Source of the DNA: a virus
Virus record (IMG/VR): IMGVR_UViG_3300032299_000226
Coordinates: 1-36,570 of that record
Length of the DNA: 36,570 nucleotides
Reading direction: 5' to 3' (one strand)
Made by a program: the position numbers and the translations under genes. The notes below the pieces were generated by a model. The model saw nothing but the letters and a program-made list of their open reading frames with translations, was not told where the DNA came from and did not search any database. The first letter of the stretch is position 1. Each line of letters begins with the position of its first letter. Below are positions 1-36,570 of the stretch, in pieces.

Positions 1-123
1 ATTCTCAGTCGCAATGCGATCTCATAGAAAGGGAAAAGAAGATGTCCGTTATCTCTGGCCAGAAATGTTGCGCGTTATACAAGAGGCAAGGCCCACTTGG
101 ATCATTGGTGAGAATGTTGTTGG
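1..123. repeat. Terminal direct repeat, left copy (circular contig overlap)
   Basis: Bases 1-123 are identical to 36448-36570. The methyltransferase frame continues through the joint without interruption, so the two ends overlap in one circular or circularly permuted genome. The repeat may be an assembly overlap rather than a physical terminal repeat; the sequence alone cannot tell. Confidence 0.95.
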
Positions 124-532
124 TATTGCCAACTTGGCACTCGACCAAGTATGCATTGACTTGGAAGGTGAAGGTTACGAAGTCGAACCGATCATTATTC
201 CAGCTTGCAGCGTCGGAGCCAACCACAAGAGGGATAGGATCTGGATTGTGGCCAACAGTAGCAGCGTCAAGGTGGAAGAACGTAAATTGGAAACGAGTGG
301 AGACAGGCCACAGAGCTTGGGACACAATAGAGAATGCTGTGGCAAGGACGGAGTATTTAGAGGGGAGAGCAAAGAGAGGGATGCGTTTAGAGATGACCCC
401 AGAGTTTTGCGAATGGCTAATGGGATACCCAATAGGGTGGACAGAATTAAAGGAGTCGGAAATTCCATCGTCCCGCAAGTCGCGTCAGAAATCATCAGAT
501 GCATAAACCAAGTAATGGAGGATAACAAATGA
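2..532 (+). CDS. DNA (cytosine-5-)-methyltransferase, C-terminal part (gene runs across the contig ends)
   Basis: This is the 3' portion of a C5-cytosine methyltransferase whose start lies at 36221; joined, the protein is about 252 residues. The enzyme transfers a methyl group from SAM to cytosine C5 in DNA. This part holds the ENV motif (GENVVGIAN), motif VIII (HKRDRIWIVA) and the closing motif IX/X region (GVGNSIVPQVASEI). The target-recognition stretch between motif VIII and the end is short, as in many phage-encoded solitary methyltransferases, and no restriction enzyme gene is seen. Its stop overlaps the next start as ATGA (529-532), so the glycosyltransferase downstream is translationally coupled. 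Likely roles are protection from host restriction or priming of further base modification. Confidence 0.9.
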   Translation, partial: FSVAMRSHRKGKEDVRYLWPEMLRVIQEARPTWIIGENVVGIANLALDQVCIDLEGEGYEVEPIIIPACSVGANHKRDRIWIVANSSSVKVEERKLETSGDRPQSLGHNRECCGKDGVFRGESKERDAFRDDPRVLRMANGIPNRVDRIKGVGNSIVPQVASEIIRCINQVMEDNK

Positions 533-1671
533 AACTATGGAAAAATAATTCACCAGCAGTCCACGTTGTGGACGATAATAAACTGTGGCCACGTTGTAGC
601 TACATCCTACCAGACGAGCTGACCAACGCTCCATTCAACGAGGCAATCCCTGTTCCGCACAAGATCAAGCCGTACTATCCTGGGAGATCCGAGGGTGGAT
701 CTACTGCCGTATACCGAGCTGGAGCAATCGGTGACGCAATCATGGCCACGGCAATCGTGCGTTACTTGGTGGACACCTCTGGAGGTACAGTCGATATCTA
801 TTGCCCTGCTCGCAACATGGCGTTGTTCGCTGGCTTGGGTGCGAATGTATATCCGCTGCCACCTACCGAGGAAGCATGGGATTCATACTCAGCCCACGTT
901 CCCCTGGATGATTTGTTCTCAGGTAAGGTTGGCAATACGGAACTAGGAACTGGTCCAGGTTGTCACTACGATAGGATTTATAACTGGATGGGAGCAGAGG
1001 GATTGGTGGCGGACATCTCTGGCAAGGTTGGAGATGTTAAGCTTGTCGATCCTAAGTACAAGCGTCCGCACCTATACGTTGTCCAGCCTGACTACGAGGA
1101 GCTGAAGAAGATGGGACGCTTGCCATTGCCCAGCCCCTACTTCGTCTACCACGTTTCGTCCTCTGGTCCGACCCGCACCTATCCGCCTCAGTTGGGTAAG
1201 CTGGCGGTGCAGGCGTTGCTGGAAGAGTTTCCCAAACATCACGCTGTCATCATTGGCTTGGATCGCGCAATTGATTTCCATGTCGATCATCCGAGAGTTG
1301 TCGATCTATTCAACGCGACATCCAGCGTGCGGTCACTATTCCCAATTGTGCATGATGCTGACTTTGTTGTCGCACCTGACAGCTCTGTCAACCATATGGC
1401 AGCAGGATTAGATACAGCGTGCGTCAGTCTATGGGGGTCATACGACCCAATGGATCGGTGCAAGTATTATCCTAAGTCGTATCCAGTATTCGCACCTGAC
1501 GTTTGCCCTCACGCCCCATGCAGACCACATGGCGCGCTACCGCAATCCAAGTGCAAGGACGCAAGCAATAAGACCAAAGGTACGCAGTACTGGTGTAACG
1601 CTCTTCGCAACATAACCGCTGAGATGATTGTGGAGAACGCCAAGAAGGCGATGCAGCCAGAGAAGGTTTAA
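529..1671 (+). CDS. Glycosyltransferase, GT9 (heptosyltransferase)-like
   Basis: 380 residues. Residues 62-80 (YRAGAIGDAIMATAIVRYL) match the N-terminal signature of ADP-heptose:LPS heptosyltransferase-type GT-B enzymes. The donor-binding half is seen near 280-308, with a PDSSVNHMAAGLDT stretch followed by VSLWGSYDP. The C-terminus carries several cysteines (VCPHAPC, then KCKD and WCNA), which could bind metal. GT9 enzymes normally add heptose or related sugars to lipopolysaccharide; the acceptor here is unknown. The start overlaps the methyltransferase stop (ATGA), so the two are made together. Possible roles are surface-glycan change, virion glycosylation or sugar addition to modified DNA; only the family-level call is firm. 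Confidence 0.75.
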   Translation: MKLWKNNSPAVHVVDDNKLWPRCSYILPDELTNAPFNEAIPVPHKIKPYYPGRSEGGSTAVYRAGAIGDAIMATAIVRYLVDTSGGTVDIYCPARNMALFAGLGANVYPLPPTEEAWDSYSAHVPLDDLFSGKVGNTELGTGPGCHYDRIYNWMGAEGLVADISGKVGDVKLVDPKYKRPHLYVVQPDYEELKKMGRLPLPSPYFVYHVSSSGPTRTYPPQLGKLAVQALLEEFPKHHAVIIGLDRAIDFHVDHPRVVDLFNATSSVRSLFPIVHDADFVVAPDSSVNHMAAGLDTACVSLWGSYDPMDRCKYYPKSYPVFAPDVCPHAPCRPHGALPQSKCKDASNKTKGTQYWCNALRNITAEMIVENAKKAMQPEKV

Positions 1672-1674
1672 ACA

Positions 1675-1748
1675 ATCCCCGCATGGTGCGCAGGGAGATC
1701 CTGCGACTAGGCGTGTGTGTGCTGACATGAAACAAAGGGGATGTTTTT
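1675..1748 (+). terminator. Structured intergenic region, possible terminator
   Basis: ATCCCC (1675-1680) can pair with GGGGAT (1737-1742) and is followed by a T5 run (1744-1748). Inside lies a perfect 6-bp hairpin, CGCAGG (1689-1694) with CCTGCG (1700-1705). The long loop makes this weaker than a classical intrinsic terminator. It sits between the glycosyltransferase and the replication genes, where a transcript end is reasonable. Confidence 0.3.
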
Positions 1749-1793
1749 AAAGATTCTTGTTGCACTTCAAATTTTATTAGGAACAATGCCGAA

Positions 1794-2735
1794 ATGATCA
1801 CACCACAACAAAAAGCAGAATCGGTAGTCGGACCAGTAGAATGGCAATCGGAAAATCACGGCCTATGCCGTTGCCCAGGTGAAGCTGCGCACACCAGCAA
1901 TACGAGAGTGAGGGACACAACTGTATTCGTTGACTCAGTCCCAACGATCTTCTGCTGGCACACAAGTTGCCAAGCATTCAGGAGTGAGGCGAACTATAAG
2001 CTGCGCAAACTAATTTTAAACGATCCGCTGTACAGACCGCTTGTTCCACCGATGTCAACCAACGGAACTAATCCGATGAAGCTGGTGATAGAGAAGGATG
2101 CTGAGAGTGAGATAATCCAACGAATCGCAGTCATTGCGCAATCCAATCGAGCCAGGTACTTGGCACATTATAATTGGGACCCAGCCGATATGTTTGACCA
2201 ATCGCCTGCAAGAGTTGGTGATGAGCCAAGCGATCAGTACAAAACATTTGTTTCGCTGTTTCAACCTAACGACATCGTTTGGATCGGAGCGGTTAAGGAT
2301 AGTGGCAATCATCCGCAAAACTTCCGTGCTGCTTCCGAGTGGTTGAAGTTGGATGAGCCAGTTGGGCAGTTCATTACTGGATCGGCATTCAAGGAGGGAA
2401 CGATCAGCAGGTCGAATGATAATGTTGAAGTTCGCAGATTCCTAGTGGTTGAGAGTGATGAGTTGTCGAAGCCTGAGATCGGCGCGGTGTTCCAGCTTAT
2501 GCGCGATCTATTCAAGATGAAGCTTTATGCGGTTGTGGACACGGCAGGCAAGAGTCTTCATGGTTGGTTTGATGCCATACCGAATCCTGAGTGGGAGAAG
2601 CAATTGAAAGCGTTCTTGGTTCCGATGGGATGCGACCCAGCAACTTTTAAACCGAGCCAACCAGTAAGGATGGCAGGAGCAATGAGGGATGAGAAAACAC
2701 AGAGCCTGCTTTGGTTCTGCAAGGAGGGAAAATAA
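1794..2735 (+). CDS. DNA primase, archaeo-eukaryotic primase (AEP)-like, with N-terminal zinc-binding region
   Basis: 313 residues. The N-terminus has a Cys/His cluster (C25, C27, H33, C54, H56, C59) spaced like a primase zinc ribbon. Further on are a hydrophobic strand ending in acidic residues (VVESD, 218-222) and a small-x-His motif (KSLHGWF, S254/H256), the order of AEP motifs I and II; motif III is less clear. Such proteins make RNA or DNA primers for phage replication. The gene is followed directly by a RepA-like ATPase whose ribosome-binding site lies inside this gene's end, so they form a primase-helicase pair. The ATG at 1794 was taken because AGGA lies upstream, although the spacing is long. 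Confidence 0.65.
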   Translation: MITPQQKAESVVGPVEWQSENHGLCRCPGEAAHTSNTRVRDTTVFVDSVPTIFCWHTSCQAFRSEANYKLRKLILNDPLYRPLVPPMSTNGTNPMKLVIEKDAESEIIQRIAVIAQSNRARYLAHYNWDPADMFDQSPARVGDEPSDQYKTFVSLFQPNDIVWIGAVKDSGNHPQNFRAASEWLKLDEPVGQFITGSAFKEGTISRSNDNVEVRRFLVVESDELSKPEIGAVFQLMRDLFKMKLYAVVDTAGKSLHGWFDAIPNPEWEKQLKAFLVPMGCDPATFKPSQPVRMAGAMRDEKTQSLLWFCKEGK

Positions 2736-2736
2736 T

Positions 2737-3753
2737 ATGATCGAGCCAGCCGTAGCATTAGGACTGAAACCATCTGTGGACCAATGGCCACCGATTAAAA
2801 CGTATAGTGAATTGCTAACCGATAACATCAAAGAGCCAGATGTGCTTATCGAGGGGATATTGCACCAGGGAGGTAAGCTGCTCCTGGGTGGAGGGAGTAA
2901 GGCGTTCAAGAGCTGGAGTCTGATTGACCTTGCGCTGTCGTTACACTCAGGCACTCCTTGGTGGGGGCAGAAGTGTACCAAGGCCAAGGTGCTGTTCATT
3001 AACTTTGAGATTCAGGAATGGTCGTTCCGCTCGCGACTCGCTGACGTAATCGCAGCTAAGGAATTGAATGGGAAGGTGGATGACTTTGACGTATGGACGC
3101 TCAGAGGATATGCAGCCGACTTGACATTGATCCGCCCAATCATCGAGAAGCATATCGAGGGGCGCGGTTACCAAGCGATTATCCTTGACCCTAACTATAT
3201 GCTGATGGGTGACCGCGACGAGAACTCCGCTGGGGATATGGGTGGGTTGATGAATGAGTTCGAGTACTTGGCAACTCGTTATAACTTGTCAGTAATCCTA
3301 TCCCATCACTTCTCCAAGGGTAACAAGTCCAGCGCAGAGGCGATTGATCGGTTTAGTGGCAGCGGTGTCTTTGCTCGCAATCCAGACTCGCTCGTAGTGC
3401 TTACGGCACATGAGGAGGATGAGAAGACGTTCACCTGTGAGATGACCCTGCGCAACTTCCCACCTGTCGATCCGTTCGTAGTGCAATGGAAGTACCCCAT
3501 GTTTAGCGTCAACTATAACCTGAACCCTGATGAGCTGAAACAAACTGGCGGAAAGAAGAAGCTGGTAGGCGATGCAAGGCTCTTAAAGGAGATGGGTTCA
3601 CGCGAGTTCACGGCCTGCGATCTGTTCCGATTTGTGCAGGAAAAGTTCCAAGTTTCGGAGTCAACCGCCAAAAGGCATGTAAAACGCATGACACAAGCTG
3701 GCAAGATGCTCAAGGAGAATGGGTTATATAGCGCGAATCAGTCGGTTTTCTGA
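2737..3753 (+). CDS. RepA-like hexameric ATPase / replicative helicase
   Basis: 338 residues from ATG 2737, chosen because AAGGAGG (2721-2727) lies at good distance and the preceding gene stops at 2735. Longer in-frame starts upstream would overlap the primase and lack a site. The fold is RecA-like: Walker A GGGSKAFKS (51-59), an FINFE strand (88-91), Walker B AIILDPNY (137-144, D141), and a SHHFSKG sensor-type motif (159-165). The last about 60 residues look like a winged-helix DNA-binding domain (EFTACDLFRFVQEKFQVSES onward). The role is probably to unwind DNA at the phage origin together with the primase. Confidence is high for the ATPase and moderate for helicase activity. Confidence 0.8.
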   Translation: MIEPAVALGLKPSVDQWPPIKTYSELLTDNIKEPDVLIEGILHQGGKLLLGGGSKAFKSWSLIDLALSLHSGTPWWGQKCTKAKVLFINFEIQEWSFRSRLADVIAAKELNGKVDDFDVWTLRGYAADLTLIRPIIEKHIEGRGYQAIILDPNYMLMGDRDENSAGDMGGLMNEFEYLATRYNLSVILSHHFSKGNKSSAEAIDRFSGSGVFARNPDSLVVLTAHEEDEKTFTCEMTLRNFPPVDPFVVQWKYPMFSVNYNLNPDELKQTGGKKKLVGDARLLKEMGSREFTACDLFRFVQEKFQVSESTAKRHVKRMTQAGKMLKENGLYSANQSVF

Positions 3754-3844
3754 AGTGTCAATTCGCGGTGTCAAAATGGGTTCTTCTACACTAGTGTCAT
3801 TCCTATATATATAAAGAACCAGAACCCACGGAGGAACCAAGGGA

Positions 3845-3872
3845 AAGGGGGACTCCTTAGTCCGTCCCCCTT
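3845..3872 (+). terminator. GC-rich hairpin, possible terminator
   Basis: AAGGGGGAC (3845-3853) pairs perfectly with GTCCCCCTT (3864-3872) around a 10-base loop. The bases after it are C/T rich but lack a clear T run, so termination is possible rather than certain. It stands between the helicase gene and the next small genes. Confidence 0.4.
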
Positions 3873-3991
3873 CCCCTTTCACCTGCGGTGTTCCGAAGTG
3901 AATCTTCAAAGCAGCGGGACCAGAAAAGAAATGACACGGCATGGGTGGCATCACCGCTTCCACCGCCTTCACCGCCCCAACCTGCCAAGGC

Positions 3992-4021
3992 TTGGTGGTG
4001 GGTGGATGGGTGTGGTACAAT
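3992..4021 (+). promoter_or_regulatory. Possible sigma70-type extended -10 promoter
   Basis: TTGGTG (3992-3997), an 18-bp spacer and TACAAT (4016-4021) with the extended TG at 4013-4014. Transcription would start almost at the ATG of the 47-residue gene (4028), giving a leaderless or very short-leader message. The region is G/T rich, so a chance match is possible. Confidence 0.25.
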
Positions 4022-4027
4022 GTGCGA

Positions 4028-4171
4028 ATGAATAACTCAAAGCCAGGACTCTACGCCAATATCAACGCTCGCCGTAAGGCTGGCATCAGCAGAAGCAAAG
4101 CGAAAAGCACAATATCCCCCAGGGTGTATAAGGTGATGAAAGCGAAAAAGGGTGGATTCGCGCCACGATAG
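4028..4171 (+). CDS. Small basic phage protein of the KPGLYANI type
   Basis: 47 residues from ATG 4028. The N-terminus NNSKPGLYANINARRKAGIS and Lys/Arg-rich tail match a small conserved protein seen in many tailed phages, whose function is unknown; it may be a minor virion or nucleic-acid-binding protein. The upstream in-frame extension to 3941 is low-complexity and ignored. It overlaps the following gene by 20 bases in another frame. Confidence 0.65.
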   Translation: MNNSKPGLYANINARRKAGISRSKAKSTISPRVYKVMKAKKGGFAPR

Positions 4172-4427
4172 AGATCTGCTCAAGCAGGCATACCGCTTCC
4201 TTGCCCTGCTACAGCGTGAGAATGCACAGCTACATGCCGTTCTCAGGCAGTTGGGGCAATTGGTCGATGACATGAACAATAACTGCTCCTACGAGGTTTT
4301 CGAGCATGAGTGGGCTGAGATCACCATAGCGATGGCCAAGTTGTCAGAATTCTTTTCCAGCCATCAGAAAGATCTGGCAGAGCTAAAGGATTCAGATATA
4401 TTCAATGACGAGGTTGATGAGCTATGA
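4152..4427 (+). CDS. Hypothetical protein, helical / coiled-coil
   Basis: 91 residues from a GTG start at 4152. No ATG precedes the predicted helical region LLKQAYRFLALLQRENAQL, so the GTG is needed to include it. The pattern of leucines and charged residues suggests a coiled coil. The C-terminus is acidic. It overlaps the previous gene by 20 bases and the next by 4 (ATGA, 4424-4427), so it belongs to the same small operon. No family is recognised. Confidence 0.6.
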   Translation: MDSRHDRDLLKQAYRFLALLQRENAQLHAVLRQLGQLVDDMNNNCSYEVFEHEWAEITIAMAKLSEFFSSHQKDLAELKDSDIFNDEVDEL

Positions 4428-4660
4428 GTACACAAGACTTACCCTGCAATAGTCCGAGGCGCACTCCTGGTGCGAACAAGAAGTTTGTAGTGAGGGCCTG
4501 CCAGAATGGGCAGTCGAAGACCATTAGGTATGGTGACCCCAAGATGACCATTAAGAAGGGTAACCCTGACCGCAGGCGTAGTTTCAGGGCTAGGCACAAG
4601 TGTGACTCAGATAAGCCTAGCAAGATGACCGCCAGGTACTGGTCATGCAAGAATTGGTAG
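4424..4660 (+). CDS. Conserved phage protein with FRARHxCD...ARYWSCKxW signature
   Basis: 78 residues. The C-terminal half (YGDPKMTIKKGNPDRRRSF, then RARHKCDSD and MTARYWSCKNW) matches a small conserved module found in many marine and freshwater tailed phages, alone or fused to structural proteins. Its biochemical function is not established. Two cysteines flanked by basic and aromatic residues could bind metal. It is translationally coupled (ATGA) to the gene before it. Confidence 0.7.
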   Translation: MSTQDLPCNSPRRTPGANKKFVVRACQNGQSKTIRYGDPKMTIKKGNPDRRRSFRARHKCDSDKPSKMTARYWSCKNW

Positions 4661-4664
4661 GCAT

Positions 4665-4823
4665 ATGAAAAAAGGCTTTAAAAGGCCACGCAATAGAGCA
4701 AGGATACCTCTAAAACGCGTTGATAAAGCAAACCAAGTAGAGGACAGCGGGTCAGTCAATAAAACCCCTATTATAGACAGACCGCTAGGGAATAGGGCTT
4801 GTTGCTGCTTTATAGGTAAATAA
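4665..4823 (+). CDS. Hypothetical small basic protein
   Basis: 52 residues: a Lys/Arg-rich N-terminus (KKGFKRPRNRARIPLKRV) and a triple-cysteine end (RACCCFIGK). It starts 4 bases after the previous stop, as expected in a packed operon, but the ribosome site (GGTAGG) is weak. No family is recognised. It is the last rightward gene before the repeat array and the leftward cluster. Confidence 0.4.
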   Translation: MKKGFKRPRNRARIPLKRVDKANQVEDSGSVNKTPIIDRPLGNRACCCFIGK

Positions 4824-4837
4824 TCTGATTTCTTATC

Positions 4838-4953
4838 CCTTATGGGACAAATTTGGATTTTGTAAATCTTAGATTTCCAATTTCGGATTTTTCTTCCTTA
4901 TGGGGCAATTTCTGATTTTTCCCTCCTTATGGGGAAGATTTTGAAATTCCTTG
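4838..4953. repeat. 29-bp tandem repeat array, about 4 copies
   Basis: Units start at 4838, 4867, 4896 and 4925. Copies 1, 3 and 4 open with CCTTATGGG and run on to an AT-rich tail resembling AATTTCGGATTTTT; copy 2 is diverged (TCTTAGATTT). The array lies exactly where rightward and leftward genes converge, and copy 4 enters the 3' end of the leftward gene. Regularly spaced repeats in such a place can be binding sites for a regulator or replication protein. Confidence 0.75.
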
Positions 4954-5145
4954 TTCTTTAGCGCTAGCGCTTTCAGCGCTATTAAGCGCGCTTAACTCTT
5001 GTGCTATTCTATAGCGCTCCCATCGTGCCCTTACCGCGCGCTGCGCCTGCTCCCTGGTGCGAGCCTTACTAACTCCCTTTACGCTTCCACCCTTCTTCCC
5101 CATTGCTGAGAAGTAGGCGCGCACTTGTTCGGTAAGTTCGCTCAT
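4927..5145 (-). CDS. Small KGG-motif, probable nucleic-acid-binding protein
   Basis: 72 residues. The core (YFSAMGKKGGSVKGVSKAR, followed by EQAQRAVRARWERY) resembles the small GKKGG...ARW proteins common in phages and plasmids, thought to bind DNA or RNA. The C-terminal 25 residues are Ser/Ala/Glu rich and coincide with a cluster of AGCGCT palindromes, so that end is probably unconstrained as protein. It lies after a leftward terminator and has a weak promoter of its own. Confidence 0.6.
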   Translation of the reverse strand: MSELTEQVRAYFSAMGKKGGSVKGVSKARTREQAQRAVRARWERYRIAQELSALNSAESASAKEQGISKSSP

Positions 5146-5184
5146 GTTTCGATTCTCTTTTAAATTGTGATTAGGTCAATATAA
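5146..5184 (-). promoter_or_regulatory. Possible leftward promoter for the KGG-motif gene
   Basis: On the minus strand TTGACC is followed after 16 bases by GAGAAT (4 of 6 matches to TATAAT), just upstream of the ATG at 5145. The downstream position after a terminator makes a local promoter sensible, but the -10 is poor. Confidence 0.3.
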
Positions 5185-5218
5185 TAAAATCCCTCCCAAG
5201 GTTTGAACTTGGAAGGGG
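5180..5218 (-). terminator. Leftward intrinsic terminator
   Basis: Reading leftward, a hairpin (CCAAG 5196-5200 pairs with CTTGG 5208-5212, extended after one mismatch by 5191-5194 with 5214-5217) is followed by ATTTTATTAT. This is a typical stem plus T-rich tail. It would end most transcripts of the leftward cluster after the 28-residue membrane gene. Confidence 0.6.
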
Positions 5219-5231
5219 AGATGAGGGGAAA

Positions 5232-5318
5232 CTACTTATTCTCTAATATCGTTCCCACTACTGCTACCAGGATTGAACCTAGGGCAATCCCACCCACGAA
5301 TACCCATGCATCATTCAT
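5232..5318 (-). CDS. 28-residue membrane microprotein
   Basis: MNDAWVFVGGIALGSILVAV then VGTILENK: a single transmembrane helix with a short charged tail. It starts within the stop of the upstream gene (ATGA, 5315-5318) and has GAGGAAG at a good distance upstream, two independent supports for translation. No family can be named at this size. It lies directly before a leftward terminator, closing the operon. Confidence 0.6.
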   Translation of the reverse strand: MNDAWVFVGGIALGSILVAVVGTILENK

Positions 5319-5539
5319 GCCAATACTTCCTCTCTCGCGCATGAGTTGCGCATCACGTAATTGATTGCCCCCATGGTTTCCGCATTCCAATTATAGCAAG
5401 CGCGGTCCTGCTCCAAGTTCATTCTAAATATCATAGAATCCTCTTGGCCCATCGTAGCGTTCTCTACAGCTATTCGTCGAGCCTTGGGGAACTTCCTTAG
5501 GGCTGCTTCTACTGCTTCTGATCTTGTAGTGTGCTTCAT
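5315..5539 (-). CDS. Hypothetical protein
   Basis: 74 residues, mixed charged sequence beginning MKHTTRSEAVEAALRKFPKA. No family is recognised. The ATG immediately follows the TAA of the upstream gene (zero spacing) and the stop overlaps the next start as ATGA, so it is a firm member of the leftward operon. Confidence 0.65.
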   Translation of the reverse strand: MKHTTRSEAVEAALRKFPKARRIAVENATMGQEDSMIFRMNLEQDRACYNWNAETMGAINYVMRNSCAREEVLA

Positions 5540-5677
5540 TTATGCTTTCTCCTTTTCTTTTTTTATTATCGCCGTCCACTCCATTCCATTGCGAATCGTC
5601 CACAAAGACGCTCGACGGAACGTAGTGAAACGCGCGAAAAACTGCCCTTGCGAGTTGTAAACGCAGTAATATGTCAC
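5540..5677 (-). CDS. Hypothetical small protein, GTG start
   Basis: 45 residues (VTYYCVYNSQGQFFARFTTF onward) with alternating aromatic and polar residues suggesting a small beta fold. GTG at 5677 overlaps the stop of the Gp88-like gene (GTGA), matching the coupling style of its neighbours. Longer starts at 5782 or 5773 exist (AAGGGG lies before 5782), but that extension would run about 100 bases inside the conserved 3' end of the upstream gene. No family is recognised. Confidence 0.5.
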   Translation of the reverse strand: MTYYCVYNSQGQFFARFTTFRRASLWTIRNGMEWTAIIKKEKEKA

Positions 5678-6378
5678 GACGCGCTCGCGATCTGCGCCAC
5701 GCGCTTTTTCGACATGCCATGCGGAATAAATCCCACGATGACTGAGCGACCCCCACGCGAACAAAGGCGACATGTTGCGCATGTCACCCCTTCGCGTTTT
5801 TGCGCAGGACAAACGACAACGCGCCTACCTTGTGGGGTTTGCGTATTGTCTTCCGTTCCTGCTGGAAGGATCGTCACAACTGGAGCGATCCCCAAGGCTG
5901 CAAGCTTATCAGCATGCGCTAGGCCATTAGCGGAAAGGTTAATGACAAACCCCTCCTTATTCGCTGCGCATATCGCGTCACGATTCTTTTCCGCGTTCTT
6001 ATCCTGCTCCTTTAATACTGGTTTATGGGTATAGGTGAATCCCCTTCTTCCGCGATTGGCTTTCGCAAGCTTGGCCAATAGATCGCCGTCAACGTAGTTA
6101 TTGTCACCAGGAAGATCGCCAACCTGGTTATGTCTCCAAAGTTGACCGCTTGGCAGCTTGGCGATTGATTCGCACAAGCCATCAAACGTGATCCCACGAT
6201 CTGCGCGGTTAACCGCGTTCCAATGGAAACGCAAGTTTCCGCCCAAACCATAGCACCCCTTTTCTTTTAATGGGCATGCGTCTGGGCAAGTACTGCTTCC
6301 ACTTGTCGAGACTGGTATATGGCCAGTCTTCACGTTTGAGGAAGATAGGGTAAGGTGAACTAAGGGAGGTAAGTTCAT
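5674..6378 (-). CDS. Gp88/DUF7227-like Cys-rich phage protein
   Basis: 234 residues. Recognisable features: SSNVKTGHIPVSTSGSSTCP then DACPLKEKGCYG (C31, C35, C42), LWRHNQVGDLPG (80-91), GFTYTHKP, NLSANGLAHAD, and a C-terminal Cys set C190, C200, C203, C206 (CATCRLC). This pattern recalls the Gp88/DUF7227 family of phages and plasmids. Two cysteine clusters at the ends of a conserved core suggest a zinc or iron-sulfur site; that is inference, as the activity is unknown. Its start overlaps the stop of a 26-residue membrane gene (ATGA) and its stop overlaps the next start (GTGA), so it is the centre of the leftward operon. Confidence 0.75.
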   Translation of the reverse strand: MNLPPLVHLTLSSSNVKTGHIPVSTSGSSTCPDACPLKEKGCYGLGGNLRFHWNAVNRADRGITFDGLCESIAKLPSGQLWRHNQVGDLPGDNNYVDGDLLAKLAKANRGRRGFTYTHKPVLKEQDKNAEKNRDAICAANKEGFVINLSANGLAHADKLAALGIAPVVTILPAGTEDNTQTPQGRRVVVCPAQKREGVTCATCRLCSRGGRSVIVGFIPHGMSKKRVAQIASAS

Positions 6379-6455
6379 TTGATCTTCCCCATCATGAACC
6401 CAAGGCAGATACCAGCGAAGAATATGATTGCTATTGTTTGGGGTAGGTTATTCAT
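6375..6455 (-). CDS. 26-residue membrane microprotein
   Basis: MNNLPQTIAIIFFAGICLGF followed by MMGKIK: one hydrophobic helix and a short basic tail. The ATG directly follows the TAA of the upstream gene (6456-6458), and the stop overlaps the Gp88-like start as ATGA. Both junctions and a GGGAG upstream support a true gene. Function unknown. Confidence 0.6.
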   Translation of the reverse strand: MNNLPQTIAIIFFAGICLGFMMGKIK

Positions 6456-6680
6456 TTAGGCATTCTCCCTTTTAATCTCTTCAAATTTCATCGTGAAAAG
6501 ATGAGTGGCAGCTTTCAATATTCCCAACGCGCGCACTACATCGATATCATCTAAAATCTCTATGATCTTTTTATAGGTTGGGGAAAAATGCGAATAGGAA
6601 AGAATCAGCTCTTTTGTTTTCGCATATGTTTGAACGTCTTTAACCGCGCTCGCTTCGGTTTGTGTATTGGTGTTGCTCAT
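6456..6680 (-). CDS. Hypothetical protein sharing a duplicated leader
   Basis: 74 residues from ATG 6680. The first 14 residues, MSNTNTQTEASAVK, are nearly the same as those of the next gene upstream (MSNTLTNTEASAVK), and the DNA is also similar, so the 5' ends were copied. The rest is helical and charged (IIEILDDIDVVRALGILKAA). It starts 4 bases after the upstream stop and has no strong ribosome site, which suggests coupling. A longer in-frame start at 6725 would enter the upstream gene and lose the shared leader. Confidence 0.6.
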   Translation of the reverse strand: MSNTNTQTEASAVKDVQTYAKTKELILSYSHFSPTYKKIIEILDDIDVVRALGILKAATHLFTMKFEEIKRENA

Positions 6681-6684
6681 AAAT

Positions 6685-6810
6685 TTATTTAACAAAGGGG
6701 AGAATGATTCCCACAATAACGGCAACGAATGCTGCCCACATAAATAAAGAAGTGATTATGCGAGTGACTTTGACCGCGCTCGCTTCGGTATTGGTTAGTG
6801 TGTTGCTCAT
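6685..6810 (-). CDS. 41-residue membrane microprotein, first gene of the leftward operon
   Basis: The leader MSNTLTNTEASAVKVTR is followed by a strong transmembrane helix (IITSLFMWAAFVAVIVGIIL) and PFVK. The leader is duplicated in the following gene. A near-consensus leftward promoter lies just upstream. The GAGAG immediately before the ATG could serve the ribosome. The protein probably inserts in the host inner membrane with its N-terminus inside. Confidence 0.6.
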   Translation of the reverse strand: MSNTLTNTEASAVKVTRIITSLFMWAAFVAVIVGIILPFVK

Positions 6811-6816
6811 ACTCTC

Positions 6817-6844
6817 AACATACGCTAACGGCTTGTGATGTCAA
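6817..6844 (-). promoter_or_regulatory. Leftward sigma70-type promoter for the microprotein operon
   Basis: On the minus strand: TTGACA (6844-6839, all six matches), a 16-bp spacer, TATGTT (6822-6817, four of six). It points at the 41-residue gene 7 bases further on, giving a very short or leaderless transcript. It sits in the divergent gap before the terminase genes, the natural control point of this cluster. Confidence 0.6.
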
Positions 6845-6891
6845 GGGGTTTTTTAAAAATATTTTCATGGTAATATATGAGGATGGAAGCG

Positions 6892-7551
6892 ATGCCAGGA
6901 GATAAGCCACAAGTTGAGCCACTCGCACAAGACAAAGGGAAAAACGGCAAACCCTCCCTATATAACGATCAGATTGCGCAGGAAGTAATAGATGCATGTC
7001 GCAGCGGTTTCACTATTGAGAAGGCAGGCGCGCTGGTAGGACTATCGCCTAGCACAATAAAATCATGGTGTACTCGCAAGCCTGAGTTTGCGCGTAGGGT
7101 GGAGACTGCGAGAAAAAGGCATGAGCTGGCATTGCTGCGCGACATAGAGCTGGCAGGCCAAAAGAGTTGGCAGGCTAAAGCGTGGATGGCGGAAAGGATC
7201 TATCTGTACAGCGTGCCAAGCGCGCGCGTCCAGGTGAATGGCAGCGTTGAGCACGGACTAAGCGCAGGACTAGCGCAGATATTAGCAGGATCTCTATCGA
7301 AAAAAGAAAAGCCTGCACAAGTAATTGAGACGCAAGCGATTGAAGAGAGGATTAGTTTTCCTCATATTAAAGACAATACTTATTGTGCGACAAACGAAGG
7401 CGAGCCAAAAGTCGAGCAGCAAACCCAACCCAACCCTGAACCTATCGCAGCTCCCAGGCGCAAGCGTCACGTTCCAATGCGCAGGCGAGTTCCGCGCAAG
7501 GTTGGGGTAGGGGATACGACCACGCCCCTCCCTACCCCCCCATCCCCATAA
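6892..7551 (+). CDS. Terminase small subunit
   Basis: 219 residues from ATG 6892, chosen because AGGA (6880-6883) lies 8 bases upstream; an alternative start is 6877. The N-terminal half has a helix-turn-helix of the terminase small subunit type (IDACRSGFTIEKAGALVGLS, then PSTIKSWCTRKPEFA), which recognises the packaging site. The C-terminal part is unusual: low-complexity, rich in Pro, Arg and Gln. It directly precedes the large terminase gene, which supports the call. The DNA near its end contains long C runs. Confidence 0.75.
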   Translation: MPGDKPQVEPLAQDKGKNGKPSLYNDQIAQEVIDACRSGFTIEKAGALVGLSPSTIKSWCTRKPEFARRVETARKRHELALLRDIELAGQKSWQAKAWMAERIYLYSVPSARVQVNGSVEHGLSAGLAQILAGSLSKKEKPAQVIETQAIEERISFPHIKDNTYCATNEGEPKVEQQTQPNPEPIAAPRRKRHVPMRRRVPRKVGVGDTTTPLPTPPSP

Positions 7552-7606
7552 AAAAATTTCCATACCCCCCCAAGTATTTGCGACACAAAATAAAAAGAGG
7601 TCTATA

Positions 7607-9043
7607 GTGGGCAAAACAACCAAACCCCCCAAGCGCACACCAGAGGAGATTTTAGCGGAAATCCAATCGCCAGCAGGATTCGCAAAACATGTACTTGGAC
7701 TTGAGTTATATGATTGGCAGAGAAAGGTTTTGCGCGACTTACAAGACAAAGATTGCCGAGTTGCGCTCAAAGCAGCCAACGGATCAGGCAAGACCAGCAC
7801 AGTAATCGCCTCCATTTTAATTTGGCATGCGTTCTGTTTTAAGGGAAGCATCGCTACGACAACCGCTGGCGTTTGGAGGCAGGTCGAGAAACAATTGTGG
7901 CCTAGCCTGCGCAAGCACATTGCGCGAGTGGGCGGAAATTGGGAAGTAACGTCAGGCGAAATCCGCTACATATTTCCAGACGGAACGATGAGCAGGATCG
8001 TTGGGTATAGCGCAACAGACCCAGGTCGAGCGGAAGGGTTCCATGCCGATGACCACGACACCATGCCGTTGCTGATTGTGGTGGACGAAGCCAAGTCAAT
8101 TCCTGACCCACTCTTCGAGGCTCTGTGGCGTTGCCAACCCACTCGCGTATTGCTGGCCTCCAGCCCTGGTGCGAGTACAGGCGCGTTCTATCGCGCATTC
8201 ACCAAGGAGTCTGCGATGTGGAAGAAGCACACAGTAACAGCGTTTGACTGTCCTCACATCACCAAGGCGCAGATCGACGAGGTGCTACAACGATATGGCG
8301 AGAAGCATCCCCTCACTCGCTCTATGGTCTATGGCGAGTTTGTGGATATCGGATCGGAAAGCTTGGTCATTAACTACAACTCCCTACAAGGCTGTCAGAA
8401 CAGCCCACCTGACTTTAAGCCTGGGAGCAGGACCGCTGGGGTAGACTTTGCAGCAGGTGGCGATTGCAACGTCCTGTGCATTCGAGATGGCAACAAGATC
8501 CTTCCCATCATCGCATGGCGCGATAAGGACACGATGGCAGCAGTTGGCAAGTTTATAGTTGAGTTCAAGAAGGCTGGGTTAAAGCCAGAGGACATCTATG
8601 CGGACGCGAGTGGATTGGGTATGCCGATGTGCGATGCGCTGGCCGAGGCTGGGTGGAGGGTGAACAGGGTAAACTTTGGTGGCACGCCTAACGATGCCGA
8701 TGCCTACACCAACAAGTCGGCGGAGATGTGGTTTAACATGTCAAAGAAGATTGGGGATCGCGAGATCATCCTTCCAGAGGATGACGATGACCTAATGGCG
8801 CAATTGACCTGTCGCAGAACTGTGACCAACAGCAGGGGTAAGCTTGGGGTGGAATCTAAGGATTCCTTGCGTAGTAGGGGTATCGCCAGCCCTGATCGAG
8901 CGGATGCGTTGGCATTGTGCCTGGATGGTGGTAATATCCGCTGGGACTTGACTTTCCCCACGGAACGGCCAACTTGGAAGACGTTAAACCAAATGATGGA
9001 GTCGCACGACCCTGTCATGGCTGGTTTTGACGCAGGAGGATAA
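7607..9043 (+). CDS. Terminase large subunit (ATPase-nuclease)
   Basis: 478 residues from a GTG with AGAGG upstream. The motor that translocates and cuts DNA into the prohead. Walker A AANGSGKT (56-63), Walker B LLIVVDE (155-161), coupling region LLASSPGAST, and the RNase H-like nuclease with D280 (AGVDFAAGGD), D333 (ADASGLG) and D430/D433 (SPDRADALAL). All catalytic elements are present and the length is typical. It lies between the small terminase and portal genes. Confidence 0.95.
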   Translation: MGKTTKPPKRTPEEILAEIQSPAGFAKHVLGLELYDWQRKVLRDLQDKDCRVALKAANGSGKTSTVIASILIWHAFCFKGSIATTTAGVWRQVEKQLWPSLRKHIARVGGNWEVTSGEIRYIFPDGTMSRIVGYSATDPGRAEGFHADDHDTMPLLIVVDEAKSIPDPLFEALWRCQPTRVLLASSPGASTGAFYRAFTKESAMWKKHTVTAFDCPHITKAQIDEVLQRYGEKHPLTRSMVYGEFVDIGSESLVINYNSLQGCQNSPPDFKPGSRTAGVDFAAGGDCNVLCIRDGNKILPIIAWRDKDTMAAVGKFIVEFKKAGLKPEDIYADASGLGMPMCDALAEAGWRVNRVNFGGTPNDADAYTNKSAEMWFNMSKKIGDREIILPEDDDDLMAQLTCRRTVTNSRGKLGVESKDSLRSRGIASPDRADALALCLDGGNIRWDLTFPTERPTWKTLNQMMESHDPVMAGFDAGG

Positions 9044-9046
9044 ACT

Positions 9047-9217
9047 ATGAATATTTGGAATTGGATTACTTCAAACTGGCAAGAGATCGTTGCTGCCGTA
9101 GGCGGTATCGTTCTTGCTGCTCGCATTATTGTCAAACTGACACCCACCCCCGCTGATGACAGCTTCCTAGAAAAGATCGTTAATTTCTTGAAGACAGTTG
9201 GGCTGAATATTAAATAA
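9047..9217 (+). CDS. Small membrane protein, holin-like candidate
   Basis: 56 residues. After NIWNWITSNWQEI comes one transmembrane helix (VAAVGGIVLAARIIVKL) and then a TPTPADD linker with an amphipathic end. AGGAGGA lies 6 bases before the ATG. Proteins of this shape are frequent in phages near packaging and lysis genes, so a holin or other lysis role is possible; no specific family is claimed. Confidence 0.65.
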   Translation: MNIWNWITSNWQEIVAAVGGIVLAARIIVKLTPTPADDSFLEKIVNFLKTVGLNIK

Positions 9218-9223
9218 TCTTTT

Positions 9224-9412
9224 GTGCTGCGTGCAATCCTTGAGATCATCGCAGCCGTCTTTCGCATCATTCCAGGTTGGAAGCAGAAGCGCACTCAGAA
9301 CTTTGAGAACGAGTGGCGCGACAATCGCAAAGCTATTGATAGTGATCTGCGCGGTGAGTCTTGGTGGATGCGCAACAACCACACCAGTAACCCACACGAC
9401 AGGGATAGTTGA
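9224..9412 (+). CDS. Small protein with N-terminal hydrophobic helix, possible inner-membrane spanin partner
   Basis: 62 residues from GTG 9224. The N-terminal LRAILEIIAAVFRIIPGW is hydrophobic and could anchor in the membrane; the rest is charged (KRTQNFENEWRDNRKAIDSD). Its second half overlaps a lipoprotein-like frame (+1 frame), which is the arrangement of Rz/Rz1 spanin pairs, although it is shorter than known inner-membrane spanins. The start codon is GTG and its ribosome site is weak. Confidence 0.5.
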   Translation: MLRAILEIIAAVFRIIPGWKQKRTQNFENEWRDNRKAIDSDLRGESWWMRNNHTSNPHDRDS

Positions 9413-9542
9413 AGAGCTGATGAAAGATCCGACCTACATTGAGATTCGTCGCGGTACTCCTGGTACGCGCGAATGGGCAAGGAAAGCCTTGAATGCTGTC
9501 AACGATCTTTCGTATGAACTAAAGACTGAGAGAAATAAATAA
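9303..9542 (+). CDS. Lipoprotein-like protein overlapping the preceding gene (possible outer-membrane spanin)
   Basis: 79 residues from a TTG at 9303; a longer frame opens at 9222. The N-terminus RTSGATIAKLLIVICAVSLG ends in GC, a good lipobox (SLGGC), followed by ATTTPVTHTTG and a charged helical region up to YELKTERNK. It overlaps the 62-residue gene in another frame for 110 bases, then runs to one base before the portal start. The start codon is uncertain. Lipoprotein nested in a membrane-protein gene suggests Rz1-like function, by analogy only. Confidence 0.5.
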   Translation: MRTSGATIAKLLIVICAVSLGGCATTTPVTHTTGIVEELMKDPTYIEIRRGTPGTREWARKALNAVNDLSYELKTERNK

Positions 9543-9543
9543 T

Positions 9544-11412
9544 ATGGCAACCAATCAAGAGAAGAACAATCGTCGCGGAGATTACTACCAGAGGATTATT
9601 GATTGTCTTAACCAACGCGAAACCTGGGAGAACCGCCAGCGGTTGTTCTACCAAGCTCGCTACTTTGGTGTGCGCCGTAAGGTCAAGCCTTGGCCAACAG
9701 CAGCCGACCTGCACGTTCAGTTGATCGACACAGCGATTGAGCGTCTCAAGCCATCCTTCGTCAACAGCGCGATTGGCAACGACATTCTTTCCAGCTTCGT
9801 TCCGATGCGCCAGCAGTTGACTCCGATTACTGTTACCGCCGAGCGTTGGTTTGACTACAAGATGCGCGAGCAGTCCAACTTCCAGAAAGAGATTGTGTCC
9901 GTAATTGACAACTTGCTTCTCTATGGTCGCGGTGTGGCCAAGGTTGTTTGGGACGATCAAAACAAGCGGATCGGCTTCGAAGCCATCGATCCTTTTCATT
10001 TGATTGTTCCTCAGTACACCAAGGAACTTAAAGATGCAGACTTCATCGTCCACATCATTTCCATTTCCGTTGATAGCTATAAGACCAATCCCCTCTACAA
10101 GCAGGACGAAAACTTTATCAAAACAATTGCTGGCAAGCCGAACAACGCTGTTGGACTTCGCAGCGAGATCCAAGACGAGATCTATCGTCGCGAAGGCATC
10201 ACGCAGGAAGCCGAGGAAGATCGGATCATCTTGTGGGAAATGTACACTCCGTCGAAGGACGGATGGTTGGTTGAGACATTCTCCCCTCTTGTAGTCAACG
10301 AGAACGTGCGAAAACCCTTTACCCTCCCATACGAACACGGCGAACCTCCCTTTGTTGATTTCCCATATGAAATCACAGGTGGCGGTTGGTATAGTCCTCG
10401 CGGGGTAGCTGAGATCCTCCTCCCTGGCGAAAACCTCCTAAACAAGCTCAAGAACTCGCTCTCTGACTATGTAGAGCTGGCCAACCGCCCTGTTTTCGAA
10501 GCGCAGAATCCAGTATCGCTGAACACAGCGAACTTGAGGATGCAACCTGGTCAGATCCTTCCGCAGGGATTAAAGCCTGTCCAGTTCAGCCAACCTCCCT
10601 TCGACTTCCAGCGTTTGATGCTTGAAGAGCGTCAGCTCGCAGAGAATCGCATGGGTAACGCTGACTTTGGTGCTGGCTCGCAGTTTAATACTGGAGACAG
10701 AAAGACTGCTGCTGAGATTCAAGCGATGCAGGGTCAGGCTGCTGCTTCTGGTGATTTGCGTAATCGCATCTTCCGAATGAGCTTGGCTCACCTCTTCCGT
10801 CAGTCTTGGGCGTTGTACGTCCAGTACGCGAAGGAAGATTTGATGTTCCGTTATGCCGACGATACTGGCCAGATGGTTCCTGAAGGAATCCATGAACAGT
10901 ACTCGATTGAGCCGAAGGGCGGACTTGACTTTATCAACCGCCAATTTGCATTGCAGAAATCAGTTGCTCGCATGCAGATGTTCCAAGGAAATCCCTACAT
11001 CAACCAAGGAGAACTGGTAAAGTCAGTTCTTGAACAAGATGACCCTAGTCTCGTTAGAAAACTATTTACTGACCCGCAAGCAGGAGCAGGCGATCAAGCT
11101 GAAGATCAAGCGACAGAAATTGCGACCATGCTGGCCACAGGATTCCCTGTCGCGATTAAACCTAGCGATGATCACAAAGCGCACATATCGGTTCTCTTCG
11201 CGTTCAACCAAGCAGCGCAAATGCGTCAGCAGCCAGTAGACCAGAGTGCGGTTCAGGTTCTTATGGACCACTTGCAACAGCACTTAGCTGCGCTAGAACA
11301 AACCGATCCGAATACCTCCAGGGCAATTCAGAAACAACTTCGCGATGCAGCCAAGCCACAAGTACAACAGCAAGGCCAAGCACCGCAACAAATCCAACCA
11401 CAGGTAATGTAA
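9544..11412 (+). CDS. Portal (head-tail connector) protein
   Basis: 622 residues. It forms the dodecameric ring at the capsid vertex through which DNA enters and leaves. Portal-like elements are the N-terminal KPWPTAADLHVQLIDTAIER, a wing/stem region with YGRGVAKVVWDD, GEPPFVDFPYEITGGGWYSP, and SLSDYVELANRP. The C-terminus is Gln/Pro-rich, as in podovirus portals with barrel extensions. Its position after the terminase and before the scaffold and capsid genes agrees. Confidence 0.85.
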   Translation: MATNQEKNNRRGDYYQRIIDCLNQRETWENRQRLFYQARYFGVRRKVKPWPTAADLHVQLIDTAIERLKPSFVNSAIGNDILSSFVPMRQQLTPITVTAERWFDYKMREQSNFQKEIVSVIDNLLLYGRGVAKVVWDDQNKRIGFEAIDPFHLIVPQYTKELKDADFIVHIISISVDSYKTNPLYKQDENFIKTIAGKPNNAVGLRSEIQDEIYRREGITQEAEEDRIILWEMYTPSKDGWLVETFSPLVVNENVRKPFTLPYEHGEPPFVDFPYEITGGGWYSPRGVAEILLPGENLLNKLKNSLSDYVELANRPVFEAQNPVSLNTANLRMQPGQILPQGLKPVQFSQPPFDFQRLMLEERQLAENRMGNADFGAGSQFNTGDRKTAAEIQAMQGQAAASGDLRNRIFRMSLAHLFRQSWALYVQYAKEDLMFRYADDTGQMVPEGIHEQYSIEPKGGLDFINRQFALQKSVARMQMFQGNPYINQGELVKSVLEQDDPSLVRKLFTDPQAGAGDQAEDQATEIATMLATGFPVAIKPSDDHKAHISVLFAFNQAAQMRQQPVDQSAVQVLMDHLQQHLAALEQTDPNTSRAIQKQLRDAAKPQVQQQGQAPQQIQPQVM

Positions 11413-11413
11413 T

Positions 11414-12154
11414 ATGGCAACCAAACCCAAAACCACAACTTCAGCAGGAACAACCATGAGTCCAATGGACATGGTACAAAATCCTAATTTTAATTCCCTC
11501 ATGAAGAATCAAAATTATTTCAACATGATTTCACAATTGCTTGCGGAACGGCAGGCGAGGGGTCCAGAAGCTGGCCTGATGCCAATTCCTAGTCCAGAGG
11601 AAGCAAGGAGAATGGAAGCTGCAATGGCCGAGCGGAATGCAGCACTTACTAGCGGGACGGCACGGCCTGCGAATGATCCAGAATTTATTGACTCAAGGGA
11701 ACCAGGCAAAAATTATACAGCGAACATGGTTAACTACGTTGACCCAACGACAGGACAAATGGTTGCAAGAACGGCTGGCATAGTTCCTCGTCCTGGTGGA
11801 AGATTTGTTCCTGCTGAAAATTTTCAAACCCCAAATCAACCCATCCCAGCAATTGGGAATGCAATGCCACAAGCTAATGCGAATTTTTCCCAAACTCCAA
11901 ATCCTCCCATTCCAACAAGCGCAAGAGCGACTCCTCCTGCTCGGCAAATGGGTCAGATTGCAAACTACAATCAAATGCTTCAGCAGGGAATGCGCAGGAA
12001 TCAAGACATGAACCAAGCAGCTCAGAACCTCGCAGCTCCTGCTGGTCCAGCCAGAAGCTTCTCCCAGGTGGCAGGCGGAACTCGTCGCATGAACCGCATG
12101 CCTAGACAGCCTCGCAACAACTCCCTCGCCCCTAGCAATCAGAAGCTAATTTAA
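11414..12154 (+). CDS. Hypothetical structural-region protein, disordered
   Basis: 246 residues, rich in Asn, Gln, Pro, Ala and Met, with repeated FQTPNQPIPAIGNAMPQ and FSQTPNPPIPTSARA-type segments (two copies near 136-172). It has no recognisable catalytic motif and is probably largely disordered. It starts 2 bases after the portal stop. It may be an internal virion or assembly protein. Confidence 0.65.
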   Translation: MATKPKTTTSAGTTMSPMDMVQNPNFNSLMKNQNYFNMISQLLAERQARGPEAGLMPIPSPEEARRMEAAMAERNAALTSGTARPANDPEFIDSREPGKNYTANMVNYVDPTTGQMVARTAGIVPRPGGRFVPAENFQTPNQPIPAIGNAMPQANANFSQTPNPPIPTSARATPPARQMGQIANYNQMLQQGMRRNQDMNQAAQNLAAPAGPARSFSQVAGGTRRMNRMPRQPRNNSLAPSNQKLI

Positions 12155-12191
12155 GCTTTGACTTTATAGCTACATCCGCTTGTATTGGCGG

Positions 12192-12722
12192 ATGGCAGTA
12201 CCAGTAATGCGAGATGCATTCCAAGCTGAAGGCTTGGCAAAACTTTGTAAGTGGGCAAATCAGAATGGTGCGATTGGCAAGTGTGTTGAGATTGGATCAT
12301 ATAGTGGCGAAGGTACTGTGGTACTAGCTGATCATTTTAAGGAAGTATTGGCAGTAGATCCATGGGAAAATGGGTACGATCCGAATGATGTGGCAAGCCA
12401 CCAATGCCCAATGGAAGATGTTTTTAATGCTTTTACGGAAAGAACCAAGCCAAAGGGTAATGTAACCTTCTCTCGCGGTAAGAGCCTGGATGCGCTTGAG
12501 TTTGTTGCCGACGGATCGCTTGACATGGTTTATGTGGATGGTGACCACAGGTACGAAGGCGTGCGTGCTGACATAGATTTCTGGTTACCCAAGCTCAGAA
12601 AGGGTGGATGCATGACAGGTCACGACTTTAGCTTTCCAGCAGTAAGACAGGCACTTTCAGAGACCTTCAAAGGCGATTACCTAGCCTTATTCCAAGGCGA
12701 TAGCTGGGGGTACATAGTATGA
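12192..12722 (+). CDS. SAM-dependent methyltransferase, class I
   Basis: 176 residues from ATG 12192 (a TTG at 12180 would add four). The SAM-binding loop is CVEIGSYSGEGT (31-42) with an acidic partner in VLAVDPWEN, and a later strand MVYVDGDHRYEG and GCMTGHDF complete the Rossmann-like core of the Methyltransf_24 group. These enzymes methylate small molecules or sugars; the substrate is unknown. It lies unusually inside the head-assembly genes. It overlaps the next gene by ATGA (12719-12722). Confidence 0.75.
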   Translation: MAVPVMRDAFQAEGLAKLCKWANQNGAIGKCVEIGSYSGEGTVVLADHFKEVLAVDPWENGYDPNDVASHQCPMEDVFNAFTERTKPKGNVTFSRGKSLDALEFVADGSLDMVYVDGDHRYEGVRADIDFWLPKLRKGGCMTGHDFSFPAVRQALSETFKGDYLALFQGDSWGYIV

Positions 12723-13042
12723 GAAAACTACGCGCAATTATGGCATTTATTCGCCACCAGGAGTGGGTAGACGAGCCTAAGTGGGAGGCGGAGGATGAAA
12801 GAGCGTTAACTGGATTCCTTGGAAGTCTAACTGGCAAGAAGCTTAGTCTGATCCTTCTTAACCTTACCTTGCGCCAAAATGCCTCCGCAGTAGAGAAAGA
12901 AGCGAACTCACTTGCAGAGGCTTGTGGATATGCTAAAGGATTTCGAGGTTGTGTTGCGACAATTGAGTCGTTATGCAGCCCCAAACAAAACTCGCCCATC
13001 CTCGACAGCAGGGATGGGGCCGATGAACCTGCTGTCAATTAA
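12719..13042 (+). CDS. Hypothetical protein in head module
   Basis: 107 residues, helical, with a central LSLILLNLTLRQNASAVEKE and LAEACGYAKGFRGCVATIES that look conserved. No named family. The start is coupled to the methyltransferase stop by ATGA. It stands right before the scaffold gene and may be a small head-assembly factor. Confidence 0.65.
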   Translation: MRKLRAIMAFIRHQEWVDEPKWEAEDERALTGFLGSLTGKKLSLILLNLTLRQNASAVEKEANSLAEACGYAKGFRGCVATIESLCSPKQNSPILDSRDGADEPAVN

Positions 13043-13091
13043 CCTGCTATTCAGAATGACTCCCTGAGTGGCGGTGTAAGAAAGGGTCAAC

Positions 13092-14057
13092 ATGGCGGAT
13101 TCCAAAGAACCAACTGAACTTGATATGCTGAAGATAGCAGCAGCATTTGACGCTGGGTTAGATGAAGTACCAGAAGACAATGTTGAGGCTACTAAAGAAG
13201 TTAAGCAGGAGGTTGAAAGTAGTGATAACTCGGAGAAACCTACGACTCCAGAAAACGCCGAACCAAAATCCACATCGAACGATGCGGTGGTAGATGAAGT
13301 CCCTAAGACTGAAACTACATCAACAAGCTCTTTAACAACGCAATCTGATGAACCCAAGTCAGAGTCAGCTTCCGAAAAGAAGCAAAGCAAGTACCAAAAG
13401 GCACAGTCTCGACTCGCAAAAGAGTGGGACGATGTCAAAGCGGAACGTGCAAGACTCCAAGCTGAGAGGGAAGCCATTGAAGCAGCCAAGGCTGCAAGGG
13501 CTGGTCAAGAAGCTCCTCCAGCAAAGACAGAGGCAAGTTCTAGCAAGTTTAGCGCGGATGACTATCGCGAAGCCGCAAAAAGCTATCGTGACGAAGGCCG
13601 TGATGATCTTGCAAAACTCGCTGAAAGCAAGGCCAACGAGATTGAAACTTCTAGCAGAAGGGATAACGAACAAAAGGCACAGACGGAATGGAAGAATGCC
13701 TGGGACCAAAACCTTTTGCGAGAAGTCGAAGCAAATCCAGAATTAAAGGATTCTTCTAGCAATCTCTACAAAACAGTATCAACGCTATTGCAAGAACACG
13801 CGATTCTTAGGAACTATCCTAATGGAATCAATGATGCTGTAGGATTGGCAAAGATGAGGCTCAAGGCGGACGCTGCCTCTGACTTGGAAAAGAAGATTGC
13901 AAAGTATGAGTCAGAATTGACTCAACTAAGAAAGGCAACGACACCTGCAAGCGGTCAACCTTCTGGCCCTGCTCGCGTTAAAGCTTTTCACGAACTCTCC
14001 TCGGAGGAGCAAGGTCGTGAATTGATGAAAATGGCAGCAGAGGCGGACAGATCGTAA
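13092..14057 (+). CDS. Capsid scaffolding protein
   Basis: 321 residues. The N-terminal about 100 residues are acidic and Ser/Thr rich; the middle is a long charged coiled coil (QSRLAKEWDDVKAERARLQA and beyond); the end is helical (FHELSSEEQGRELMKM). This composition and its position immediately before the major capsid gene are typical of phage scaffolds, which guide shell assembly and then leave. AAAGGG lies upstream of the ATG. No protease motif is seen. Confidence 0.8.
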   Translation: MADSKEPTELDMLKIAAAFDAGLDEVPEDNVEATKEVKQEVESSDNSEKPTTPENAEPKSTSNDAVVDEVPKTETTSTSSLTTQSDEPKSESASEKKQSKYQKAQSRLAKEWDDVKAERARLQAEREAIEAAKAARAGQEAPPAKTEASSSKFSADDYREAAKSYRDEGRDDLAKLAESKANEIETSSRRDNEQKAQTEWKNAWDQNLLREVEANPELKDSSSNLYKTVSTLLQEHAILRNYPNGINDAVGLAKMRLKADAASDLEKKIAKYESELTQLRKATTPASGQPSGPARVKAFHELSSEEQGRELMKMAAEADRS

Positions 14058-14090
14058 AATAGGTTAGTTGTTTAAAAGGAAAATAATAAA

Positions 14091-15119
14091 ATGGCTAATG
14101 TAACTACAGGATCTGTCTCTGCACAGTTCCAGGCGTATTTCTCCAAGATGCTCTTGGAACGTGCGCTCCCGCTCCTACAAATGGAGCAGTTTGCAATGAA
14201 GGTGGCGTATCCTTCGAAAACTGGCGGAAACAAAACTATCCGCTTCTTCAAATTTGATAATCCCGCGATTGACAAGATCGTTTCCCTCTCTGAAGGAACG
14301 ACTGTTAGCGATGGCTCGGATCAACGTCAGTTGACCCTGTCTACTGTTGAAGCGACCCTCCAGCAGTACGGCAGTCAGGTCGTCCTCACGGACGTATTGC
14401 TCGCGACGGAATTGTTCAACCACCTCGCCCAGGCCACCAAACAGTTGGGTGAAGACGCTGCTCTGCATGCGGACACTCTGTGTCACCGCGCGCTGATCCA
14501 AGATTCTTCCACCTCGACTGGCACAAACGTTGCCACGAAGAGCTATGCTCGTTATGCCCAAAACGGCACGAACGGCACAACCTTCGCGACCAGCTCTGTT
14601 GCTAACAGCGCAATCACCGCCACCGATCTACTCGACGGCGCGACTGCATTGTTCATCAGCCGTGCGCCCAAGATCAAGGATTCTTACGTCCTTGTCGCTC
14701 ACCCTGCGGTCATTCGTGACCTCCAGCAGGATGACGATTGGTTGAAGGTTTCGAGCTACTCGAATCCTGATGCCATCTTCAAAGGTGAAATCGGTTCGTT
14801 GTTCGGCTGCAAAGTTATTTCCAGCACAAACGTCCAGACGTTCGCAACCGCTGCTGCGGGTGTGGCTTCTGCTTCGACTGCTGGCAATGCTGTCTATGGC
14901 AACTTGCTCTTGGGTGGAAACTCTTTCGGAGTTCCTAGCTTAAGCTCAATCGTTGCTTCTGGTTCGCCCTTCTCACCGAAGGTTACGATCCTTGACGCTG
15001 CTGATAAATCTGATCCTTATGGCCAACGCGTTGTAGCGTCCTTCAAGACGTTCTACGCTGCCAAACAATTGGATACTACGTTCTTCCGCGCGATCTTCGC
15101 GAAGTCGAACTACAGCTAA
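14091..15119 (+). CDS. Major capsid protein, N4-gp56 family type
   Basis: 342 residues. Hallmarks of the N4-gp56-like HK97-fold capsid family: ERALPLLQMEQFAMKVAYPS near the start, GGNKTIRFFKFDNPA, LSEGTTVSDGSDQ, QYGSQVVLTDVLLATE, and VLVAHPAVIRDLQQDDDW followed by IGSLFGCKVISSTN. An AAAGGA site precedes the ATG. The codon use is more biased than in neighbours, as expected for a highly expressed gene. A strong hairpin follows the stop. Confidence 0.9.
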   Translation: MANVTTGSVSAQFQAYFSKMLLERALPLLQMEQFAMKVAYPSKTGGNKTIRFFKFDNPAIDKIVSLSEGTTVSDGSDQRQLTLSTVEATLQQYGSQVVLTDVLLATELFNHLAQATKQLGEDAALHADTLCHRALIQDSSTSTGTNVATKSYARYAQNGTNGTTFATSSVANSAITATDLLDGATALFISRAPKIKDSYVLVAHPAVIRDLQQDDDWLKVSSYSNPDAIFKGEIGSLFGCKVISSTNVQTFATAAAGVASASTAGNAVYGNLLLGGNSFGVPSLSSIVASGSPFSPKVTILDAADKSDPYGQRVVASFKTFYAAKQLDTTFFRAIFAKSNYS

Positions 15120-15163
15120 ACAATTAAATGGGAACCCTAGTAATCGCTATGGGTCCTCGGAAA

Positions 15164-15189
15164 GCTGGGGAGGGTAAAACCTCCCCAGC
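15164..15189 (+). terminator. Hairpin after the capsid gene, probable (partial) terminator
   Basis: GCTGGGGAGG (15164-15173) pairs perfectly with CCTCCCCAGC (15180-15189) around a 6-base GTAAAA loop. The following bases, CTCTTCC, are only partly T-rich. This is the strongest stem in the window and stands 45 bases after the capsid stop, where attenuation of readthrough or 3'-end protection of the capsid message is expected. Confidence 0.6.
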
Positions 15190-15208
15190 CTCTTCCAACG
15201 GAGATCAA

Positions 15209-15499
15209 ATGAAAGAAGGAATGAATAAAGGTGGTGATGTGAAAATGTCGAAAGGCATGGTCATGTTGCCATTGTCGATGCTTGAAGTTAATGATGGCGG
15301 AGACAACGTTCCTCCTTCTGAAGGTGATGAAGTTGAACTCAGCGGTGTTGTTCAAATGGTTAAGAACGGAGCTGCATACATCAAGGTCAATGAGGCCATG
15401 ATCGAAGGCGAATCCGAGAATAACGAAGAGGACAACATGTCTGAGGAGGACAAAATGCGTGAGCTGGCGAAGAATGCCGACGAGGAGAACTACAGCTAA
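15209..15499 (+). CDS. Hypothetical acidic head-region protein
   Basis: 96 residues from ATG 15209, which has GGAG just upstream and lies after the hairpin; an in-frame ATG at 15128 would put the hairpin inside the gene. The middle forms a small beta domain (EGDEVELSGVVQMVKNGAAY), the end is very acidic. Its last 13 bases are identical to those of the capsid gene. It may be a decoration or minor head protein. Confidence 0.6.
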   Translation: MKEGMNKGGDVKMSKGMVMLPLSMLEVNDGGDNVPPSEGDEVELSGVVQMVKNGAAYIKVNEAMIEGESENNEEDNMSEEDKMRELAKNADEENYS

Positions 15500-15780
15500 T
15501 GCCTATTTACCAGTACACCGATACCAGAAATGGTTCAGTCGTTGAACTGGAAAAATCAGTAGCTGAAAGGGACTCAGTCCCTAAGTATCTGAAGCGGTTT
15601 ACTGTCCCACAACGTTTGGCTCTTGTTGGCGTTGGCGATCCCCTCGACAACCCACTTGGGTCTAATAAAACAAATATTATGAAGGGGTACTACCGCCAGG
15701 AACAAAAACTTGGCAGTAGATTCAAAAGCGAGTTCAGCGCGGATCAAGTGAAACGTGCCTGGAGTCGCAAAGGAGATTAA
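15499..15780 (+). CDS. FmdB-like small protein lacking the cysteines
   Basis: 93 residues. The start MPIYQYTDTRNGSVVELEKS resembles the N-terminus of FmdB-type zinc ribbons, but the metal-binding cysteines are absent. The tail is basic (SADQVKRAWSRKGD). Coupled to the previous gene by TAATG overlap. Function unknown; a virion component is possible given the position. Confidence 0.6.
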   Translation: MPIYQYTDTRNGSVVELEKSVAERDSVPKYLKRFTVPQRLALVGVGDPLDNPLGSNKTNIMKGYYRQEQKLGSRFKSEFSADQVKRAWSRKGD

Positions 15781-15784
15781 CAAT

Positions 15785-15979
15785 ATGGCTAATGAGTTTC
15801 AACGCAGTCCAGTTAGAGCGAAGAACAAGGCTATCCGAATTGACGGAGCCAACTTCACCAACGTCATTGAGTTTACGGCAAGCTCCAGCGGTGGCACAGT
15901 TAATACTGTTGCAACCGCTCCTGCTTCCTTGAACGTGACCCTTAACGGCACTTCTTACAGAATTGCCCTCCACACCTAA
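15785..15979 (+). CDS. Hypothetical small protein
   Basis: 64 residues from ATG 15785, which has AGGAG upstream; the frame extends further back but inside the previous gene. Content is beta-strand-like (SLNVTLNGTSYRIALHT). It overlaps the next gene by TAATG. No family is recognised. Confidence 0.6.
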   Translation: MANEFQRSPVRAKNKAIRIDGANFTNVIEFTASSSGGTVNTVATAPASLNVTLNGTSYRIALHT

Positions 15980-16218
15980 TGTCACGCGCATTAGATAAAT
16001 TCCAGGCTCAATACGGATTTTCCGTAGGGACGCAAGGAACAGCCACACCAGGCTATTGGGCGATCCAGATGCTTGCAGATACCACGTTTAGCGCAATTAG
16101 CGGTAAATTTGATGGCACCCTGACAGGCGTGACGATTGGCTCAGGCAACATCATCTATGGCGAGTTCAACAGCTACACGGCTGGAACTGGCAAGGTGATC
16201 GGCTACATAGCTGGTTAA
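15979..16218 (+). CDS. Hypothetical small beta-rich protein
   Basis: 79 residues, with GYWAIQMLADTTFSAISGKF and a Gly/Thr-rich second half (GTLTGVTIGSGNIIYGEFNS). The composition resembles short phage decoration or appendage proteins. Coupled to the previous gene by TAATG. Confidence 0.6.
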   Translation: MSRALDKFQAQYGFSVGTQGTATPGYWAIQMLADTTFSAISGKFDGTLTGVTIGSGNIIYGEFNSYTAGTGKVIGYIAG

Positions 16219-16236
16219 TGATTCAAGTAATCACAT

Positions 16237-16260
16237 CGCCAAAGGTTCAAGTCCTTGGCG
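16237..16260 (+). other. Intergenic hairpin
   Basis: CGCCAA-A-GG (16237-16245) pairs with CC-TTGGCG (16253-16260) with one bulged A and a TTCAAGT loop, followed by an AT-rich stretch with TTTT at 16271-16274. It may attenuate transcription or shape the leader of the next gene. It resembles a tRNA T-arm by sequence but no tRNA is present. Confidence 0.4.
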
Positions 16261-16280
16261 GGTGATTGCATTTTAATTAT

Positions 16281-16664
16281 ATGCCAAGACTATCTCTAGG
16301 ATTGGGCGTGCAAGCCGTTAGTAAGGTTAAGAGTGGCGGTGGAGGAGCTGGCTTCCCAGATGTTGCATCAACAAATCAAATTGCTCTTACAAGCGTTACT
16401 GGAACAATGTTTGGCGTAGCAAACAACGGAATAGGCACATACACAAAAAATGGGCCGATAAACCCAAATACAAATAAGGGTGCAATATATTATGTTATTG
16501 ACGCTGGAGGAGATCCAAGTGCCGCAATCACATTTAATGGCGGACAATGGGAATTGAATTACAACGATGATGGATCACAGACTCATTCAATAAACCTATC
16601 TAGCGACCCAACCACCATCCCAACAACTGGATGGTCACCTTCCATCACCATCACCGCCGTTTGA
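16281..16664 (+). CDS. Hypothetical appendage-region protein
   Basis: 127 residues from ATG 16281 (a TTG at 16266 is possible but less likely). The start MPRLSLGLGVQAVSKVKSGG leads into a Gly-rich linker and a compact beta-rich domain ending TGWSPSITITAV. Similar small beta proteins occur next to tail fibres. The stop overlaps the next start (TGATG). Confidence 0.55.
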   Translation: MPRLSLGLGVQAVSKVKSGGGGAGFPDVASTNQIALTSVTGTMFGVANNGIGTYTKNGPINPNTNKGAIYYVIDAGGDPSAAITFNGGQWELNYNDDGSQTHSINLSSDPTTIPTTGWSPSITITAV

Positions 16665-16795
16665 TGAACCTCCTTACCATCTCTATCCTCTGCCTTGCTT
16701 TTGCCTCCTGCTCACCACGCAAGCAGGATAACAATGCTTTGCCAGTTTATTCGGATATGGGGGCTGCATCTGACCTAGGGGCCACAAAGCCATGA
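16664..16795 (+). CDS. 43-residue lipoprotein-like peptide
   Basis: The N-terminus MNLLTISILCLAFASC is a short hydrophobic signal ending in a lipobox-like FASC (Phe at -3 is unusual), then SPRKQDNNALPV and a polar tail. Both ends are coupled: the start overlaps the previous stop (TGATG) and the stop overlaps the next ATG (ATGA). It lies before a holin-like gene, so a role in lysis or superinfection exclusion is possible. Confidence 0.55.
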   Translation: MNLLTISILCLAFASCSPRKQDNNALPVYSDMGAASDLGATKP

Positions 16796-17016
16796 GCGAA
16801 GACCAAGTTTGGAACATAGAATTGAAGCTCGCCAGAATGGAAGAGCGTCAGGTTCAGCTTTACTCGATGGTCGAAAGGTCACTTGCAAACTACGCGGACA
16901 TTGCTAATAAGGTTAATGCGCTGGAGCATCTAAGGACTAAGATACTAGCCCTCTCTGGCGTTATTGGCCTTATATGTTCAATGGCTTGGGACGTAATCAA
17001 AAATAGGAACAACTAG
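16792..17016 (+). CDS. XhlA-like membrane protein (holin-associated candidate)
   Basis: 74 residues: a helical N-terminal half (EDQVWNIELKLARMEERQVQ, typical coiled-coil spacing) and a C-terminal transmembrane helix (ILALSGVIGLICSMAWDVI) with basic tail. This layout matches haemolysin XhlA/phage holin accessory proteins. Coupled to the lipoprotein gene by ATGA. The family call is by architecture, not by a diagnostic motif. Confidence 0.6.
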   Translation: MSEDQVWNIELKLARMEERQVQLYSMVERSLANYADIANKVNALEHLRTKILALSGVIGLICSMAWDVIKNRNN

Positions 17017-17024
17017 GAGAAAAT

Positions 17025-18395
17025 ATGCCGAATTTTACAGCAGGAACCAGCTTTGGTGCAAACGACACAGTAACCAATACGAAGCTTAACGCTTTGATTG
17101 CGGATGCTGTAATCAACCCTGAGTGCGCATTAAGCATCAACTCTGGCACGATTGGCACGCTTTCCTGCACCAGGGGTACTATTGCTACGTTTAATAGCAC
17201 GACTGGAACTGTTGCCACGCTCAATACCACTACTGGATCTGTCCAAACATTAAGTGCTGGCACATTGGCAACGAACCTAACTGGCGGTACGTACTCTGGA
17301 TTAATCAATTCGAGTACTGGTACGTTCTCTGGATTAATCAATTCGAGTACTGGTACTTACTCTGGATTAATCAATTCAAGTACTGGCACATTTACTGGAT
17401 CGATTGGAGGATCTGCAAATCTTACGTCTGGAACAATTCAGACATTAACAGCAAGCACCCTTACTGGAACACTTACTGGCGGAACCTATTCTGGATCGAT
17501 TGGAACAGCCAGAAGTTTTACTGCTGGAACTATTAACAATTTCACCTCTTCCAGCAATGCAACAATATCTGGACTTACAGTTGGTACAGGTAATCCATCT
17601 GGATCAGAACAAAATGTAGCAGTTGGAATCAGCGCACTTACAAGCAATACAAGTGGAGATAATAATTCTGCTTTTGGACGATTTGTATTAAATTCAAATA
17701 CTACTGGATCATATAATTACGCATTTGGAAATTTTTCATTAAATGGAAATACATCTGGCCGAGAAAATAGCGCATTTGGTGCTTCAGTTTTATCAGGAAA
17801 TACTACTGGATCATATAATACAGCATTTGGTAATTTGTCATTAAATACGTCTTCAACTTCAACAGCGAATGTTGCGGTTGGATATCAAGCACTATTTGCA
17901 GCATCAGGATCTGGAAGCTTGAATACTGCAATTGGATATGTTGCTGGTAATTCAAACACAACTGGATCAAATAATTCGTTTATTGGAAATAGCGCACAGG
18001 GCGCAAGTGCGAGCGCAAACAATGCAATAACACTTGGTAATGGTTCTATTGCAACACTTCGTTGCCAAGTTCAATCAATCACATCTCTTTCGGACAGACG
18101 AGACAAGAGTGAAGTAAAAGATCTTTCCGCAGGACTTGACTTTGTTGGAAAACTTAGACCAGTAAGTTTTGTTTGGAACACAAGAGACAAGGCGAAAGTT
18201 AATGTTCCTGATTCTGGATTTATTGCCCAAGAACTTCTTGAGGCTCAAGAAAAAACTGGAATTGTTATCCCCAACTTGGTGAGCCAAGAAAATCCAGAAA
18301 AACTTGAGGCTGCATATGGAACACTTATTCCAGTACTTGTGCAGGCCATTAAGGAATTGAAGGCAAAGGTTGAATTGCTTGAGAGCAAGAAATAA
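17025..18395 (+). CDS. Tail fibre with C-terminal S74-type intramolecular chaperone
   Basis: 456 residues. Residues 90-123 contain three 11-residue repeats (TYSGLINSSTG type). From about 190 come Asn/Ser/Gly-rich repeats with NTTGSYNTAFGNLSLN-like units resembling trimeric YadA-head turns. The C-terminus is a peptidase S74 domain: the Ser-Lys pair is S356/K361 in LSDRRDKSEVKDL, followed by GLDFVGKLRPVSFVW and SGFIAQEL, and a coiled coil at the very end. Such domains fold the trimer and then cut themselves off. It is the likely host-binding protein. The middle section is notably AT-rich. AGGAG precedes the ATG. Confidence 0.85.
   Translation: MPNFTAGTSFGANDTVTNTKLNALIADAVINPECALSINSGTIGTLSCTRGTIATFNSTTGTVATLNTTTGSVQTLSAGTLATNLTGGTYSGLINSSTGTFSGLINSSTGTYSGLINSSTGTFTGSIGGSANLTSGTIQTLTASTLTGTLTGGTYSGSIGTARSFTAGTINNFTSSSNATISGLTVGTGNPSGSEQNVAVGISALTSNTSGDNNSAFGRFVLNSNTTGSYNYAFGNFSLNGNTSGRENSAFGASVLSGNTTGSYNTAFGNLSLNTSSTSTANVAVGYQALFAASGSGSLNTAIGYVAGNSNTTGSNNSFIGNSAQGASASANNAITLGNGSIATLRCQVQSITSLSDRRDKSEVKDLSAGLDFVGKLRPVSFVWNTRDKAKVNVPDSGFIAQELLEAQEKTGIVIPNLVSQENPEKLEAAYGTLIPVLVQAIKELKAKVELLESKK
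17290..17391 (+). repeat. 33-bp in-gene tandem repeat, 3 copies
   Basis: The segment TCTGGATTAATCAATTC followed by GAGTACTGGTAC recurs three times with few changes, coding three 11-residue beta-repeat units in the fibre shaft. Near-identity at DNA level indicates recent duplication, a common way phages change fibre length. Confidence 0.8.
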
Positions 18396-19345
18396 TGACG
18401 ATCACAGAAATCGCTCAGTTTGCAGGCGAGAAGATTGGCAAGACCGATGCTGATACTATCACGTTCCTGCAAAAGGCAGCAGCCCTAAACTATCGGCGCG
18501 TTTGGAACTTTGCGCCTTGGCGCGAGACTGTAACCAACTCAACTTATGGGATTACGGATATTGCGCAGGTCATTTTATCTGGAGCAGGTTTTGCAACATC
18601 AGACGGAACTTACACAAGAACATCTTTTGGAACAAGTCAATTTAATGCAACAACTGGAAATAATTATATTGTATGGGAGCCAGGAGAACTTGCGTGGGAG
18701 GCATATAATGCAATTGAAAATCTTTCATTTTTTTCTGTAGGAACTGACTTGACGCGATGGCGTAATACAAATACAGAAATAGGGCTAAAGGTAGGTCCCA
18801 AAGGAGCAATAACACTATCGCGCACAGTAAGCCTAGGCACAAACGTAGAGACACCTCTATCCGTTGCTTGGGGAGACAACGAACTTGCCCCAATGGATCT
18901 TGCCACGATTATATCGCAAGATGCGGATCTTTTGGACATCAGCAGAACTGGGACTCCACAGGCGTATTACTTCAAGGGGCGCAACTCTTCTGGTATCGCT
19001 CAAATTGATGTTTATCCAACCCTTGACACAACTAGCACAACCACTTTAAAAGTTATCGAAAAGCTCCAATGCCTTACTCGCTCAAACTACATTGTTGATT
19101 TTCCTCCAACGACCAACGCCATTGGTGACGAACTTCGCCTTCCGCATGTCAGTCATGTCGTATTGGCTCTGACTCACGCCGATGCCCTAGAGCGTGAGCG
19201 TCAGTATGGCAAGGCGCAGCTTGTTGTTCAGACTGCCAACACCGACTTGGCATCTATGGCGAATTACGAATTGAGCCAGGTTGGCGGAATGAAACAGATC
19301 ACCCCAACCTCTCTTGGCGAACTTGGTTTAGAAGAGATCATCTAA
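18395..19345 (+). CDS. Tail-tube/head-tail connector-like protein with inserted beta module
   Basis: 316 residues. The N-terminus ([20 protein letters not shown]) and the end ([20 protein letters not shown], then [10 protein letters not shown]) look like a podovirus adaptor or tail tubular A-type protein that joins portal and nozzle. Residues about 58-123 are different: [40 protein letters not shown], a glycan-binding-like module that recurs in many phage tail proteins. That segment is AT-richer and looks inserted. Coupled to the fibre gene by TAATG. Confidence 0.65.
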
Positions 19346-19349
19346 AGCC

Positions 19350-21218
19350 ATGCCGTACTTCACGGATGCAACAGATGATGTACTGTCGGTAGCTGTCACG
19401 CCAAGTTTTGATGGTGGCCAGGTATCTGGCATTAGCCCCAATCTTATTGCGGACAACGCAGCCTCCGAGCTGCTCAACATGACCATTTCGCCCAATGGCA
19501 ACCTTCAGACTCGCCAGGGCATTGAGACAGTTTCGACAAGCTTTTCTACGTCCAATACAATTCAAGGCATGTTCTATTTTGATACGCCAAACGTTGAGGA
19601 AATTATTGTTGCCACAGGCGGATCTCTTTATAGATACAATACAGGCTCAAGCACGTTCTCGACTACTGGCGGAACATTTGCAAATTCAACAAATCAAATT
19701 GAATTTGCACAGTTGATCAACAAATTATATTGGACAGACGGATCAAGCAATCTCCAGTTTACTGATGGAACAAATAATTATCGCCAGGGAACAAAACTTG
19801 CTTCTGTGTCAATTACATATCCAGGTGTTGGATATACATCAGCACCAGCAGTAACAGTTTCTGCACCACAAATGGGTTATGGCACAACAGCAACAGCAGT
19901 TGCATCTTATGCTGCATCACAAGGTGGTATTGTTACTGGAATAACAGTTACCAATGGTGGTTCTGGATATACATCTGCACCAACTATAACGATAGCACCA
20001 CCATCATCTGGAACCGCAGCAACTGCAACTGGAGTAATCTCAACACAATTAGCCCCAACTGGCCTGCGCTTAATCAAATCATTCACCAATCGCCTATTCG
20101 CAGTAGGCACAGGCGAGGATCGGAACACTCTTTACGCCTCTGACATTCTCGATCCAGAGATATGGAAGACCACCAATTCAATTATTGTGGGCGGAGATGA
20201 CGGAGAAGACATTATCGCAATCCAACCCTTCTACGGATTTCAGATCATCGTGTTTAAGAGGAACAAGATCTACCTGGTTGATGTAACGCCAAGCACAACG
20301 ACTACATCAGGAACAAGCGTATTGTCGCTTGTCAATAGTGCAGCAGAGTGGACTGTTCAGACAATTTCAAATAGGATTGGTTGTATCGCAGGCAGATCAG
20401 TTGCGCTCGTAAACAAGGATGTGTTCTTCTTGGCTAATGACGGCATACGATCAGTCTCAAGGTCTTTGGCGGATGACTTCTCTACAGTTGGCCTCACAAT
20501 AAGCGAGCCAGTTAAGGACATCATCGCAAGGATCAACAGAAGTTATATTGATACTTGCAACGCAACATTCCATAACAATCGATACCTCCTGGCCATACCG
20601 CTAGATTCGGCAACCAAACCGAGCCACATATTGGTTTACAACTCAATCTTCAACTGCTTCGAAGGCTTGTGGGAAATTGCAGCAGCAAGGATGGTTGAGA
20701 CAAGCTTTACTTCTGGATTCACCACGAACACAATCAAACTTTGCATAGGCACAACCAACTCAAGGATTGGTCACCTTACGGATTACAAGGATTCAGATTC
20801 AGTTGACATCAATACAGGGTTCCAAGATTTTGGTACTGGCTATACAAGCAGGGTGGTCACTAAGGCGTATGAATTTGATGATCGCTTTGCGCTGAAGTAC
20901 GGATCGCACTACGAGGTTGAATTCTTTAATTCTGGATCTACCAACACAACGATAAGCATTCGCAGGGATACGGATGGCAACGACATTGTGCTTGGCACGA
21001 ATGTTGACACAACCTCGCCTGACGGATTGACGCTCCCATTTACGCTCCCAGCGACACTAAGCGCGAAGGTTGTCAAGCGTAGGGCGGATAGCCTTAGGTC
21101 ATACGACAAGTGGCGCAATATCAAGATGAAGGTTGAGGCTGCCAGCAGGAAGCTTTCTATTCGAGGGGTCATTATGGCAGCCAATCCAGACACAATTCAG
21201 ATCCAGCAAAATATATGA
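19350..21218 (+). CDS. Tail tubular protein B-like nozzle protein with inserted GSGYTSAP repeats
   Basis: 622 residues. [20 protein letters not shown] at the start and later [38 protein letters not shown] and [12 protein letters not shown] are beta-propeller-like strands of podovirus tail nozzle proteins. Residues 151-231 contain two related motifs, [15 protein letters not shown] and [15 protein letters not shown], a Gly/Thr-rich insertion module that occurs in phage structural proteins and may bind surface polysaccharide. It follows the adaptor gene and precedes the ejection proteins. Confidence 0.7.
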
Positions 21219-21601
21219 CCCAGATAGAGTTTCTTGAACAAAGCGGTGTAATGGAGGCAATGTGGCCTAACTTTGAGGATTGGGTGCATTGGTTTGATAG
21301 TAATGGACTTATGGGAACTGTTAGAGATAAGGATGGTGAAATTCATGGTGTAGCTCTAGCAAGGTGTATCCCTAATGGCGTTAATCCAGATCATTACGTC
21401 CACAGCGAAAATGGTGATTACATATTTGTTGACTTGTGTGCTACTAGTGGTATTAAAAGAGCTGAGTTGGTAGAACCACTCAAAGGCTTGCTATTGATCC
21501 TTTGGGATCGATTTGGACCTCGCAAGCGAATTATATTTAATCGTTTAGGAACCCAAAAGGAGTATGATTACATGAAGTTTATGCGAAAGGCTCTGGCTTA
21601 A
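21215..21601 (+). CDS. Hypothetical protein, possible acyltransferase-like (T7 gp13-like position)
   Basis: 128 residues. The pattern [20 protein letters not shown] followed by [20 protein letters not shown] and [20 protein letters not shown] resembles the core of small GNAT-like phage proteins. It starts in the stop of the tail protein gene (ATGA). Its 3' end (coding MKFMRKALA) and the first bases of the next gene occur again 528 bp downstream, marking a duplication. The enzymatic call is weak. Confidence 0.55.
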
Positions 21602-21614
21602 TATGGGAGGCGGT
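21572..21614 (+). repeat. Duplication copy A (gene end plus next gene start)
   Basis: The segment spans the last nine codons of the 128-residue gene, its stop and the ATG-GGN start of the proline-rich gene. It matches 22100-22142 at most positions with the same stop-to-start spacing. Confidence 0.75.
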
Positions 21615-22076
21615 CAGAAAAGTTCACCTGCCCCTCCTCCGCCCCCTCCGCCCCCCAACCCTGTGGAGGCAGGAAAGGCGAATGATCTTTATTACAGATC
21701 TTCATTGGAAACATATATCCAGACTCAGCCAGAAATTGCTAAACTTGAATCAAATATTCGAGAGAAGTATGCCCCGCGTCAACGAGAACTAGATAGGCGC
21801 ATGGCTGCTCTTGACCTACAGAGAGCATCCCAGGCACAACTTCAGGTTGAGCGCGAGCTGGGGCCACAACGTTCTATTGAACAAATGAAGCGTCAATTTG
21901 AAATGTCTCCAAATGCCTTTGCTACACAGCAGGCACTTGGCCAGCAAGCTGCGTTACAGTTTGCGAGACTTTATGGGCAGTCACCAATGGGAGCTGTTCC
22001 AGCTGAAGTGCAGCAGGGTACTGGTTCTATTCCATTTGACTATCTTGCGGTTGCTGGGAAAAATAGGGTTGGTTAA
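21603..22076 (+). CDS. Proline-rich virion protein, probable internal/ejection protein
   Basis: 157 residues: MGGGQKSSPAPPPPPPPPNP, then a helical Gln/Arg-rich body (NIREKYAPRQRELDRRMAAL). A Gly-rich and poly-Pro N-terminus is repeated in the following gene, showing common origin. Such proteins are packaged internally or sit in the tail tube. It starts one base after the previous stop. Confidence 0.6.
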   Translation: MGGGQKSSPAPPPPPPPPNPVEAGKANDLYYRSSLETYIQTQPEIAKLESNIREKYAPRQRELDRRMAALDLQRASQAQLQVERELGPQRSIEQMKRQFEMSPNAFATQQALGQQAALQFARLYGQSPMGAVPAEVQQGTGSIPFDYLAVAGKNRVG

Positions 22077-22099
22077 TAAAATTAAGGAAATATAATTAA

Positions 22100-22142
22100 A
22101 TGAAATTTATGCTAAAGGAGGTTGCTTAATATGGGTGGCGGT
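22100..22142 (+). repeat. Duplication copy B, remnant 9-codon frame before the 717-residue gene
   Basis: It codes MKFMLKEVA, a stop, then ATGGGTGGCGGT, paralleling MKFMRKALA, stop, ATGGGAGGCGGT at 21572. The tiny frame has become the ribosome-binding region: AAAGGAGG lies within it. Confidence 0.75.
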
Positions 22143-24284
22143 GGTGGCGGTAGAGGCGCACCCCCTCCCCCCCCTCCTCCCCCCCCTCCTCCGACTGCTC
22201 CGCTTGTTTTTGCTAGATCTGGATTGGATACTGTATTCTCATCAATTGGAGCATCGAGAATTCCAGGGATAGATCCAAATGTACTCAAGGAATCAATAAG
22301 CAAGCCACGGAATAATTTTGATTTACAATATTATCTGGCCAAACATCCAGATGTTGCAAATAACTCATATTGGGGACCAAGGGCAGAACAACATTATAAT
22401 CAATACGGAAAAAATGAAGGTAGATTTCCCAACCAATGGATTGAAAATGAAACAAACGGAAATAACGCAACAGCCATTTCAAATCTAGATAAAGTTCCAC
22501 AATCAACAGCAGACAAGATTACAAATTTTAATAGTTCAGTAGAAACTGCCAATCAAATTGGATACTCAAATTTAACTCCAACTGAAAAATTCTTCATAGG
22601 CGAATCATCTGATAGAGCTAAAATAGCAAAACCAAAGAATTTTAATGAAGCAGCAAACAATTATTACATTGAAATTGCATCAGGAGCCATAACAGGCGTA
22701 GAAAATTTAAGTCAAAAACAAAAAGCGAATTTACAGAAATACGCAAGTGATTTAAGAAGTTTTGATTCAAAAGATTTAGGCCAAGAGGCAAAGGATGTTA
22801 TTGAGCAGTCGCAGACTGCAATTGATGCAATCAACGAGATTGACAATCAGAGAAAAAAGATTGCAACACAAAATGCAAGAATTAATCAAGTTCCAGCTGG
22901 ACCGCAAAGAGATGCCGAGCAGGGGAAGGCATTTGTTGAGCAGGACAAGCTTGACAGATTGATATTAGAGGCAAATCAATTTGCGCCAAAATATCTTCAG
23001 GAATTTAAGGACTATGGAGTAAGCGACTTTACGACTGGATTTGGTGCTGCCTCAAAAACTGCTGCTGGAATTACATCTGGATTAAAAGATCTTAGTGGAG
23101 AAAAAGTTTTTGGAACTGGAGGGCTGGCCAGCAAGTTAAATATTCAAGTAACAGATGCTCAGATTTTAAATGACATAAATACCGCCAGAAAAGACCAGTA
23201 TAAGTCTCTTTATGATACTGGAACCGCTGTTACCACAGATCTTCAAAGTCAACTTGCTAGTGCAAATGATTTTATATCATCACTTCCAACCAATGACAGG
23301 AGAAGGGCTGATGCGGAAAAAACCATTGCCGACTTAAATACTAAAATTGCCCAAGCGCAAAAAGACACGCTTTCCGCAAAAAGTCTTTACGATAATTACC
23401 AGCCAATTTCTGGAGAAAAGGCTGCAACAACAGTTGCAAAATTTAGAGAGAGCCTACGGCTTCCTGAAGAAAGGACGATGGCTCAAATTGATCAAATTGA
23501 TCCTGCGCTTGGCTCGACAGTTCGCACGCTTGCTGACCAGTACAAAAAGATGGCTGAAACGCCAGTTGGCGCGACTACAACCGCGCAAACTGAAGAGCTT
23601 CGAAGCAGTATTGAGCAAGAAGCTTTAAATCAATTAAGGCTTGGTTCCACGCTTGGTGCTGAAGAACAGCGTCAATATCAGCAGGCAGCTCGCGCTGCTC
23701 AGACTGCTCGCGGTAATATTTTTGGTGTTGCCCCTGCGGTTCAAGAGGCAGTAGAAACTGGTGCTGCTGGCGAGGCTCGCAAGCTTGCAAGGTTTGGCGC
23801 AGCATCACAATTCCTTTCTTCAGGCGAAACAACTGGTGCTGCGCTGGCTCGCGACACAAGCTTGCGAAACGCTCTTGATCAGAGCAGGCTTGGAGCAGCA
23901 CAGCAGTTCGCAGCATCTGGCCCAAGCGTGTACAACCTTTCTTCGCAGAGACTTGGCCAACAGCAGAACCTATTGAACAACTACCTCGCAGCATCAGCTC
24001 CGCAGGGTACGGCTGGATTTGCAACAAGTCCTACCGCGACTGCTGGATATCAATATGTAAATCCTAATGCTGGGTTCCAAGGCGCACAGAATGCTGCTTC
24101 TATTTATAATACCCTGGCCAACTATGGTTCCGATACATACAGGACTTATGTTTCTGGTCTGTCAGCGCAACAACAAGGACAATCAGGCGCATCGCAATTC
24201 GCGCAGATAGCTGGCGGAATTGGCAACATTTTCTCGCCCATATCTGGTGCATTTAAGTCATATACTCTTGGAGGATTAGGATAA
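22131..24284 (+). CDS. Large internal virion / ejection protein with GxxEGRxPN module
   Basis: 717 residues from ATG 22131, with AAAGGAGG (22114-22121) upstream. MGGGGGGRGAPPPPPPPPPP is followed at about 66-105 by FDLQYYLAKHPDV then AEQHYNQYGKNEGRFPN, a short module (xxYYLxxNPDVA...HYxxxGxxEGRxP) known from bacterial and phage surface proteins. The body is long helical, Gln/Ala/Lys rich. Size, composition and position beside the muralytic enzyme suggest an ejection protein of the internal core or tail tube. The N-terminus is a duplicate of the previous gene's start. Confidence 0.65.
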   Translation: MGGGGGGRGAPPPPPPPPPPPTAPLVFARSGLDTVFSSIGASRIPGIDPNVLKESISKPRNNFDLQYYLAKHPDVANNSYWGPRAEQHYNQYGKNEGRFPNQWIENETNGNNATAISNLDKVPQSTADKITNFNSSVETANQIGYSNLTPTEKFFIGESSDRAKIAKPKNFNEAANNYYIEIASGAITGVENLSQKQKANLQKYASDLRSFDSKDLGQEAKDVIEQSQTAIDAINEIDNQRKKIATQNARINQVPAGPQRDAEQGKAFVEQDKLDRLILEANQFAPKYLQEFKDYGVSDFTTGFGAASKTAAGITSGLKDLSGEKVFGTGGLASKLNIQVTDAQILNDINTARKDQYKSLYDTGTAVTTDLQSQLASANDFISSLPTNDRRRADAEKTIADLNTKIAQAQKDTLSAKSLYDNYQPISGEKAATTVAKFRESLRLPEERTMAQIDQIDPALGSTVRTLADQYKKMAETPVGATTTAQTEELRSSIEQEALNQLRLGSTLGAEEQRQYQQAARAAQTARGNIFGVAPAVQEAVETGAAGEARKLARFGAASQFLSSGETTGAALARDTSLRNALDQSRLGAAQQFAASGPSVYNLSSQRLGQQQNLLNNYLAASAPQGTAGFATSPTATAGYQYVNPNAGFQGAQNAASIYNTLANYGSDTYRTYVSGLSAQQQGQSGASQFAQIAGGIGNIFSPISGAFKSYTLGGLG

Positions 24285-24285
24285 T

Positions 24286-25641
24286 ATGGCAGATCTAGTA
24301 CAGTTCGGACCATTTACTGTTTATAAAAGCCCAGCCTATGAAGAGGCTGTTAGGCAGAAGCAAGCTGATGTCGCAACTGAGCGAGAGACAAAGAAGATGC
24401 AGCAGGACTACCTGCGCTCGCAGATTGAGAAGTTTAATGCGGAACAAGAGTATCTAAAAAGTCCAGAAGGACAAGCTGCGCTCCGAGCCGAGAGAGAAAA
24501 GGGAATTCTTGGAGTAGAGAAGCTGAAGGGCGAAATTGCTTCTGAAGAAGAGAAGCGAAGGAAGGCATCTCCTGAGTACGCGCCAATCGAAGCTGCTCGT
24601 CTTAGCGGACTAAGGAGTGCGCTGGAGCAGGACTTGACAGCGCAAAATGAGCTAATGTCATCCGCTGGCGAGCGAGTCAAAAACTTGAAGTCTGCATCAG
24701 CCACATTGCCAGAAAATGTTCCTGGACCTGTCATGCAGAAGGATATGGCAGCTCAAATGATGCGCCCTGCGCTAGAGCTTGAGGCCGACATGCGCAATAG
24801 GGCAATTGGAACAGAGGCTGCACAGGCTGCGACTAGCAGGCAATTGGGAGAACTTGTTGGGACGCTGCCAATACCAGAGGGTCTTGGTGGCGGAACAGTT
24901 CCAGCTACAGCGAATATTGGATCGATTTACCAGCAGAGATTGGAACAGCTCGTTCCGATGAAGGCGAAGGCTATATCTTATATTAATTCATTTCCAGAAG
25001 GCTCACCAGAACGCATGGCTGCCGAACAGACCATTGGGAAAATGTCTGGATACGAAGATGCTCAGACCAAGAAGATCGCTCAGAACGCACTCAAGATCCC
25101 TGGGCTTGAAGGAATGGCAAGCAGCGAGAAATCCGCCAATGAAGTGCGCGGACTTGTGCCAAACTTTGTATCATCTGTTGGTGGAATCGACGAACTCCTT
25201 GACCTTGGCAATCAAGTTCAAACAGGCGATGTTTTGGCTAGGCCAAGACTCATGGCTCGCGCGGACGCGATCAGGACAGCCCTTGCTGGACAAATGCGTA
25301 TTGCAATCGGTGGTCCTGGCACGATGACGCAGGAAGATAGGAACGTGTTGATGACTGCAATCGCAGATCCTACTGCCGTGATTAACTTTGCTGCGCCAGA
25401 AAGACTAGGCGAGTTGAAAAAGGTCTTGGCAAGAAAGTTTGTTGCCGATGCTCGCGCCAATGGATTCGGAATTAAGTCAGTTCAAGCAGTTCTTGATGCC
25501 AATGCAGATCCAGAAGATATTGGTTCATTCGGAATGAAGAGAAAGAGTGCATTTAAGACTGAGGCCGAAGCTCGCGCTGCTGGGATGCGTGATGGAGATG
25601 TTGTAAATATAAATGGTCAGCAATTCAGACTAGCCCCATAA
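24286..25641 (+). CDS. Virion-associated helical protein
   Basis: 451 residues, largely helical and charged, with a coiled-coil N-terminal third (QKQADVATERETKKMQQDYL). The end FKTEAEARAAGMRDGDVVNI and NGQQFRL forms a small beta-type cap. No catalytic motif. The ATG follows the previous stop by one base. Grouped with ejection proteins by position. Confidence 0.6.
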   Translation: MADLVQFGPFTVYKSPAYEEAVRQKQADVATERETKKMQQDYLRSQIEKFNAEQEYLKSPEGQAALRAEREKGILGVEKLKGEIASEEEKRRKASPEYAPIEAARLSGLRSALEQDLTAQNELMSSAGERVKNLKSASATLPENVPGPVMQKDMAAQMMRPALELEADMRNRAIGTEAAQAATSRQLGELVGTLPIPEGLGGGTVPATANIGSIYQQRLEQLVPMKAKAISYINSFPEGSPERMAAEQTIGKMSGYEDAQTKKIAQNALKIPGLEGMASSEKSANEVRGLVPNFVSSVGGIDELLDLGNQVQTGDVLARPRLMARADAIRTALAGQMRIAIGGPGTMTQEDRNVLMTAIADPTAVINFAAPERLGELKKVLARKFVADARANGFGIKSVQAVLDANADPEDIGSFGMKRKSAFKTEAEARAAGMRDGDVVNINGQQFRLAP

Positions 25642-25648
25642 TAAAACA

Positions 25649-27772
25649 ATGGCACTCATACCAGTAAATAGTAAGGGTGAGGAGATTGCGGTTGAGGCTC
25701 CAGCCACTCAGGACAGAAGCATTCCAGAAATGGTCGGAAGACAGGCTGGCTTAATTGCGCGCGAAGCAATTACGCCTGCAACTGTTGGTGCTGTTGGTGG
25801 AGCAATAGCAGGCGCGCCATTTGAGGTTGCTGCCCCTGCTGCTCGCGTTGGTGCTTCTGGCGCATTCTTGGCTGATATCGGCGCAAAGGTTTACAATTCG
25901 CTCGTTGCGCAAGGTGACGAGAAGAGGAAAGTACCAGAACTCAGCGCAGTTCTGGAGGATATCAAGAATCAGATTGGCCTACCCAAACCAGAGACTCCGC
26001 TTGAGCGCATTGAGTCTAGGGTTGTTGGTGGAGTTGCCGAGATGGTTCCGCTCGTTATGGGTGGTCAAGCTATAGCTGGGATGAAGGGCGCGCCCAGGGC
26101 AATCCAGAAAATAGGCGAGATACTTGGTGCTTCGCCAAAGACGCAGGTTGCTGGTGCTGCACTTGGATCTGGAGCTGCTGCTGCTGCTGGGGAAGCTGGC
26201 GCAAGTCCGCTGGAGCAGGGGCTTGTTGGATTAGCTGGAGCTGTTGCTCCTTCGCCAATTTCAAGAATGACCCAAGTAGCATCTACTGCCAAGAAGCTTG
26301 GCGTGTCTGCAATACCAACAGCAATTGCTGGAACTGCTGGGGCAACTGAAACATCTAGGAATTTGATACTTGGGTTTTTGCGTGGAGGAAAGACGCAAGA
26401 GCAAATCGCAAAAAATATTGAATTGTATGGGAAGGCTGGGACAATTCCTACCCTTGGGCAAGCCGTCGAAAAGCCGACTATTCAAGCTCTTGAAACTAGC
26501 GTTGGAAGATTCCCAAGCGGAATGGAAGCAATGCGTGCAAAGGGCATTAAGCAGCAGGCCGAAGTTGGCAAAAGGGTTGAGGAACTAAGAACTCAGCTAT
26601 CGCCAATCACGGAACCAGTTGAGGCAGGCAAGGCAATACAAAAAGGATTCTCTGAGGTGTTTGTACCCAGGGCGAGGCAGACCCAAAAGGCTCTTTATAA
26701 TCGTTTTGACCAATACATGCCAGAGCGCACTCCGATTAATTCGGACGAGACTATGGGCAAATTGTATGAGTTCACCAATAGGCTTAGCAATGCTTCACCA
26801 GAACTGCAAGCTTCAATTTCCAACACGCAACTAACATCGCTTTTGGGTGGGCTTGAGGAAACAAAGAGATTAAGTCCATCTGGAGAAATTCCGTTTAACG
26901 TCTTGCGCGATCTGCGTTCTTGGGTTGGCGAGAAGATAGCTACAGTTGACCTAGCTCCAGACGTACCCAAGGCGCAATGGAAGAGCTTATACGGAGCATT
27001 GTCGAAGGATCTTGAGAACGCAGCAGCTCAACAAGGGCCAGAGGCTCAAGCTGCCTTCAAGAAGGCGAATGTTTATACCAAGAAATTCCACGACACAATG
27101 GATTCAATCCAATCTGTGATCCTAAATAAGAATCCAGAGGATGCGTACCAAGCCGTAATAAGTGGCGCGAACAACGGACCAACAAAACTGCGTGAGGTAT
27201 TCAACGCAGTACCCAAGGACGCTCAGAAAGCCGTATCTGCTGCCTACATTTCAAGGATGGGCAAGGCTGTTGCTGGCCTACAAGACGAAACAGGCGATGT
27301 TTTTAGCACTTCAAAATTCTTGCAGAACTACGGAAAGCTAGACAATACCTCAAGGGACATTTTGTTTGGAAGATTTGGAAGTCAATTCAAAAAGGACATG
27401 GATGTTATTGCACAGGTTTCCAATAAGATCAGGGAAAGTGCAAGCATTCTTGCCAATCCATCAGGAACGGCAGGCGCAGTAGTTGGTCCTGCCACAATGG
27501 CGAGCGTAGCTGGTTCTACATTTTCTGGTAAGTTTGGGTTTGCCCAAGGCGTGCTTGGAACGATGTTCGGAGCTAACCAGGCTGCTCGACTATTCACCAA
27601 TCCAGAGTTTGTAAACTGGCTTGCCACAAACTCTGTCAAGCCTGTCTCCAACACATCCGCAGCCATCGCCACCCTAAACAAGATTTACGAAGCAAACCAA
27701 GATCCAGACATCAAGGAAATTCACGATGCCCTCCGCAATCAAGCGGTTGAGCAAGAAATCAATAAGAAATAG
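25649..27772 (+). CDS. Large Ala/Gly-rich protein, putative DNA-ejection / membrane-active virion protein
   Basis: 707 residues. The first 260 residues have several Ala/Gly-rich hydrophobic segments (TPATVGAVGGAIAGAPFEVA, AAALGSGAAAAAGEAG-like) that may enter the host membrane. The middle and end are helical and charged (EVGKRVEELRTQLSP, LNKIYEANQDPDIKEIHDAL). This resembles internal core proteins forming the channel for DNA transfer. It is followed 8 bases later by the muralytic enzyme. Confidence 0.6.
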   Translation: MALIPVNSKGEEIAVEAPATQDRSIPEMVGRQAGLIAREAITPATVGAVGGAIAGAPFEVAAPAARVGASGAFLADIGAKVYNSLVAQGDEKRKVPELSAVLEDIKNQIGLPKPETPLERIESRVVGGVAEMVPLVMGGQAIAGMKGAPRAIQKIGEILGASPKTQVAGAALGSGAAAAAGEAGASPLEQGLVGLAGAVAPSPISRMTQVASTAKKLGVSAIPTAIAGTAGATETSRNLILGFLRGGKTQEQIAKNIELYGKAGTIPTLGQAVEKPTIQALETSVGRFPSGMEAMRAKGIKQQAEVGKRVEELRTQLSPITEPVEAGKAIQKGFSEVFVPRARQTQKALYNRFDQYMPERTPINSDETMGKLYEFTNRLSNASPELQASISNTQLTSLLGGLEETKRLSPSGEIPFNVLRDLRSWVGEKIATVDLAPDVPKAQWKSLYGALSKDLENAAAQQGPEAQAAFKKANVYTKKFHDTMDSIQSVILNKNPEDAYQAVISGANNGPTKLREVFNAVPKDAQKAVSAAYISRMGKAVAGLQDETGDVFSTSKFLQNYGKLDNTSRDILFGRFGSQFKKDMDVIAQVSNKIRESASILANPSGTAGAVVGPATMASVAGSTFSGKFGFAQGVLGTMFGANQAARLFTNPEFVNWLATNSVKPVSNTSAAIATLNKIYEANQDPDIKEIHDALRNQAVEQEINKK

Positions 27773-27780
27773 GGTGTGCC

Positions 27781-28344
27781 ATGAGCGGAACAGAAGCAGA
27801 TCCGCTCCTATTGGCTGCACTTGAGACAGTCAAGCTTGAGGGTAGGTTCGATCACAACGGCAATTTGGCGATCTACAAGTTGCCTGATGGAGATGGTGGT
27901 GGAAGCTATGAGATAGCTGGAATCAATGACAAATACCATCCAGAAGAATTCAAAAAGCTCTCGTCGTTGCCAGCGGAGGAAAGAGCGAAAGAAGCTGCAC
28001 GATACATCAAAGAATACACCAGCCCACTCGTATCCAAATTGCCTCAAGTCATGCAAGCATTCACACAAGATCTTGCGTTCAATAGAGGGATGGGCGGTGC
28101 AACAAGGTTTATCCAGAAAGGGCTAAACTCTCTCAAGATTAAGGTTGATGTAGATGGCAAGATTGGTCCGAAAACTCTGGAAGCAATCAACAAGGTTCAC
28201 CCACGCGCGTTAATGCAGGCGATGAGTCAGGCGCAATTGGATTACGAATATGAATTGGCCTACAACGACTCAAGCCGAAAGAAGTTTATTGCTGGTCTTG
28301 AGAACAGGATAAGGAATCGGCAGGCGATGTGGGGGGTAGGCTAG
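27781..28344 (+). CDS. GH108-like N-acetylmuramidase (endolysin or virion-associated lysozyme)
   Basis: 187 residues. TVKLEGRF with E20 as candidate general acid, the nearby PDGDGGGSYEIAGI, and a helical body match the GH108 fold. The C-terminal half (ARYIKEYTSP..., FNRGMGGATRFIQKGLN, VDVDGKIGPKTLEAINKV) matches PG_binding_3. It hydrolyses peptidoglycan, for lysis or for entry, since it lies right after the ejection proteins. No signal sequence is seen. Its TAG stop lies within CTAG, which is also the stop of the converging gene. Confidence 0.75.
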   Translation: MSGTEADPLLLAALETVKLEGRFDHNGNLAIYKLPDGDGGGSYEIAGINDKYHPEEFKKLSSLPAEERAKEAARYIKEYTSPLVSKLPQVMQAFTQDLAFNRGMGGATRFIQKGLNSLKIKVDVDGKIGPKTLEAINKVHPRALMQAMSQAQLDYEYELAYNDSSRKKFIAGLENRIRNRQAMWGVG

Positions 28345-28730
28345 TGCGGAAGAAGAAGGGGGCGAAGAATAGTATTGCCAGCCCCAATGCTCGCGCCGTC
28401 CGATCCAATAAGAATAAGATTCAGTCCGCTACCAACATTAACAAGCGCGCTGTCAGTCCCAACGTAGCTACTGCCAGCCTTAACGACAGCACCTCCACCA
28501 GGCTTGAGGTAACTCCCACCAGCTTGGACGTAAGCACCTTCAGGGGTAAGAAGTGTGTCTCCTGCTTTGACAAGCGCGCCACCAGCACCCACAGCGGAAT
28601 TCCCAGCAAGCACATGCGTACTGCTTCCTCGATAGACGGCAGCCACAATTTCTTGGCTCAAGCGGTCATCCGCGAGACATGTAAACGCAGTAGAGATGGC
28701 AAGCGCGATAAGTGTGTTTGTAGTTTTCAT
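28341..28730 (-). CDS. Secreted protein with signal peptide and beta-repeats, moron-like
   Basis: 129 residues, the only leftward gene in the right two thirds. MKTTNTLIALAISTAFTCLA is a signal peptide; the mature part repeats Gly/Ala/Ser-rich strands such as GGALVKAGDTLL and GGSYLKPGGGAVVKAGSSYV, suggesting a beta-solenoid outside the cytoplasm. A promoter-like TTGACG with GATACT (16-bp spacer) lies upstream on its strand. Its stop shares CTAG with the lysozyme stop. The opposite strand is also open, but its product has no sensible features. Confidence 0.55.
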   Translation of the reverse strand: MKTTNTLIALAISTAFTCLADDRLSQEIVAAVYRGSSTHVLAGNSAVGAGGALVKAGDTLLTPEGAYVQAGGSYLKPGGGAVVKAGSSYVGTDSALVNVGSGLNLILIGSDGASIGAGNTILRPLLLPH

Positions 28731-28736
28731 TTTTCT

Positions 28737-28765
28737 AGTATCTGCTAAATTAGGAGTACGTCAAC
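28737..28765 (-). promoter_or_regulatory. Possible promoter for the leftward secreted-protein gene
   Basis: On the minus strand, TTGACG, a 16-bp spacer and GATACT (four of six to TATAAT), then the ATG at 28730. An own promoter would be expected for a single gene facing the operons. Confidence 0.35.
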
Positions 28766-28766
28766 A

Positions 28767-29150
28767 ATGAAATTAACTTCACGGCAAATAGGTGCAGTTG
28801 GGGTGGCTCGCGTTACTGGCGCGCTCTTGCGTTGTGGGTATAACGTGTTGACACCTTATGAAGATTTCGCTGGGTACGATGTGGTTGCCGAGAAGAACAA
28901 TAAGTTTTACCGCATCCAGGTCAAGACAGCTCAGACTGTTGAGCCTGGGCGAACCAAGTATCGTTTTACCACAAGTACTGGTAATGGGTTTAACATACCA
29001 AAGCGCGCTATTAGTGGTGTAGATTACGTTGCCTGCTGGGGGATGAATGATGACCTGTTTTGGCTGTTGCCTATCGCCAAGTGCAGGTCTGTCACAACCA
29101 AGCTTTGTCCGTCGACAGGAGGTGGTTGGCGTGTATTTAAAAACCTATGA
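28767..29150 (+). CDS. PD-(D/E)XK nuclease-like protein (PDDEXK_5 type)
   Basis: 127 residues. FAGYDVVAEKNN (D38) and FYRIQVKTAQT (Q51-V-K53) form the D...(E/Q)xK catalytic core; ALLRCGYNVLTPYEDF and the hydrophobic VDYVACWGMNDDLFWLLPI complete the fold seen in archaeal resolvase-like PDDEXK_5 proteins. The usual acidic residue in the first helix is replaced here (GAVGVARV). Probably a phage DNA endonuclease. TAGGAG precedes the ATG. Confidence 0.7.
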   Translation: MKLTSRQIGAVGVARVTGALLRCGYNVLTPYEDFAGYDVVAEKNNKFYRIQVKTAQTVEPGRTKYRFTTSTGNGFNIPKRAISGVDYVACWGMNDDLFWLLPIAKCRSVTTKLCPSTGGGWRVFKNL

Positions 29151-29326
29151 CCGAGAAGGAGGCATGGGAGTATTTCGAGGATGGCTTGAAGGACGCGCAG
29201 TCTTTTGACGAGGCGGTGGAGTGGGTCAAGAAGAACCAAAAGATGGTCAAGAAGTTGACTATGCAAGCAATGATTCGCAAGTTTGACGAGGATATTAGTC
29301 ACGCTAATAAAACTTGGCTTAATTAA
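29147..29326 (+). CDS. Hypothetical small helical protein
   Basis: 59 residues: TEKEAWEYFEDGLKDAQSFD then AVEWVKKNQKMVKKLTMQ and a charged end. Too short and generic for a family call. Its start overlaps the nuclease stop (ATGA), so it is co-translated. Confidence 0.6.
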   Translation: MTEKEAWEYFEDGLKDAQSFDEAVEWVKKNQKMVKKLTMQAMIRKFDEDISHANKTWLN

Positions 29327-29349
29327 AAATAGATCTCGACGCGCCCTGG

Positions 29350-29369
29350 GTTGGTCTGCTAAAACCAAC
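29350..29369 (+). other. Hairpin immediately before the resolvase-like gene
   Basis: GTTGGT (29350-29355) pairs with ACCAAC (29364-29369), and the ATG follows 2 bases later. No ribosome-binding sequence is visible upstream of that ATG, so the structure could influence initiation. Confidence 0.3.
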
Positions 29370-29371
29370 AA

Positions 29372-29818
29372 ATGGGCAAAATTAATAGCAGGGCAAAAGG
29401 TGCAGCAGGGGAGCGTGAATTAGCTAATTATCTTCGCGAGCAGGGATGGCAGAAAGCTCGCCGTAGTCAGCAATACGCTGGCAATCCAGAGGGTGGGAGT
29501 GGTGATGTGGTGTGCGAGAACTTCCCATTCCATATCGAGGGGAAACGCTGTCAGGCTTTAAAGCCAGAGGAGTGGATGGAGCAGTCGAAGCGTGATTGCC
29601 CAGCAGGCAAGATCCCAGCGGTATTCTTCCGCCGTAATGGCCGTAAGGAATGGCTTGTTATTTTAACCGCCGACAGCGCGTGCGAATTAGCTAGACAACT
29701 CGCCCCTGCCAATGTCACTATTGAATATGCGCCCAATCAACCAACACACACCACAGTCGCGAAAGGATTCTATGTACAAGAACAATCTGATCTCTCAACT
29801 ATTAACCCCAACAAATAA
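29372..29818 (+). CDS. Holliday junction resolvase-like PD-(D/E)XK nuclease
   Basis: 148 residues. KGAAGERELANYLREQGW (E14), GGSGDVVCENFPFHIEGKRC (D45, E56-x-K58), and KRDCPAGKIPAVFFRRN match the phage/archaeal Hjc-like resolvase layout. The enzyme would cut branched DNA before packaging. The full catalytic set is present. The last about 30 residues are less conserved and overlap a possible small gene. Confidence 0.8.
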   Translation: MGKINSRAKGAAGERELANYLREQGWQKARRSQQYAGNPEGGSGDVVCENFPFHIEGKRCQALKPEEWMEQSKRDCPAGKIPAVFFRRNGRKEWLVILTADSACELARQLAPANVTIEYAPNQPTHTTVAKGFYVQEQSDLSTINPNK

Positions 29819-29897
29819 GAATCTGTTTTCAGTCCTAGTCCAACTTACACCTGACACAAAAACCAAAACCAAAAAAAGAAAGGTACGAAATAAATGA
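29772..29897 (+). CDS. Possible small basic protein overlapping the resolvase end
   Basis: 41 residues (MYKNNLISQLLTPTNKNLFS then Lys-rich TKTKTKKRKVRNK). AAAGGA lies well placed before the ATG, and the stop overlaps the SSB-like start as ATGA. It shares its first 47 bases with the resolvase gene in another frame. A real gene is plausible but not proven. Confidence 0.4.
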   Translation: MYKNNLISQLLTPTNKNLFSVLVQLTPDTKTKTKKRKVRNK

Positions 29898-30538
29898 GCC
29901 TAACACTAAGTGAATCGGCAAAAGCAACGGAACGTCAACTGCCTGAAGCAGGAACGACGATGGGAGTCTTGGTCCAATTGATTGACATGGGACTCCAAGA
30001 AACCAATTGGGACGGCGAAAAGAAGATGTCGCCCAAAGTGCGACTAACCTTCGAATTGCCTGACCAGGTGATTGAGGGAGAGGTGGTGGAGAACGGCAAG
30101 ACCACAAAGGTTACCAAGCCTATGATGGTCAGTCTTGAGTTGACTCGCTCGCTAGGTGAGCGTGCCACACTCCGCAAGCACCTTGAGTCCTGGCGCGGTG
30201 CAGCTTTCACATCGAAAGAGCTGGCATCGTTCAGCCTCAAGAATCTGCTTGGCAAAGCAGCCCTGCTAACCCTAATGCACAAAACCTCGCAGGCAGGCAG
30301 GCAGTATTGCGCCATTAATGCGATCAGCAAGTTGCCTAAGGGCATGACTGCTCCCAAGGAGTCGGTTAATTCGCATGTGTTCTACGAGATTGAGAATGGT
30401 CAGAACGAGGTCTTCGCTGCTCTTCCAGAGTGGCTACAGGACAAGGTTCGCGCCAGCAAGGAGTTCCAGATGGCAGCAGGGAAACCTACTGCCAGCAAGG
30501 CTGAACTTGACGCAGACGGCAACCAGGTTCCGTTTTAA
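29894..30538 (+). CDS. Single-stranded DNA-binding protein-like (OB-fold)
   Basis: 214 residues. GVLVQLIDMGLQETNWDGEK, KVRLTFELPDQVIEGE, PMMVSLELTRSLGERATLRK and LESWRGAAFTS match a family of phage ssDNA-binding proteins next to recombination nucleases. The C-terminal tip (ELDADGNQVPF) resembles acidic hydrophobic SSB tails that recruit partner proteins. It probably coats ssDNA for the primase and the RecB-like exonuclease that follows. Confidence 0.7.
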   Translation: MSLTLSESAKATERQLPEAGTTMGVLVQLIDMGLQETNWDGEKKMSPKVRLTFELPDQVIEGEVVENGKTTKVTKPMMVSLELTRSLGERATLRKHLESWRGAAFTSKELASFSLKNLLGKAALLTLMHKTSQAGRQYCAINAISKLPKGMTAPKESVNSHVFYEIENGQNEVFAALPEWLQDKVRASKEFQMAAGKPTASKAELDADGNQVPF

Positions 30539-30543
30539 ATTGT

Positions 30544-31365
30544 ATGGCACTTACTATTACCAGTAAGGAGCCATCGACAGCTAGACTTGTTCAAACCGAG
30601 TCTAGCGGTCATTGGTATACCGAAGACGGAAAATCCGCACACGTTGTAATTGGGAAGAACGGCAACGAGCGGAATACAACTGTGGCAGATGCCAGGAAGA
30701 TGGGTTTATATCCTAGCGTCACTTCGATTTTGTCTATTTTGGATAAGCCCCAATTGACCAACTGGAAAATTGAACAAAGTATCATGGCATCGCTTACCTT
30801 GCCAAAGGAGGAAAATGAAACGCTCGAAGATTACGCTCGAAGAGTGGTTAAAGACTCTAAAGAGTCAACATCGAAAGCAGCTGAGCATGGCACGCGAATG
30901 CACGAACAGGCCGAGAATATCCTCATGGGACGCGCTGTGTGCAAAGATGAAGATCTCCAGCCCTACATCGCGACCTTCAAGAAGTGGGCGGACGAAAACG
31001 TAGAGAAGACGTACTGGTGCGAGAAGGCTCTGGTTGGAGCTGGGTACGCTGGTCGCTGTGACGCATATGTGAAGTTGAAAGGAATTGGTGACGCGATCAT
31101 CGATCTTAAAAACCGAAAAGTAAATCCCAAATACTCGCCGTTCTATGAAACTTCGGACTGTCCACAACTTTGGGCCTATCGAATTGCCAGCGAGAATCCC
31201 AAGGCAGCGTGCGTATCCATCGTGCTTGCTTCGAATGATTCGAGTAAGCTGATGACAAGGGTGTGGGAAGATGACGAGCTGTACCAGGCTGGGATCGCAT
31301 TCAATGCGCTCTTGAGGGTATGGGCTTGGGTAAAAGGTTATACCCCTCCAGGGATGAAATTATGA
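30544..31365 (+). CDS. RecB/Cas4-like PD-(D/E)XK exonuclease
   Basis: 273 residues. YPSVTSILSILDKPQL marks the N-terminal region, EHGTRMHEQAE (H120) the helix motif, and WCEKALVGAGYAGRCDAYV (D163) with AIIDLKNRK (D177, K179) the catalytic strand pair, then CPQLWAYRIA. Such phage nucleases resect double-stranded DNA for recombination. It stands directly after the SSB-like gene, as in phage recombination operons. No annealing protein was recognised. Confidence 0.8.
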   Translation: MALTITSKEPSTARLVQTESSGHWYTEDGKSAHVVIGKNGNERNTTVADARKMGLYPSVTSILSILDKPQLTNWKIEQSIMASLTLPKEENETLEDYARRVVKDSKESTSKAAEHGTRMHEQAENILMGRAVCKDEDLQPYIATFKKWADENVEKTYWCEKALVGAGYAGRCDAYVKLKGIGDAIIDLKNRKVNPKYSPFYETSDCPQLWAYRIASENPKAACVSIVLASNDSSKLMTRVWEDDELYQAGIAFNALLRVWAWVKGYTPPGMKL

Positions 31366-31433
31366 TCGACCCAGCAGATGTCTTGTGGTTAGAGTCGTTA
31401 CTGGACCAATTCTATAGGAGGCTTGCAAAATGA
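31362..31433 (+). CDS. 23-residue peptide coupled at both ends
   Basis: MIDPADVLWLESLLDQFYRR then LAK. The start overlaps the exonuclease stop (ATGA, 31362-31365) and the stop overlaps the next start (ATGA, 31430-31433). The frame contains AGGAGG, the ribosome site of the following gene. It may exist mainly to couple translation, or be a true amphipathic microprotein. Confidence 0.45.
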   Translation: MIDPADVLWLESLLDQFYRRLAK

Positions 31434-31726
31434 CTGCACCAACAATTCAAGAGATGGGAAACGCTGCGCAGGAAATCGTCTGGCGCGTTATGGGTAAGGG
31501 GTCTGATAAGTCTGGTTATGGAGATTGGCTGGAGAAGGATCGGCCTACCCACGATTACCATATCGCTAGGGCTGTTCGCCACTTAGCCACGGCACAGATG
31601 CAGCTCCACAAGTCAATGCCTTGCCCTGATAACAACGGAGAAACAAGCGTTGACCACCTTGAGCGCGCTCTGGTAAGATCCTTGTTCGTATTAGCACAAA
31701 TTAAAAAGGAGGTCCCAAGACTATGA
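31430..31726 (+). CDS. Conserved hypothetical phage protein
   Basis: 98 residues. THDYHIARAVRHLATAQMQL and SVDHLERALVRSLFVLAQIK are two helical His/Arg-rich motifs; the first recalls small phage proteins of nucleotide metabolism regions, but no enzyme call is justified. AGGAGG upstream; the stop overlaps the next start (ATGA). Confidence 0.6.
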   Translation: MTAPTIQEMGNAAQEIVWRVMGKGSDKSGYGDWLEKDRPTHDYHIARAVRHLATAQMQLHKSMPCPDNNGETSVDHLERALVRSLFVLAQIKKEVPRL

Positions 31727-31905
31727 GATGGATCAAGAAAGAATTAGACGAGGAAGGCAAACAACAATGGTCTGTTTATATTGATGAGGATGGATTTGGA
31801 AGAGAAGAGGATTTGATTGGATACGAGAGCTTCAACACAAGAGAAGAGGCAATCGAGTCTTGCAAGAATATCACTTGGGAAGACTACGACTGTAGTGATC
31901 GCTAG
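31723..31905 (+). CDS. Hypothetical acidic small protein
   Basis: 60 residues: a beta-type WSVYIDEDGFG stretch, then ESFNTREEAIESCKNITWED. Strongly acidic, compatible with a protein-binding inhibitor or regulator, but nothing specific is seen. Coupled to the preceding gene by ATGA. Confidence 0.6.
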   Translation: MRWIKKELDEEGKQQWSVYIDEDGFGREEDLIGYESFNTREEAIESCKNITWEDYDCSDR

Positions 31906-31908
31906 GTC

Positions 31909-32313
31909 ATGTTGAGAACAGCTCTTGTTGCGCTGCTAATCACCACATCGTCGGTTATGACCGCAAATGTCATAGTCGACATGAAGCCACCAAAGAATAA
32001 GATCAAGGTGCGAGTTACTGGATACTGGCCAGGTGAAGACTATTACACCAGCAGGCTACAAAGCAGCGAGGGTGTGCGCCTCAAGGCTGGACGGCATTGC
32101 GCCACCGACCACAGGGTTATACCAGCATGGAGCAAGGTAAATATAGTGGGATCTAAACAGGAGTGGGTTGTGGTGGATACAGGCACAGCGGTCATCCAGA
32201 GAAAGGCTAGTGGGTCAAGCAAATTACCTGTTCTAGACTTATTTTTTAAATCCAAAAAAGATTACGAAAAAGCTCGACTGCCTAAATACGCGACAGTAGA
32301 AATCAGCAAATGA
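31909..32313 (+). CDS. Secreted 3D-domain protein (double-psi beta barrel)
   Basis: 134 residues. An N-terminal signal (LRTALVALLITTSSVMTANV) and a 3D domain: VRVTGYWPGEDYYTSRLQSS, CATDHRVIPAWSKVNIVG (D67), EWVVVDTGTAVI (D90), LPVLDLFF (D110). The three aspartates define the 3D family, found in secreted lytic transglycosylases and RlpA/MltA-like peptidoglycan enzymes. It may modify host peptidoglycan in the periplasm during infection. It is placed among early genes and not with the virion lysozyme. The start follows the previous stop by 3 bases. Confidence 0.7.
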   Translation: MLRTALVALLITTSSVMTANVIVDMKPPKNKIKVRVTGYWPGEDYYTSRLQSSEGVRLKAGRHCATDHRVIPAWSKVNIVGSKQEWVVVDTGTAVIQRKASGSSKLPVLDLFFKSKKDYEKARLPKYATVEISK

Positions 32314-32492
32314 CAATCTTATCAAAAATATTTTATTACCTTGGCGATTTTGTCAGCATCACGCTGCTGCCACTTGGAGTGGGCTGGAAGCTTTACCAAA
32401 AGCTAATGCTTCTATCGGTGGACTTAGACAAAAACTTTGACGTGTGGAAAGAAGCCAAACCAAGGAAGAAAAGAAAGGCAAAAAAGAAATGA
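32310..32492 (+). CDS. Small membrane protein with basic tail
   Basis: 60 residues: one hydrophobic helix (FYYLGDFVSITLLPLGVGW) and a Lys/Arg-rich C-terminus (KPRKKRKAKKK). Both neighbours are coupled by ATGA overlap. Possibly an inner-membrane partner of the 3D-domain protein encoded just before it; this is inferred only from coupling. Confidence 0.6.
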   Translation: MTILSKIFYYLGDFVSITLLPLGVGWKLYQKLMLLSVDLDKNFDVWKEAKPRKKRKAKKK

Positions 32493-32677
32493 AGCTAGGA
32501 AAAATAACATTTGGAAAATCACGGCCAGCACCAAAGATGGTTCTTGTGGACATAACTTTTGACGATAAAACTGGAAATGAATTATTTAAGGCAGGCTTAA
32601 AGCTTTTGAAGGCTGACAGAGATGCCGTCATTGAGTATGTCATCAAGAGGGCATTGTCATATTCTGTGAAGAAATGA
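32489..32677 (+). CDS. Hypothetical small protein
   Basis: 62 residues from ATG 32489, which overlaps the previous stop (ATGA); an upstream in-frame ATG would lie inside that gene. MVLVDITFDDKTGNELFKAG and DAVIEYVIKRALSY suggest a small alpha/beta or ribbon-helix-helix-like protein. Coupled to the glycosyltransferase by ATGA. Confidence 0.55.
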   Translation: MKLGKITFGKSRPAPKMVLVDITFDDKTGNELFKAGLKLLKADRDAVIEYVIKRALSYSVKK

Positions 32678-33354
32678 AGCGCGCATTAGTCACTCAGGCA
32701 TTCGGAGATGATTGGCAAAATATTTTAAGCATCACTCAGCCAAGGATGGAAGCGTACGCAAAGAAGTACGCGATTGACTTCATGGCAATTGATAAGCCAG
32801 TTACGCAGCCAGTTCAATACTCGAAGCTGGCAATCGGAAACATTATGCTCGCCAGGGGTTATGAGCAGGTCATGTTCTTGGACGCTGACGTTCTTGTGAC
32901 AAACGACTGCGAAGATCTTGGTGGTCCTGACTCTGATGGCAGTCAGCATTTCTTCTGCGCCCTAGACGAGGGAGAGTTTCTGGATAGGAAGCAGGGGATG
33001 GTGGATCTTGCGAAAGGATTTGGCGGAAAGATCACGCCGAGGTTCTACGTCAATACTGGAGTATTCGTAGTGAGCAATAAGTTCCTTGGATTATTCTCAT
33101 GCCCTCCGTTTGGTTGTTATCCCAACCATTTTGGCGAACAGACTTGGATGAACATTCAGGCGCATTTGTGGGGCATGGAGCTGACCCCACTCGACCCAGC
33201 CTACAACTGCATGACCAGCGTTGAGTCGCATTTTGGATTGGATAGGTACAAGGATGCCTACATCATTCATTACGCTGGACAATCGAATGATCTGGTTAAG
33301 TTAGCTGGCCAGATCCAAGAAGACGATGCCAAGCTGAAAGAAGCTGGTCGATGA
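32674..33354 (+). CDS. Glycosyltransferase, GT8-like (GT-A fold)
   Basis: 226 residues. MKRALVTQAFGDDW at the nucleotide-binding end, EQVMFLDADVLVTNDCE with the DxD metal motif (D70-A-D72), FYVNTGVFVVS (124-134) and a terminal IIHYAG (H199) fit a GT8-type retaining transferase using a UDP-sugar. The acceptor is unknown: host surface, virion protein or DNA. It is coupled at both ends by ATGA. Confidence 0.7.
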   Translation: MKRALVTQAFGDDWQNILSITQPRMEAYAKKYAIDFMAIDKPVTQPVQYSKLAIGNIMLARGYEQVMFLDADVLVTNDCEDLGGPDSDGSQHFFCALDEGEFLDRKQGMVDLAKGFGGKITPRFYVNTGVFVVSNKFLGLFSCPPFGCYPNHFGEQTWMNIQAHLWGMELTPLDPAYNCMTSVESHFGLDRYKDAYIIHYAGQSNDLVKLAGQIQEDDAKLKEAGR

Positions 33355-33569
33355 CCTTCGTCAAGGTGGTCGAGGAGGCTGGCGCATGGAGGATTCACAC
33401 TCTGGCAGGCAATGTGATCGGACCGCGCCTGCATGGTGCAAGGCCACCAGAAGGATTGCCACCATTGCAGGATATCTTTGAAACGAAGAGCGAGGCGCAG
33501 GCTGCTGCAATGCTTTGGAATACATACGCACATTGGGTCGCAGCCAATCGCAAGAAGAAGCGTCGATGA
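33351..33569 (+). CDS. Hypothetical small protein
   Basis: 72 residues: FVKVVEEAGAWRIHTLAGNV is beta-hairpin-like, then FETKSEAQAAAMLWNTYAHW helix and a KKKRR end. The overall form resembles small nucleic-acid-binding or regulatory phage proteins. Coupled both ways by ATGA. Confidence 0.55.
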   Translation: MTFVKVVEEAGAWRIHTLAGNVIGPRLHGARPPEGLPPLQDIFETKSEAQAAAMLWNTYAHWVAANRKKKRR

Positions 33570-33883
33570 TCTCCACACAGCTAACCAAGGGCGATTACGA
33601 CGAGAGACTACAACAGCTTGCTGGCGAAGTTGCCATCCAGGCGATCAAGGATCTTCGCATGCTAAGAAGGAGGGGGATTGTGTGCGGTATGAAGCTTGCG
33701 CCTGATTGGAAGGACAAGATGATCAATGATGCCTGGGAGTACAGGAACACGGCAGAAGTGAAGCGACTGCTGAAGGATTTTAGGAACGGAACGATTGGGT
33801 GGTGGTGCAGGGCTGCTGGGATTAGAGTTGGAAACAAAACATTGCTTCGAAGAATGACAGAGGAGAATTATGCAATTCGTTAA
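33566..33883 (+). CDS. Hypothetical helical basic protein
   Basis: 105 residues from ATG 33566 at the ATGA overlap. GEVAIQAIKDLRMLRRRGIV and NTAEVKRLLKDFRNGTIGWW are helical and basic. No family is recognised; nucleic-acid binding is conceivable. AGGAG before its end serves the next gene. Confidence 0.55.
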   Translation: MISTQLTKGDYDERLQQLAGEVAIQAIKDLRMLRRRGIVCGMKLAPDWKDKMINDAWEYRNTAEVKRLLKDFRNGTIGWWCRAAGIRVGNKTLLRRMTEENYAIR

Positions 33884-34022
33884 TATTATAGCAGACATAT
33901 TTGGGGTTATTGCATGGATAACATTATTTGCAGCAATATTTGCATCCATGCTGGCATTCGGAGCGTACATAGTTTTAAAAGTAATTGATGTAATAAAGGA
34001 GATTGTAAATGGAGGAAAATAA
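33870..34022 (+). CDS. 50-residue membrane protein
   Basis: MQFVNIIADIFGVIAWITLF, AAIFASMLAFGAYIVLKVID: two closely spaced hydrophobic segments, hence one long or two short transmembrane helices, and a short charged end. AGGAG lies 5 bases before the ATG. It overlaps the preceding gene by 14 bases and the next by 14, and its end carries the next gene's GGAG site. Confidence 0.6.
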   Translation: MQFVNIIADIFGVIAWITLFAAIFASMLAFGAYIVLKVIDVIKEIVNGGK

Positions 34023-34578
34023 GTTCATTCAAAAGGTGCTGACTGCATCAGTAGATAGGTACGTCTTAACGCCGAGTCAATGCGACATGATTCGAACTGA
34101 TGCCGAGGTGATTGGCATGAAGCGAGCAACTGTCCTGAAAAAGGATGGTGGGACTAAGATTTCATTTACACGCACCTGCTCGTCCTGCTGGGTTCCGATG
34201 TCGCAACATTACAAATGGCTGCATTCGATCATGTCGGAACTTACGGCTGCAATTAACAAAGAGTACTGGAGGTTTGATGTGACTGGTATTCAGCAGTTGC
34301 AAATCCTGAAGTATTCTCCATTGCAGAAATTTTCTTGGCATTGGGACACATACTCAGGATCGGACAGGAAAATTACGAGTGTAGTTAATCTATCCGCTCC
34401 GCATGAGTATCTTGGAGGTGGCTTGCAGATTAAGGGCGATATCGAAAACGCTAAGTTTATCCGAGAGCAGGGCGCAGGCTGCTGGTTCCCTGCTTACCTA
34501 GAACATCGTGGACGCGCTCCTATATGGGGTACGCGCTGGGTGCTGGTGGCTTGGCATACTGGTCCTGCCTGGAGATGA
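34009..34578 (+). CDS. 2-oxoglutarate/Fe(II)-dependent dioxygenase, prolyl-4-hydroxylase type
   Basis: 189 residues. KFSWHWDTYSG carries the H111-x-D113 pair, PAYLEHRG the distal H166, and GTRWVLVAW the 2OG-binding R176; KITSVVNLSAPHEYLGGGLQ is the strand between. All iron and 2OG ligands are present. Sequence spacing fits P4H-like phage oxygenases, which hydroxylate protein residues, though DNA or other substrates cannot be excluded. AAGGAG lies before the ATG. Coupled to the next gene by ATGA. Confidence 0.8.
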   Translation: MEENKFIQKVLTASVDRYVLTPSQCDMIRTDAEVIGMKRATVLKKDGGTKISFTRTCSSCWVPMSQHYKWLHSIMSELTAAINKEYWRFDVTGIQQLQILKYSPLQKFSWHWDTYSGSDRKITSVVNLSAPHEYLGGGLQIKGDIENAKFIREQGAGCWFPAYLEHRGRAPIWGTRWVLVAWHTGPAWR

Positions 34579-34991
34579 GGGGTTCGAGCGGTATGCATGA
34601 GAGCGATACGGACATCGCCAACGAGAAGAGCATTGTAGAGGCATTTGCCAATCATTGCGGTGGCAAGGCTAAGTATATGCCTAAAGCCTATCCATTCGAT
34701 GCGATGATTCTAAGGGGTGATAAGTACGCATTTGCTGATGCTAGGAAAACTAGCTATGAGATTGGTAGATTTCCAACGCGATGCCTATCGCTCCAGAAGT
34801 ATATATCCCTAAAGTTATACGCTGCATTCGCGCCCACGTTTTATGTGATCGAGTGGGCGGATGCCAGGACCTATTACGAAATCAAGGAGGACAGCAAACT
34901 CCCCATATTCTACATGTCAAGGAACAGCGGTGACCCTAGAGATAATGAACCATGTGTTCAGATTCCGATTGCTGACTTCAAAAGATTTTGA
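34575..34991 (+). CDS. PD-(D/E)XK-like protein with altered active site
   Basis: 138 residues from the ATGA overlap at 34575. AYPFDAMILRGDKYAFADAR then KTSYEIGRFPTRCLSLQKY and FYVIEWADARTYYEI resemble the phage EVK/RN-type restriction-fold proteins; here the expected ExK strand reads ADARK. It may be a nuclease with unusual catalytic residues or an inactive relative. A slightly shorter start at 34593 is possible. Confidence 0.5.
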   Translation: MRGSSGMHESDTDIANEKSIVEAFANHCGGKAKYMPKAYPFDAMILRGDKYAFADARKTSYEIGRFPTRCLSLQKYISLKLYAAFAPTFYVIEWADARTYYEIKEDSKLPIFYMSRNSGDPRDNEPCVQIPIADFKRF

Positions 34992-35032
34992 TACAAACAA
35001 TCTATGACATACACATCTAACTTGCTTCGCTA

Positions 35033-35659
35033 ATGGCAACGCTCAACGAGAACATTCCTAGTTTCAAGGCTATGGTGAGGAAGTCATTCTTTACCAAGAA
35101 CGAAGCGGACACAGAGTTCTACAACGTCTATGTATTCGCCTTACAGTCCTGCGCTGGTGCGATCCTAACCTTTCATGTTATGACTGACTCTGGGATGCTG
35201 CGGAGTCGTGTACCTATATCTGATATATACATTCACGAACCAGAGGCCGACATCCCTTTCAACTACAAACAGCTTTGGGATTGCTTTAGCGAGAACGTGA
35301 CTGTGACCGAGTATAGCTTCCTAGCCTACCATCGCGCACAGATCCTACTTAGGGACGCGACCAAGGTGTGGGGTACATACCTGTTTACTGTGGATTGGTT
35401 TAATAATCCCTACAGCGACGAGCCGTCCGATTACAAGTGTGGTCATGTGTTCGCTGGCGATGATGGCTACTTGCTATGCATGCCCAACAACAGAATCTTC
35501 TGGCGCGACTCGAATTGGGTTACCAAGAAGTTGCCAGACAACTTAAAGCAGTTTCGAGTTGATACCGAACTGCCAAGCGTAGAGAATCAGAGTGACAAGT
35601 GGGTGACGGAGGATACAGATTCTTTTTACTATGATCTTCACAAGTCGGAACAACCATAA
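35033..35659 (+). CDS. Conserved hypothetical phage protein
   Basis: 208 residues, beta-rich: MVRKSFFTKNEADTEFYNVY, GAILTFHVMTDSGMLRSRVP, WGTYLFTVDWFNNPYSDEPS, HVFAGDDGYLLCMPNNRIFW. The composition suggests a compact domain, found by resemblance in other aquatic phages, without known function. No good ribosome site precedes the ATG; it overlaps the stop of a 9-codon frame (35004-35033). Confidence 0.6.
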   Translation: MATLNENIPSFKAMVRKSFFTKNEADTEFYNVYVFALQSCAGAILTFHVMTDSGMLRSRVPISDIYIHEPEADIPFNYKQLWDCFSENVTVTEYSFLAYHRAQILLRDATKVWGTYLFTVDWFNNPYSDEPSDYKCGHVFAGDDGYLLCMPNNRIFWRDSNWVTKKLPDNLKQFRVDTELPSVENQSDKWVTEDTDSFYYDLHKSEQP

Positions 35660-35678
35660 ACAGAAAGGAAACTAAGCA

Positions 35679-35858
35679 ATGCCACTAGGTAAAAACGTAT
35701 CGAAGAACATGAGCGAACTAGCAGCGGACAACCGCAAGAAGGGTAGCGAGCGTGGAGCAGGCGGTAAGCCTCGCTCACGCGAGCAGATGATTGCCATCGC
35801 GCTGTCGGCAGCAGGCAAGAGCAATCCTCGCAAGTTCAAAGCTAAGTCTGGAATGTGA
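35679..35858 (+). CDS. Small basic REQMIAIALSxA-type protein
   Basis: 59 residues: MPLGKNVSKNMSELAADNRK, then RSREQMIAIALSAAGKS and a basic end. The REQ(M/I)IAIALS pattern recurs in short proteins of phages and plasmids, whose function is unknown (nucleic-acid binding suspected). AAGGAA precedes the ATG. Confidence 0.65.
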   Translation: MPLGKNVSKNMSELAADNRKKGSERGAGGKPRSREQMIAIALSAAGKSNPRKFKAKSGM

Positions 35859-36052
35859 TGGAGGTCGAGGCAAAGAAACGCCTCAAGTGGGCGCGCGATA
35901 TGCTTGCAATTGCACGCGGTAAGCTTGTAGTTGAAAGGAATCGCGCGTCCCACGGCCACGCTATCGATATGATACAAATCATCACGATGGTCGATGCAGC
36001 GAGCCTGGTGTGCAAGGAGGTGGTAGGAGGTGACGATGAAAACAAAGGATGA
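35858..36052 (+). CDS. Hypothetical helical protein
   Basis: 64 residues (MEVEAKKRLKWARDMLAIAR, GKLVVERNRASHGHAIDMIQ). ATG 35858 overlaps the previous stop (TGATG); GTG 35855 is an alternative. Mainly helical, basic N-terminus. Its end contains the AGGAGGTGA ribosome site for the next gene. Confidence 0.55.
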   Translation: MEVEAKKRLKWARDMLAIARGKLVVERNRASHGHAIDMIQIITMVDAASLVCKEVVGGDDENKG

Positions 36053-36224
36053 GTTGGCGATGCAGGTGAGGAAGGAGTGGGATGAGAAGGGATGGAGATG
36101 GAAGCTATCTCTATCGGCTGGTGGATTTACCAGCGAGATACATTGCTATGGAACTGCGGAGAATGAATACTTTAATTGCGTCAGGGAGTTGGTGAGCCAT
36201 GCCTACCAGATGCAGAGCGTATGA
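36036..36224 (+). CDS. Hypothetical small protein
   Basis: 62 residues from ATG 36036 with a near-perfect AGGAGGTGA (36026-36034) before it. LAMQVRKEWDEKGWRWKLSL and ENEYFNCVRELVSHAYQM indicate an alpha/beta mini-domain. Its stop overlaps the methyltransferase start (ATGA, 36221-36224). Confidence 0.55.
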   Translation: MKTKDELAMQVRKEWDEKGWRWKLSLSAGGFTSEIHCYGTAENEYFNCVRELVSHAYQMQSV

Positions 36225-36570
36225 ATGAAAAGACACACCTCGACTTATTTAGTGGGATCGGAGGATTTGCCTTGGCAGCCAAGTGGAATGGATATAGAAC
36301 AGTTGGCTTCTGTGACAACGAACCATACGCACAAGCAGTCCTCAAAAAGCATTGGCCAGAAGTGCCGTGCCACAAAGACATCCGCGAAGTACGAGGCGAG
36401 CTATACGCAGGAGTCACTCTTCTCACAGGTGGATTTCCATGTCAACCATTCTCAGTCGCAATGCGATCTCATAGAAAGGGAAAAGAAGATGTCCGTTATC
36501 TCTGGCCAGAAATGTTGCGCGTTATACAAGAGGCAAGGCCCACTTGGATCATTGGTGAGAATGTTGTTGG
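36221..36570 (+). CDS. DNA (cytosine-5-)-methyltransferase, N-terminal part (continues at base 2)
   Basis: 116 residues of the enzyme described at the left end. LDLFSGIGGFALAAKW is motif I (SAM binding) and LLTGGFPCQPFS carries the catalytic Cys74 (motif IV); the GENVVG motif begins at the window edge. The last 123 bases are the terminal overlap. Start at the ATGA overlap with the preceding gene. Confidence 0.9.
   Translation, partial: MNEKTHLDLFSGIGGFALAAKWNGYRTVGFCDNEPYAQAVLKKHWPEVPCHKDIREVRGELYAGVTLLTGGFPCQPFSVAMRSHRKGKEDVRYLWPEMLRVIQEARPTWIIGENVV
36448..36570. repeat. Terminal direct repeat, right copy
   Basis: Identical to bases 1-123; see the left copy. Confidence 0.95.

Follow-up and report, generated by a model that had tools for sequence, protein, structure and literature searches.

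In the window, by which we mean the whole 36,570-base virus record analysed here, a minus-strand operon starts with a gene whose first 14–17 codons, the tag, recur at the head of related operons. In a working set of 43 operons, 39 of them distinct, this tag is common to at least 17 unrelated gene bodies, and it goes with the position in the operon, not with the gene family. Within the tag lies a 17-nt core, ACCGAAnnnAGCGCGGT, which is conserved as nucleotides. With somewhat better than even confidence, we read the whole as an early accessory operon of the host-takeover type, headed by an exchangeable leaderless expression socket and used in hosts that are probably Verrucomicrobiota.

The operon, its phage and its relatives

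An earlier sequence-only reading had proposed seven coupled genes running from one promoter to a terminator. All seven minus-strand ORFs are present with the proposed sizes and junctions. Just upstream of the −35 box, an A+T-rich block (6845–6870) may act as an UP element; over 16 unique leaders, the 22 nt before this box are 84% A+T. The σ70-type promoter TTGACA-16-TATGTT (6817–6844), the boxes of which are conserved in the 16 unique leaders, is followed by a 6-nt linker (6811–6816) from the −10 box to the first ATG. The first slot is filled by a 41-aa tagged membrane microprotein (6685–6810), and a 4-base gap separates it from a 74-aa tagged protein (6456–6680), of a family that occupies the first slot of 15 further operons (12 distinct). 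A TAAATG junction leads to a 26-aa transmembrane (TM) microprotein, TM-A (6375–6455), ATGA to a 234-aa DUF7227 protein with a radical-SAM-like model (5674–6378), and GTGA to a 45-aa protein with a GTG start (5540–5677). The next junction, TAAATG, introduces a 74-aa cassette protein (5315–5539) in a second variable slot, present in some relatives and absent from others, and ATGA the 28-aa TM microprotein TM-B (5232–5318). A terminator-like stem-loop of 10 pairs, 6 of them GC, with a T-rich tail, lies at 5191–5217. The two head ORFs have their first ~14 residues in common, a duplication that the sequence-only reading had missed.

Taken singly, the signals at both ends are of a common sort. Chance alone predicts 5.6 promoter-like sites in 3500–8000, where 8 were counted, this promoter being the best of them; for terminator-like sites as a group, the count does not exceed that in shuffles (4 versus 4.8). 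The operon reading nevertheless stands above chance because the promoter is conserved in all 22 first-lineage contigs and the tiny genes are under purifying selection. The proposed membrane microproteins are indeed real conserved genes, with pN/pS of 0.14–0.23 across relatives (TM-A, 0.18 over 19 loci; a second TM-A family, 0.23; TM-B, 0.14 in 9 loci); the value for the 45-aa gene is 0.24. Past the terminator, the minus strand encodes a small basic KGGSVKG-rich protein of 72 aa (4927–5145) with no significant family match. Most relatives with a stretch long enough to include this position have the gene there too. A tandem 28-base repeat (TRF score 93) follows just past it at 4878–4934, and similar repeated runs seem to come after this gene in relatives.

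Its PHROG matches mark the window as a tailed phage, with primase/helicase, head-tail adaptor, major head protein, tail fibre, endolysin and exonuclease. Among named phages, the nearest to its large terminase are Akkermansia phages (35–37%), and of 17 loci in GTDB genomes that encode relatives (36–50% identity), 16 lie in contigs with Verrucomicrobiota in the title; judged by these sequence relationships, the host therefore probably belongs to that phylum. A near-identity search of phages with half of the window gave no match. Elsewhere on the plus strand are a tail-fibre-like protein (17025–18395, PHROG tail spike/fibre matches), with a 33-base tandem repeat at 17286–17400, and a 2OG-Fe(II) oxygenase homologue (34009–34578, PHROG 61).

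Relatives, designated by L numbers, were gathered by DUF7227 (12 loci, then the best 80 of 573), by terminase (33 loci), by the leader pattern (12) and by GP88 (43). The first lineage comprises 22 contigs with a readable leader, the window included. Together with the second lineage and L064 it makes up the 43 operons, which four near-duplicates reduce to 39 distinct ones.

A leader predicted to give a leaderless mRNA

The geometry of the leader is nearly fixed. In 22 of 22 first-lineage contigs, 34 nt separate the −35 box from the first ATG and the linker behind the −10 box is 6 nt long, within the ~6–7 nt that mark leaderless genes. In the second lineage, 15 distinct first-position leaders have a TANNNT box at 6 nt (14 leaders) or 7 nt (one leader) from the ATG. 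Over the 16 unique leaders, the majority fraction is 0.91 for the −35 box, 0.94 for the −10 box, 0.80 for the spacer and 0.65 for the linker. With so short a linker, the usual distance from a −10 box to the start would put transcription initiation on the A of this ATG and make the first mRNA leaderless. The AAGAGG present in some linkers is a misplaced Shine-Dalgarno-like run.

The predicted 5′ end is open and of biased composition. The first 20 nt of the leader mRNA are unpaired at 0.91, compared to 0.65 for other ORFs, and the stretch from the ATG to the core is 89% A+C with 6% G. Folding of the tag into a stable RNA hairpin was considered and dropped, as MFE z averaged −0.42 across 43 leaders. 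So was the idea of leaderless starts as a general host habit: with crude starts, none of 174 ORFs in host-like stretches had a −10-like box at a 6–7 nt linker. In the window, the endolysin start (27781, plus strand) also has a weak −35/−10 layout near its ATG, possibly by chance.

This layout resembles that of known leaderless genes. As described in PMC12340547, leaderless genes of Deinococcus-Thermus carry a TANNNT −10 box near the ORF start, and the lambda cI mRNA is given as leaderless in PMC9031893. As far as these sources describe them, the box near the ATG and the expected start at the ATG are alike here. The difference is that one fixed leader (−35 box, AT tract, CA-rich start and core) serves unrelated genes in one slot. 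CA repeats 3′ of the start codon are reported in PMC9031893 to enhance leaderless translation, an effect for which this source and PMC3879156 both cite Martin-Farmer and Janssen 1999. Akkermansia and another Verrucomicrobium appear in a listing of Shine-Dalgarno-scarce organisms in PMC10783764.

The core of the tag is conserved as nucleotides

The first tag of the window, MSNTLTNTEASAVKVTR (6760–6810), consists of the CA-rich start and the invariant core. The core occurs in the window as exact matches only in the two tagged ORFs, at 6773–6789 and 6643–6659. Other matches in the window have 3 mismatches and fit chance, and a core regulon was dropped.

To compare selection on bases and on amino acids, codons were counted with the alignment anchored on protein only, leaving aside near-duplicates (L030, L040, L018 and L167) and loci in which the core was not recognised (L147, L154 and L159). 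Over the eight codons of the core, pS was 0.16–0.20, against 0.46–0.49 in the neighbouring TM-A of the same loci, and pN/pS was 0.74–0.82, against 0.18–0.23 in TM-A. Threonine is encoded by ACC in 35 of 35 cases and alanine by GCG in 37 of 37, whereas the adjoining valine codon is free in its third base (GTT 20, GTC 9, GTA 5, GTG 1). Synonymous sites in the core are thus held fixed: the core is conserved as nucleotides. With every leader drawn from a single phage group, repeated gene conversion could account for part of the low divergence of the core.

Several exceptions count against the socket reading. In the window and in L031, the copies in second place keep a good core although they are not at a 5′ end, and the first copy of L031 is degraded. 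The core is also degraded in L147, L154, L159 and L155, and no tag was seen in L148, L153 and L156, so that the tag is not indispensable. The 28 close GP88 loci (L142–L169) include 24 with a tag or tag-like start, the other four being these three tagless loci and L165, which is ambiguous.

The strongest rival reading sees in this core a DNA operator. The dyad ACCG-N9-CGGT would be the binding site of a phage repressor silencing the operon, and the tag would be a by-product. Three features suit an operator: the dyad is centred on the free codon, the third bases of the core are fixed regardless of the amino acid, and the core is just downstream of the expected transcription start. Its distribution fits less well. 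Copies are found only in tagged ORFs and at none of the other window promoters, and their distance to the start varies, the core beginning at nt 19, 22, 25 or 28. A copy is also retained in second-place ORFs. No repressor was identified. We regard the operator as unlikely and favour a role of the core in expression of the first gene.

The fixed part of the operon

Behind the tagged genes, the operon is built around the 234-aa protein, which had been called Gp88-like. In sequence it belongs to Pfam DUF7227 (PF23872; 285 bits for a curated cut-off of 27, E 4e-85) and not to the GP88 family (PF17338), which was not listed for it at E up to 1. What holds of the earlier name is a structural kinship. 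The protein in the same slot of L037 is a Pfam GP88 member (108 bits, cut-off 24.4), as are those of the second lineage. Foldseek against viral models with the DUF7227 AF2 model (pLDDT 94.4, pTM 0.92) retrieved GP88 (3e-4) and Gp37/Gp68-like proteins (6e-4), and the GP88 model (pLDDT 76.8) retrieved DUF7227 in turn (2.7e-5). The kinship rests on structure because hhalign of the two families (27%) covered just the C-terminal Cys stretch.

Both models resemble radical SAM enzymes. In VIA-align, the DUF7227 model gave QueE (Z 6.4), EpeE (6.0) and a viperin-like protein (5.6), and the GP88 model a viperin-like protein (5.8), lysine aminomutase (5.3) and TYW1 (5.2). The barrel ranks first for both: the top 8 aligned PDB chains for DUF7227 and the top 4 for GP88 are radical SAM barrels. 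These best scores are nevertheless below Z 8, with Z 6.4, rmsd 4.4 and 163 aligned residues for DUF7227 on QueE 5th5, and Z 5.8, rmsd 3.6 and 152 aligned for GP88. The canonical radical SAM cluster motif is CX3CX2C; here it is CX3CX6C in the window and CX3CX10C in L012. Foldseek against the PDB gave no match under 1e-3 for DUF7227, and searching PDB sequences with the DUF7227 profile gave, at best, an unrelated entry at E 0.99. Because of the Z scores under 8 and the non-canonical Cys motif, we call these proteins radical-SAM-like and not members of the superfamily. The earlier suggestion of metal binding nevertheless appears plausible, possibly through an Fe-S cluster, given this predicted fold and seven cysteines (31, 35, 42, 190, 200, 203 and 206 in the window protein) that are invariant in 62 sequences, an alignment made of the best part of the 80 loci and the earlier ones.

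The small membrane genes accompany this protein closely. Among tag-leader operons bearing the enzyme gene, a set without the four contigs that have no enzyme in reach (L014, L018, L028 and L184), TM-A is upstream in 37 of 39 and TM-B downstream in all 39, and the 45-aa homologue is present in 38 of 39. Further exclusion of L030, L040 and L167 leaves 36 distinct operons, with TM-A in 34 and TM-B in 36. Two dissimilar families serve as TM-A, and the enzyme slot holds either DUF7227 or its structural relative GP88. In L036, a relative with a 75% terminase (minus strand, 1764–4026), two genes take the place of the enzyme. One encodes a 353-aa amidoligase (PF12224, E 9e-12), the other a 347-aa protein whose glutamine-amidotransferase (GATase) match is weak and sub-threshold. 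Behind them, the homologue of the 45-aa gene and a TM-B gene of 29 aa persist.

The association extends beyond these operons as an enrichment. The 75 diverged DUF7227 loci were reduced to 30 representatives, and the other ORFs of the same stretches served as controls. Of 27 loci (three with short flanks being dropped), 12 had a same-strand TM microgene in reach, versus 13 of 131 control ORFs (P = 7e-5); one was strictly adjacent upstream in 9 of 30 versus 13 of 224 (P = 2e-4). None adjoins DUF7227 in PAK_P1, P-SSP7 and P-GSP1. The expected co-occurrence of the microgenes with Gp88-like genes is therefore borne out within the group and as an enrichment elsewhere, not as a universal rule.

The sequence-only reading had suggested for this set a membrane-associated complex of the TM microproteins with a metal protein, perhaps serving host takeover or superinfection exclusion. 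The flanking of the enzyme by TM-A and TM-B, maintained across two TM-A and two enzyme families, speaks for such a complex, as does the enrichment near DUF7227 elsewhere. Against it, the pairing fails in the three phages just named, cassettes separate the partners in many relatives, co-transcription alone would explain the fixed order, and searches with PADLOC and NCBIfam gave no significant family match and hence no defence or exclusion family. We find the complex doubtful and a role in exclusion unsupported. Host takeover as the task of the TM microproteins and the radical-SAM-like protein is kept here as a working guess.

The tag marks a place at which genes are exchanged

Two families show how the tag depends on position. 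The GEYCxGG family is tagged where it comes first (L146) and untagged in 21 inner matches, two of which are in near-duplicate contigs; its members in L157 and L163 have variant tag-like N-termini. The family of the window 74-aa protein is tagged in all 15 operons (12 distinct) where it fills the first slot and untagged as the second gene of L150. Inner tagged copies are found directly behind another tagged ORF in the window, L011, L031 and L184, as though a newcomer gene had displaced them from the front. In the window this newcomer would be the 41-aa microprotein, whose body is found only in the window phage among the 43 operons.

This dependence also bears on the possibility that the tag acts as a protein-level signal, an N-terminal peptide directing early proteins to one partner or place. 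The frame is always kept, a TExSAV motif recurs, and first-slot proteins of unrelated kinds carry the tag, all of which a peptide signal would predict. Yet the same proteins are untagged when not first, the core has a pN/pS of 0.74–0.88 against 0.14–0.24 in the neighbouring genes, and its eighth codon encodes V, A or D while its third base stays C. A peptide signal is in our view quite improbable.

Pairwise comparisons place the junctions of exchange at the tag. L150 and L143 have bodies 93% and cores 100% identical, with promoters at 65% and next genes at 62%. Conversely, the window and L011 have promoters at 100% and cores at 96%, and their bodies are unrelated. L010 and L160 have bodies at 87% across the two lineages. 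Recent exchange on its own, with recombination homogenising a tag devoid of any role in expression, would also make the tag an exchange junction, and is very unlikely, given that promoters and the CA-rich part diverge beside an unchanged core and that an entire free codon varies within this core (GCG, ACG, TCC, TTA, GTG, AAG).

A model for loading genes at the first slot

Taken together, these observations fit the leaderless expression socket favoured above. In this model, transcription would start at a strong host-type promoter from the A of the first ATG, and ribosomes would enter the leaderless mRNA, helped by the unstructured CA-rich stretch and the invariant 17-nt core inside the coding region. 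Both would be translated as the N-terminal tag of whichever gene comes first. New cargo genes would recombine in at the tag, replacing the old first gene or stacking ahead of it, as in the 41-aa and 74-aa tagged ORFs of the window. The other genes, namely TM-A, the radical-SAM-like putative Fe-S protein (DUF7227 or GP88), the 45-aa protein and TM-B, would stay fixed, with small cassettes inserted by stop-start coupling. More tentatively, and with chances that we put close to even but slightly short of it, promoter, leaderless AUG, CA-rich enhancer and 17-nt coding element may form one unit, a 'plug-in socket', whose tag marks a genomic position and not a protein family, and which, in hosts where Shine-Dalgarno starts are rare, would load anti-host genes with no need of a ribosome-binding site.

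Beside the leaderless genes described above, the nearest parallel that we came across is in cluster K mycobacteriophages, where SAS/ESAS sequences stand upstream of the start codons of many genes per genome (PMC3203893). As described there, these too are conserved start-proximal sequences on genes of different families. The present element differs from that description in that it is translated and sits inside the coding region at one operon head, its core being downstream of the ATG. In the literature searched, we found neither DUF7227, PF17338 or phage gp88 by name, nor a position-bound leader tag or shared N-termini of phage early genes, nor anything related on promoter or early-gene shuffling.

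Phage early accessory genes are swapped constantly, and how newcomers gain a working promoter and start is usually obscure. A translated leader element that is fused to genes may show how arriving genes get expressed. The tagged first-slot bodies, of 17 families, are candidate anti-host genes, and leaderless translation in Verrucomicrobiota, members of which are reported to be Shine-Dalgarno-scarce, becomes directly testable with one reporter. Finally, DUF7227 and GP88, two unexplained phage families, are tied into one probable radical-SAM-like group with TM-microprotein neighbours.
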